This document shows, one piece after another, positions 1-41,848 of a stretch of DNA of 41,848 nucleotides. Source of the DNA: Bacteroidota bacterium (GTDB lineage: Bacteria > Bacteroidota > Bacteroidia > AKYH767-A > JAHEYN01); assembly GCA_023251555.1 (NCBI GenBank), contig JAHEYN010000023.1, positions 1 through 41,848 of the forward strand. Direction: 5' to 3'. The notes below the pieces were generated by a model. The model saw nothing but the letters and a program-made list of their open reading frames with translations. It was not told the DNA's origin and searched no databases. Each line of letters starts with the position of its first letter. The first letter of the stretch is position 1. A program made the translations under genes and the position numbers.

Positions 1-623
1 TCATTGAAGCGGCTCACCCATTGCGGTAACTCTTTCATATAGTAGGTGCTGCTGACCCAGTTCCCGCTTTCGCCGTCATACCAGTATGCTGCATCTCCCA
101 TGTGCCCTGCCGGCAGAATGGCCCCCCTGTCCTTGAGGCTTATCCCTATTACCCTGCACTGTTTTCCCCAAGAAACTTTAAGCTCATCTCCTATGGTGTT
201 GTTAAAAAGATTGGCGGGCGACATCATGCCTGCAGAAGGGGAGTTGCTGCCTACCGTGCGGCAGGAGGTATCCTGCACACAGTAAACAGTGTCCCCTGTA
301 TTCCTGTCATACCACTCATTGGCAACAATTCCGTTTACGGATGGCGTGGTCCCCGTAAAAATGGAAGCATGGCCGGGAGCTGTATAGGTGGGAACATAGC
401 TGTAGTTTGCATTTTTGCATACATAGCCTTCTCCTGCAAGTTTTTTGAACCCGCCTTCCCCGAATTTGTTCCAGTATCTTGAGAGATAATCATAACGCAT
501 CTGGTCAACCACGATTCCGATGATGAGTTTTGGCTTTGCCGGGGTACCTTGCTGCTGTGCAAGGGCAGGGCCTGCCTGCAGGGCGGCAAGAAATGAAATC
601 AGCAGTATCAGTTTGTTTTTCAT
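1..623 (-). CDS. PafA-type alkaline phosphatase, C-terminus cut by window edge
   Basis: The reading frame is open from an ATG at 623 to the first base of the window, about 207 residues with no stop, so only the N-terminal part is present. Residues 1-22 form a signal peptide ending in ALA before a QQQ stretch, which points to periplasmic export. The frame then shows the alkaline phosphatase/nucleotide pyrophosphatase fold: a TYTAPGHASI segment with the nucleophile threonine, an asparagine 21 residues later (VANEWY), and a KDR motif with Lys and Arg 83 and 85 residues after the threonine. This spacing is that of the PafA active site (Thr, Asn, Lys, Arg). Known members are periplasmic phosphate-irrepressible phosphomonoesterases. 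The ATG overlaps the crcB stop codon (ATGA), so the gene probably ends a polycistronic message. The metal ligands in the C-terminal half cannot be checked here. Confidence 0.88.
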   Translation of the reverse strand, partial: MKNKLILLISFLAALQAGPALAQQQGTPAKPKLIIGIVVDQMRYDYLSRYWNKFGEGGFKKLAGEGYVCKNANYSYVPTYTAPGHASIFTGTTPSVNGIVANEWYDRNTGDTVYCVQDTSCRTVGSNSPSAGMMSPANLFNNTIGDELKVSWGKQCRVIGISLKDRGAILPAGHMGDAAYWYDGESGNWVSSTYYMKELPQWVSRFN

Positions 624-994
624 GCGGCGCGTTCTTTTACCAGCACTGCCATAAGGAAGAAACAAACAGCGATATTGATGATGATATTGGCCAGGCCGTA
701 TAAGATATTTCCCGAACGGAACAGCATGACACTTTCGTAACTGAATGCAGAGAAGGTGCTGAGTCCTCCGCAGAATCCCGTCAGCACAAGGAGGCGTATG
801 GCAGAATTGGCGGATACCCGGTCATGGAACAGCAGCAGGAATATTGAAAGTGTAAGACAGCTTAGTATGTTCGAGAGCATGGTTCCTGCAGGGAGCGTGG
901 TTTTGAGCAGGATGCCTGAAAGAATGGAGATGCCATACCTGAAGAGGCATCCGAGGCCTCCTCCTATAAAGACGGCAAGAAGATTATTTATCAT
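620..994 (-). CDS. crcB: Fluoride ion channel CrcB/Fluc
   Basis: This 124-residue protein has four hydrophobic segments and the signature motifs of the Fluc fluoride channel: GGGLGCLFRYG near residues 11-21, a TM2 segment with the conserved Asn (SNILSCL), and TGFCGGLSTFSAFS in the third membrane segment. Fluc proteins form dual-topology dimers in the inner membrane and export fluoride. Its start overlaps the end of the PAP2 gene by 11 bp and its stop overlaps the next gene's start by 4 bp, so it lies inside an operon. No fluoride riboswitch space exists in front of it. A single copy is present, compatible with a homodimer. Confidence 0.95.
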   Translation of the reverse strand: MINNLLAVFIGGGLGCLFRYGISILSGILLKTTLPAGTMLSNILSCLTLSIFLLLFHDRVSANSAIRLLVLTGFCGGLSTFSAFSYESVMLFRSGNILYGLANIIINIAVCFFLMAVLVKERAA

Positions 995-1562
995 GGCCGG
1001 AAATTGTTATAAAGTAAGAGAGGATTTTTGCGGCAGCATAGCCGGTCGCCATTCCCCATAAAGCTCCTGCTGCAATGTCGGCAGGGTAGTGGACGCCGTT
1101 ATATATTCTGCTGTATGAAACCAGGGTTGCCCATCCGAACATAATCAGGGGAAGGTAGCGAATGCGGTGACGGAGGATAAATGTCATGAACATCGCAAGG
1201 GCAAATACATTGGCGCTGTGGGAGGAGATAAATCCGTATTGCCCCCCGCAGTCTCCTGTCAGGCGGATCAGGCTGGCGATTTGCGGGTTGTGGCAGGGGC
1301 GGAGGCGATGAAAAATATTTTTAAACAGATGTACCGAGCCCTGGTCGGTAATTGTTATCAGCACCCCTGCAGTTAATATTACCATAACTGTTTTTTTTGC
1401 AAAGATCCTTACGGTAAGCCCCAGCAGGAATGCATAAAAAGGAATCCATATCCACCTGTTGCTCACCCAGAACATGATGATATCAAGCACAGGATGGCGC
1501 TTCCCGTTGATGAAAAGAAGAACATTCCTGTCAAGGCTTTTGAGGGATTCCATTAATGGCAT
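984..1562 (-). CDS. PAP2 family membrane phosphatase
   Basis: A 192-residue integral membrane protein with the three-part PAP2/acid phosphatase signature: KNIFHRLRP (KX6RP), SSHSAN in place of the usual PSGH, and SRIYNGVHYPADI (SRX5HX3D) with the catalytic His. Members dephosphorylate lipid substrates such as undecaprenyl pyrophosphate, phosphatidylglycerol phosphate or lipid A 1-phosphate; which one applies here cannot be told from sequence. It starts 9 bp after the obg stop. An alternative Met lies three codons downstream (MESLKS). The SSHSAN variant of motif 2 is common in Bacteroidota members. Confidence 0.9.
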   Translation of the reverse strand: MPLMESLKSLDRNVLLFINGKRHPVLDIIMFWVSNRWIWIPFYAFLLGLTVRIFAKKTVMVILTAGVLITITDQGSVHLFKNIFHRLRPCHNPQIASLIRLTGDCGGQYGFISSHSANVFALAMFMTFILRHRIRYLPLIMFGWATLVSYSRIYNGVHYPADIAAGALWGMATGYAAAKILSYFITISGHDK

Positions 1563-1571
1563 GGGAGGCGG

Positions 1572-2573
1572 TTATGAAGAAGTTGTTGCCAGTTCTTTCC
1601 AGATCATGTCTTTAAGCTTCTGAATATTTTTCCCGGTAGCCGAAGATATAAAAACGGATTTTATTTTTTCAGGGAGGTCTTTTTTCATTTCTCCGATAAG
1701 ATTATCATCAAGCAAGTCGCACTTGGTAACAGCGAGCAGTCTGGGTTTGTGGAGGAGTTCCGGGTTGTAAAGTTTTAATTCGCGCAGGAGGATATTGTAT
1801 TCTTTCCTGATATTTTCCGTGTCGCATGGGATCATAAAAAGCAGGACGGAGTTTCTTTCGATATGCCTGAGGAATCTTGTCCCCAGTCCTTTACCTTCAT
1901 GTGCACCTTTTATGATTCCCGGTATATCGGCCATCACAAAAGAAAGGTTATCCCTGTAGGAAACCACGCCCAGGTTTGGAACGAGAGTGGTAAAAGGATA
2001 GTCGGCAATTTCCGGTTTTGCCGCGGACACAACGGACAGCAGCGTGGATTTTCCTGCATTGGGAAAGCCGACGAGCCCCACGTCTGCCAGTAGTTTGAGT
2101 TCGAGGACTTTCCATTCTTCTTTCCCGCTTTCTCCCGGCTGTGCAAATCGGGGTGCCTGTCGGGTGGAGGTTTTAAAGTGATTGTTCCCCAGACCTCCCC
2201 GTCCGCCCTCCAGCAGTATTTCCTGCTGCCCGTGTTCTGTGATCTCGAACAGGAATTTTCCGCTTGCGAAGTCTTTTGCTATGGTACCGACGGGAACCTC
2301 AAGAACCTCATCTTTCCCATCCGCACCGGTCCTGAGTGCTGATTCACCGGCACCTCCGTTTTCGGCGATAACATGTTTCCTGTATTTAAGATGAAGCAGT
2401 GTCCAGTATTGCCGGTTTCCGCGGAGGATGATATTTCCTCCGTGCCCGCCGTCTCCCCCGTCAGGTCCTCCCTTGGGGGTCAGCTTGTCCCTGTGAAAAT
2501 GGACAGAACCCTTTCCGCCGGAACCGGAGCGGCAGCATATCTTTACGTAATCAACAAAATTGGATCCGGGCAT
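1572..2573 (-). CDS. obg: Obg/CgtA GTPase
   Basis: A 333-residue protein with the glycine-rich Obg fold in residues 1 to about 158 ([13 protein letters not shown] and GGRGGLGN motifs) followed by a GTPase domain: GFPNAGKST (G1), FTTLVPNLG (G2), [16 protein letters not shown] (G3), TKCD (G4) and SSATG (G5). Obg proteins bind the large ribosomal subunit, act in its late assembly and link growth to (p)ppGpp. The C-terminal OCT domain of some Gram-positive members is absent, as usual in this phylum. It lies between adk (8 bp gap upstream) and the PAP2 gene in an apparent operon. Confidence 0.97.
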
Positions 2574-2582
2574 GCTGCAGGA

Positions 2583-3164
2583 TTATTTTTCCCTGAAGCG
2601 ATCTATTTTTTCACAGAGGCTGTTAAAAATATCCTCAATATCGCCTATGCCGTTTACAGCGTGAAATTTTTTCTGTGCAGAATAGTATTCCTTCAGGGGA
2701 GCGGTTTTGTTGTTGTACTCTGAAATTCTTTTTCGCACAACGGATTCCTCTGTGTCATCGCTCCGCCCCGAATCTTTCCCGCGCTGCCGTATTCTCTTGC
2801 ACAACTCTTCTTCACTCACCTCAAGGGCGAGCATCATGCTGACAGGATGTCCTTTTCCGTTCATCAGCATATCCAGGGCTTTAGCCTGAGCTACTGTTCT
2901 TGGAAAGCCGTCAAATACAAATCCGTTTGCGTCTTTCCGGGCATCAAGATTGTTGCTGATCATTTTTACAACGATTGCATCCGGAACAAGCACACCGGCA
3001 TCCATCATTTTTTGGGCTTCCGTTCCCAGCGGTGTTCCGGCACTGACCTCGCTCCGCAGTATGTCGCCTGTGGACAAATGAACCAGGCGGTATCGTTGTG
3101 TAAGTTTCTGGGCCTGGGTGCCTTTTCCCGCGCCGGGAGGACCAAAGAGAACAATATTCAGCAT
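2583..3164 (-). CDS. adk: Adenylate kinase, short type
   Basis: A 193-residue adenylate kinase that interconverts ATP + AMP and 2 ADP in the cytoplasm. The P-loop is GPPGAGKGTQ (residues 8-17), the AMP-binding segment is STGDILRSE, and FDGFPRT and SDDTEESVVRKR are present. The LID is short and lacks the four Zn-binding residues, so this is the short form usual in Bacteroidota. Its start overlaps the end of hpt by 7 bp, and obg follows 8 bp downstream. Confidence 0.97.
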   Translation of the reverse strand: MLNIVLFGPPGAGKGTQAQKLTQRYRLVHLSTGDILRSEVSAGTPLGTEAQKMMDAGVLVPDAIVVKMISNNLDARKDANGFVFDGFPRTVAQAKALDMLMNGKGHPVSMMLALEVSEEELCKRIRQRGKDSGRSDDTEESVVRKRISEYNNKTAPLKEYYSAQKKFHAVNGIGDIEDIFNSLCEKIDRFREK

Positions 3165-3727
3165 GGATTGTTTGAGTTTATAAGTTTGTAGATTCCCTGA
3201 AGATTCCTTCCTTCCCCGTGGTAATCCATCCCATAGCCTGCGACAAAGACATCAGGAATTTTGAATCCTGTATATGCGATTTTAACCGCGGATTCACGCG
3301 GGATATCTTTCAGCAGCAGGGAAGCGACACATACCGACAAAGGTTTTTCTTTTTCTAATTCTTCACAAAGATAACTAATAGTATTCCCTGAATCTATAAT
3401 GTCTTCAAGAATGATGATATTCCTTCCTGATATTTTTTCCGTAAGCCCCCAAATTGTCCGGATAGTTTTTTCTCTCTCTGTTCCATTGTAGGATGAGACC
3501 CGGATGAAATCAAGCCCGGAGCGCGGGTGAATATGCCTGAGAAGGTCGGCAGTAAAAAGGAAAGCTCCGTTCATAACGCAGATAAATAAAGGATTTTTTT
3601 TCAGGAAATCGTTGCTGATTTCCATAGCCATTTCCTCAATGCGTGATTGTATCCTGCCAGGGGCAATCAGGAGGGAAAAAGTTTTACCGAGGATGCGGAC
3701 GCTATCCTCTGTGGTATGGATGTTCAT
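3158..3727 (-). CDS. hpt: Hypoxanthine phosphoribosyltransferase
   Basis: A 189-residue type I phosphoribosyltransferase. The PRPP-binding motif is IILEDIIDSGNTISY (about residues 100-114), and the purine-recognition end has KIPDVFVAGYGMDY, typical of HPRT enzymes that make IMP or GMP from hypoxanthine or guanine. The chosen ATG at 3727 places the first conserved strand (ILGKTFSLLIAP) at the usual distance from the start. It sits 51 bp after gap and overlaps adk by 7 bp, forming a purine-nucleotide pair. Confidence 0.95.
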   Translation of the reverse strand: MNIHTTEDSVRILGKTFSLLIAPGRIQSRIEEMAMEISNDFLKKNPLFICVMNGAFLFTADLLRHIHPRSGLDFIRVSSYNGTEREKTIRTIWGLTEKISGRNIIILEDIIDSGNTISYLCEELEKEKPLSVCVASLLLKDIPRESAVKIAYTGFKIPDVFVAGYGMDYHGEGRNLQGIYKLINSNNPC

Positions 3728-3778
3728 TGCAGGTCTGGGAAGTTATCCGGCAGTATTTTCAGGGTTTTCGGAGGGAAA

Positions 3779-5251
3779 TCAGTAGTAAGTCAGCCTGATG
3801 ACGTCTGCAATATGCTTGGCAAAACGGATGACCTGCCGGCTGTAGCCGTATTCATTGTCATACCATACATAGAGTACTATGTGTTTTTTGTCTTTGGCAA
3901 CAATGGTGGCAGGGCTGTCAAAAATGCTTGCACAGGGGTTGCCCACGCAGTCGGTTGAAACCAGTTCCTGGGAATAGGAGTATTGTATTTGCTCAATGAG
4001 ATCTCCCTTCAGGGCGGCATCTCTCATGATCTCGTTCACATCATCCCTTGACGTTTCTTTTTTTACCGTAAGGCTTAGGATGGCGAGAGAAACATCAGGA
4101 GTGGGGACCCTCACGGCATTTCCGGTGAGTTTTCCTTCGAGATGGGGAAGCACTTTTGCAACTGCTTTGTCGGCACCGGTTTCTGTAATGACCATGTTCA
4201 CCGCAGCAGAACGGCCCCGGCGGAATTTCTTATGATAATTATCCAGGAGGTTTTGATCGTTGGTGTATGAATGGATGGTTTCAATATGTCCTCCTTCGAT
4301 TCCCAGCAACCGGTCAATCACGGCGAGAACAGGCACGATAGCATTGGTGGTGCATGATGCGGAAGAGAAAATGTTTTCTTCCGGCTTGTATTTGTTCTGG
4401 TTAATCCCGAATACAATATTGGGGATATCGCCTTTTCCGGGGGCTGTAAGTAAAACTTTCCCGACACCCTTGGACTCAAGGTGCTTTGCAAGGCCTTCTC
4501 TTTCCCTTGTAGCACCTGTGTTATCTATGAGAAGTGCGTCGTCAATACCGAAAGCGGTGTAGTCTATTTTAGCAGGGTCGCTTGCGCCGATCATGTGAAT
4601 GGTATGGCCGTTTACGATAAGCGCCTTGTTTTCGTAATCTTCGATCACGGTACCCGGAAACGGGCCATGTACGGAATCAGCCCTGAGTAATTCCGCTCTT
4701 TTCCTGATATCTGTTTCGCTGTTATTTCTTGTTACGATGGCGCGGATCCTCAGCTGTTCCCCTTTTCCCGCCTGTGAAATAAGTTCCCTTGTGAGCAGGC
4801 GCCCTATGCGGCCGAAGCCGTAAAGCACAACATCTTTGGGTACAAGGGTGCGCTTGTCCTGGCCGATAAATCCTTTTAATTTATCACCAATAAAGCCGGC
4901 TTTGGTTTTGTACTTTCCTTTTTCAGCCAGCCATTCGGCCCCGAGCCTTCCTATGTCAATCCTTGCCGGTGCCAGGTTCAGCAGGGATATTTCCCTGGCC
5001 AGTTCCATGGTGTCTATGATATTAATGGGCTGCTTTACGATATTTTTTGCGTAAAGATGGAGGTTCAGGATCTCGCTGGTGCTGCGGTCAACGAGCTGAT
5101 TTCTGAAGATGATCAGCTCTACCGATTTGTCAAACCATAAATGACCGATGACACTGATGAGTTCAATGGCAGCTTTCTCATACTCCAGCCATTCTTTCAT
5201 CTGGCTCTCATAGTTTTTTGCAGCCTCGGATTTGGTAAGTTCAGAGATCAT
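3779..5251 (-). CDS. gap: Glyceraldehyde-3-phosphate dehydrogenase, long form
   Basis: A 490-residue GAPDH in which the classical enzyme begins near residue 139: NAD-binding GFGRIG at 145-150, catalytic Cys300 in SASCTTN, the IHSYTNDQ segment with the general-base His, and WYDNEYGYS near the C-terminus. The first ~135 residues are an extra, mostly helical region not found in the ~335-residue glycolytic enzyme; long GAPDHs of this build are common in Bacteroidota. The enzyme interconverts G3P and 1,3-bisphosphoglycerate. Cofactor preference and direction (glycolytic or gluconeogenic) are not resolved. It lies 39 bp after rpoD and 51 bp before hpt. Confidence 0.94.
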   Translation of the reverse strand: MISELTKSEAAKNYESQMKEWLEYEKAAIELISVIGHLWFDKSVELIIFRNQLVDRSTSEILNLHLYAKNIVKQPINIIDTMELAREISLLNLAPARIDIGRLGAEWLAEKGKYKTKAGFIGDKLKGFIGQDKRTLVPKDVVLYGFGRIGRLLTRELISQAGKGEQLRIRAIVTRNNSETDIRKRAELLRADSVHGPFPGTVIEDYENKALIVNGHTIHMIGASDPAKIDYTAFGIDDALLIDNTGATREREGLAKHLESKGVGKVLLTAPGKGDIPNIVFGINQNKYKPEENIFSSASCTTNAIVPVLAVIDRLLGIEGGHIETIHSYTNDQNLLDNYHKKFRRGRSAAVNMVITETGADKAVAKVLPHLEGKLTGNAVRVPTPDVSLAILSLTVKKETSRDDVNEIMRDAALKGDLIEQIQYSYSQELVSTDCVGNPCASIFDSPATIVAKDKKHIVLYVWYDNEYGYSRQVIRFAKHIADVIRLTYY

Positions 5252-5290
5252 GATTTTGTTTGATTTAGGAAAGGGAGAAGGAAGGGCTAT

Positions 5291-6154
5291 TTAGCCGAGG
5301 TAGGCCTTCAGCAGGCGGCTCCTTGACTTATGCCGCAGTCTCCGGATGGCTTTTTCCTTGATTTGGCGTACCCGCTCGCGGGTAAGGTCGAACTTGGCTC
5401 CTATTTCTTCAAGCGTCAGCCCGTGATTCATGCCGATACCGAAAAACAATTTTATAACTTCTCTCTCTCTTTCAGTGAGTGTATTTAAAGACCGTTCAAT
5501 TTCTTTCTGGAGCGACTGGGATATAAGCAGGTTATCCGCACGGGGGGAATCCTGGTTTTCAAGCACGTCAATAAGGCTGTTGTCTTCTCCCTGAACGAAA
5601 GGCGCATCCATGGATACATGTTTACCTGAAACACGCTGGGTGTCGGCCACCTTTTCCACGGGCAGGTCAAGGACGGCTGCAAGCTCTTCTGTGGACGGCT
5701 CTCTTTCGAACTGCTGCTCGAGTTTCGAATAAGCCTTGCTGATTTTGTTGAGGGAGCCCACCTGGTTAAGCGGGAGCCTTACAATCCTTGACTGCTCTGC
5801 AAGCGCCTGAAGGATAGACTGGCGGATCCACCATACGGCATAGGAGATGAATTTAAATCCTCTTGTCTCATCGAATCTTTTTGCAGCCTTGATGAGCCCC
5901 AGGTTACCTTCGTTGATGAGGTCGGGCAGGCTGAGTCCCTGGTTCTGGTATTGCTTGGCAACAGATACGACAAACCTCAGGTTAGCCTTGGTAAGGCGGT
6001 CAAGCGCACGCTGGTCGCCTTCCCTGATTTTCCTTGCGAGAATTACCTCTTCTTCGGCACTGATAAGCTCCTCTCTTCCTATTTCCTGCAGGTATTTCTC
6101 AAGGGACTGGCTCTCCCTGTTCGTGATGGATTTGGTTATCTTTAGCTGCCTCAT
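5291..6154 (-). CDS. rpoD: Primary RNA polymerase sigma factor (sigma-70/SigA type)
   Basis: A 287-residue group 1 sigma factor. Region 1.2 starts at [10 protein letters not shown]; region 2 has LVKANLR-like [32 protein letters not shown] and the -10-reading helix [15 protein letters not shown]; region 3 and region 4 ([29 protein letters not shown], given here only as its location near the C-terminus) follow. Region 1.1 is missing, as in other Bacteroidota primary sigma factors, whose promoters read TTG-N19-21-TAnnTTTG; several such boxes occur in this window. It is preceded by its own consensus-like promoter and followed by gap 39 bp downstream. Confidence 0.97.
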
Positions 6155-6199
6155 GTTTCAAATTTTAGTTTGAGAAATTCAACTTTTTTAAAAGACGTG

Positions 6200-6230
6200 C
6201 AAAGCTACTTATTTAATATTGATCCACCAA
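6200..6230 (-). promoter_or_regulatory. Bacteroidota-type promoter of rpoD
   Basis: Read on the minus strand, TTG (6228-6230), a 20-bp spacer and TAGCTTTG (6200-6207) match the TTG-N19-21-TAnnTTTG consensus exactly. Transcription would start near 6194, leaving a leader of roughly 40 nt before the rpoD ATG. Confidence 0.7.
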
Positions 6231-6273
6231 GATAAATCCGCAGGTGAATTTCAGGGGTGAGAAGCCTGTTTTT

Positions 6274-7731
6274 TTACAACCCGAAAGCATAGTAAGCCCT
6301 TGATCCGTTGGGATACAACCCTTCTATCAGAACCCCGCCTTTTTTGTTGCGGAGAACCTCCACCAGGTCATTGTTATTGGTGATTTCTTTCCGGTCAACA
6401 TGGGTAATGATAAACCCTTCTTTAATACCTGCCATCCTGAGTTTTCCGCCTGAGAGGGATTTTATCCTTACGCCCCCGTTAATCCTGAGGGAGCTCAGTT
6501 CGTCAGGGGAAACATTTTCAAACTCAGCTCCGAGCAGGGATGTGATTTCATTTCCACTCTTTTTCACAACCTCGGTGGTGCCGTTTTTATTCCTCAGAAC
6601 AATGGGAAGAAGCATCTCTTTATCCTCCCTGACAATGGCGAGAGTTACTTTGTCGCCCGGGCGGAACCGTCCAACCTGCTCCTGCAGCTGGGAAGGAGTG
6701 TTGACCTCTGTTTCCCCTACTTTCAGTATGACATCTCCTTCGCGGAGTCCTGCATCTTTGGCAGAGCCGCCTTCCATCAATCCTGCAACATAGATACCTT
6801 TGATATGCTTTATTTTCTTTTCCTCGGCAAGTTTGTAATCTACCTCCTTGATGTTGATGCCCAGAAAACCGCGCTGGACTTCGCCGTACTCAACCAGGTC
6901 GTCCACCACTTTTTTGACGATGTTTACGGGGATGGCAAAAGAGTAGCCGGTATATGACCCCGTATTGGAAGCTATGGCAGCATTGATTCCCACCAGTTCG
7001 CCCCGGGTGTTTACCAGTGCTCCGCCGCTGTTGCCGGGGTTTACGGCTGCATCTGTCTGGATGAAGGACTCTATCTTATACTGGTTGTTCAGGATGTTGA
7101 TGTCTCTCGCCTTGGCGCTTACAATTCCCGCAGTTACTGTGGAAGTGAGGTTAAACGGGTTTCCTACAGCGAGCACCCATTCACCGACTTTCAGGTCGTC
7201 GGAATTGCCATAGCCGATGAAAGGCAGTCCTTTCTCTTCGATCTTAAGCAGTGCTATATCCGTGGAAGGATCGGTACCAATGATTTTTGCCGTAAAAATT
7301 CTTTTATCATTCAGCGTTACTTCCACCTTTTTCGCGTTTTGGACCACGTGGTTGTTAGTCACAATGAATCCGTCGTCGCTGATAATCACTCCCGACCCGG
7401 TGGCTTCCCGCTGCTCAGGCTGGTTATACCTCCGGTCTCCCCAGAAAAAACTCCCGAATGGATCAAATAATGGCTGGTAGGCATCACCGGCCTCTTCATA
7501 GGTGGATTTTACGTGAACAACAGCGTGCACTGACATTTCCGCCGCTTTTGTAAAATCCACTGCCGCTTCCGGGGGGGCTGTGTACGAAGCAAAATGTACG
7601 GGCTGCTTTAAACCGCCCTGTGGCTTTGGGTATGGCTCCCCTGAAAATGATTTGTAAACAAATGCCCCGCCGGTTCCTCCGGCTATGGCGATCATCAGAA
7701 GGATTGCATTTTTTTTAATGGAGTTAAGCAT
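6274..7731 (-). CDS. degP: DegP/HtrA-type periplasmic serine protease
   Basis: A 485-residue Do-family protease. Residues 8-27 form an uncleaved or cleaved signal/anchor segment. The trypsin-like domain has the triad His128 (TNNHVV), Asp158 (DPSTDIALLK) and Ser235 (NPGNSGGALV). Two PDZ domains follow, about residues 265-365 (with GIYVAGLMEGGSAKDAGL) and 390-480. Proteins of this family degrade or refold damaged envelope proteins. It is divergent from the sigma-region-2-like membrane protein gene, sharing a 173-bp intergenic region. Its own promoter is not clear: TATTATTTG about 30 bp upstream has one base too many for the -7 consensus. Confidence 0.95.
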   Translation of the reverse strand: MLNSIKKNAILLMIAIAGGTGGAFVYKSFSGEPYPKPQGGLKQPVHFASYTAPPEAAVDFTKAAEMSVHAVVHVKSTYEEAGDAYQPLFDPFGSFFWGDRRYNQPEQREATGSGVIISDDGFIVTNNHVVQNAKKVEVTLNDKRIFTAKIIGTDPSTDIALLKIEEKGLPFIGYGNSDDLKVGEWVLAVGNPFNLTSTVTAGIVSAKARDINILNNQYKIESFIQTDAAVNPGNSGGALVNTRGELVGINAAIASNTGSYTGYSFAIPVNIVKKVVDDLVEYGEVQRGFLGINIKEVDYKLAEEKKIKHIKGIYVAGLMEGGSAKDAGLREGDVILKVGETEVNTPSQLQEQVGRFRPGDKVTLAIVREDKEMLLPIVLRNKNGTTEVVKKSGNEITSLLGAEFENVSPDELSSLRINGGVRIKSLSGGKLRMAGIKEGFIITHVDRKEITNNNDLVEVLRNKKGGVLIEGLYPNGSRAYYAFGL

Positions 7732-7849
7732 AATTCAGGTTTTAATTTTTTCTGTATCAGGATACAAATAATATGCCACCGGGCATAGCAGGGAAAAAAA
7801 GATAAATTTTGTCAGGGAAAAGTTTCATTACAGTTATAACAAACGAACT

Positions 7850-7881
7850 TTGGTTATACAATATTGCATATTTAAATTTTG
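7850..7881 (+). promoter_or_regulatory. Probable promoter of the sigma-region-2-like membrane protein gene
   Basis: TTG at 7850-7852, a 20-bp spacer and TAAATTTTG at 7873-7881 resemble the phylum consensus, with one extra T inside the -7 box. A start near 7888 would give a short leader before the ATG at 7905 and would exclude the upstream in-frame ATG at 7809. Confidence 0.45.
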
Positions 7882-7904
7882 ACTTATTTTTACAGGGCAA
7901 TCAA

Positions 7905-8969
7905 ATGTATTTTTCTGCCAGAAAATATTCCGATGCAGAACTGCTTGCCGGCCTTAAAAGCGGGAACAGGAAGCTGCTGCTTTATCTTTTTAAGAGATAC
8001 AGGAGGCATGTAAAAAGATTTGTTATCTCGAACGGGGGCAATGCTTCCGATGCTAATCCCCTTCTCGGGGATGCTCTCCTGAAGGTGTGGAATGACGCAG
8101 CAAAAAATGTACTTCTCCCCGGCACACAAACTGAAGCATACCTCCTTGGTGTGGTGGAAGAGCTATGGAGAAATAAACACGATGAGATAAGTATCCGCAA
8201 TTATATTGAACAGCGCACGATCCCCAAAGTAAATCTGAGAATTGTTCCGGCTGTCCTTGGCATCCTTCTGCTGTCGGCCATTGGGCTATGGTGGTATATG
8301 GATAACGAGCCTGTGGAAAGGATTGCCGGAAAGGAAAATGTGTCAGACCTTTCCATTAAATCTGACAGCATGAATGTGCCGAAAAACACTCCCGCAGAAC
8401 GGCCCCGGCCCGAAAAGTTATACAAAGCTCCGGCCGTCTCTCTCAGGAGTCAGCCCCGTGATAGCATAACTGCATTGTCACACGCTGTTTCCGCTGCTGC
8501 CGGGAGCGAAAAGGCAGCCATCTCCGACAGTACGGGCGAGGATAATGCAATGGCAGCTGCGGAAGATATTGTTGTCAGGAAGGATGAACTGATGGTAACC
8601 CGAAGCATCAGGGTCCTTGTTATCGGGGAAGAATCCGGCCAGGAAAGCACTCCCCCGGAAAGCACTCTTGCAGGAGAAACCGCCGCAAAATTGAATCCCG
8701 AAGCCGCTCTCCCGCAAGAAGAGAAAGAGCCGGCAGGCTATTCCGTGGAGTTCTGGAAATCCCCCATCAATTACAGGGGCTATAAAATGGGAAAGGGAAA
8801 AATCATTGTGTACGGGCTGGAGTATCCTGAGCTGACAAAACTGTATCTTGTCAGGGGAAATTATTACCTCGAAAATGCACAGGCCTATTATCAACTCCGG
8901 CAGGGAAGTGAATTCCAGGTTTTTTACAGGGTTAATGACAGTGCCATCCTCGCACAGCTGAAGAAATGA
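7905..8969 (+). CDS. Membrane-anchored protein with sigma-70 region 2-like N-terminus
   Basis: The frame is open from 7809, but the ATG at 7905 is preferred because a promoter-like sequence lies just before it and the recognisable domain starts there (354 residues). Residues 8-92 align by eye with region 2 of ECF sigma factors: DAELLAGLKSGN, LLLYLFKRYRRHVKRF, the LLGDALLKVW helix and EAYLLGVVEELWRNK. No region 4 helix-turn-helix follows. Instead, residues 112-131 are one transmembrane helix (LRIVPAVLGILLLSAIGLWW), then about 145 residues rich in Ser, Pro, Glu and Ala, then a compact C-terminal domain (about 279-354) with EFWKSPINYRGYKMGKGKI. Predicted topology is sigma-like part inside, C-terminal domain in the periplasm. 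It overlaps dapF by 4 bp. Whether the sigma-like part binds RNA polymerase or is degenerate is unknown. Confidence 0.6.
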   Translation: MYFSARKYSDAELLAGLKSGNRKLLLYLFKRYRRHVKRFVISNGGNASDANPLLGDALLKVWNDAAKNVLLPGTQTEAYLLGVVEELWRNKHDEISIRNYIEQRTIPKVNLRIVPAVLGILLLSAIGLWWYMDNEPVERIAGKENVSDLSIKSDSMNVPKNTPAERPRPEKLYKAPAVSLRSQPRDSITALSHAVSAAAGSEKAAISDSTGEDNAMAAAEDIVVRKDELMVTRSIRVLVIGEESGQESTPPESTLAGETAAKLNPEAALPQEEKEPAGYSVEFWKSPINYRGYKMGKGKIIVYGLEYPELTKLYLVRGNYYLENAQAYYQLRQGSEFQVFYRVNDSAILAQLKK

Positions 8970-9772
8970 AAATACATTTTTATAAATATCACGGTACGGG
9001 CAATGATTTTATCATCATTGACGACAGGAATATGCGAATCAAGAGTCCCGGTAAAAAGCTTGCATCGGCGCTTTGCGACAGGCGTTTCGGAATCGGAGCC
9101 GACGGACTGATGTTTCTCCGGAAGCAGCAGGGTTACGACTTCAGGATGGTTTATTATAATTCGGACGGGAAAGAAAGCTCCATGTGCGGGAACGGCGGGC
9201 GGTGCATAGTGGCATTCGCAAAGCAAACCGGAATTCTACGGGGCAAAGAAGCTTCTTTCATTGCAATGGATGGTGTCCATAAAGCCATTCTTTTTAACAA
9301 TAAATGGGAGCGTGAAATGAAAATCAGGCTGCAGATGTCCGATGTCGGGAATATTCTGGAAGAGAACGAAGGCTGTGTGATGGATACAGGCTCTCCGCAT
9401 CTTGTGCAGTTTGTGAATGATATCCTGGAGAAGGATGTCACCCGGGAGGGGAGAGCGATCCGAAACAGCGCCCTCTTCAAAAAGAAAGGAATCAATGTGA
9501 ACTTTGTGCAGGAGGAACAGGGCAGGATTTTTGTCAGGACTTACGAGAGAGGCGTTGAAGCCGAGACCCTTTCTTGCGGAACAGGCGTTATTGCCGCCGC
9601 CCTTGCCTCGGCTTATGCCGGCCTCATAAAAACAGGGACGCAAAATAAAGTCAGGGTATCCACCCTCGGCGGGGAGCTTCTCGTGTGCTTTCAGAAAAAA
9701 GGCAGCGGATTCATGGATATATGGCTTGAAGGTCCCGCCACTTTTGTTTTTAAGGGAGAAGTAAATGTCTGA
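8966..9772 (+). CDS. dapF: Diaminopimelate epimerase
   Basis: A 268-residue DapF that interconverts LL- and meso-diaminopimelate for lysine and peptidoglycan synthesis. Both catalytic cysteines are present: Cys74 in MCGNGGRC and Cys204 in LSCGTG; the N-terminal GTGNDFIIID and the TGSPHLV segment are also typical. The ATG overlaps the previous stop codon (ATGA), suggesting translational coupling. The next gene overlaps its end by 8 bp. Confidence 0.97.
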   Translation: MKIHFYKYHGTGNDFIIIDDRNMRIKSPGKKLASALCDRRFGIGADGLMFLRKQQGYDFRMVYYNSDGKESSMCGNGGRCIVAFAKQTGILRGKEASFIAMDGVHKAILFNNKWEREMKIRLQMSDVGNILEENEGCVMDTGSPHLVQFVNDILEKDVTREGRAIRNSALFKKKGINVNFVQEEQGRIFVRTYERGVEAETLSCGTGVIAAALASAYAGLIKTGTQNKVRVSTLGGELLVCFQKKGSGFMDIWLEGPATFVFKGEVNV

Positions 9773-10322
9773 GGCTTTTATTTTCAGGGATGTGAAAGCC
9801 GCTTCCGCAGAAATCCTCCCGGAAGGCATCTTCATCATGCTCATCAATGCCTGTGACAGGCCTCCTCATCTCGCCCTGCTGACAGGAAGTAAAATATATG
9901 CGCTCAGCGCAAAAGGCCGTCAGGTAATGTTTCCCCTTGAAAAGCAACTCAGGCTGATAAAATCCAGAAAAATAAAATCATTATTTATAAAATTAAGTAA
10001 CAACATATATATATCTGATAATCAATTATTTAAAAAAGCCGAAAACAGTGTACTTTTATATGAAAAGGCAGCTCCCGGCATTGCTACCTGTCTTTCGCCG
10101 GTAAAGTTATTTTGCGCCAGTGTTTTTGGGGTGGATGTTTCCGGGGTGAATTTCATTTTTGATCTTCTGCCATTGCTGCAAAAAGATAATCTTGTTTCAG
10201 GTTATTATCATTTTTGGATGGAAGATGTTCTGATTGGAGGGAACTTTCATTTCCAGAAATACACCATGCAGGATATTTACGAAAGCATACGCCGCATGGA
10301 GCCTCACGAAATTATCGCCTGA
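9765..10322 (+). CDS. Protein of unknown function in dapF operon
   Basis: I do not recognise this 185-residue protein. It has no signal peptide or membrane helix and looks like a soluble alpha/beta protein: an N-terminal half with several beta-like stretches (GIFIMLINA, HLALLTGSKIYALS), a basic patch (LRLIKSRKIKSLFIK), and a C-terminal half with helical stretches and HFWMEDVLIGGNFHF. It overlaps dapF by 8 bp and shares TGATG with the following GNAT gene, so it is almost certainly translated. The stretch around 9955-10040 is clearly more AT-rich than its surroundings, which could reflect weak constraint there. Confidence 0.7.
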   Translation: MSEAFIFRDVKAASAEILPEGIFIMLINACDRPPHLALLTGSKIYALSAKGRQVMFPLEKQLRLIKSRKIKSLFIKLSNNIYISDNQLFKKAENSVLLYEKAAPGIATCLSPVKLFCASVFGVDVSGVNFIFDLLPLLQKDNLVSGYYHFWMEDVLIGGNFHFQKYTMQDIYESIRRMEPHEIIA

Positions 10323-10852
10323 TGCTTCAAGGAAAAAAACTGCGCCTGCGTGCCCTCGAGCCTTCGGATACTGAAGTGCTGTACCGCTGGGAGAACAGCT
10401 CTTCTGCATGGCTCGTCAGCGGTACGCTTACTCCATTCTCGAAACATGTGATTGCTCAATATATTTCATCTTCCCATAATGATATTTATATCAACAGGCA
10501 GCTGAGGCTGATGCTGGAGCCTCCCGGAGCAGATCCTGTCGGCTGCATAGACCTGTTTGACTTTGATCCTGCCAACAGGCGCGCAGGCGTTGGAATACTC
10601 ATCGGTGATGTTTCACAAAGAAGAAAAGGATATGCTTCCGAAGCCTTGTCTCTTCTCAGGGATTATTGCTTTGGGGTGCTTCACCTCCATCAGCTTTATG
10701 CACATATCGCTGCCGGAAACAAGGAGAGCATGGGACTTTTTATTAAGTGCGGATTTGAGGAGTCCGGAGTGCTGAAACAATGGTCATACCAACGGGAGCG
10801 ATGGATCGATGAACACATCATGCAGTGTATAAATAAAAATACCCGCACGTGA
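10322..10852 (+). CDS. GNAT family N-acetyltransferase, RimJ/RimL-like
   Basis: The start is the ATG within TGATG at 10322, coupled to the upstream stop, giving 176 residues; the open frame further upstream is not needed. The N-terminus LRLRALEPSDTEVLYRWEN and the acetyl-CoA-binding segment GVGILIGDVSQRRKGYASEAL followed by HLHQLYAHIAAGNKESMGLFIKCGF (shown here as location about residues 90-150) are typical of the RimJ/RimL-like GNAT group that acetylates protein N-termini, spermidine or small amines. The substrate is not predictable. The last codons overlap the GTG start of the cytochrome gene. Confidence 0.88.
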   Translation: MLQGKKLRLRALEPSDTEVLYRWENSSSAWLVSGTLTPFSKHVIAQYISSSHNDIYINRQLRLMLEPPGADPVGCIDLFDFDPANRRAGVGILIGDVSQRRKGYASEALSLLRDYCFGVLHLHQLYAHIAAGNKESMGLFIKCGFEESGVLKQWSYQRERWIDEHIMQCINKNTRT

Positions 10853-12831
10853 TATCCTCCCGGAGAAGAACGGTTTCTTTTCTTTTTTTTTCAGCCCTCA
10901 TCACAGTATCTGCTCCGCTTTTTTATTGCAGCCGTAATGAACAAAAACAATTTGTGTCCGGGGATACCCTGCAGTATGTGGGAATGGAGGCTTGCAGGAA
11001 ATGCCATGAGGATAAATACCGGACATTCATGGAAACAGGTATGGGCAAGTCCTTCGGGCCGGCCTCCAAAAGTAAGAGTTCAGGAAAGTTCGGAACACAT
11101 GCGAAGGTTTATGATAAACTCCTCGATTTTTATTATGTTCCTTACTGGGAAGGTGACAGCCTTTGCATCCTGGAATACAGGATGGAGAAAGATGACACTG
11201 TCTATAAAAGAACTGAAAAAATATCCTACATCATTGGGTCCGGGCAGCATACCAATTCCCATCTTATAGAGAAGGAAGGCTTCCTGTACCAGGCTCCTCT
11301 TACATTTTATACGCAGAAACAGCAGTGGGATCTTCCCCCCGGTTTTGAAGGAGGGCTGAATTCCCGCTTCGGCAGAATCATAGGCCTTGAATGCCTGAGT
11401 TGCCACAATGCGTATCCATCTCTTGTTCGTGGCTCTGAAAACAAGTATGATAAAATTCCTCATGGCATTGATTGTGAACGCTGCCACGGACCCGGTTCGC
11501 TTCATGTGAAGGAAAAATCCGACGGGCATATAACAGGTGCCGGTTCCTCAATTGTGAACCCCGCGAGGCTGCCGGCCGGCCTGCAGCTTGACCTCTGCTC
11601 CCGATGCCACCTGCAGGGCAACGCAGTGCTGAACGAAGGGAAATCATTTTACGACTTCCTGCCCGGGATGAAACTTTCAGATGTGATGAATGTGTTTGTA
11701 CCTGTTTATAAAGGCAGGGAAGAGGAGCATATCATGGCTTCTCATGTTGAAAGACTCAGGATGAGCCGGTGTTTCATTATGAGCAGGGAGAAGTCAAAGC
11801 ACGGACTTCCTGGCGGGAAGGAGCTAAGCTGCATCACATGCCACAATCCTCATTTAAGCGTGAAAGCCACGCCGGTAAATGTTTTCAATGCGGCATGCAA
11901 CGGATGCCACCATGAGCAGGATGCCCCGCTCTGCTCTGAAAGGGCTGAAGCACGTTCTCTTGTAAAGAATGATTGCTCCGGCTGCCACATGAAAAAAAAC
12001 GGGACCACGGATATTCCGCACGTGACCAATACGGATCATTATATCAGGAAATATCCCGCTAAGGCACTCAGCGGAGGGCATGAAGTTTTTGAAGGGCTTA
12101 CGTGCATTAACAATCCTGATCCTCCCGCCGGAGCAAAAGCCAGGGCCTGGCTGCAGTATTACGAGAAGTTCCGGGCAAATCCTGCCTTTCTTGACTCTGC
12201 AGGAAAATACCTGGAGAATAAAACGCCGACTGAAATAAAGAAGAATTTCCGTGATCTGGTGTACCTGTGCAGCCTCAGGAAAGATTATAAAAAAATTATC
12301 ACATACATCACCGCCCTTACCGTTTCGGTAAATATGGATTCCGGATTTTCACGGTTCTCCGCGGATAATGCCGATGCCTGGCTGAACTACAGGATAGGGG
12401 AAGCCTATTTTCACACGGGAGAATACTCGCATGCATTTGATTATTTCTCCAGGGCTTCCCGCCTTTCACCTTTCAACCCGGATTTCCGGAACAAGCAGGG
12501 AGCAGCGTTAATGCAGCTGGATAAACCCCTGGAGGCAAAAAAAATATTTGAAAAACTCTCTGTCGGATTTCCGGGTTTTATCCCTGCTCTCTCCAACCTC
12601 GGCTACCTGTATCTCCGGCTTGACGGAGATACCGCCCGTGCATCCGGCTTATATGCTGAGGCACTGGCTCTTGACCCTGACTATGAACCGGCGCTGCTCA
12701 ACAAGGCAGGTCTTATGGCATACGAGGGGAAATTTGCTTCAGCAGAAAAAATCCTGGAACATATCCTGAAAAAAAATCCTGCTAACCGGGATGCGCGTGC
12801 TGCTTTGAAGCAGCTAAAAGAAAGGCAGTGA
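10849..12831 (+). CDS. Heptaheme cytochrome c with C-terminal TPR domain
   Basis: The gene starts with GTG at 10849, overlapping the GNAT stop by 4 bp. The 660-residue product has a hydrophobic export signal (residues 9-26) ending in FYCSRN; the Cys lies where a lipid-modified Cys could be, but the -1 Tyr is not lipobox-like. Seven CXXCH haem sites follow: CRKCH, CLSCH, CERCH, CSRCH, CITCH, CNGCH and CSGCH, ending near residue 380. The arrangement resembles cytochrome c554-type multiheme proteins. Residues ~500-655 are TPRs (WLNYRIGEAYFHTGEY, YEPALLNKAGLMAYEGK). It probably works in the periplasm in electron transfer or as a haem-scaffold partner; no reductase or quinol oxidase gene lies nearby, so its partner is unknown. 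Confidence 0.85.
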   Translation: MISSRRRTVSFLFFSALITVSAPLFYCSRNEQKQFVSGDTLQYVGMEACRKCHEDKYRTFMETGMGKSFGPASKSKSSGKFGTHAKVYDKLLDFYYVPYWEGDSLCILEYRMEKDDTVYKRTEKISYIIGSGQHTNSHLIEKEGFLYQAPLTFYTQKQQWDLPPGFEGGLNSRFGRIIGLECLSCHNAYPSLVRGSENKYDKIPHGIDCERCHGPGSLHVKEKSDGHITGAGSSIVNPARLPAGLQLDLCSRCHLQGNAVLNEGKSFYDFLPGMKLSDVMNVFVPVYKGREEEHIMASHVERLRMSRCFIMSREKSKHGLPGGKELSCITCHNPHLSVKATPVNVFNAACNGCHHEQDAPLCSERAEARSLVKNDCSGCHMKKNGTTDIPHVTNTDHYIRKYPAKALSGGHEVFEGLTCINNPDPPAGAKARAWLQYYEKFRANPAFLDSAGKYLENKTPTEIKKNFRDLVYLCSLRKDYKKIITYITALTVSVNMDSGFSRFSADNADAWLNYRIGEAYFHTGEYSHAFDYFSRASRLSPFNPDFRNKQGAALMQLDKPLEAKKIFEKLSVGFPGFIPALSNLGYLYLRLDGDTARASGLYAEALALDPDYEPALLNKAGLMAYEGKFASAEKILEHILKKNPANRDARAALKQLKERQ

Positions 12832-12930
12832 TTCGCAACCGGTAAACGACAGAAGCCAGCTTAAAAATATCTTTTGCCTGATTTTATGGCGTCTTTTCTC
12901 ACTACGCGGAAGAACAATTATCTTTACCGC

Positions 12931-14262
12931 ATGTTTGAAAATCTTACCGATAAGCTGGAACGTGCCATCAAGGTACTGAAGGGCCACGGACGTATTTCTG
13001 AAGTAAACATCTCAGAAACCATGAAGGAGGTGCGTAAAGCCCTCCTGGATGCGGATGTTAATTATAAAATTGCCAAGCAGTTTACCGACACAGTGAAGGA
13101 AAAAGCGCTGGGGCAGAATGTCCTTACAGCGGTTTCGCCCGGCCAGATGATGGTGAAAATAGTGCACGATGAGCTGGCGGCACTCATGGGTGGAAGTCAC
13201 GCTGAGATAAGTCTGAAAGGCAACCCGGCTGTGGTTCTCATGTCCGGTCTTCAGGGTTCCGGTAAAACTACCCTTTCGGCCAAACTTGCCAGTTTCCTGA
13301 AAAACAAAAAAGGGAAATCTCCTATGCTCGTTGCCTGCGATGTATACCGCCCTGCGGCAATTGACCAGCTTAAAGTCCTCGGAGAACAGACTGGTATTTA
13401 TGTTTACGCAGAGCCGGAAAATAAAAACCCCGTGCAGATTTCACGCAGTGCCATTGCCTATGCGAAAGATCATGGCTTTGGAGTTGTGGTTATTGATACA
13501 GCAGGCCGGCTTGCTGTGGATGAAGATATGATGAAGGAGATAGAGGCGCTTAAAAATGCTGTTAACCCTTCGGAGACTCTTTTTGTAGTGGATGCCATGA
13601 CCGGGCAGGATGCAGTGAATACGGCAAAAGCTTTCCACGACAGACTGAACTTCGATGGCGTCGTACTTACCAAGATGGACGGGGATACAAGGGGAGGGGC
13701 GGCCATCTCCATACGTTCGGTGGTGAATAAACCTGTAAAATTTATTGGTACGGGCGAGAAAGTGGATGCGCTTGATGTGTTCTATCCCGAGCGGATGGCC
13801 GACAGGATACTGGGAATGGGTGATATCGTGACGCTGGTGGAAAAGGCTAAGGAGCAGTTTGATTCAGAAGAGGCTGCCAGGATACAGAAAAAGATTTATA
13901 AGAATCAGTTTAATTTTAACGATTTTCTCCAACAGCTCCAGCAGGTTAAGAAAATGGGAAATATAAAAGATATTGTTTCAATGATTCCAGGTGTGGGAAG
14001 GGCATTGAAGGATATTGATGTCAGCAATGACTCCTTCAAGGGGATAGAATCGATTATATATTCCATGACTCCCGGTGAGCGTGAAAACCCTGACATCATT
14101 AACGGGACCCGCAGGAAAAGGATATCCGAAGGAAGCGGCCGGAACATACAGGAGGTTAACAGGCTGATGAAGCAGTTTGAGGACATGAGGAAAATGATGA
14201 AAGGCCTTTCTGCCAAGGGAGCTGCGGCAAAGATGATGGATAAGCTTCCATTTCCAAGGTAA
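12931..14262 (+). CDS. ffh: Signal recognition particle protein Ffh
   Basis: The ATG at 12931 (MFENLTDKLERAIKVLKG) gives 443 residues and the standard Ffh N-terminus; the longer frame from a TTG at 12874 adds only non-conserved residues. The N domain is followed by the GTPase G domain with GLQGSGKTT, DVYRPAAIDQLK, DTAGRL and TKMDGDTRGG, and then the Met-rich M domain (MGNIKDIVSMIPGVG, NRLMKQFEDMRKMMKGL) that binds SRP RNA and signal sequences. It targets nascent membrane proteins to FtsY/SecYEG. folD follows 29 bp later. Confidence 0.97.
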   Translation: MFENLTDKLERAIKVLKGHGRISEVNISETMKEVRKALLDADVNYKIAKQFTDTVKEKALGQNVLTAVSPGQMMVKIVHDELAALMGGSHAEISLKGNPAVVLMSGLQGSGKTTLSAKLASFLKNKKGKSPMLVACDVYRPAAIDQLKVLGEQTGIYVYAEPENKNPVQISRSAIAYAKDHGFGVVVIDTAGRLAVDEDMMKEIEALKNAVNPSETLFVVDAMTGQDAVNTAKAFHDRLNFDGVVLTKMDGDTRGGAAISIRSVVNKPVKFIGTGEKVDALDVFYPERMADRILGMGDIVTLVEKAKEQFDSEEAARIQKKIYKNQFNFNDFLQQLQQVKKMGNIKDIVSMIPGVGRALKDIDVSNDSFKGIESIIYSMTPGERENPDIINGTRRKRISEGSGRNIQEVNRLMKQFEDMRKMMKGLSAKGAAAKMMDKLPFPR

Positions 14263-14291
14263 ATTTAGCTGATAAAACTGCTGTACTGTCT

Positions 14292-15173
14292 ATGAAATTA
14301 CTTGAAGGAAAACCGGTTGCCGAAGCCATCAGGGGAGAACTTTCAAAGGAGGTGGCAACTCTCATATTAAAAGGGGAGAGGCCTCCGCACCTCGCTGCCA
14401 TACTTGTTGGCAACAACCCTGCATCCCAGGCTTATATAGCCTCCAAGCAGAAGGCCTGCGAACAGATTGGATTTAAATCATCTTTGTTCCGCCTTGATGA
14501 AAAAATTACCGAAAAAGAGTTACTGGATAAAATAAGTCTTATCAATGAGGATTCCGCCATTGACGGTCTGATCGTTCAGTTGCCACTCCCTCCGCACATT
14601 CGGGTTGAGAGAGTTATTATGGAGATTGCCCCTTCGAAAGATGTGGACGGCTTTCACCCGCTGAATATCGGGAGGATGGTAAAAAATCTTCCCTGCTATA
14701 TTTCAGCTACTCCCTTCGGTATCCTGCAGCTTCTTGAGAGATATAATATTGAAACAGCAGGCAGGAGCTGCGTGATACTCGGGAGAAGCCAGATTGTGGG
14801 AACTCCCCTCAGCATTCTTCTTTCAAGAGATGCTTCTCCCGGTAATTGTACCGTTACTCTCTGCCACAGCAAAACTGCGGGCCTCGCGGACATTGCTGCA
14901 GGGGCGGATATTCTTGTTGCTGCCCTTGGCAGGCCCGGCTTTGTGAATGCCGGCATGGTCAGGGAGGGTGCTGTGGTAATAGATGTAGGTATCAATAAGA
15001 TCCCGGATAAAAACGCGAAGAGCGGCTACCGTCTTTGCGGAGATGTGGATTTTGAAAATGTTTCGGGGAAATGTTCTTACATCACTCCTGTTCCGGGAGG
15101 AGTGGGGCCAATGACCATCGTGAGCCTGCTTCAGAACACACTTAAAGCCGCGAAAAAAGAAGTTATCTTTTAG
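14292..15173 (+). CDS. folD: Bifunctional methylene-THF dehydrogenase/cyclohydrolase
   Basis: A 293-residue FolD that converts 5,10-methylene-THF to 10-formyl-THF in two steps, using NADP+. Motifs seen: YIASKQKACEQIGF with the catalytic Tyr/Lys pair, IVQLPLPPH, KDVDGFHPLNIGRM, the nucleotide-binding GRSQIVGTP, and the C-terminal PVPGGVGPMTI. It follows ffh by 29 bp. Its final 11 bp overlap the convergently transcribed DUF6580 gene. Confidence 0.97.
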   Translation: MKLLEGKPVAEAIRGELSKEVATLILKGERPPHLAAILVGNNPASQAYIASKQKACEQIGFKSSLFRLDEKITEKELLDKISLINEDSAIDGLIVQLPLPPHIRVERVIMEIAPSKDVDGFHPLNIGRMVKNLPCYISATPFGILQLLERYNIETAGRSCVILGRSQIVGTPLSILLSRDASPGNCTVTLCHSKTAGLADIAAGADILVAALGRPGFVNAGMVREGAVVIDVGINKIPDKNAKSGYRLCGDVDFENVSGKCSYITPVPGGVGPMTIVSLLQNTLKAAKKEVIF

Positions 15174-15687
15174 CCAGTACGGGGAACCTCGTTTCCGCAA
15201 GGTAAAAACCCCCGAAAAATATACCGTTAAACAGAATATCAGCGGCTGCCTCATTCCTTAAGAAGGGGAGGGCAGCAATATATGATTCCAAAAGCCCTGC
15301 AATGTTTTGCGGGTATAGAGTGCTGCCATACCATGCAGCAAAGTTGGTGAGAAGAAAGAACACAAGCGAGGAAAGGAGGGATGCTCCCGCTATGGGAAGG
15401 ACGCCTTTCTTTCCCTGTATCAGGATGCCCAGAAAAACGGTAAAAGCGAACGCGCCGTACACAGCCCACATGGTATTGTGAAACCCTATGAAAAGGTCGC
15501 TGACCAGCATGATTCCCATTGACAGCAGAAACGCAGCCCTTTTATCACTGAACTTTGCACCGGCAAACAGGGCGATTGCCCCCACAGCAGTGAAATTTGG
15601 GATGTAATGCCCTATCAGGCGGGTACCAATGCCCATCAGCATCAGCACAAGAATTACAAGGTTCCGGGAAGAGATTTCGGTTTTCAT
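15163..15687 (-). CDS. DUF6580-type membrane protein
   Basis: The ATG at 15687 (MKTEISSRNLVIL) is preferred over the open frame up to 15759, because a promoter box lies in between; this gives 174 residues. Five or six hydrophobic helices cover most of the protein. The segments RLIGHYIPNFTAVGAIALFAG and DLFIGFHNTMWAVYGAF match my memory of the DUF6580 family of putative membrane transport proteins related in build to S components of ECF-type transporters. The substrate is unknown. The gene converges on folD with an 11-bp overlap. Confidence 0.72.
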   Translation of the reverse strand: MKTEISSRNLVILVLMLMGIGTRLIGHYIPNFTAVGAIALFAGAKFSDKRAAFLLSMGIMLVSDLFIGFHNTMWAVYGAFAFTVFLGILIQGKKGVLPIAGASLLSSLVFFLLTNFAAWYGSTLYPQNIAGLLESYIAALPFLRNEAAADILFNGIFFGGFYLAETRFPVLAKR

Positions 15688-15707
15688 GGGATAGCGTATT
15701 ATGAAGG

Positions 15708-15715
15708 CAAAAGTA
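15708..15715 (-). promoter_or_regulatory. -7 box in front of the DUF6580 gene
   Basis: On the minus strand the sequence TACTTTTG is an exact TAnnTTTG box 20 bp before the ATG at 15687. No TTG is present at the expected -33 spacing, so the call rests on the -7 box alone. Confidence 0.4.
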
Positions 15716-15728
15716 AATAATTTTTTTA

Positions 15729-16163
15729 CTATGCACCTTTCATTACGTTGAACATCCACCGGATGCCAAAGCGATCTTTACAGGTTCCCCAGTAACCCCA
15801 AAACTCATCATGGGGCGCAACCCCATCTGTACCACCTTGTGAAAGTTCTTTATATAACCTGTTGGCTTCTTCCTTTGTATCGGGATTCAAGCTGATAGTA
15901 ACATTGTTTCCCTCAATCAGTTTGTGTCCCATGCTTTCCAGCATATCGGTTGCCATTAGTTGCGTACCGCCAAATATTGGTAATGCCACGTGCATCACTT
16001 TCTTTTTGTCGGCTTCGGAAAGTGCCGGTGTTCCATTTTGAGGTGGCATATCGCCCATTCGCATTATAGGATCTGAAAATTCTGTTTTAAAAACTTTCTT
16101 ATAGTGGTTAAATGCTTCTTCGGCATTACCCATGAAGTTTAAATAAATTGATACGTATGCCAT
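15729..16163 (-). CDS. PhnB-like VOC family protein
   Basis: A 144-residue protein of the glyoxalase/bleomycin-resistance (VOC) superfamily, PhnB-like group: YLNFMGNAEEAFNHYKKVF near the N-terminus, a VMHVALPIFGGTQLMATD strand, and WGYWGTCKDRFGIRWMFN at the C-terminus. Members of this group are often labelled 3-demethylubiquinone methyltransferase-like, but they lack a methyltransferase fold and their reactions are mostly unknown. It is the last gene of an AT-richer four-gene cassette (VOC, AHSA1, TfoX-N, membrane protein). Confidence 0.88.
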   Translation of the reverse strand: MAYVSIYLNFMGNAEEAFNHYKKVFKTEFSDPIMRMGDMPPQNGTPALSEADKKKVMHVALPIFGGTQLMATDMLESMGHKLIEGNNVTISLNPDTKEEANRLYKELSQGGTDGVAPHDEFWGYWGTCKDRFGIRWMFNVMKGA

Positions 16164-16202
16164 ATTAATTCGGGGGTTAAATTCTATTTTGTCTTTATTA
16201 CA

Positions 16203-16649
16203 CTATGCATCCGGAATTTCCGGCTCAACTAATTTCACCAATTTTTCTAACGATTCCTGCCAACCCAGATAGCACATTTCTGCCGGAATAGCAGATGGAA
16301 TTCCTTCCTGAATGATTTTAAGTTCTGTCCCGCAGGAAACTTTTTTGAACCAAACCGAAGTTATCATTTCTCCGGGAAGGTTCTGGTCCTCAAAAACATC
16401 AGAGTGCTTCAAAAATTCATCCGGTTTTATTTCCAAATATATACCACCCCAGGAGTGTCCGTGTCCTGTAGAAAAATTGGTAAATGACATTTTGTAACTC
16501 CCGCCCACACGCACATCTATGTTATGTATAGTACATAAAAATCCGTAAGGCGGAATCCAGGATGCAAGTGCATTGGGTTCAACAAATGCACGATAAACCT
16601 TTTCAGGAGAAGCTTTAAGAACTCTGTGTAATGTTACGCTGTTTGGCAT
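16203..16649 (-). CDS. AHSA1/SRPBCC domain protein
   Basis: A 148-residue SRPBCC (START/Bet v1-like) protein of the AHSA1 family: HRVLKASPEKVYRAFVEPNALASWIPP at the start and LGWQESLEKLVKLVE at the end are typical. These proteins have a hydrophobic cavity and are of unknown function, frequently found next to VOC and TfoX-N genes. An alternative GTG at 16685 overlaps the TfoX stop (GTGA) and would add 12 residues; the ATG at 16649 is closer to the usual family start. Confidence 0.85.
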   Translation of the reverse strand: MPNSVTLHRVLKASPEKVYRAFVEPNALASWIPPYGFLCTIHNIDVRVGGSYKMSFTNFSTGHGHSWGGIYLEIKPDEFLKHSDVFEDQNLPGEMITSVWFKKVSCGTELKIIQEGIPSAIPAEMCYLGWQESLEKLVKLVEPEIPDA

Positions 16650-16681
16650 TTTTATTTTTTGTTTACAAAGTTGAAAATTAT

Positions 16682-17023
16682 TCACTTTTTTTTCTTAGCC
16701 GCTTTTGCTTTTTTATTGAACTCGGTACACAGGCCAATCCAATAATCAAATTCCTTTTTTGTTTTCATTCCTTCTTCGCTCACGAATACATATCCCTTCA
16801 TTGGCCTGCCGGTAAAAACCATTTCCCTGCAACCATCCTTTTTGAGGGCCTCTTCGTAAACTTCGGGATCAATTCTGCACATCATTTCATCCTTCACAAC
16901 GCCAACACACATCTTGCCATTAAGCATAAAGCAAGTTCCTCCAAACATATGCTTTTCTTCAACTTTCGGAAAGTGTGCTATTGCCTCCCGGATTCTGTCG
17001 TTTAGTTTTTCGTTGAATGCCAT
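16682..17023 (-). CDS. TfoX/Sxy N-terminal domain protein
   Basis: A 113-residue protein with the TfoX N-domain pattern: VEEKHMFGGTCFMLNGKMCVGVVKD, MCRIDPE and GRPMKGYVFVSEEG, ending in a lysine tail (KKAKAAKKKK). The ATG at 17023 gives the usual family start (MAFNEKLNDRIREA); the upstream open frame runs into the membrane-protein gene. Full TfoX proteins regulate competence, but stand-alone N-domain proteins like this one are found widely, and a competence role is not implied. The next gene upstream ends 4 bp away. Confidence 0.85.
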   Translation of the reverse strand: MAFNEKLNDRIREAIAHFPKVEEKHMFGGTCFMLNGKMCVGVVKDEMMCRIDPEVYEEALKKDGCREMVFTGRPMKGYVFVSEEGMKTKKEFDYWIGLCTEFNKKAKAAKKKK

Positions 17024-17027
17024 TGAT

Positions 17028-17420
17028 TTATTTCTTAACAATTTTACTTGCAAGGAAAGCGAACAAACCAAGTATCAAACCAAAAAGTACACCAAAGCAG
17101 GGACCAGCCAGTAACATCATTAATCTTGGATGCTCAGGCATAGGCATTTTAGCTGCCATTGTGGCTTCTTCAATGTGCCCTGCAATGTAGGTGTGATAAA
17201 AAAGAATATGTGCAGAAGTGATCCATACACTATTCAATAAACTGACACAGAAGCCATGCAAAAAATACTTGGCGGGGACTTTCTTTGCAATGAAGTAAGC
17301 GCAGATAATAAAAATAAACAGCCAGAAAACCAGTTCAATGTTTCCGGGAATAATAAATACGGTAGCAAAAGCCATTGCCAATCCGAACAGCGAAAGTTGA
17401 AAGATTAATTTCCAATTCAT
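17028..17420 (-). CDS. Small membrane protein of unknown function
   Basis: A 130-residue protein with four predicted membrane helices (LFGLAMAFATVFIIP, LVFWLFIFIICAYFIA, LLNSVWITSAHILFYH and GVLFGLILGLFAFLAS). I do not recognise a family. Between helices 3 and 4 is a loop with HIEEATMAAKMPMPEHPR, a His/Met-containing stretch. It is the first gene of the AT-richer minus-strand cassette and lies 4 bp before the TfoX-N gene, so it is probably cotranscribed with it. Confidence 0.65.
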   Translation of the reverse strand: MNWKLIFQLSLFGLAMAFATVFIIPGNIELVFWLFIFIICAYFIAKKVPAKYFLHGFCVSLLNSVWITSAHILFYHTYIAGHIEEATMAAKMPMPEHPRLMMLLAGPCFGVLFGLILGLFAFLASKIVKK

Positions 17421-17488
17421 TTTGACGTTTTTTAATTGTTATGTTCCGAAGGTAATAATTTTAGCTGTAAGCCATACGATTCAAAGAT

Positions 17489-17573
17489 GGTCAGTGAAGT
17501 TGAATGAGGAAAAAATCAGAGCAAGGCTGTTCGCTCCCGCTCTCGCTCTGATTTTTTGCGGACTTCACCGACC
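17489..17573. repeat. 85-bp long hairpin (nested inverted repeat)
   Basis: A perfect 13-bp inverted repeat, AAAAAATCAGAGC at 17510-17522 and GCTCTGATTTTTT at 17545-17557, is nested inside an outer pair GGTCAGTGAAGT (17489-17500) and ACTTCACCGACC (17562-17573) with one mismatch. The inner stem ends in T-runs on both strands, so it could serve as a bidirectional intrinsic terminator, for example for the GIY-YIG gene reading leftward. The outer arms make it longer than a normal terminator and more like a small palindromic element. Confidence 0.65.
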
Positions 17574-17608
17574 AAATTTCGAACTCCATTTAATAAATTG
17601 GTATTAAC

Positions 17609-17679
17609 CCCGGAGCAAGCTGCGGGGAATTAAACCAGGCCTTCTTGTCCGCCGAAGCGGAACGCGAAGGTGGATTAAA
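17609..17679. repeat. 71-bp dispersed palindromic repeat, copy A
   Basis: This stretch is repeated at 24921-24991 in the same orientation with about 7 differences and no gaps. It contains two potential hairpins: one around AGCAAGCTGCGGGG, and one with arms CCTTC..TCCGC and GCGGA..GAAGG. It lies in the non-coding gap between the long hairpin and the remains of the GIY-YIG gene. The copies resemble the short REP-like elements common in Bacteroidota genomes. Confidence 0.75.
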
Positions 17680-17720
17680 TAATTGCAGGTCTTGGCCGAT
17701 TTGAAGAAACGCTTGGAAGA

Positions 17721-17957
17721 CTAAACTAATCTTTTGAATGCAAACGCTTTTCCAGATCCGGACTTCAATTATTTTTCGAAATTATAAGCTTTATATTTAT
17801 CAGTAAATACAATGTGCGTTACTAATTCAAATGGCAATCGGGTTAATGTATAAAGAATTTCTTTTCGATTATGCCTTCTCATCCGATCATCAAGATCGCT
17901 AGTGCAACCAGTATAATAAGTTCCGTCTGAACATTTTAATAAGTAAACGTGCCACAT
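17721..17957 (-). pseudogene. GIY-YIG nuclease domain protein interrupted by an in-frame TAA
   Basis: The frame begins with the ATG at 17957 and shows a clear small GIY-YIG protein: WHVYLLKCSDGTYYTGCTSD, DRMRRHN and FTDKYKAYNFEK. A TAA at 17769-17771 stops it after 62 residues, exactly where homologues have a Tyr in EKYLKSGSG. In the same frame the missing tail continues as LKSGSGKAFAFKRLV and ends in TAG at 17721-17723. A single-base change TAT or TAC to TAA would explain this. The truncated form keeps the catalytic GIY-YIG strand and Arg but loses the last helix. It may be a fresh pseudogene, an assembly error, or a read-through product. Confidence 0.8.
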
Positions 17958-17973
17958 ATGTTTTATTTTAAAA

Positions 17974-18054
17974 GTGGACTTTGTCCACCAAAGCCCGGAG
18001 AGGCTTTAGCGCAAATATAATTTTCTTCAAAAAAAAGCCCTCCTGCGCTAAAGC
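17974..18054. repeat. Cluster of REP-like palindromes between GIY-YIG gene and ssrA
   Basis: Within 80 bp lie the hairpin GTGGAC-TTT-GTCCAC (17974-17988), the hairpin AAAGCC-CGGAGA-GGCTTT (17990-18007), and a perfect 10-bp inverted repeat, GCTTTAGCGC (18003-18012) and GCGCTAAAGC (18045-18054). The right arm of the last pair is inside the tmRNA terminator hairpin. The layout looks like two REP-like palindromes in head-to-head orientation. Confidence 0.6.
18012..18019 (-). promoter_or_regulatory. Possible -7 box for the GIY-YIG gene
   Basis: On the minus strand TATATTTG matches TAnnTTTG exactly, about 55 bp before the GIY-YIG ATG. The leader would contain the two small hairpins at 17974-18007. 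No clear -33 TTG is seen. Confidence 0.3.
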
Positions 18055-18064
18055 TTCGGAGGGC
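18029..18064 (-). terminator. Intrinsic terminator of ssrA
   Basis: On the minus strand GCCCTCC (18058-18064) and GGAGGGC (18037-18043) form a 7-bp stem with a 14-nt loop, followed by eight T residues (18029-18036). It begins six bases after the tmRNA 3' end, the right place for an intrinsic terminator. Confidence 0.85.
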
Positions 18065-18069
18065 GAAGG

Positions 18070-18433
18070 TGGAGCCGGTGGGATTTGAACCCACGTCCAA
18101 ACAAGGAACCCATATACCTTCTACATGCTTAACCGGTTTTTAATTGTCGGGGTATGGTTGGCAAACCGGCGGGCCTGCCGTACCCTTATCTGCTTTTTAA
18201 GCACACAGGCAGGCAGACTGACTGTGTGTTCCCCGCTTTTACGGTGCTTCGATCCGGAACGCTGCAGGGAATGGCTCCCCGGGAAGCATCGCTGATTGAT
18301 ACCTTGTATCAGGCAGCGAGAGCGAAGTTAGATTCGCCTTTTATTGTTGTGAGAGTTAGGATTTACGTGCCATATTCACAACGCACGGCATGCTTATACA
18401 TCGATCCGCCTGCTGTCGATACCTTTCGGCCCC
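18070..18433 (-). ncRNA. ssrA: tmRNA (ssrA)
   Basis: Read on the minus strand, the RNA begins GGGGCCGAAAGGTATCGACA and ends with a T-arm (GGGTTCAAATCCC) and CGGCTCCA; GGGGCCG pairs with CGGCTCC as the acceptor stem. The encoded CCA is incomplete (CCT follows the discriminator A at 18070), so CCA must be added by nucleotidyltransferase. The tag frame lies at 18309-18338 and reads GESNFALAA followed by TGA, close to the known Bacteroides tag. tmRNA with SmpB rescues stalled ribosomes and marks the product for proteolysis. Mature length is about 364 nt before CCA addition. A terminator follows directly. Confidence 0.96.
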
Positions 18434-18449
18434 ATTGCATTTGGAAGTA

Positions 18450-18457
18450 CAAAGGTA
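18450..18457 (-). promoter_or_regulatory. -7 box of the ssrA promoter
   Basis: On the minus strand TACCTTTG is an exact TAnnTTTG match 16 bp before the mature tmRNA 5' end, giving a short 5' precursor to be trimmed. No TTG is present at the usual -33 distance. Confidence 0.55.
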
Positions 18458-18501
18458 CGAAAAATACAGGAAGGATAGAGCATTTATTACCTTTGCCATA
18501 C

Positions 18502-19710
18502 ATGATAAAGTTTAAAATCGGCATATTGCGGGAAGAAAAAATTCCCTTCGACCGCAGGGTTCCGCTTACCCCGGCACAGTGTGTGCTGGTTGAAAAAGAG
18601 TTTCCCGGCGCAGAAATCATTGTGCAGCCTTCAGCCCACCGGTGTTTTCCTGACAGCGCTTATTCCGAAAAGGGAATAAGGCTGAGCGAAGACCTCTCGG
18701 AATGCGGCCTTCTGATGGGTATCAAAGAGGTGCCTCCCGGCTTGCTTCTCCCGGGCAGGAAGTATCTTTTCTTTTCTCATACCATCAAGAAACAACCTCA
18801 TAACCGCTCACTGCTTAAATCGGTTCTTGAGAAAAAAGTACAGCTTATAGATTATGAATGTCTCACAGATAAAGAGCGTAACCGTATCATAGGCTTTGGC
18901 AGGTATGCAGGTATCATAGGCGCTTATAACGGGGTCATGGGCTATGGAAAAAAATATAATCTTTTTCATCTCAGGCCTGCATATCTCTGCGGTAATAAAA
19001 AAGAAATGATAACGGAACTGGAGAAGACTCACCTTCCCAATATCCGTATTATTGTTACCGGCGGGGGGCGGGTGGCAAACGGTGCGCTTGAAACCCTCGG
19101 TGCGCTGAAAATCAGGAAGGTAACTCCTTATGAGTTCCTGAATTATACTTTCCGGGAGCCTGTTTACGTACAGCTTCATTCGGCCGATTACCATGAGGCT
19201 AAAGACGGATCTCCATGGAATTCCGGACATTTCTATGCAAATCCTTCGGAGTACCGTTCTACCTTCAGAAAATATATTCCGCATTGCGACCTGCTCATTC
19301 ACTGTACTTTCTGGGACCCCAACGCTCCTATGCTTTTTACGAAAGAAGATATGAAGAATAACATGGATTTCCGCATCAGTGTTATTGCAGATGTGACCTG
19401 TGATATGGACGGGAGCATCCCCTCAACGATACGGGCTTCTGAAATACAGGATCCCTTTTACGGGTATAATCCTGTTACAGGAAAAGAAGATGAGCCTTTC
19501 AGCAAGGAAACCATTACCGTGATGGCTGTGAACAATCTCCCGTGCGAGCTTCCTGCAGATGCTTCAGAAGATTTTGGAAAAAGCCTGATAGAGAGGGTGT
19601 TTCCATCCTTGTTCGGAAAAGATACCGGTGGGCTTATAGAAAGAGCCACTATCGCAAGGGATGGCCGCCTGTCGCCTGCCTTTTCTTATCTAGAAGATTA
19701 CGTAAGATAA
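18502..19710 (+). CDS. Alanine/saccharopine dehydrogenase-like NAD(P)-dependent oxidoreductase
   Basis: The ATG at 18502 (MIKFKIGILREEKIPFDRRV) gives 402 residues; the open frame further upstream crosses the tmRNA gene and is not coding. The N-terminal domain has the AlaDH/PNT and lysine-forming saccharopine dehydrogenase pattern (RRVPLTPAQC, LLMGIKEVP, LFFSHTIKKQP). A Rossmann domain follows with IIVTGGGRVANGALETL. C-terminal motifs include VIADVTCDMDGSIPST and VMAVNNLPCELPADASEDFG. Bacteroidota proteins of this build are annotated either as alanine dehydrogenase or as saccharopine dehydrogenase; the real substrate cannot be chosen from sequence. It is divergent from ssrA. Confidence 0.85.
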   Translation: MIKFKIGILREEKIPFDRRVPLTPAQCVLVEKEFPGAEIIVQPSAHRCFPDSAYSEKGIRLSEDLSECGLLMGIKEVPPGLLLPGRKYLFFSHTIKKQPHNRSLLKSVLEKKVQLIDYECLTDKERNRIIGFGRYAGIIGAYNGVMGYGKKYNLFHLRPAYLCGNKKEMITELEKTHLPNIRIIVTGGGRVANGALETLGALKIRKVTPYEFLNYTFREPVYVQLHSADYHEAKDGSPWNSGHFYANPSEYRSTFRKYIPHCDLLIHCTFWDPNAPMLFTKEDMKNNMDFRISVIADVTCDMDGSIPSTIRASEIQDPFYGYNPVTGKEDEPFSKETITVMAVNNLPCELPADASEDFGKSLIERVFPSLFGKDTGGLIERATIARDGRLSPAFSYLEDYVR

Positions 19711-19729
19711 ACCCCGCCCTGCAGGAAAT

Positions 19730-20524
19730 TCATATACTGCCGGGGAGGTTCTTCGCTTCATTCCACAGAGCATCCATTTCCGCGGGGTTCATCTCCCGCA
19801 TATTTTTTCCGGCAGCTTTTGCGGATGACTCCATATATTTATAACGGGAGATAAACTTTTTATTTGTCCGCTCGAGAGCTTCTTCAGGATCAATGCTGAT
19901 AAACCTCGCATAATTAACCAGGGAAAAAAGAAGATCCCCGAATTCTTCTTTCTTTTTTTCTCCCGGAGGAGCATGCAGGAATTCCTGCATTTCTTCCTTC
20001 ACCTTCTCCCATACATCTTCTTTATGTTCCCAGTCAAACCCCGTGGATTTTGCCTTATCCTGTATTCTCATTGCTTTGACAAGTGCGGGGAGGGAAACGG
20101 GAACTCCTGAGAGGACGGATTCATTGCCCTCTTTGAGCTTGAGCGCTTCCCAGTTTTTCTTTACATCCTCATCTCCGGACACTTTAACATCTCCGTAGAT
20201 ATGGGGATGCCTGTGAATAAGCTTTTCACATAAGGCATTAATAACTCCCGTGATGTCAAACTTTCTTTCTTCGGAAGCAATCTTTGCATAAAAAACAATG
20301 TGAAGGAGAAGATCCCCCAGCTCTTTTTTTATTTTTTCCATGTCGCCGTCAAGGATCGCATCCGCCAGCTCATAAACCTCTTCGATGCTCAGATGCCTCA
20401 GGCTGCTGATGGTTTGCTTTTTGTCCCATGGACATTTCTCTCTCAGCTCATTCATGATGGAGAGGAGCCTTCCGAAAGCCTCTTCCGGTGTTCTTCTTCC
20501 TGTTTCCGGGTTTCCTGTTGTCAT
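19730..20524 (-). CDS. mazG: MazG nucleoside triphosphate pyrophosphohydrolase
   Basis: The ATG at 20524 (MTTGNPETGRRTPEEAFGRL) gives 264 residues, the normal length for two-domain MazG. The first domain has CPWDKKQT, SIEEVYELADAI and KKELGDLLLHIVFYA, the second has KVKEEMQEFLHA and KKEEFGDLLFSLVNYAR; the EEXXE and EXXD metal-binding residues are visible in both. MazG hydrolyses dNTPs/NTPs to the monophosphate and is linked to nucleotide-pool cleaning. It converges on the dehydrogenase gene with a 19-bp gap and diverges from the PagL-like gene. Confidence 0.95.
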   Translation of the reverse strand: MTTGNPETGRRTPEEAFGRLLSIMNELREKCPWDKKQTISSLRHLSIEEVYELADAILDGDMEKIKKELGDLLLHIVFYAKIASEERKFDITGVINALCEKLIHRHPHIYGDVKVSGDEDVKKNWEALKLKEGNESVLSGVPVSLPALVKAMRIQDKAKSTGFDWEHKEDVWEKVKEEMQEFLHAPPGEKKKEEFGDLLFSLVNYARFISIDPEEALERTNKKFISRYKYMESSAKAAGKNMREMNPAEMDALWNEAKNLPGSI

Positions 20525-20596
20525 AATATTTTCTGTAAAGATATGGAAAGGGGGCCGAAAACAGGAGGATCCATTTCCAGGCACGGCTTATTACGC

Positions 20597-20604
20597 TATA
20601 TTTG
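20597..20604 (+). promoter_or_regulatory. -7 box directly before the PagL-like gene
   Basis: TATATTTG matches TAnnTTTG exactly and ends 7 bp before the ATG at 20612. If used, the mRNA would have almost no leader. No clear -33 TTG is present. Confidence 0.45.
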
Positions 20605-20611
20605 CTTCTCC

Positions 20612-21706
20612 ATGAAAAAATATCTTGCCCTCACAGGATTGTTTTTTTTCGTTTTTGCAGAAACGGATGCCCGCCAGGGATTTTCAGCGGCTTCCTCTTT
20701 TAATTACGGATTCATAATCCCGCATCGCACAAGCATGGCACACCTTGTTACGGGACATGCGTATGGTTATGAATTTAACCTTGCACTTCCCACTGACGGG
20801 AGCCGGCCGTGGCACTGTATTTACAATTATCCCGTGACCGGAGTGAAAATTTATCACATGAGTCTTGGCAATGATCAGGTTCTTGGAACTGCCACGGCAG
20901 TTATTCCCTACATTGACTTTCCTCTTGTGAGAAGAGAGCGTCTTGTTTTTTCTTTTGCCCTGGGCAGCGGACTGGGGTATAACAGCAGGCATTTCAACCG
21001 CATCAGCAATCACAGCAACAATGCGATAGGATCGGGTGTCAACGGCATCATGCACGGCTGTTTTTCATTGAGCTGGAACATTGCTTCCCGCCTGTGTTTT
21101 CGGCAATCCCTTACGATCACTCATTTCTCCAACGGGGGATTTCAGATGCCCAACCTGGGAATCAACATTCCATCGCTGGGGGCAGGCATAGTATACTCCC
21201 TTTCTCCGCCCTCATCATTTTGCCGGCAGAACAGGGATAGCCTCTCTCTCCCTGATAAGAATATCCGGTACACTGTTATTTTTACCGGCGGCCTGAAGGA
21301 GGTATACCCGGCCCTGGGGCCACGGTATGCTGCATATACAGTTTTTGCGGGAGCCATGAAGCCATTGAGTTTCAAAAGCAGCCTCGGCGGCGGGGCAAAC
21401 CTGTTTTATGATTACTCGGTAAAGGCGCGGATGAGAATTGATGACGCATCGGCTGCTGTGCCGGAATATAAAAACTTCAGGCTGGGAGTCTATATTTCGC
21501 ATGAGCTCACTGTTTCAAGGCTTTCTGTTATTGCACAGATGGGCGTTTATGTGCTTGATTATTACAGGAAAGACGGCCCTGTATATCACCGTGCAGGTCT
21601 TTTATACAGGGTTAATAAAAACCTTGTCGCATCGTTCACCCTTAAAACGCATTATGCCAAAGCCGATTACCTTGAAGCCGGCCTGGGATACGTTTTCATG
21701 AAATGA
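20612..21706 (+). CDS. PagL-like lipid A deacylase (acyloxyacyl hydrolase family)
   Basis: The ATG at 20612 begins a signal peptide (MKKYLALTGLFFFVFAETDA); the open frame upstream belongs to the mazG strand. The 364-residue mature protein is rich in alternating beta-strand patterns and ends in Phe-Met-Lys like an outer-membrane barrel. It carries THFSNGGFQMPNLGIN at about 170-185, which matches the PagL catalytic His-X-Ser-Asn motif (His171, Ser173, Asn174). PagL enzymes remove the 3-O-acyl chain of lipid A in the outer membrane; most Bacteroidota homologues are untested. It is longer than Pseudomonas PagL (about 170 aa), with an additional C-terminal half. The GIN-domain lipoprotein gene overlaps its stop by 4 bp. 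Confidence 0.8.
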   Translation: MKKYLALTGLFFFVFAETDARQGFSAASSFNYGFIIPHRTSMAHLVTGHAYGYEFNLALPTDGSRPWHCIYNYPVTGVKIYHMSLGNDQVLGTATAVIPYIDFPLVRRERLVFSFALGSGLGYNSRHFNRISNHSNNAIGSGVNGIMHGCFSLSWNIASRLCFRQSLTITHFSNGGFQMPNLGINIPSLGAGIVYSLSPPSSFCRQNRDSLSLPDKNIRYTVIFTGGLKEVYPALGPRYAAYTVFAGAMKPLSFKSSLGGGANLFYDYSVKARMRIDDASAAVPEYKNFRLGVYISHELTVSRLSVIAQMGVYVLDYYRKDGPVYHRAGLLYRVNKNLVASFTLKTHYAKADYLEAGLGYVFMK

Positions 21707-22446
21707 AAAAGAGAACCGGAATATTGCCCCTGCTGATCTTTACCATGTTTGTTTATTCATGCAGGAAGTCTTCTGAATGTGACTGCGTCAAGGGAACAGG
21801 AGAAATGACAAAGGAGGTGCGTACACCGGTCGCTTTTTCCGAAATATGGGTATGGAATGAGGTGAATGCGGTTGTCAGGCAGGACACCTTCTTCTCTGTG
21901 GTTGTTGAAGGAGGGGAGAACCTTGTCCCTTTTGTTACCACGGAGGTTGTGAGTAACAGGCTGTTTATCAGGAATCGCAACCACTGCAGCTGGATGAGAA
22001 GTTACCGGAAGCAGAAAGTTACAGTTTTTGTTTCGGCTCCTGTTATCGTGAAGATTAATAACAATGGTACGGGCGACATCAGGGGAGAGGGTGTGATAAC
22101 AGCACCTGAGTTTACCCTTAATGTGTGGAGTTCCGGCAGCATTAATGTTTTCCTGAACTGCGGAACCTCCCATTGCAACCTGCACACAGGGGTGGGGGAT
22201 ATCACGATGAAAGGATATTCCGGTGTCAGCTATATCTATAATGCCGGGAGCGGCTTTGCTTATTGCGGGGATTTACAGTCAGGCTATACATTTATTACCA
22301 GCAGGGGAACGGGGGATTCTTATGTCAATGTGAGCAAGGAGCTGGATGCAGGAATATTATGGGTCGGAGATGTTTATTATTCAGGGAGTCCGCCCGTGAT
22401 AAAAGAAAATATAAGCGGCAAGGGCCGGCTTTTTCAGAGTGATTAA
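21703..22446 (+). CDS. Lipoprotein with DUF2807 (head GIN) beta-helix domain
   Basis: A 247-residue protein with a lipoprotein signal ending VYSC (Cys20). The rest matches the DUF2807/head-GIN family in general build: after GTGEMTKEVR come strands such as FSEIWVWNEVNAVVRQ and repeated short Gly/Asn/Ser turns (NNNGTGDIRGEG, GVGDITMKGYSG, GTGDSYVNVSKELDA), as expected of a right-handed parallel beta-helix. The function of these exported proteins is unknown. Its ATG overlaps the stop of the PagL-like gene, so the two are probably made together. Confidence 0.85.
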   Translation: MKKRTGILPLLIFTMFVYSCRKSSECDCVKGTGEMTKEVRTPVAFSEIWVWNEVNAVVRQDTFFSVVVEGGENLVPFVTTEVVSNRLFIRNRNHCSWMRSYRKQKVTVFVSAPVIVKINNNGTGDIRGEGVITAPEFTLNVWSSGSINVFLNCGTSHCNLHTGVGDITMKGYSGVSYIYNAGSGFAYCGDLQSGYTFITSRGTGDSYVNVSKELDAGILWVGDVYYSGSPPVIKENISGKGRLFQSD

Positions 22447-22452
22447 AAAACT

Positions 22453-23469
22453 TCATTTATTTTCTTTCAGAATTTTTTCAAGCCGCGGCGATGCCCATGT
22501 ACTGAAGTTTATGCCGTCATTGCTGAAAATAAAGTATGCATCGAGAGAAGTGTCGGCTGCAAGAATTTTTTTTGAATTCTCGATTCCCAGCACCATCATA
22601 GCCGTTGCATAGGCATCTGCCGTCATGCAGTCGGGTGCAAAGACAGAAACGCTCATGAGGTTGTTCTGAACGGGGAAAGCCGTGCGCGGGTCAATGATGT
22701 GCCCGTAACGCTTTCCCCTGTATATAATGAAATGACGGTAATTCCCGGAGGTTGAAAGCGCCCTGTTTTCGAGGGCTACTTCAGCCTGGAGGATGCGGGA
22801 AGATGTCTTTTCCGGCAAAGGCTTTTCTATGCCGGCAACCCAGGGTTCCCCCCTTGAATTTTTCCCCTTTGCCCTGAGTTCACCGCCCACTTCCACGATG
22901 TAATCACGGATATTTTTTTCTTCAAGGAAAGCTGCGATCCTGTCGACGGTATATCCCTGCGCAATCCCGTCCATTGTGATGCTCATTGCATTCATTTCTT
23001 TTTTTACCTTCCCATTTACAAGAGCTATTCTTGTATAGCCTGTAATCTCCTTTATGCCTGAAATCAGTGTAGAGTCAAGTCCTTCGTCGCCCGTCATAAG
23101 ACCATTCATCCATGCCTCATAAACAGGAGCAACCGTGATATCAAAAGCCCCTTTTGTGAATTCTGATATTTCCGCAGCTCTCTTAAAAACATCTGTAAAA
23201 AACTTATCGGCGGTGGCGAGGGTGTCATTATTGTTTATCCTTGAGATAAGGGAGCCTGAATCATAAACAGAAAGAGATTTGTCTATCGCCTGGAAAAGAG
23301 AATCTGTTTCAGCCTGGAAGCTTTTCCCTGTCTTTTCCAGGTAGGTAATATGGTACGTGGTTCCCTGGGCAACACCCTCAAGCTCCACAGTGATAAGGCC
23401 GATGTTTGGTCTGCAGGCAGGCAGGCAAAGCGAAATGGCGATAAAAAAACCGTATAGTGTTTTATTCAT
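22453..23469 (-). CDS. apbE: FAD:protein FMN transferase ApbE
   Basis: The ATG at 23469 opens a lipoprotein signal (MNKTLYGFFIAISLCLPAC), giving 338 residues; the open frame continues upstream but crosses the divergent gene. ApbE motifs include GVAQGTTYHITY, SVYDSGSLISRIN, DGIAQGYTVDRIA, VGGELRAKGKN, ALSTSGNYRHF, GHIIDPRTAFPV and DAYATAMMVLG. The enzyme attaches FMN to Thr of flavoproteins such as the NqrB/NqrC and RnfG/RnfD subunits on the periplasmic side. No nqr or rnf gene is in the window. It converges on the GIN lipoprotein with a 6-bp gap. Confidence 0.94.
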   Translation of the reverse strand: MNKTLYGFFIAISLCLPACRPNIGLITVELEGVAQGTTYHITYLEKTGKSFQAETDSLFQAIDKSLSVYDSGSLISRINNNDTLATADKFFTDVFKRAAEISEFTKGAFDITVAPVYEAWMNGLMTGDEGLDSTLISGIKEITGYTRIALVNGKVKKEMNAMSITMDGIAQGYTVDRIAAFLEEKNIRDYIVEVGGELRAKGKNSRGEPWVAGIEKPLPEKTSSRILQAEVALENRALSTSGNYRHFIIYRGKRYGHIIDPRTAFPVQNNLMSVSVFAPDCMTADAYATAMMVLGIENSKKILAADTSLDAYFIFSNDGINFSTWASPRLEKILKENK

Positions 23470-23475
23470 CTCACG

Positions 23476-23483
23476 CAAAAATA
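23476..23483 (-). promoter_or_regulatory. -7 box directly before apbE
   Basis: On the minus strand TATTTTTG is an exact TAnnTTTG match ending 6 bp from the apbE ATG. It lies only 17 bp from the opposing box of the T9SS plug gene, so the two polymerase sites would overlap. Confidence 0.45.
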
Positions 23484-23500
23484 TCAAATTCCATTTTCCA

Positions 23501-23508
23501 TACCTTTG
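23501..23508 (+). promoter_or_regulatory. -7 box directly before the T9SS plug gene
   Basis: TACCTTTG is an exact TAnnTTTG match ending 4 bp before the ATG at 23513, predicting a leaderless or nearly leaderless message. No -33 TTG is found at the usual spacing. Confidence 0.45.
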
Positions 23509-23512
23509 TGTC

Positions 23513-24868
23513 ATGCATTTTCGCCTTATACCGCTGATGGTTTTTACGCTTATGGCAGGAGTGTATTCTCTTTTTATTTCATGCAGCATGAAAAATATTC
23601 CTGTCTCGGCTGCTCCCGCTGCTGATACACTTCCGGTCAAAGCTGAGTATTACAAGAGAGACTTCACCAGGTATGAGAATTATGTATATGAAAAGAATAT
23701 CAGGACAGTGCGGCTTTTCCGCCAGGGATTTGAAGGCTCCCTGCCGCTTATAGAACTTAACACATCAGGGAAACTTCAGCTTGATTTTGACGATCTTAAT
23801 GCGGGTGTGAGAGATTATTATTACACATTCGTTCACTGCGATGCCGGCTGGCAGCCTACGGACATACAACAGTTTGATTACATTTCGGGTTATCTTGACG
23901 AGAGAGTTTCTGATTACAGGTTTTCCTTCAATACACTCCGCCGCTATACGCACTACACTGCTCTTTTTCCCAATGAAGATATCAGGTTTACGAAATCCGG
24001 CAATTATCTGTTAAAGGTTTATGCAGACAATGACCAGGAGCACCTCATCATTACAAGAAGGTTCATGGTTTTTGAAAATATTGTTTCGGTGAAAGCCGGT
24101 GTTCATCGTGCTACTGTAATCGCGGATCGCAATGCAAAACAGGAAATAGATTTTACTGTTTATTGCAATGACTACGTTATTGACAACCCTTTCGGGAGCC
24201 TCAGGGTGGTTATTATGCAGAACGGCAGGTGGGATAATCCCATCACCGGCCTTAAACCGCTTTTTGTGAAAGACAGGGAGCTGGTTTATGATTACGAACA
24301 GGAAAATGTTTTCAACGGGGGTAATGAGTTCCGTAATTTTGATATCCGCAGCCTGCGTTTCCAGACAGACAGGGTCAGGGATATTGTTTCCGACTCATTG
24401 GGCTACCGGGTTTATCTTCTCAACGATGCCAGGCGGAGCACCTTCAGCTATTCCACATTGCAGGATATCAATGGGAGGTACTATATCAAAATTCAGGAAG
24501 GGAGAGACAATGAGACGGAACCTGATTACGCTGAGGTACATTTTTCATTTCCTTATGAGCAGCCTCCTGCTGACGGGAATTTTTACGTTTTCGGCGCCCT
24601 GACCGACTGGAACATCTCTCCGGAGTCGCAGATGAAGTACAATTACACCACTTACTGTTTTGAATGCACGCTTTACCTCAAGCAGGGATATTACAATTAC
24701 GAATATGTTTTTATGAAAGACGGCAGCCGCTTCCCCGATGAAACCCCGGCGGAAGGGAATCATTACGAAACGGAAAATAATTATGACATTTTTGTGTACA
24801 ACAAACCCGTTGGCAGCCGCTATGACCAGCTCATAGGATACCAGGGGCTGAATACGCTGGGGAGATAA
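23513..24868 (+). CDS. Type IX secretion system plug protein (DUF5103)
   Basis: The ATG at 23513 starts a hydrophobic leader ending in LFISCSMKN, giving a 451-residue lipoprotein-like product. The build matches DUF5103: an N-terminal beta-domain with NIRTVRLFRQGFEGSLPLIELN, the conserved YYYTFVHCDAGW, and YISGY; a middle domain with NEDIRFTKSGNYLLKVY; and a C-terminal domain with NFYVFGALTDW and YNYEYVFMKDG. This family is known as the Plug that closes the unused side of the SprA outer-membrane translocon of the type IX secretion system. No sprA or por genes are in this window, which is usual because T9SS genes are scattered. Confidence 0.87.
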   Translation: MHFRLIPLMVFTLMAGVYSLFISCSMKNIPVSAAPAADTLPVKAEYYKRDFTRYENYVYEKNIRTVRLFRQGFEGSLPLIELNTSGKLQLDFDDLNAGVRDYYYTFVHCDAGWQPTDIQQFDYISGYLDERVSDYRFSFNTLRRYTHYTALFPNEDIRFTKSGNYLLKVYADNDQEHLIITRRFMVFENIVSVKAGVHRATVIADRNAKQEIDFTVYCNDYVIDNPFGSLRVVIMQNGRWDNPITGLKPLFVKDRELVYDYEQENVFNGGNEFRNFDIRSLRFQTDRVRDIVSDSLGYRVYLLNDARRSTFSYSTLQDINGRYYIKIQEGRDNETEPDYAEVHFSFPYEQPPADGNFYVFGALTDWNISPESQMKYNYTTYCFECTLYLKQGYYNYEYVFMKDGSRFPDETPAEGNHYETENNYDIFVYNKPVGSRYDQLIGYQGLNTLGR

Positions 24869-24873
24869 TGAAC

Positions 24874-24897
24874 TACCTCGCCGCAAGCAGCGAGGTA
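24874..24897. repeat. Hairpin after the T9SS plug gene
   Basis: TACCTCGC (24874-24881) and GCGAGGTA (24890-24897) form a perfect 8-bp stem with an 8-nt loop, 5 bp after the stop codon. No T-run follows, so it is not a standard intrinsic terminator. It may protect the mRNA end or belong to the adjacent palindromic repeat. Confidence 0.55.
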
Positions 24898-24920
24898 TCT
24901 TAAGAAAATTTGATCATCAT

Positions 24921-24991
24921 TCCGCAGCAAGCTGCGGGGAATTGGACCAGGCCTTCTCGTCCGCCGTAGCGGAACGCGAAGGCGGATTAAA
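24921..24991. repeat. 71-bp dispersed palindromic repeat, copy B
   Basis: This is the second copy of the element at 17609-17679, same orientation, about 64 of 71 positions identical. Together with the hairpin just before it (24874-24897) it fills the gap between the plug gene and apaG. Confidence 0.75.
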
Positions 24992-25070
24992 AGTACCGGA
25001 ATGTTTCTTTGGCTGCCGGGATCTGCCAGGAGTTTTTAACACCCCCTGTTGAAATATTTAAAAATAAAAT

Positions 25071-25102
25071 TTGTTTTTTCAAGAATTCATTCTATACATT
25101 TG
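25071..25102 (+). promoter_or_regulatory. Promoter of apaG
   Basis: TTG at 25071-25073, a 21-bp spacer and TACATTTG at 25095-25102 match the phylum consensus. The leader to the ATG at 25121 would be about 10 nt. Confidence 0.6.
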
Positions 25103-25120
25103 GCCTGCAAAACATAACCT

Positions 25121-25507
25121 ATGACAACAGAAATCACTTCAGGTATAAAAGTCAGCGTGGAAACCGGATACGATCCTTCGCAGTCTCATCCCTCGCAATC
25201 ACATTACTTTTTTTCCTATACCATCACGATACAGAATGCAAGTGATTATACCATACAGCTCCGCAGGCGCCACTGGTACATCTTTGATTCCTCAGGCAAC
25301 AACTCGGAGGTTGAAGGGGAAGGAGTGCTTGGAAGGCAGCCGGTGCTTGCTCCCGGGGATGTTTATGAATATACCTCCGGCTGCAACCTCCGTTCCGATA
25401 TGGGCTCCATGCACGGAGTTTTTCTGGTCGAAAGGAAAACTGACGGCAGGCTGCTGGAAGTGAAGATTCCGATGTTTGAACTGGTAATGCCTCACAAGTA
25501 TAACTGA
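25121..25507 (+). CDS. apaG: ApaG domain protein
   Basis: A 128-residue protein of the ApaG family, a fibronectin-III-like beta sandwich. Typical segments are FFSYTITIQNASDYTIQL, RRRHWYIFDSSG, VEGEGVLGRQPVLAPGDVYEYTSGC and MHGVFLV. ApaG is associated with Co2+/Mg2+ tolerance in Salmonella, but its molecular activity is unclear; plant and F-box homologues suggest a protein- or nucleotide-binding role. It has its own promoter and a hairpin behind it, so it seems to be transcribed alone. Confidence 0.94.
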   Translation: MTTEITSGIKVSVETGYDPSQSHPSQSHYFFSYTITIQNASDYTIQLRRRHWYIFDSSGNNSEVEGEGVLGRQPVLAPGDVYEYTSGCNLRSDMGSMHGVFLVERKTDGRLLEVKIPMFELVMPHKYN

Positions 25508-25514
25508 GGCTGGT

Positions 25515-25538
25515 ACAGGTTTTTTTTTACAAACCTGT
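25515..25538. terminator. Hairpin after apaG, possible terminator
   Basis: ACAGGTTT (25515-25522) and AAACCTGT (25531-25538) form an 8-bp stem 8 bp after the apaG stop. The T-rich part lies in the loop rather than after the stem, so intrinsic termination is uncertain. Confidence 0.4.
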
Positions 25539-25582
25539 TCATAACTTATACAAGTACCGGAAGAACGGAAAGATTTCTTTTT

Positions 25583-25590
25583 TATTTTTG
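25583..25590 (+). promoter_or_regulatory. -7 box of the solute-binding lipoprotein gene
   Basis: TATTTTTG matches TAnnTTTG exactly, 22 bp before the ATG at 25613. No clear TTG lies at -33. Confidence 0.45.
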
Positions 25591-25612
25591 TTTCTTACAA
25601 GAAAAAATCAAA

Positions 25613-27295
25613 ATGCTGCGCTCCACGTACTGGTATTTCTTCATAACACCTGTTTTTCTTTCGCTTGCCTTTATTTCCTGTCGTAATCATGCCCATAAAG
25701 GAAATGAGAAAACTGTTTTCCGTTATAATGAATCTGCCGGCATCTCATCTCTTGATCCCGCCTATGCGCGTGACCTTGCGAATATATGGGCGGTAAACCA
25801 GCTCTATAACGGGCTCGTACAGATGAACGATAAACTCGAAGTTGAACCATGCATTGCGAAGAAATGGGAGGTCTCCAGAGACGGGCTTGTATACACTTTC
25901 CACCTGCGCACGGATGTTTTCTTTCATGATGACTCGGTGTTTGAAGGAGGAAAGGGGAGAAGGGTTGTCGCACAGGATTTTGTAAACAGTTTCTTCCGGA
26001 TCACAGATCCCAGGGTGGCTTCACCCGGGGCCTGGATTTTTAATAATGTATCCAAGTCTGTCAAATATAACTTCCTTGGCTTTGACGCTGTCAACGACTC
26101 TACGTTCCAGGTGTTTCTCGACAAGCCTTTTCCCCCTTTTCTGGGGCTGCTTACCATGCAGTATTGTTCCGTTGTTCCTTCCGAAGCAGCTGAGTATTAT
26201 GGAAAGGATTTCAGGAATCACCCTGTCGGGACAGGTCCTTTTAAATTCAAGCTCTGGAAGGAAGGTACCCGCCTGATCTTTGTGAAGAATGAAAATTATT
26301 TTGAGCGGGACACTTCCGGACAGGCACTTCCGTATCTTGATGCAGTTTCGATCTCCTTTACCACTGATAAGCAGATTGCCTTTCTTGACTTTATCCAGGG
26401 CCGTCTGGATTTTCTTTCGGGAATTGACGGGAGTTACAAGGATGAACTTCTTACCAAATTCGGGAGATTGCAGCCCAAGTATGAGAAGAAAATAAAAATG
26501 GAAACTCTTCCCTATCTCAATACGGAATACCTTGGAATACTTATGGATGACAACGTAGAGCTTGCCAGGACAAGCCCGCTCAGACTGAAGGCTGTCAGGC
26601 AGGCCGTGAGTTACGGCTTCGACAGGCAGAAGATGATTACCTATATGCGTAACAACATAGGAATGCCCGGCACATCAGGATTTGTTCCATACGGGCTTCC
26701 TTCCTTTGACGCAGCAAAAGTGACAGGCTATAATTACAACCCTGATATGGCGCGGAAGCTTTTGAAACAGGCTGGTTTTCCTGAAGGAAAAGGATTGGCT
26801 CCCATAACGCTGAACACAATCCCTCCTTACCTTGATTTCTGTGAGTATATACAAAGCCAGCTTGCAGAGATAGGCATCACCGTCAGGATAGAGGTGAACC
26901 AATGGGCAACCCACAAAGTAATGATGGCCAGATCCCAAATGGGTTTCTTCCGGCATTCATGGGTAGCTGACTACCCTGATGCCGAGAACTACCTCGCCTT
27001 GTTTTATTCCAGGAATTTCTCACCTTCAGGCCCCAACTATACTCACTTTTCCAGTGCCGAATTTGACAGACTTTATGAAAGGGCGCGTACAGAGGAGAAT
27101 GAGGAGAAGCGCTACATCCTTTACCGACAGATGGATCAGATTATTATGAACGAGGCGCCTATCGTGGTTCTTTATTATGATCGTGTGGTCCGCTTATTCC
27201 AGAATAATATTTCCGGACTGGGAAACAATGCCATGAACCTGCTCACACTTAAAAGAGTGAAAAAGATTAACACCAGGAGAACGGAGGAAAGTTAG
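25613..27295 (+). CDS. Family 5 peptide-type ABC transporter solute-binding lipoprotein
   Basis: A 560-residue protein with a lipoprotein signal ending FISC (Cys23). It has the SBP family 5 (DppA/OppA) build: SSLDPAYARDLANIWAVNQLYNGLVQ near the N-terminus, KWEVSRDGLVYTFHLR, the family signature region NHPVGTGPFKFKLWKEG, LRLKAVRQAVSYGFDR, and a C-terminal RYILYRQMDQIIMNEAPIVVLYY. Such proteins capture peptides or other ligands for an ABC importer. No permease or ATPase genes are adjacent, so it is an orphan binding protein here. It converges on lpxH with a 9-bp gap. Confidence 0.93.
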   Translation: MLRSTYWYFFITPVFLSLAFISCRNHAHKGNEKTVFRYNESAGISSLDPAYARDLANIWAVNQLYNGLVQMNDKLEVEPCIAKKWEVSRDGLVYTFHLRTDVFFHDDSVFEGGKGRRVVAQDFVNSFFRITDPRVASPGAWIFNNVSKSVKYNFLGFDAVNDSTFQVFLDKPFPPFLGLLTMQYCSVVPSEAAEYYGKDFRNHPVGTGPFKFKLWKEGTRLIFVKNENYFERDTSGQALPYLDAVSISFTTDKQIAFLDFIQGRLDFLSGIDGSYKDELLTKFGRLQPKYEKKIKMETLPYLNTEYLGILMDDNVELARTSPLRLKAVRQAVSYGFDRQKMITYMRNNIGMPGTSGFVPYGLPSFDAAKVTGYNYNPDMARKLLKQAGFPEGKGLAPITLNTIPPYLDFCEYIQSQLAEIGITVRIEVNQWATHKVMMARSQMGFFRHSWVADYPDAENYLALFYSRNFSPSGPNYTHFSSAEFDRLYERARTEENEEKRYILYRQMDQIIMNEAPIVVLYYDRVVRLFQNNISGLGNNAMNLLTLKRVKKINTRRTEES

Positions 27296-27304
27296 ATCTT
27301 ACCT

Positions 27305-28045
27305 TTAAAAGTTTTTCAACATCAGTTCGTTCCCGTCAAAAACAGCATAGGTGCTGAAGTTTATCCACTCCCCGAGATTAAGGTACCTGCTTTTTTCGGA
27401 AAGTTTAATATCAAGCGGGAGGTGCCTGTGCCCGAAAATGAAATAGTCGAAATGTTCTTTGATGAGAATCTCTCTGGAAAAAATCACCAGCCATTCTTTC
27501 TCTTCGCCCAGGAATTTCTCTTCTCCTTTTACTATCCTGCTTTTTCTTGACCAGTAGCGGGCGATGCGCATGCCTATATCAGGATGTATCATCCGGAACA
27601 GGAACTGACAGGTTTTACTTGCGAATATTTTTTTGATGAGCTTGTAGCCACCGTCGCCGGGTCCAAGCCCGTCGCCATGACCAATATAAAACTTCTTCCC
27701 GTTAATAGTCCTTGTTACGGGCTGCCTGTAAAGTAGGGCACCCGTTTCCGAAGGAAGATAGCCGAAAACCCACATGTCATGGTTGCCGGTAAAATAATGC
27801 AGGCGGATTCCCATGTCAGAAAGTTCACAAAGTTTTCCAAGCAGTCTGGTGTATCCTTTCGGGATAACTGTTTTATATTCAAACCAGAAATCGAAGACAT
27901 CCCCGAGCAGGTATAACTCTTCGGCATCCTGCCTGATATGATCAAGCCAGCGGACCAGCTTTTTTTCTCTTTCCGAGCTGGACTTTGCATCCGGCACGCC
28001 GAGGTGAAAATCAGAGATGAAATATATTTTCTTTCCGGGAGTCAT
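27305..28045 (-). CDS. lpxH: UDP-2,3-diacylglucosamine diphosphatase LpxH
   Basis: The ATG at 28045 (MTPGKKIYFISDFHLG) gives 246 residues; the open frame upstream overlaps the peptidase gene. This calcineurin-like metallophosphoesterase has all metal-binding blocks in order: SDFHLG, LLGDVFDFW, TGNHDMW, IGHGDG and FGHRHLP. LpxH converts UDP-2,3-diacylglucosamine to lipid X in lipid A synthesis at the inner membrane. Its start is 1 bp after the stop of the M1 peptidase, so it ends the gatB-TlpA-peptidase-lpxH run. Confidence 0.93.
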   Translation of the reverse strand: MTPGKKIYFISDFHLGVPDAKSSSEREKKLVRWLDHIRQDAEELYLLGDVFDFWFEYKTVIPKGYTRLLGKLCELSDMGIRLHYFTGNHDMWVFGYLPSETGALLYRQPVTRTINGKKFYIGHGDGLGPGDGGYKLIKKIFASKTCQFLFRMIHPDIGMRIARYWSRKSRIVKGEEKFLGEEKEWLVIFSREILIKEHFDYFIFGHRHLPLDIKLSEKSRYLNLGEWINFSTYAVFDGNELMLKNF

Positions 28046-28046
28046 T

Positions 28047-31000
28047 TTATTTCGCAAAAATTCTTGCCGCATCAGCGGAGTTATAAAATACAAAGGAAGA
28101 AAAGTTAAGTTCAAACCGTATGGTTTGAGAATATTTAATATTATTTATATCAAGAATATATTTCAGGTCATCAGACATGGCTTCCGGGAAAGGGAAATAA
28201 ATACTGCATATCCCGGGAAGTAAAGTGACTTCCAGGCCCACATCATAAATAAACTGTTTGGACTTTTCGAAAGCCTTTTTTGCATTTTCGTAGGTGCCGA
28301 TGTCTGCAAAAATCCTGACGGGCAAAGGAACAGGGAGGGATGTCCGGAGGTTCAGGGCAGCAAGCCATTTGTCGGTATTGCCAACAAAAACAGGAAGCTT
28401 GAATCCTCCTTCTTTCATCATAAACTGGTTGCTCATCCATCCGTTTCGTTCTGACCTCCCGAAGAAAGTTCCGTCGAACAGGTAATCATTGCTCCCGCTC
28501 AGCCCCGCCATCCTGACCTGGTAAGCCCCATCCGTGTTGTTTATAAGAAATCCCCCGAGAAAAAAACGGATGTCAAAGCCTTTATCTCTTCCCTTGTAAG
28601 AAAACCGGCGGTTGGTTTCAAGTGATGCCCTGATAAAATCTTTACCCTGTTGAATGTTTACAATGGTACTGGAAGGATCAATGATCCTTTCGTTGTTCAG
28701 GGTGTAGGTAAAGTCGTTTATGCTGTATTTGTCCCGGATTCTTACTTTGGTATAAGGGAAAGAATCTCCGACATATTTGACGTCTCCTTTATCTATCCAC
28801 ACGGATCTTATCTGGATGCTTCTGTTTACAGGATTTCTTGCGCTTTCTTTTTTGAAAGTAAAGATTACTCCGGGGCTAATCTTCCTGTAGTCCAGGAGAA
28901 AAGGAATGTTGTTGTAAGAATAGGATGCACCGGAAATATAAAAATGGATGCTTTGGAACAGGTCATCACCCGGCCTCCAGTCCACTCCGATGTTTCCTGC
29001 TCCCGCCAGTTTCCCGGAGCCTGTGCTGTAAAGGGGTGCGAGCAGGTAGCTTACAGGCCCGGATCCGGGAAGATGAGCATTATAAAACACAGCGCCCGCC
29101 AATGTTTTGTCGTAGTTGTCCCATGCAACAAGTGGAGCGAAGCGTATTTCTGTCCTGTCCGGATTTTCAAGAAATCCGAAAGGCCGTATCCTGAGAGGTT
29201 CCGTTTTCCTGAAAATGCCGTTTGCCCGGATACTGTTGTTCCTCCTGTTGATTTCAGGAATTATGCGGGAGGCATCAATTTTTAACAAATCGTAATTTCC
29301 GGCAGGGAAAGTAATTTCCTGTTTTCCTTTGAATCCCGCATACCAGTTTTCTGCAACAACAGAGTCTTTTTTGATCGAGGTGATTGAAAAAGGAGATGAA
29401 ATTCCGCCTTTGTTCTTAATTTTTATTTTCAGGGAAGACTGGCCTTCTGCAGCAAAACCACATATTTTATAATCAATATTACTGCTGGTGTTTATGAGGT
29501 CGTTGAAAAACCAAGCAAGGCTATCATTGCAGGTTTCCGTAAAAATTTTTCTCAGGTCTTCCGGTTCCGGGTGTCTGAATTTCCATGTTTCAAAATACCG
29601 CTGCATGGATAAGTTAAAGAGAGAATCTCCCTTGTATGCTCTGAGGTAGCTGAATGCAAGAGCTGTTTTTCCGTAAACAATGGCGGGATAGTTAAGGTAG
29701 GAGTATTCAGGAGCAGGCAGTTCAATCGGTTGCCCGGTGTTTGACCTTGCAGTGAGTAGATACCCGAAATCATAGATGTCATGATGAGTGAACCTGAGGC
29801 CTCTTTTTTTGGAAAAACGGATCGATCCACTCACACTCATCATATATTTATCTTCATAATAGGAGTTGATTCCTTCATCCATCCAGGGATGTTTTCTTTC
29901 ATTGCTTCCGAGGATGCCGTAAAACCAGTTATGTCCTGCTTCATGAATGATGATGAGCTCAAGGGCACTGGCGCTCCCTGCTTTCCCGATCACCGCTATG
30001 TTGGGATATTCCATTCCTCCGCCTGCACTTATTGTTCCTTCGGCAACGGCCGCCTGATTGTACGGGTAATCCCCGATCCACGATGAATAGGAGAGGATCG
30101 CATGGTTTAAGTATTCAATGCTTTTCTTCCATAAGTTAAGTTCGCGGTTTGTGAAAAGAGAGAGTGTAGTAATTTTCCGCCCTGAGCGGGGAAGTGTGAC
30201 CTCTCCTTTCAGTACGTGGTAACGCTTGTCTGCGAACCATGCGAAGTCATGGACGTTGGACTGCCGGAAGTGAAGTGTTTTGATTTCAGCGGAAGATGCA
30301 GGAATGCTGTCGTAAAAAGAATTCCCTGACATTTTCAATACTGCTGAGGAGTCGGCCAGAAGAAGGCGGGTTTCTTTTGCCTTTTCTTCCATCCATTCAT
30401 TTTCTTTTTCCCCGTCAACAAGGTCTCCGGTTGCACCCACCACATAGTTGGAGGGCAGGCTAATCATTATATCAAATGTTCCGAACTCGGAGTAAAACTC
30501 TCCCTGGTCGAGGTAAGGCATGGGGTTCCATCCATTCCTGTCATAGACTGCAGGCTTGGGGTACCATTGTGAAATCTGGTATGACTGTTTTGAGTGCCCC
30601 AGGCGGGAAAAGGAGGCGTCAGGTATTTTTACGTGGAAAGGAGTATTGATGAAAATTTTCTGTCCGCTTTTCAGGGTATCCGGAAGTATCAGCTTTGCGA
30701 TGTCGGCGTGCAGGGTGTCATATTCAAGCTTTGCCGGTTTCCCGTTTACCTTGAAGTCGAGCTGGTCAATATAACCCCGTTGATCATCGGGGGCATAAAG
30801 GAATTTAGTGTCCCTGTTTCCCAGCTTCTGCTTTGCCAGAGATGTGTAAGTATCCCTGTATGCATTGGGCCACAGGTGGATATATATAAACAGGAGCGCA
30901 TCCGGGGAATTGTTTTTATATTCTATGTTTTCATTGCCGAGAAGTTCGTGTTTCTGGTCATCGAGGTAAACATCTATGCTGTAATTGACTTCCTGCTGGA

Positions 31001-31079
31001 AATATTCCCTTGAAAATCCATTTGTGGCAGGCAGCAGGAAAGCTGCAATGAGGAGGTATGTTAAGAGAGGCTGTTTCAT
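28047..31079 (-). CDS. Secreted M1 family metallopeptidase
   Basis: A 1010-residue protein with a signal peptide (about residues 1-22). The N-terminal beta domain ([24 protein letters not shown]) is followed by the gluzincin catalytic domain: GGMEYPN near 354-360 (the substrate-binding G-X-M-E-N equivalent), the zinc site His379-Glu380-X2-His383 in IIHEAGHNW and Glu402 in [11 protein letters not shown]. The ~450-residue C-terminal part is beta-rich and may be an additional outer or cell-surface domain. Members trim peptides in the periplasm or outside. The ATG overlaps the stop of the TlpA-like gene and lpxH follows 1 bp later. Confidence 0.92.
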
Positions 31080-32221
31080 GGGGCATGATTCAGAGCTTCT
31101 TCAATTTTCTTTTCGAGTTCATTTCCTTCAAGGCCTTTGGCGATGATGGCTCCTTTGCGGTCGAGGAGGAATGAGTATGGAATGCTTTCGATGTCATATA
31201 GTTTTACTACTATGGAATTCCAGTACTGGAGGTCGGAAACCTGTATCCAGTCTATATGATCATTATGTATGGCTTTTTTCCATGCTTCTGCGTCTTTGTC
31301 AAGAGATACTCCGTAGATCTCCAGCCCTTTTCCGCGAAATTTTCTGTAGATGGCTGCAAGATGCGGGTTGGCCTCCCTGCATGGAGGGCACCATGAAGCC
31401 CAGAAATCAAGCAGCACTACTTTTCCCCTGAGGGAAGAAAGTTTTATGGCTTTTCCATTGATACCGGGAAGCTCCAGGTCAGGGGCTTCGCTTCCGGGAG
31501 CCAGTTTCAGCATGCTTTGCACCTTGAGATGAAAGTCATTAACAAACTCTGAGCGGGGATATTTTTGATAGAGGTTACTGTCTAATGTTTTATACAATTC
31601 AAGGTCGGCTTTTTCCGGCAGGAATGGTATTACAGAAAGAGAAACGAGAGAGCGGGGATGCTTAGTGATAAAGTTACGTGCTGTTTGTCTCCGGTTTTCT
31701 GCAATGGCAGTGTAAGGCTCTTCCATGACCCGGCTGAGAGAGTCCATGTTAAGGTTCCGGACTTTGGCTTCCTGGAATATGAGGGAGAGGGAATCAATGG
31801 CGTTTTCACTTTCCCTCAGGAGGGAACGGATTTCATTAAGTAATTTTGAATCCTCAGATCCTTCAATTTTTGCCCCGGCCTCCATATCCGCTGTGTCGGC
31901 CGTAATGATAACATCCTGGCAGGTGTCAAGGACGAGGCTGATTGTTTTATTGTTGCCGATCCGGATCCTGTAAAAACCAACCTCCTCAACTTTAGGGTGA
32001 AAAGCAAAGTTTCCTTCTTGTGAAATCACTGCCGAGTCAACCACAACAGGCGATGCAGTGATGAAATGTTCAAGATATGATGTCAGGCCGCCTGCATGGG
32101 ATATCTTCCCGCTTACAGATGTTCCCTGTTTATTGCGGGAAAGTTCAGAGCATGAAGGGATGGAAAGAAGAATTACAGATGCCGGAATAAGGGATCGGAG
32201 GAAAGGAATTTGGAATGGCAT
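31076..32221 (-). CDS. TlpA/ResA-like thioredoxin lipoprotein with DUF4369 domain
   Basis: A 381-residue protein with a lipoprotein signal ending SIPSC (Cys24). Residues about 30-130 fit the DUF4369 beta domain, a helical stretch follows, and residues 240-381 are a thioredoxin fold with WCPPC (Cys278, Cys281), [32 protein letters not shown]-type entry (location 245-276) and cis-Pro in [10 protein letters not shown]. It probably reduces disulfides or handles cytochrome apoproteins on the periplasmic side. It begins 14 bp after gatB and overlaps the peptidase start by 4 bp. Confidence 0.92.
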
Positions 32222-32235
32222 ACCCGTGTGTTAAA

Positions 32236-33696
32236 TTATTTATCAAGTAATTCTTTTACGATCCTGCTGGCAAGTTTCGGGTCGGCTTTTCCTTTTGACA
32301 GCTTCATCACTTCTCCCATGAAAAGCCCTGTCAGTCCTGATTTTCCGGCTTTATACTCTGCAACTTTTTCGGGATACATGGAGATGGCTTTTTGAGCGTA
32401 ATCAATGAGCGATGCGGTGTTGCTGTCCTGCAGAAGGTTCTCTTCACCAGCAATCTGCTCAGGGGATTTGCCGGGGTTTTTAAGCAGGGCAGGGAAGATT
32501 TTCTGAACTGCGGCTGAATGGCTTACAATCCCGTCATCCATCATTTTAATAAGCATAGAGACAGAGGCTGGAGAGATATTTAAATCTTTTACTTCGAGGG
32601 CGTTTTCGTTAAGGTATGATTTAACGGGACCCATGACCCAGTTTGCAGCAGCCTTGTAGTTGTGCGTGTGCGCTGCCACTTCTTCAAAAAAAAGTGCGAT
32701 CTCTTTGGTGTCCGTGAGCACTCCTGCATCATATTCCGAAAGGTGGAACTCATCCGTGAATTTCCGGTGAAGATCACGGGGAAGAGGAGGCATCATGGCC
32801 CGTACTTCCTCAACATATTTTTCCGTTACAATCACAGGCGGGATATCGGGCTCAGGGAAGTAGCGGTAGTCGTTCGCCATCTCCTTGCTCCTCATGCTGA
32901 ATGTGCTTCCTGTTGCCGCATCAAAGCTTCTTGTCTCCTGTACAACGGTTTTCCCGGCTTCTATTTCATCCACCTGTCTTTTGATTTCATAGCTGATGGC
33001 GCGCTGCACGTTCCGGATGGAGTTCATGTTTTTCACTTCTACCTTTTTTCCCATCTGCAAGCTGCCCCGGGGCATTACGGAGATGTTGGCATCACAGCGA
33101 AGGCTGCCTTCCTCCATATTGCCGTCGCATATTTCAAGGTAGCGAACCAGCTTCCGTACCTCCGTGAGGTATTGATAAGCCTCATCTGCCGTTTTTATGA
33201 CAGGCTCTGAAACCATCTCAAGGAGAGGAACTCCTGCGCGGTTAAGGTCTATAAGCGTAAAAAACGGATCCTGGTCGTGAATGCTTTTACCGGCATCCTC
33301 CTCCATGTGAATGCGGGTAAGGCTTATCTGTTTCTCTTTCTTGTCTTTTTTGTTATTGATCAGGATATATCCTCCATTACAGATAGGGGTTGTATCCTGG
33401 GTAATCTGGTAGCCTTTGGGAAGGTCGGGATAAAAATAATTTTTACGTGCATAATGATTGTCCCTTCTGATCGAGGAATGGCAGGCAATACCGAGTTTCA
33501 CTGCATATTCTATCACTTTTTTATTGACTTTAGGGAGTGTGCCCGGATGCCCCAGCGTAATGGGGCTTATGTGGGTGTTGGGCATACCCCCGTATACCGC
33601 AGGATCAGAAGAATAAGCTTTGCTTCCTGTCAGGAGTTGTATGTGAACCTCAAGCCCTATTACAGCCTCGTATTTATCGTAAATACTTTCATTCAT
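32236..33696 (-). CDS. gatB: Asp-tRNA(Asn)/Glu-tRNA(Gln) amidotransferase subunit B
   Basis: A 486-residue GatB. The N-terminus YEAVIGLEVHIQLLTGSKAYSS, the YFYPDLPKGYQITQ segment, GVPLLEMVSEP and the C-terminal GatB/YqeY tail domain (GLFMGEVMKLSKGKADP) are characteristic. GatB holds the kinase and tRNA-binding part of the GatCAB enzyme that converts misacylated Glu-tRNA(Gln) or Asp-tRNA(Asn). gatA and gatC are not in the window. It is divergent from the molybdenum hydroxylase operon. Confidence 0.97.
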   Translation of the reverse strand: MNESIYDKYEAVIGLEVHIQLLTGSKAYSSDPAVYGGMPNTHISPITLGHPGTLPKVNKKVIEYAVKLGIACHSSIRRDNHYARKNYFYPDLPKGYQITQDTTPICNGGYILINNKKDKKEKQISLTRIHMEEDAGKSIHDQDPFFTLIDLNRAGVPLLEMVSEPVIKTADEAYQYLTEVRKLVRYLEICDGNMEEGSLRCDANISVMPRGSLQMGKKVEVKNMNSIRNVQRAISYEIKRQVDEIEAGKTVVQETRSFDAATGSTFSMRSKEMANDYRYFPEPDIPPVIVTEKYVEEVRAMMPPLPRDLHRKFTDEFHLSEYDAGVLTDTKEIALFFEEVAAHTHNYKAAANWVMGPVKSYLNENALEVKDLNISPASVSMLIKMMDDGIVSHSAAVQKIFPALLKNPGKSPEQIAGEENLLQDSNTASLIDYAQKAISMYPEKVAEYKAGKSGLTGLFMGEVMKLSKGKADPKLASRIVKELLDK

Positions 33697-33723
33697 TAAT
33701 GCAAAAATAACAGTTCTTTCATC

Positions 33724-33766
33724 ACATCCTCATTAACTGTTTATTTTAAGGTTTTTTTGAGGATGT
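33724..33766. promoter_or_regulatory. 9-bp perfect inverted repeat in the gatB/hydroxylase intergenic region
   Basis: ACATCCTCA (33724-33732) and TGAGGATGT (33758-33766) are exact reverse complements 25 bp apart, in the 170-bp gap between divergent gatB and the molybdenum hydroxylase gene. The spacing suits a dimeric regulator binding two half-sites, or an RNA hairpin; no regulator gene is adjacent. Confidence 0.4.
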
Positions 33767-33839
33767 AAACGTTTTCCCTGTGCTGCTCAGCAACAGCATT
33801 TTTATGACTCCAATCATATAAAAGATCTTGAGCCGGATA

Positions 33840-33847
33840 TACTTTTG
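33840..33847 (+). promoter_or_regulatory. -7 box of the molybdenum hydroxylase operon
   Basis: TACTTTTG matches TAnnTTTG exactly, 19 bp before the ATG at 33867. A -33 TTG is not found at the standard spacing. Confidence 0.45.
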
Positions 33848-33866
33848 AACGCATCATAAAGTATAT

Positions 33867-36653
33867 ATGAAACCACTGCACATCACCATTAATGGAAGCC
33901 GTTATGATTTTCTTGTCGGAGAGCATGAGATGCTCTCCGTGGTTTTAAGGGAAAGGGCAGGACTTACGGGGACAAAGATCGGCTGCTCACAGGGAAGTTG
34001 CGGTGCCTGTACTGTACTTGTTGATAATGAAGCTGTTTTAAGTTGTATTACCCCCGCTCTTCGCTGTGAAAATTCCAATGTTACCACTATTGAAGGGCTG
34101 GCATCGTGTGGAACGCTTCACGGCCTCCAGGAGAAATTTGTAAAGAATGGTGCCATACAGTGCGGGTTCTGTACCCCGGGCATGGTAATGACGGCTCTGG
34201 ACTTTGTAAGTAATAATCATTCACCTTCGCCGGAAGGGATTAAAGAAGCCCTTTCGGGAAATGTATGCCGCTGTACAGGCTATAAAAAAATTATTAATGC
34301 TGTTGCTGAATATGCCATGGAAAAGAGGGGAGAGGAGAAGGAGAAAGAGAAGGAGAAAGAGAAAGAGAAAGAGAATACAGTAGGGAAGCCACGGCCTTAT
34401 ATTGAAGCTGCTAAAAAGGCTATGGGCGCTGCCGCTTATGCCGATGATTATAAAATTGCAAATGCGCTCCATGTGAAGTTTGTAAGAAGTATTTATCCTC
34501 ATGCCCGTATCGAAAACATAGAAACAGGAGAGGCTATGAAAATGGCCGGTGTCCGTTATATCGCGACCGGCCGGGAACTTCCCGTAAAGTTCGGAGTGCT
34601 TCCTATCTCCCAGGACGAAACAGCAATGGCCATTGAAAAGGTCCGTTATGCGGGTGAGATAGTTGCTGCCGTTGCGGCTGATACGGCTGAGCTGGCGGCA
34701 GAGGCATGCACCCATGTCAAAGTGAAATATGCCCCGCTCAGAGAGTACCTCACTATTGATGATTCATTAAACGATATCGGCAAGGATGAGAAGATTCACG
34801 AACATGTGAAGTTCAACAACAATGTTCATAAAAAAGCCGAGCTGCGGTTTGGTGATCAGCAGCAGGGGCTTTCTGAATCGGAGGTGGTGAGCAGTATGAG
34901 TTTTGAAATGGAGGGTGTGAGCCATGGTTTTACGGAACCTCATGCAGCTACTGCATGGTGGGATGAAAACGGACTTACTATCATCACTGCCACGCAGGTT
35001 ACGCATTACCTCCACAGGACTCTCTCAAAAACACTGGGGGTGCCTTTAAGCCGTGTAAGAGTTATAAAACCTTATGTGGGCGGTGGTTTTGGAGGGAAAA
35101 GCGACCCATTTCCTCATGAAATTATTATTTCACATATAGCAAGGCAGACAGGAAGGCCGGTCCGTGTATGCCTTTCACGGGAAGAGGTGTTTCTCACAAA
35201 CCACGGCAGGCATCCTTCACGCATGACAATAAAACTCGGAGCCTCAGGGGATGGTCTTTTGAAAGTCCTTGATGCCGATATCGCCATTGACGGAGGAGCA
35301 TACAGCAGTTTCGGTGTGGTGACATCTTATTACAACGGGGTGCTGCTTCAGGCTCCCTATAAGCTTGATAATTTCGGATTCAGGACTTTCAGGGTATACA
35401 CCAATAAGCCCCAGTGCGGTGCCATGAGAGGGCATGGTGCAGTAAATTCCCGCTTTGCTGTTGAGAGTCTTATAGACGATATCGCTCACAGGATAAAAAT
35501 GGACCCTGTGGAACTAAGGGAGAAAAACTTGCTCGATTCCCATACGCTTACAGTAGGACAATACAGGATCACTTCAAACGGCAGCAGGGAATCTGTCAGG
35601 AAGGTTGCTGAACAATCCGGGTGGAAAAACAGGCATGGAAAGATGGAATACGGCCATGGACTGGGAATTGCCTGCGGATTTTTTATCAGCGGAAGTGCAC
35701 TTCCTATTATCCGGAATGAACTTCCCCAGTCTTGCGTTCACCTTAAAGTTGATTTTGACGGCAGGGTTCTCGTTACCTCCGGTGCCAATGATATAGGACA
35801 GGGAAGCGACACCATGCTCGCCATTATTGTGGGTGAAGTGCTTGGAGTCTCTCTGGAGAACATTTTTGTTATGGCTGCCGATACGCTCCTTACTCCTGTG
35901 GATCTTGGAAGCTACTCCAGCCGTGTGACTTTCATGGCAGGCAATGCCGCTAAAAATGCTGCGGATAACCTCCGCCTGGAAATTGCCGATGCCGTTTCCA
36001 AAAGGAAAAATATTGCAGTGCAAGAGCTGAATTTTTCGGATAACAGGGTGTTCAGTAATGATAAGTCTGTTGACCTGAGCTGGAATGAGTCCATTGATAT
36101 ACTTACTGCCGGAAGGGGAGCCGTGAGTGTGTCCGGTAAATACATATCACCCAGGCTTGGAGGAGATTTCAAAGGTTCCGGTGCCGGACTGAGCCCCTCT
36201 TACTCATTCGGAGCGTGCGCAGCAGAAGTTAAAGTGAATCCGGAAACAGGACATGTGACACTCCTCAATGTATGGGGTGCCCATGATTGCGGAAAGGCAT
36301 TGAATCCCCTTGCCGTGGAAGGCCAGCTCGAAGGTTCCTGGCACATGGGTATGGGGCAGGCCCTGAGTGAAGAAATGAAGTACCACAAAGGATTACTGCT
36401 GAATAATAGTTTTCTTGAATATAAAATTCCAACCTCTCTTGATACGCCTGATATCCGGACGAACATTATAGAAACCATTGACCCTGAAGGCCCTTTCGGT
36501 GCTAAAGAGTGCGGGGAAGGCGCCCTCCATCCCGTTATTCCTGCTATTGCCAATGCTGTTTATGATGCAGCAGGGGTAAGGGTTACAAAACTTCCCATCA
36601 GGGCAGAGCATGTGCTGGCCCTCATAAAATCAAAGAAAAAGATTGCGGTATGA
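33867..36653 (+). CDS. Molybdenum hydroxylase, fused [2Fe-2S] and Moco subunits (4-hydroxybenzoyl-CoA reductase/xanthine dehydrogenase family)
   Basis: A 928-residue fusion. Residues 1-150 are the small subunit: plant-type [2Fe-2S] ligands Cys40, 45, 48, 60 and a second cluster with Cys99, 102, 134, 136 (QCGFCTPG, CRCTGY). A charged linker of Glu-Lys repeats (156-169) joins it to the Moco-binding large subunit, which has KAMGAAAYADD, GGGFGGKSD, GAMRGHGAVNSRFAVES and the active-site Glu in GAKECGEGALHP. The enzyme family hydroxylates or reduces aromatic and heterocyclic compounds with molybdopterin cytosine dinucleotide. The next gene is the FAD subunit, overlapping by 4 bp, whose extra FeS motif favours the 4-hydroxybenzoyl-CoA reductase branch. 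The substrate is an inference. No Moco maturation genes are adjacent. Confidence 0.9.
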   Translation: MKPLHITINGSRYDFLVGEHEMLSVVLRERAGLTGTKIGCSQGSCGACTVLVDNEAVLSCITPALRCENSNVTTIEGLASCGTLHGLQEKFVKNGAIQCGFCTPGMVMTALDFVSNNHSPSPEGIKEALSGNVCRCTGYKKIINAVAEYAMEKRGEEKEKEKEKEKEKENTVGKPRPYIEAAKKAMGAAAYADDYKIANALHVKFVRSIYPHARIENIETGEAMKMAGVRYIATGRELPVKFGVLPISQDETAMAIEKVRYAGEIVAAVAADTAELAAEACTHVKVKYAPLREYLTIDDSLNDIGKDEKIHEHVKFNNNVHKKAELRFGDQQQGLSESEVVSSMSFEMEGVSHGFTEPHAATAWWDENGLTIITATQVTHYLHRTLSKTLGVPLSRVRVIKPYVGGGFGGKSDPFPHEIIISHIARQTGRPVRVCLSREEVFLTNHGRHPSRMTIKLGASGDGLLKVLDADIAIDGGAYSSFGVVTSYYNGVLLQAPYKLDNFGFRTFRVYTNKPQCGAMRGHGAVNSRFAVESLIDDIAHRIKMDPVELREKNLLDSHTLTVGQYRITSNGSRESVRKVAEQSGWKNRHGKMEYGHGLGIACGFFISGSALPIIRNELPQSCVHLKVDFDGRVLVTSGANDIGQGSDTMLAIIVGEVLGVSLENIFVMAADTLLTPVDLGSYSSRVTFMAGNAAKNAADNLRLEIADAVSKRKNIAVQELNFSDNRVFSNDKSVDLSWNESIDILTAGRGAVSVSGKYISPRLGGDFKGSGAGLSPSYSFGACAAEVKVNPETGHVTLLNVWGAHDCGKALNPLAVEGQLEGSWHMGMGQALSEEMKYHKGLLLNNSFLEYKIPTSLDTPDIRTNIIETIDPEGPFGAKECGEGALHPVIPAIANAVYDAAGVRVTKLPIRAEHVLALIKSKKKIAV
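34319..34375 (+). repeat. 57-nt uninterrupted purine tract with GAGAAR hexamers
   Basis: All 57 bases are A or G, built largely from 6-nt units GAGAAG/GAGAAA. The tract is inside the hydroxylase gene and encodes the Glu-Lys linker between the FeS and Moco parts. Six-base units keep the frame when copy number changes. Confidence 0.85.
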
Positions 36654-37594
36654 AGGAAGTGAAAAAAAAATATTTACAGCCTTCTTCTGTGAGTGAAGCT
36701 ATTTCCATGGCACGGCAATACAGCGGCACTTCCAGGTATCTTGCAGGTGGGACAGATGTGGTAGTGAATAAGTTCATGGGAAATGATCCCGCTGAATGTC
36801 TGATTGATATAAGCAAGATCATCGAACTCCGGAGCATTTCAGAAAATGAATCCCATCTCAGGATAGGTTCTATGGTACGTCTTTCCGAACTTGAACAAAA
36901 CACTGTGGTAAAAGATAATTTCCCAGCCCTCTGCAGCGCAGCCCGCGCCGTAGCTTCCCCTGTGATCAGAAAAACAGCTACCATAGGGGGGAATGTTTTA
37001 TGCGAAAACCGTTGTAATTTTTATAATCAGGGTGAGTGGTGGAGAGAGGCGGCAGGCTATTGCCTGAAGTGCGACGGAGATATCTGCATAGCTACAGGCG
37101 GAAAGAAAAACTGTTTTTCAAAGTTTGTTTCGGATACCGCTCCTGTGTTTATTTCCCTTAATGCAATGGCTGAAACAGAAGGCCCTGGCGGAAAAACAAT
37201 AGTTCCTCTTGAAGAAATTTACACCGGAAATGGTCTGAACCCGAGAAACTTTCCGGAAAATTCTATGTTGTGCGCAATCTTGCTTCCTCTGAAAGAAAAC
37301 AAGATAAACCTGTTCAGAAAGCTTCGCCCTCGCCTCGCTGTTGACTTCACATCTCTTACCGTTGCACTTTCCGTAAACAGGGAAGGAGATATAAAAATTG
37401 TCCTCGGCGGCGTGGATCCCGGCCCGGTAATCATTGAAGGAAAATTTGCCGGTTCAAAGGAGGAAATCATTAAAAATGCAGTAAAGAAAGCAAGGATTGT
37501 CAATAATGATTATTACCCCAGGGAATACAGGAAAGAAATGATCGGTGTTTTTCTCACTGAAATGTTCGGTGAGATAGAAAATAATTACAGATAA
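36650..37594 (+). CDS. FAD subunit of molybdenum hydroxylase with extra [4Fe-4S] motif (HcrB-like)
   Basis: A 314-residue FAD-binding subunit: LAGGTD at 31-36 and ATIGGN at 110-115 bind FAD pyrophosphate, and the C-terminal CO dehydrogenase flavoprotein domain follows (about 200-305). Between the two lies an insert with Cys122, Cys138, Cys146 and Cys155 in the pattern C-X15-C-X7-C-X8-C (RCNFYNQGEWWREAAGYC...). That is the ligand pattern of the additional [4Fe-4S] cluster of the 4-hydroxybenzoyl-CoA reductase beta subunit, which xanthine dehydrogenases lack. The cluster shuttles low-potential electrons to the flavin. The ATG overlaps the stop of the large-subunit gene. A hemerythrin gene follows 9 bp later. 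Confidence 0.9.
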   Translation: MKEVKKKYLQPSSVSEAISMARQYSGTSRYLAGGTDVVVNKFMGNDPAECLIDISKIIELRSISENESHLRIGSMVRLSELEQNTVVKDNFPALCSAARAVASPVIRKTATIGGNVLCENRCNFYNQGEWWREAAGYCLKCDGDICIATGGKKNCFSKFVSDTAPVFISLNAMAETEGPGGKTIVPLEEIYTGNGLNPRNFPENSMLCAILLPLKENKINLFRKLRPRLAVDFTSLTVALSVNREGDIKIVLGGVDPGPVIIEGKFAGSKEEIIKNAVKKARIVNNDYYPREYRKEMIGVFLTEMFGEIENNYR

Positions 37595-37603
37595 AATAAT
37601 ATT

Positions 37604-38140
37604 ATGAATAAATTTCTTCAACTGCTGTATGATGAACATGAAGTGATTGTTGAGGCTATAGAAGCGTTGAAAAAAGCCGGTTCACTTATAGGGAAAGATA
37701 ATGAAGCTTATTCGGGTATTGTGAAACGCCTCATAACTTTTTTCAGGGAGTATGCCGACAAGTATCACCATTATAAGGAAGAGGAGATTCTCTTCCCGGA
37801 GATGATGAGAAAAAATGAGATGCTTGCCACCGGAATAGTAAAGGAAATGTTTGACAACCACGGAGATTTCCGTGAGATGACAGCCGGGATAATAAAACTC
37901 CTTGATGATAAGGAATATACCCGCGCACATCAGCAGGCTGAATTTTATGCAGAAAGCCTCCTCGGACATATCGCTGCAGAAAACGAAGAAGTCTTCCAGA
38001 TTGCGGCAGATATTTTTGACGACATCGAGCTGGAGAGAATTTCATCCCGTTTCGAGGATTGCGACAGGGAACTGGGAAATGAGAGAAAGTCCGAGCTGTC
38101 TTTAATTGCATCCCGGCTTCATAAAGAAATAAAGCTCTGA
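37604..38140 (+). CDS. Hemerythrin-like HHE domain protein
   Basis: A 178-residue, mostly helical protein with the di-iron ligand pattern of hemerythrin-like proteins: His in LLYDEHEVI, YHHYKEEEILFPEM, DNHGDFREM and LLGHIAAENEEVF. No DNA-binding or signalling domain is attached. Members bind O2, NO or sense/repair iron centres. The gene begins 9 bp after the HcrB-like gene, so it is probably cotranscribed with the hydroxylase, where it could guard oxygen-sensitive FeS clusters; that role is an inference. Confidence 0.9.
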   Translation: MNKFLQLLYDEHEVIVEAIEALKKAGSLIGKDNEAYSGIVKRLITFFREYADKYHHYKEEEILFPEMMRKNEMLATGIVKEMFDNHGDFREMTAGIIKLLDDKEYTRAHQQAEFYAESLLGHIAAENEEVFQIAADIFDDIELERISSRFEDCDRELGNERKSELSLIASRLHKEIKL

Positions 38141-38147
38141 TACCGCA

Positions 38148-38600
38148 ATGAGAAAAGGGATTTTCCCCGATGAGCGGATAACTGATTTTATTTTTTCGCA
38201 TACCTGCCTTACTCTTGCTGTTGCTGAAAACAATGTTCCTTATTGTGCCTCTTGCTTTTATGTTTATGTGCCGGGTATGAATATCCTGGTTATAAAATCT
38301 AAAAAAAGCACTGCGCATATCCGCCGCGCCCTCCTGAATCCAAGAGTGGCAGGCGCTATTGTGCCGGACTCCCTCGACATGAAACGTGTTCAGGGGATTC
38401 AGTTTTCAGGCATTTTGTTTAATCTCCAAGAGTCTTCTTGTGATGCCGCAAGTATGTATTACAGGAAGTATCCTTTTGCCATTGCAGTTCCCGGAGAGCT
38501 ATGGGGAATAGAGCTGAGCAGCATCAAATTCACAGATCACCGGCTTGGCTTTGGAAAAAAATTATACTTCTCAATTGACGGAAAAAATTCGGATGGATAG
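38148..38600 (+). CDS. Pyridoxamine-phosphate-oxidase-like flavin split-barrel protein (YhbP-like)
   Basis: A 150-residue protein with the UPF0306/YhbP type of the FMN-binding split barrel: DFIFSHTCLTLAVAENNVPYCASCFYVY at the start, IKSKKSTAHIRRALLNPRVAGAI in the middle and VQGIQFSGILF later. Family members bind flavin, F420 or haem; the reaction here is unknown. It follows the hemerythrin gene by 7 bp and likely closes the operon. Confidence 0.85.
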   Translation: MRKGIFPDERITDFIFSHTCLTLAVAENNVPYCASCFYVYVPGMNILVIKSKKSTAHIRRALLNPRVAGAIVPDSLDMKRVQGIQFSGILFNLQESSCDAASMYYRKYPFAIAVPGELWGIELSSIKFTDHRLGFGKKLYFSIDGKNSDG

Positions 38601-38658
38601 AGTGAAAAATTATAGTGGAGTCAAAAAAGAAAACCCCCTGTTAGCATCTTCTGTGTAA

Positions 38659-38690
38659 TTGCATAGTTCGGATTTATTAATATAAATTTG
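38659..38690 (+). promoter_or_regulatory. Promoter of the heavy-metal-binding protein gene
   Basis: TTG at 38659-38661, a 21-bp spacer and TAAATTTG at 38683-38690 match the phylum consensus. Transcription would start near 38697, about 18 nt before the ATG at 38715. Confidence 0.6.
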
Positions 38691-38714
38691 AGAAATCAAT
38701 TTAAACTTAAAAAC

Positions 38715-39053
38715 ATGAAAAGGATAATATTAGTATTTGTGCTGGCCCCTTTTGTGTCAGGAGCCTTTGCACAGCAGCAGAAAGCCGAACCAAAGACGGT
38801 TGCACCTAAAAAAGAAGTCAGGGCAGTAGTATACTGCTGCTCCAAATGCGACCATTGTTCAAGTACTGCAGGCCAATGTCCTGTACACAAAACAGATATG
38901 ATAAAAGACGGAGCGTATTACTGCCCTATGCATGAAAATGAGATGAGTGATAAGGAAGGCAAATGCGCTAGGTGCGGAATGAACCTTAAAAAGATGGATA
39001 AGATGGGGCATAAAAAGGAAGAAAAGAAAACTGTTCCCGCGGGAAAAGAGTAA
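38715..39053 (+). CDS. Secreted heavy-metal-binding domain protein
   Basis: The ATG at 38715 opens a signal peptide (MKRIILVFVLAPFVSGAFA), giving 112 residues; the ORF start at 38688 lies inside the promoter. The exported part is Cys/His-rich: VVYCCSKCDHCSSTAGQCPVHKTDM is followed by the typical HMBD pattern YYCPMHENEMSD..GKCARCGMNL. Such domains occur in CusB/CopB-type copper proteins and in small stand-alone proteins that bind Cu or other soft metals. A Lys-rich tail follows. It has its own promoter and an intrinsic terminator. Confidence 0.85.
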   Translation: MKRIILVFVLAPFVSGAFAQQQKAEPKTVAPKKEVRAVVYCCSKCDHCSSTAGQCPVHKTDMIKDGAYYCPMHENEMSDKEGKCARCGMNLKKMDKMGHKKEEKKTVPAGKE

Positions 39054-39076
39054 GGAGTTGAATCTGGATAAATGCT

Positions 39077-39104
39077 AAGGGCTGCTTTATGGCAGCCCTT
39101 TTTT
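39077..39104 (+). terminator. Intrinsic terminator of the heavy-metal-binding protein gene
   Basis: AAGGGCTGC (39077-39085) and GCAGCCCTT (39092-39100) form a 9-bp stem with a 6-nt loop, followed by a T-run to 39104. It lies 24 bp after the stop codon. Confidence 0.9.
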
Positions 39105-39115
39105 GTGATACGTTG

Positions 39116-39475
39116 TCAGAAAGATCCCGTTGAAATCATTACGAGGGAACAGGCCTGGAGTGCTTCTATGCCTTTTGCTTCTGCGATCTTTTCAAACTCT
39201 TCATTTTCTGCACCCGGGTTGAAAATGATACGCCTCGGCTGAAGGCCCAGGATGTAGTCATAATATTCCCGCTGCTTTCCTGCGCCGAGATATAAAGTGA
39301 CTGTATCAATGTCGCTCAGGGGAGGCTTCCCTGTCAGTATAGGCAGCCCATTGACGGATCCTTCTTTTATCCCTATGGCTTTTACCGGTATTCCCATGGT
39401 AAGTAGCCTGAGGATAACTTTGTTTGAATAACGATCCGGGTTTTCAGAGGCACCGATAACAAGAGTTGTCTTCAT
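39116..39475 (-). CDS. CoA-binding domain protein
   Basis: The ATG at 39475 (MKTTLVIGASENPDRYSNK) overlaps the stop of the MFS gene (ATGA) and gives 119 residues; the longer frame is a shadow of the MFS gene. It is a stand-alone Rossmann-type CoA-binding domain of the YccU/succinyl-CoA-synthetase alpha type: VIGASENPDRYS, KAIGIKEGSVNGLPIL, VTLYLGAGKQREYYDYILGLQPRRIIFNPGAENEEF (location about 58-93). Function is unknown for most members. It is translationally coupled to the transporter. Confidence 0.9.
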   Translation of the reverse strand: MKTTLVIGASENPDRYSNKVILRLLTMGIPVKAIGIKEGSVNGLPILTGKPPLSDIDTVTLYLGAGKQREYYDYILGLQPRRIIFNPGAENEEFEKIAEAKGIEALQACSLVMISTGSF

Positions 39476-40710
39476 ATCACTTCTGTATAATCCAGGTCCT
39501 TGTGGTAAGTCTCTTCCAGGTGGAACAGGGCAAAAAATGAAAGACTCAGGACAATAATTCCCACAATCACTCCTGCCGCGAGCATACCAAGATTCATCCA
39601 TGTTTCTATAAGCCCGTAGAGGCTGGTCATGAGCACAGTGGAACCTCTTACAAAGTTAGGGGCAGTAGTTGTGACAGTAGCCCTGAGGTTGGTTCCGAAC
39701 TGCTCGGATGCTGTGGTGATGAACACAGCCCAGTAACCTTGCGCAAGTCCCAGTACAAATATGATGCTGTAAAAGAATGCCGTTGTTGCCCCAAATGAAC
39801 AGAAATAAGCAACAATGAAAACCAGGAGAGCCGACAGTGCTGCTCCAAGAGATTTTTTCCTGGAACGGAGATACTGGCTTAATATCCCCAGCAGGAAGCT
39901 TCCCACCGATGCGCCGATATAATGATACATAACGGATTTGCCGGCATTTATTTCCCCCTGCACGTGAAGAACTTTCCGGGCAAACTCAGGAGAGAAAGTG
40001 ACCAGAATACCTATCACGTACCAGACAGGAACACCTATGAGTATACAGTAGATATACTTTAAAAATTTCCTTTTATTTCTGAAGAGGCTGAGAAAATCTC
40101 CCCGTTTCACCGGCTCGTGTTTCAGTTTTGAAAACATGCCTGACTCATAGACAGACACACGCAGTATCAGCAGCAGCAATCCGAGAGCCCCTCCCACAAA
40201 ATAGGCTGCTCTCCAGTCGAACAGGTCGGCCACAAGAAACCCTAGTACTGCCCCGGCTATGCCTATGCCCGAAACAATAGTTGTACCATAGCCGCGTGTT
40301 TCCTTGGTCATTACTTCGGAGACAAGTGTGATACCTATGCCGAGTTCACCGGCAAGGCCCACGCCTGCGAGAAACCTCAGGATATAGTACTGAGGAAGGG
40401 TTTGTACAAAACCATTTGCAATGTTGGCAAGAGAGTAGAGGAGGATTGTAAGGAAAAGCACAGAGAGACGTCCTTTTTTATCTCCCAGGATCCCCCATAT
40501 GATACCACCGGTAAGCATGCCAAGCATCTGCATGTTTAAGAGGGCGATACCGATATTTTTGATGGAGTCGTTGTCTGTAATGCCGAGGCCCTTCAGGCTT
40601 GGGATGCGGACAATGCTGAATAATATCAGGTCGTAAATATCAACAAAGTACCCCAGTGCAGCTACGATAACAATAATGTTGAAAGGGTTTTTTGTTGCAG
40701 CGTGTGTCAT
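39472..40710 (-). CDS. MFS transporter, metabolite:H+ symporter type
   Basis: The ATG at 40710 (MTHAATKNPFNIIVIVAALGYFVDIYDL) gives 412 residues; a TTG two codons earlier is the only longer start. Twelve membrane helices are predicted. The MFS loop 2-3 motif GDKKGRLSVL and the helix 4-5 motif RFLAGVGLAGELGIG are present; DIYD in helix 1 resembles acidic residues of the aromatic acid and metabolite:H+ symporters. Substrate is unknown, but an organic acid fits. The downstream CoA-binding gene overlaps by 4 bp. Confidence 0.9.
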   Translation of the reverse strand: MTHAATKNPFNIIVIVAALGYFVDIYDLILFSIVRIPSLKGLGITDNDSIKNIGIALLNMQMLGMLTGGIIWGILGDKKGRLSVLFLTILLYSLANIANGFVQTLPQYYILRFLAGVGLAGELGIGITLVSEVMTKETRGYGTTIVSGIGIAGAVLGFLVADLFDWRAAYFVGGALGLLLLILRVSVYESGMFSKLKHEPVKRGDFLSLFRNKRKFLKYIYCILIGVPVWYVIGILVTFSPEFARKVLHVQGEINAGKSVMYHYIGASVGSFLLGILSQYLRSRKKSLGAALSALLVFIVAYFCSFGATTAFFYSIIFVLGLAQGYWAVFITTASEQFGTNLRATVTTTAPNFVRGSTVLMTSLYGLIETWMNLGMLAAGVIVGIIVLSLSFFALFHLEETYHKDLDYTEVI

Positions 40711-40744
40711 ATACAATCGTCCTTAAAAATAAACATTTTTAATT

Positions 40745-40752
40745 TATCTTTG
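40745..40752 (+). promoter_or_regulatory. -7 box of tRNA-Arg
   Basis: TATCTTTG matches TAnnTTTG exactly and lies 28 bp before the first base of the tRNA. Confidence 0.5.
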
Positions 40753-40780
40753 TGCCCCTTGTTAGTTGTCTTATAGCATT

Positions 40781-40854
40781 GCACCCGTAGCTCAACTGGA
40801 TAGAGCATTAGACTACGGATCTAAAGGTTTGGGGTTCGACTCCCTACGGGTGCA
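40781..40854 (+). tRNA. tRNA-Arg (anticodon ACG)
   Basis: The sequence folds as a standard cloverleaf: acceptor stem GCACCCG with CGGGTGC, D-arm GCTC..GAGC, anticodon stem TTAGA/TCTAA around loop CTACGGA (anticodon ACG), T-arm with TTCGACT. Discriminator A is 40854 and CCA is not encoded. A34 would be edited to inosine by TadA, decoding CGU, CGC and CGA. Confidence 0.97.
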
Positions 40855-40903
40855 CAGGATCAGAGTGAGTGCGGGAGTGAGAGTGGGGGTGGAGCGTATT
40901 CTC

Positions 40904-41365
40904 TTAATCAATCCATTCAAACAGGTGTTCTTTTTTATATTCGGTTTGAAATTTTTCCAGCAATCTAAGGTATTCCTCTTTAAAAGACTTCTTTTTATGA
41001 TGTTCTTTCTGGCTCATGATGTAAGCAATTACATTGTTCAGCTGGGAATGCCCGTATGAAAAAGCTCCAAATCCCGATTGCCACTGGAATTTCAATGGGC
41101 AGAATTTATTCTTCAGAATATATTCGTTGCTTGATTTCTTGACTTCCCTCACAAGGTCAGATAAACAGCATGTTGGCTTCATGCCGATAAAAAAATGAAT
41201 ATGATCCGGCATGCTGTTTATGGCAAGCATCTTCTGGCCTTTGTTTTGAACTATACCGGTTATGTATTTATGCAATTGGTTTTCCCAGGAAGCGCAAATA
41301 AGTGAACTTCTTCCCCTTACTGCAAAAACTACATGGATATATATTTGCGTGTATGTGTCAGGCAT
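40904..41365 (-). CDS. IS200/IS605-type Y1 transposase, likely RAYT
   Basis: A 153-residue HUH single-strand transposase. The HUH motif is His55-X-His57 in MPDHIHFF, and the nucleophile is probably Tyr115 in NVIAYIMSQKEHHKKKSF; GFGAFSYGHSQ and the C-terminal LFEWID are typical of the large Bacteroidota group. No tnpB is present, and the gene is flanked by small palindromes rather than by clear IS ends, as for REP-associated tyrosine transposases (RAYTs), which act on ssDNA hairpins. It lies 50 bp after a tRNA-Arg gene. The palindrome array starts about 85 bp upstream of its start codon. Confidence 0.9.
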   Translation of the reverse strand: MPDTYTQIYIHVVFAVRGRSSLICASWENQLHKYITGIVQNKGQKMLAINSMPDHIHFFIGMKPTCCLSDLVREVKKSSNEYILKNKFCPLKFQWQSGFGAFSYGHSQLNNVIAYIMSQKEHHKKKSFKEEYLRLLEKFQTEYKKEHLFEWID

Positions 41366-41449
41366 ATTGCTGGTTTTGAAAAGAATAAAAAATCAATTGA
41401 TTGTGAAAAACGGATACAAAATTATTGAATTTTATTTATGTTTATCTGT

Positions 41450-41469
41450 ACGACCCCATCCGGGGTCGT
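41450..41469. repeat. 20-bp palindrome upstream of the transposase
   Basis: ACGACCCC (41450-41457), loop ATCC and GGGGTCGT (41462-41469) form a perfect 8-bp stem. It has the same CCC-loop-GGG shape as the palindromes of the adjacent array and may be the element-proximal hairpin recognised by the transposase. Confidence 0.75.
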
Positions 41470-41501
41470 GAATAATCAACAAACGGACAGTGCTACCGAT
41501 G

Positions 41502-41848
41502 TACGAACCCTCCGGGTTCATATGGTTTTAATAAATCGCGAACCATGTGGGGTCCTCACAAGAGGAGCTTCACCGCACCCCAATTACCGATGAATGGTGT
41601 ATGTCGAGGAATTCAGATGCCGGAGGCATCTCCCGTTTATTGCCCAAAAGATCCAGAAAAAATATACGAACCCTCCGGGTTCATATGGTTTTAATATATC
41701 GCGAACCATGTGGGTTTCTCACAAGAAGAGCTTCACCGCACCCCAATTACCGATGAATGGTGTATGTCGAGGAATTCAGATGCCGGAGGCATCTCCCGTT
41801 TATTGCCCAAAAGATCCAGAAAAAATATACGAACCCTCCGGGTTCATA
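41502..41848. repeat. 163-bp tandem palindrome array, continues past the window
   Basis: Two full units (41502-41664 and 41665-41827) differ at about 4 positions, and a third begins at 41828 and runs off the window. Each unit starts with the hairpin GAACCC-TCC-GGGTTC (41505-41519 in unit 1), then ATGGTT/AACCAT arms (41522-41527, 41541-41546), and later GATGCC-GGA-GGCATC (41616-41630). The open frame crossing it is an effect of the repetition and is not protein-like. With the transposase it resembles a BIME-like RAYT target array. The rest of 41366-41501 contains only the 20-bp palindrome and AT-rich DNA. Confidence 0.85.

What the first reader, a model, noticed from the sequence alone, without database searches (positions are those of the whole stretch)
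7905..8969. Sigma-region-2-like domain fused to a transmembrane helix and a periplasmic domain, facing degP
The N-terminal ~90 residues read like ECF sigma region 2, but region 4 is missing and is replaced by one membrane helix, a flexible linker and a conserved-looking C-terminal domain. This would tether a sigma-like core-binding domain to the membrane. The gene is divergent from a DegP protease and translationally coupled to dapF, which suggests an envelope link. It could be a decoy that titrates RNA polymerase, a latent factor released by proteolysis, or a structural reuse of the fold.
Basis: partly seen in the sequence, partly recalled or inferred. Interest (0 to 1): 0.6.

Follow-up and report, generated by a model that had tools for sequence, protein, structure and literature searches.

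The report
Membrane-tethered half sigma factor beside degP
This gene is what is left after a stress-response sigma factor and its membrane-bound inhibitor, which sit as two neighbouring genes in related bacteria, merged into one protein and lost half of the sigma factor, so it looks more like a re-used or dying part than a working gene switch.

Summary
Observation confirmed. The ORF at 7905-8969 (354 aa, ATGA overlap with dapF, divergent from degP) has an N-terminal sigma region 2 domain: NCBIfam sigma models E 1e-5; a sigma2 profile built from neighbours without the window, E 6e-21; its AlphaFold model best matches E. coli sigmaE region 2. It has no sigma4. One TM helix, a disordered linker and a Bacteroidota-specific periplasmic beta domain without Pfam or PDB match follow.
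Relatives explain it. In the same place, other Bacteroidia carry two genes: an ECF sigma factor and an anti-sigma-like ASD-TM-beta-domain protein (36 of 150 loci). Others carry only TM+beta domain (100), or one fused ORF with sigma2+sigma4 (6). Only the window and its sister genus have sigma2-TM-beta domain. So it is a fused sigma/anti-sigma operon that lost sigma4 and the anti-sigma domain. In the window the core-binding motif is also gone (DAED...LQD became DANP...LGD), although the sister keeps it. In the window's order the separate sigma proteins have also lost promoter-recognition charges.
Most likely it is a repurposed or decaying sigma2 module on an envelope protein, not a working sigma. 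Fusions of sigma to a membrane anti-sigma are known (IutY, ECF52, Dma3); the sigma4-less form is a new variant.

The parts
7905..8969 (+). Whole ORF: sigma2 - TM - linker - periplasmic beta domain, 354 aa
   Evidence: ortholog of same architecture in G001 (L002/L111), 39% identity over nearly the full length
7914..8186 (+). Sigma region 2 (residues ~4-94)
   Evidence: NCBIfam E 1e-5; family sigma2 HMM E 6e-21; model pLDDT 88.6 matching sigmaE region 2 in the PDB
8049..8072 (+). Region 2.2 motif, residues 49-56 DANPLLGD (DAED-I-L-Q-D in intact relatives): core-binding positions D, Q replaced by P, G
   Evidence: alignment A2
8187..8234 (+). Fusion joint / pre-TM segment; sigma4 and the anti-sigma domain of the two-gene form are missing here
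   Evidence: comparison with L003, L009-L012, L004-L006
8235..8300 (+). Transmembrane helix, residues ~111-132
   Evidence: hydropathy 2.1 over 19 residues; same position as the TM of the neighbouring anti-sigma-like proteins
8301..8558 (+). Low-complexity, probably disordered periplasmic linker, residues ~133-218
   Evidence: 19% identity to the sister ortholog with 13 gaps, against 36% in sigma2 and 49% in the C-terminal domain
8559..8624 (+). Conserved 'VVRKDEL' strand of the periplasmic domain
   Evidence: A1/A3 alignments; strand in the model
8733..8966 (+). Periplasmic beta domain core, residues 277-354, invariant E.W.SP.N..G...........G
   Evidence: no Pfam or PDB relative
8966..9772 (+). 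dapF (diaminopimelate epimerase), start overlaps the stop of the fusion gene
   Evidence: dapF directly downstream in 53 of 60 relatives
6274..7731 (-). degP/HtrA-type protease (trypsin domain + PDZ domains), divergent neighbour
   Evidence: Pfam Trypsin_2 E 6e-36 and PDZ domains; divergent neighbour in 48 of 60 relatives
7732..7904 (.). Shared divergent intergenic region (173 bp)

Best explanation
The gene is a collapsed sigma/anti-sigma operon. In the ancestor an ECF sigma factor gene and an anti-sigma-like gene (cytoplasmic ASD, TM helix, linker, periplasmic beta domain) lay between degP and dapF. In the window's lineage they fused, and sigma4 plus the ASD were lost. What remains is a cytoplasmic sigma2 fold tied by one TM helix to the periplasmic beta domain (anatomy and order of events: shown by comparison). 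The conserved working part is most likely the periplasmic beta domain, acting in envelope homeostasis together with DegP (inferred from synteny and from 100 loci that keep TM+beta domain without any sigma). The sigma2 module in this copy no longer directs promoters and probably does not bind core RNA polymerase (inferred from lost motifs). It is kept as a re-used cytoplasmic protein-binding or anchoring module (inferred).
For: Separate sigma and anti-sigma-like genes at the same place in 36 of 150 loci, full fusions with sigma4 in 6, the sigma4-less fusion only in the window and G001 (the 150 loci include duplicates of the same genome). In a tree of the beta domain, window + G001 group together (95/70), next to the sigma2+sigma4 fusions of family f5 (91/73), within a supported clade of the window's order (99/98). 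Region 2.2 D/Q/E positions are D-Q-D/E in the intact sigma factors outside the order, but P-G-D in the window. The sigma4 recognition helix net charge is +4.1 in 16 sigma proteins outside the order and 0.0 in 9 of the order (p 2e-5, not corrected for relatedness). Sigma2 is more conserved than the linker between window and G001 (36% against 19%), and a congeneric f3 pair has dN/dS about 0.14 in sigma2 (dS 2.0, near saturation). The sigma2 fold is intact in the model.
Against: The sister G001 keeps the D-Q-E core-binding motif, so in this small family the sigma2 may still touch RNA polymerase. Only two members of the sigma4-less form are known and their dS is saturated, so purifying selection on sigma2 in the window itself is not proven; slow decay is possible. 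G001 is not next to degP: its degP is on another contig, and its neighbour is a SurA/PpiC-like protein as read from sequence. The function of the beta domain is unknown. A dapF tree did not group window and G001, although the AU test does not reject grouping them (p 0.24).
Confidence: 0.58

Rival explanations
1. Decaying remnant: the sigma2 part is non-functional leftover of the fusion on the way to the TM+beta-domain form found in most relatives.
For: TM+beta-domain-only is the commonest form (100 of 150 loci), so sigma loss is frequent; core-binding positions are lost in the window.
Against: 94 codons open with an intact predicted fold; sigma2 nearly twice as conserved as the linker against G001; the sister keeps the D-Q-E motif.
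Confidence: 0.22
2. Membrane-held decoy: sigma2 binds and titrates core RNA polymerase or its beta' clamp at the membrane under some condition.
For: Sigma2 is the main core-binding region of sigma (established knowledge); G001 retains D-L-L-Q-E; the membrane tether is real.
Against: Window has P-L-L-G-D at these positions and DANP instead of DAED; sigma factors lacking DAED (ECF43) do not work until phosphorylated (PMC8999054).
Confidence: 0.1
3. Latent transcription factor released by intramembrane proteolysis (as in IutY), sigma2 alone acting on -10-only promoters or with a partner sigma4 protein.
For: The genome has one M50 site-2 protease; IutY and ECF48/52/53 are fused sigma/anti-sigma proteins, IutY activated by Prc and RseP (PMC8999054); B. 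theta Dma3 carries a sigma domain at the N-terminus of an anti-sigma (PMC13088901).
Against: No sigma4, eroded region 2.2-2.4 in the window, and no anti-sigma domain left to inhibit. A site-2 protease is found in all 14 control genomes, so its presence is not informative.
Confidence: 0.1

Closest known systems
ECF sigma factor fused to its membrane anti-sigma (IutY/ECF243; ECF48, ECF52, ECF53), review PMC8999054
   Same: N-terminal sigma domain and C-terminal former anti-sigma with TM and extracytoplasmic domain in one chain
   Different: Those keep sigma2 and sigma4 and an anti-sigma part; here sigma4 and the anti-sigma domain are gone and, in the window, the core-binding motif too; the periplasmic domain is unrelated to any Pfam family found
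Dma family, Dma3 of Bacteroides thetaiotaomicron (PMC13088901); Reo of EcfO-Reo (PMC9308784, PMC13114119)
   Same: Bacteroidota; ASD-TM-disordered tether-C-terminal beta domain plan in the two-gene relatives; Dma3 has a sigma domain at its N-terminus
   Different: Dma/Reo end in an outer-membrane beta-barrel; here the C-terminal domain is a small 8-strand domain with strands of mostly 5-8 residues; the locus (degP/dapF) differs. Sequence homology could not be tested (the Dma sequences were not at hand)
sigmaE-RseA-DegP envelope stress system of E. coli
   Same: Sigma2 closest in structure to sigmaE region 2; two-gene relatives are sigma/anti-sigma pairs next to degP; one ASD weakly hits RseA_N (E 0.04, below cut-off)
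   Different: No RseB; degP is the physical neighbour but was not shown to be a target; in the window no functional sigma remains

Membership tests
ECF sigma factor | Sigma region 2 fold | tested here: met
ECF sigma factor | Sigma region 4 | tested here: not met
   no sigma4 hit in the window ORF while sigma4 is found in separate and fused relatives
ECF sigma factor | Region 2.2 core-binding residues (DAED, D..QE) | tested here: not met
   window DANP-LLGD; sister G001 DAAD-LLQE
ECF sigma factor | Binds core RNA polymerase and starts transcription | not testable with these tools
   needs a pull-down and in vitro transcription
Sigma fused to membrane anti-sigma (IutY/ECF52 type) | Sigma part and TM/extracytoplasmic part in one chain | tested here: met
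   fusion origin from two neighbouring genes
Sigma fused to membrane anti-sigma (IutY/ECF52 type) | Complete sigma2-sigma4 plus anti-sigma domain | tested here: not met
   both sigma4 and ASD missing; f5 relatives keep sigma4 (L004-L006)
Sigma fused to membrane anti-sigma (IutY/ECF52 type) | Activation by regulated proteolysis | not testable with these tools
   only a site-2 protease gene was found in the genome
Dma / Dma3 | C-terminal outer-membrane beta-barrel at the end of a long disordered tether | tested here: inconclusive
   disordered linker yes; C-terminal domain has 8 mostly short strands, no PDB match
Dma / Dma3 | ECF21 sigma partner | not tested
   no ECF21 or Dma sequences at hand
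sigmaE/RseA/DegP system | Anti-sigma with RseA-type N-domain | tested here: inconclusive
   one relative hits RseA_N at E 0.04, below cut-off; others do not; the window has no ASD
sigmaE/RseA/DegP system | degP regulated by the sigma factor | not testable with these tools
   only adjacency shown; no shared ECF promoter motif found for degP

The most novel reading that the evidence does not exclude
Across the window's whole order the degP-linked sigma factor has lost the charges for promoter recognition, and mostly those for core binding, yet is kept under purifying selection. That would be a sigma fold turned into a non-transcriptional, membrane-linked signalling or scaffold module, reduced in the window to a tethered sigma2 that still governs an envelope (DegP) function.
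Probability: 0.35. Interest if true: 0.68.

Novelty: new variant of a known kind. Interest (0 to 1): 0.47.

Why it matters
It shows in one locus the steps from a sigma/anti-sigma pair to a fused protein to a sigma-free envelope protein, and points to a Bacteroidota envelope module (degP - sigma - anti-sigma/beta domain - dapF) for which no description was found in the library. If the eroded sigma proteins still work, they would be a rare case of a sigma fold used for something other than transcription initiation. The conserved periplasmic domain, without Pfam or PDB relatives, is a concrete target.

Tried and rejected
Pfam alone would have dismissed sigma2 (below cut-off). Single-sequence PDB search gave only noise. 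The CTD profile found nothing in PDB by sequence, and its model found no fold match. An ECF-type autoregulated promoter shared by the sigma gene and degP was sought: canonical two-gene loci have a conserved TTTACCWWT box (9 of 17, shuffled rate 0.6%), but it looks like the Bacteroidota housekeeping -7 element TAnnTTTG (known from general knowledge), so it was not used as evidence. dapF tree: does not group window and G001, noisy. The idea that G001's missing degP linkage refutes the envelope link was dropped, because its degP exists elsewhere and most other relatives keep the linkage. Papers: PNAS 2024 on Dma1 and the ECF reclassification paper are not held.

Full report
What is there. The ORF starts at ATG 7905 and stops at 8969 (354 aa). 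It overlaps the dapF start by ATGA and is divergent from degP (6274-7731, trypsin plus PDZ domains), which in turn lies beside the primary sigma gene (5291-6154) and GAPDH (3779-5251).

Sigma region 2 is real. The protein alone reaches NCBIfam sigma-factor models at E 1e-5, and Pfam Sigma70_r2 only below its cut-off (E 0.015). A sigma2 HMM built from 25 separate sigma ORFs of related loci, without the window, finds residues ~4-94 at E 6e-21 and no sigma4. AlphaFold with 30 relatives gives a confident four-helix model (pLDDT 88.6). The first 26 PDB ranks are all sigma region 2, led by E. coli sigmaE region 2 (probability 1.00, TM up to 0.81, though Foldseek E-values are only 0.035 or worse). 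A sequence profile search agrees (sigmaE region 2, E 1e-7 to 1e-5; that profile contains intact sigma relatives).

The rest. One TM helix at about 111-132, a low-complexity linker to ~218, then a conserved periplasmic domain: a VVRKDEL strand and a core with invariant E.W.SP.N..G. It models as 8 strands plus helices (pLDDT 85.9) and has no Pfam, PDB-sequence or PDB-fold match. It occurs in 123 of 396 sampled genomes of the class, all Bacteroidota by record titles where names are given.

What relatives show. At the same place (degP divergent on one side, dapF on the other; 44 of 60 relatives have both, 48 degP, 53 dapF) there are several architectures (150 loci including duplicates): 100 with TM + beta domain only; 36 with two genes, an ECF-like sigma (about 170-190 aa) followed by an ASD-TM-linker-beta-domain protein; 5 with ASD but no sigma; 6 with one ORF carrying sigma2, sigma4, TM and beta domain; and the sigma2-only fusion, found just in the window and in G001 (L002, L111 and L123 are the same contig). 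The anti-sigma-like N-domain (..LIDRYL.G.LSG.EL..F..RL..D..F...V......GI...EL) is what Bacteroidota anti-sigmas look like to me, but it has only weak, sub-threshold library hits (RseA_N E 0.04, zf-HC2 0.02), so 'anti-sigma' rests mostly on gene order and domain plan.

Order of events. In the beta-domain tree, window and G001 group (95/70) beside the full fusions of family f5 (91/73), all inside a supported clade of the window's order (99/98). The simplest reading is: two genes, then a fusion with sigma2+sigma4, then loss of sigma4 and ASD in family f1. A dapF tree does not group window and G001, but the AU test does not reject grouping them (p 0.24).

Does the sigma part still work? The intact sigma proteins outside the order keep D..QD/E in region 2.2 and KNLW in 2.3-2.4. 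The window has P..GD and EELW; G001 keeps D..QE; f3 proteins lost it; f5 is partial. The sigma4 recognition helix has net charge +4.1 in 16 sigma proteins outside the order and 0.0 in 9 within it (related sequences, so the p value of 2e-5 overstates the number of independent events). Pfam agrees: intact ones score 1e-9 to 1e-12 for Sigma70_r2, those of the order barely or not at all. By the review PMC8999054 the DAED acidic residues of sigma2.2 contact the beta' subunit, and ECF43 factors lacking them are inactive until phosphorylated; the window has DANP. Yet the domain is not random: sigma2 36% identical to G001 against 19% in the linker, and a congeneric f3 pair has dN/dS about 0.14, with dS near saturation.

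Known relatives of the idea. Sigma factors fused to a membrane anti-sigma exist: IutY (ECF243, released by Prc and RseP) and ECF48/52/53 (PMC8999054). In Bacteroidota, Dma proteins have ASD-TM-disordered tether-beta-barrel, and Dma3 carries a sigma domain at its N-terminus (PMC13088901); Reo spans all compartments (PMC13114119). So the fusion as such is a known kind. The sigma4-less, ASD-less form next to degP was not found in the literature held here.

Verdict. The most likely meaning is a collapsed sigma/anti-sigma operon whose periplasmic domain is the working part and whose sigma2 is reused or fading. A decoy or latent sigma factor is unlikely in the window, and open for the sister genus.

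Noticed in passing
L204:642-2313, L205:3952-5683, L206:4028-5762 (family f4 of the same order): An ECF sigma gene is followed by one ORF with an anti-sigma-like N-domain, a TM helix and a DegP-like trypsin domain: an anti-sigma-like protein carrying its own protease domain, at loci not next to dapF.
   Followed up: partly
L203:3779-5240 and L207:3268-4684: Further sigma + anti-sigma-like pairs whose C-terminal end resembles the beta domain but falls below the profile threshold, away from degP/dapF: the family is wider than counted here.
   Followed up: no
upstream of the sigma gene in L077, L083, L085, L093, L099-L102, L107, L108: Conserved TTTACCWWT box 15-45 bp before the sigma start, often with TCGATTAA behind it (9 of 17 within 90 bp against 0.6% in shuffles); probably a housekeeping -7 element, but the flanking conservation is unexplained.
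   Followed up: partly
window 9765-10322 (+): 185-aa protein between dapF and a GNAT gene, conserved in the same place in many relatives, with no Pfam match.
   Followed up: no
window 40904-41365 (-): IS200-like Y1 transposase gene (Pfam Y1_Tnp E 5e-24) near the end of the window.
   Followed up: no
G001 locus L111/L002: In the sister genus the fusion gene is not next to degP but next to a SurA/PpiC-like periplasmic chaperone gene; its degP is on another contig.
   Followed up: partly
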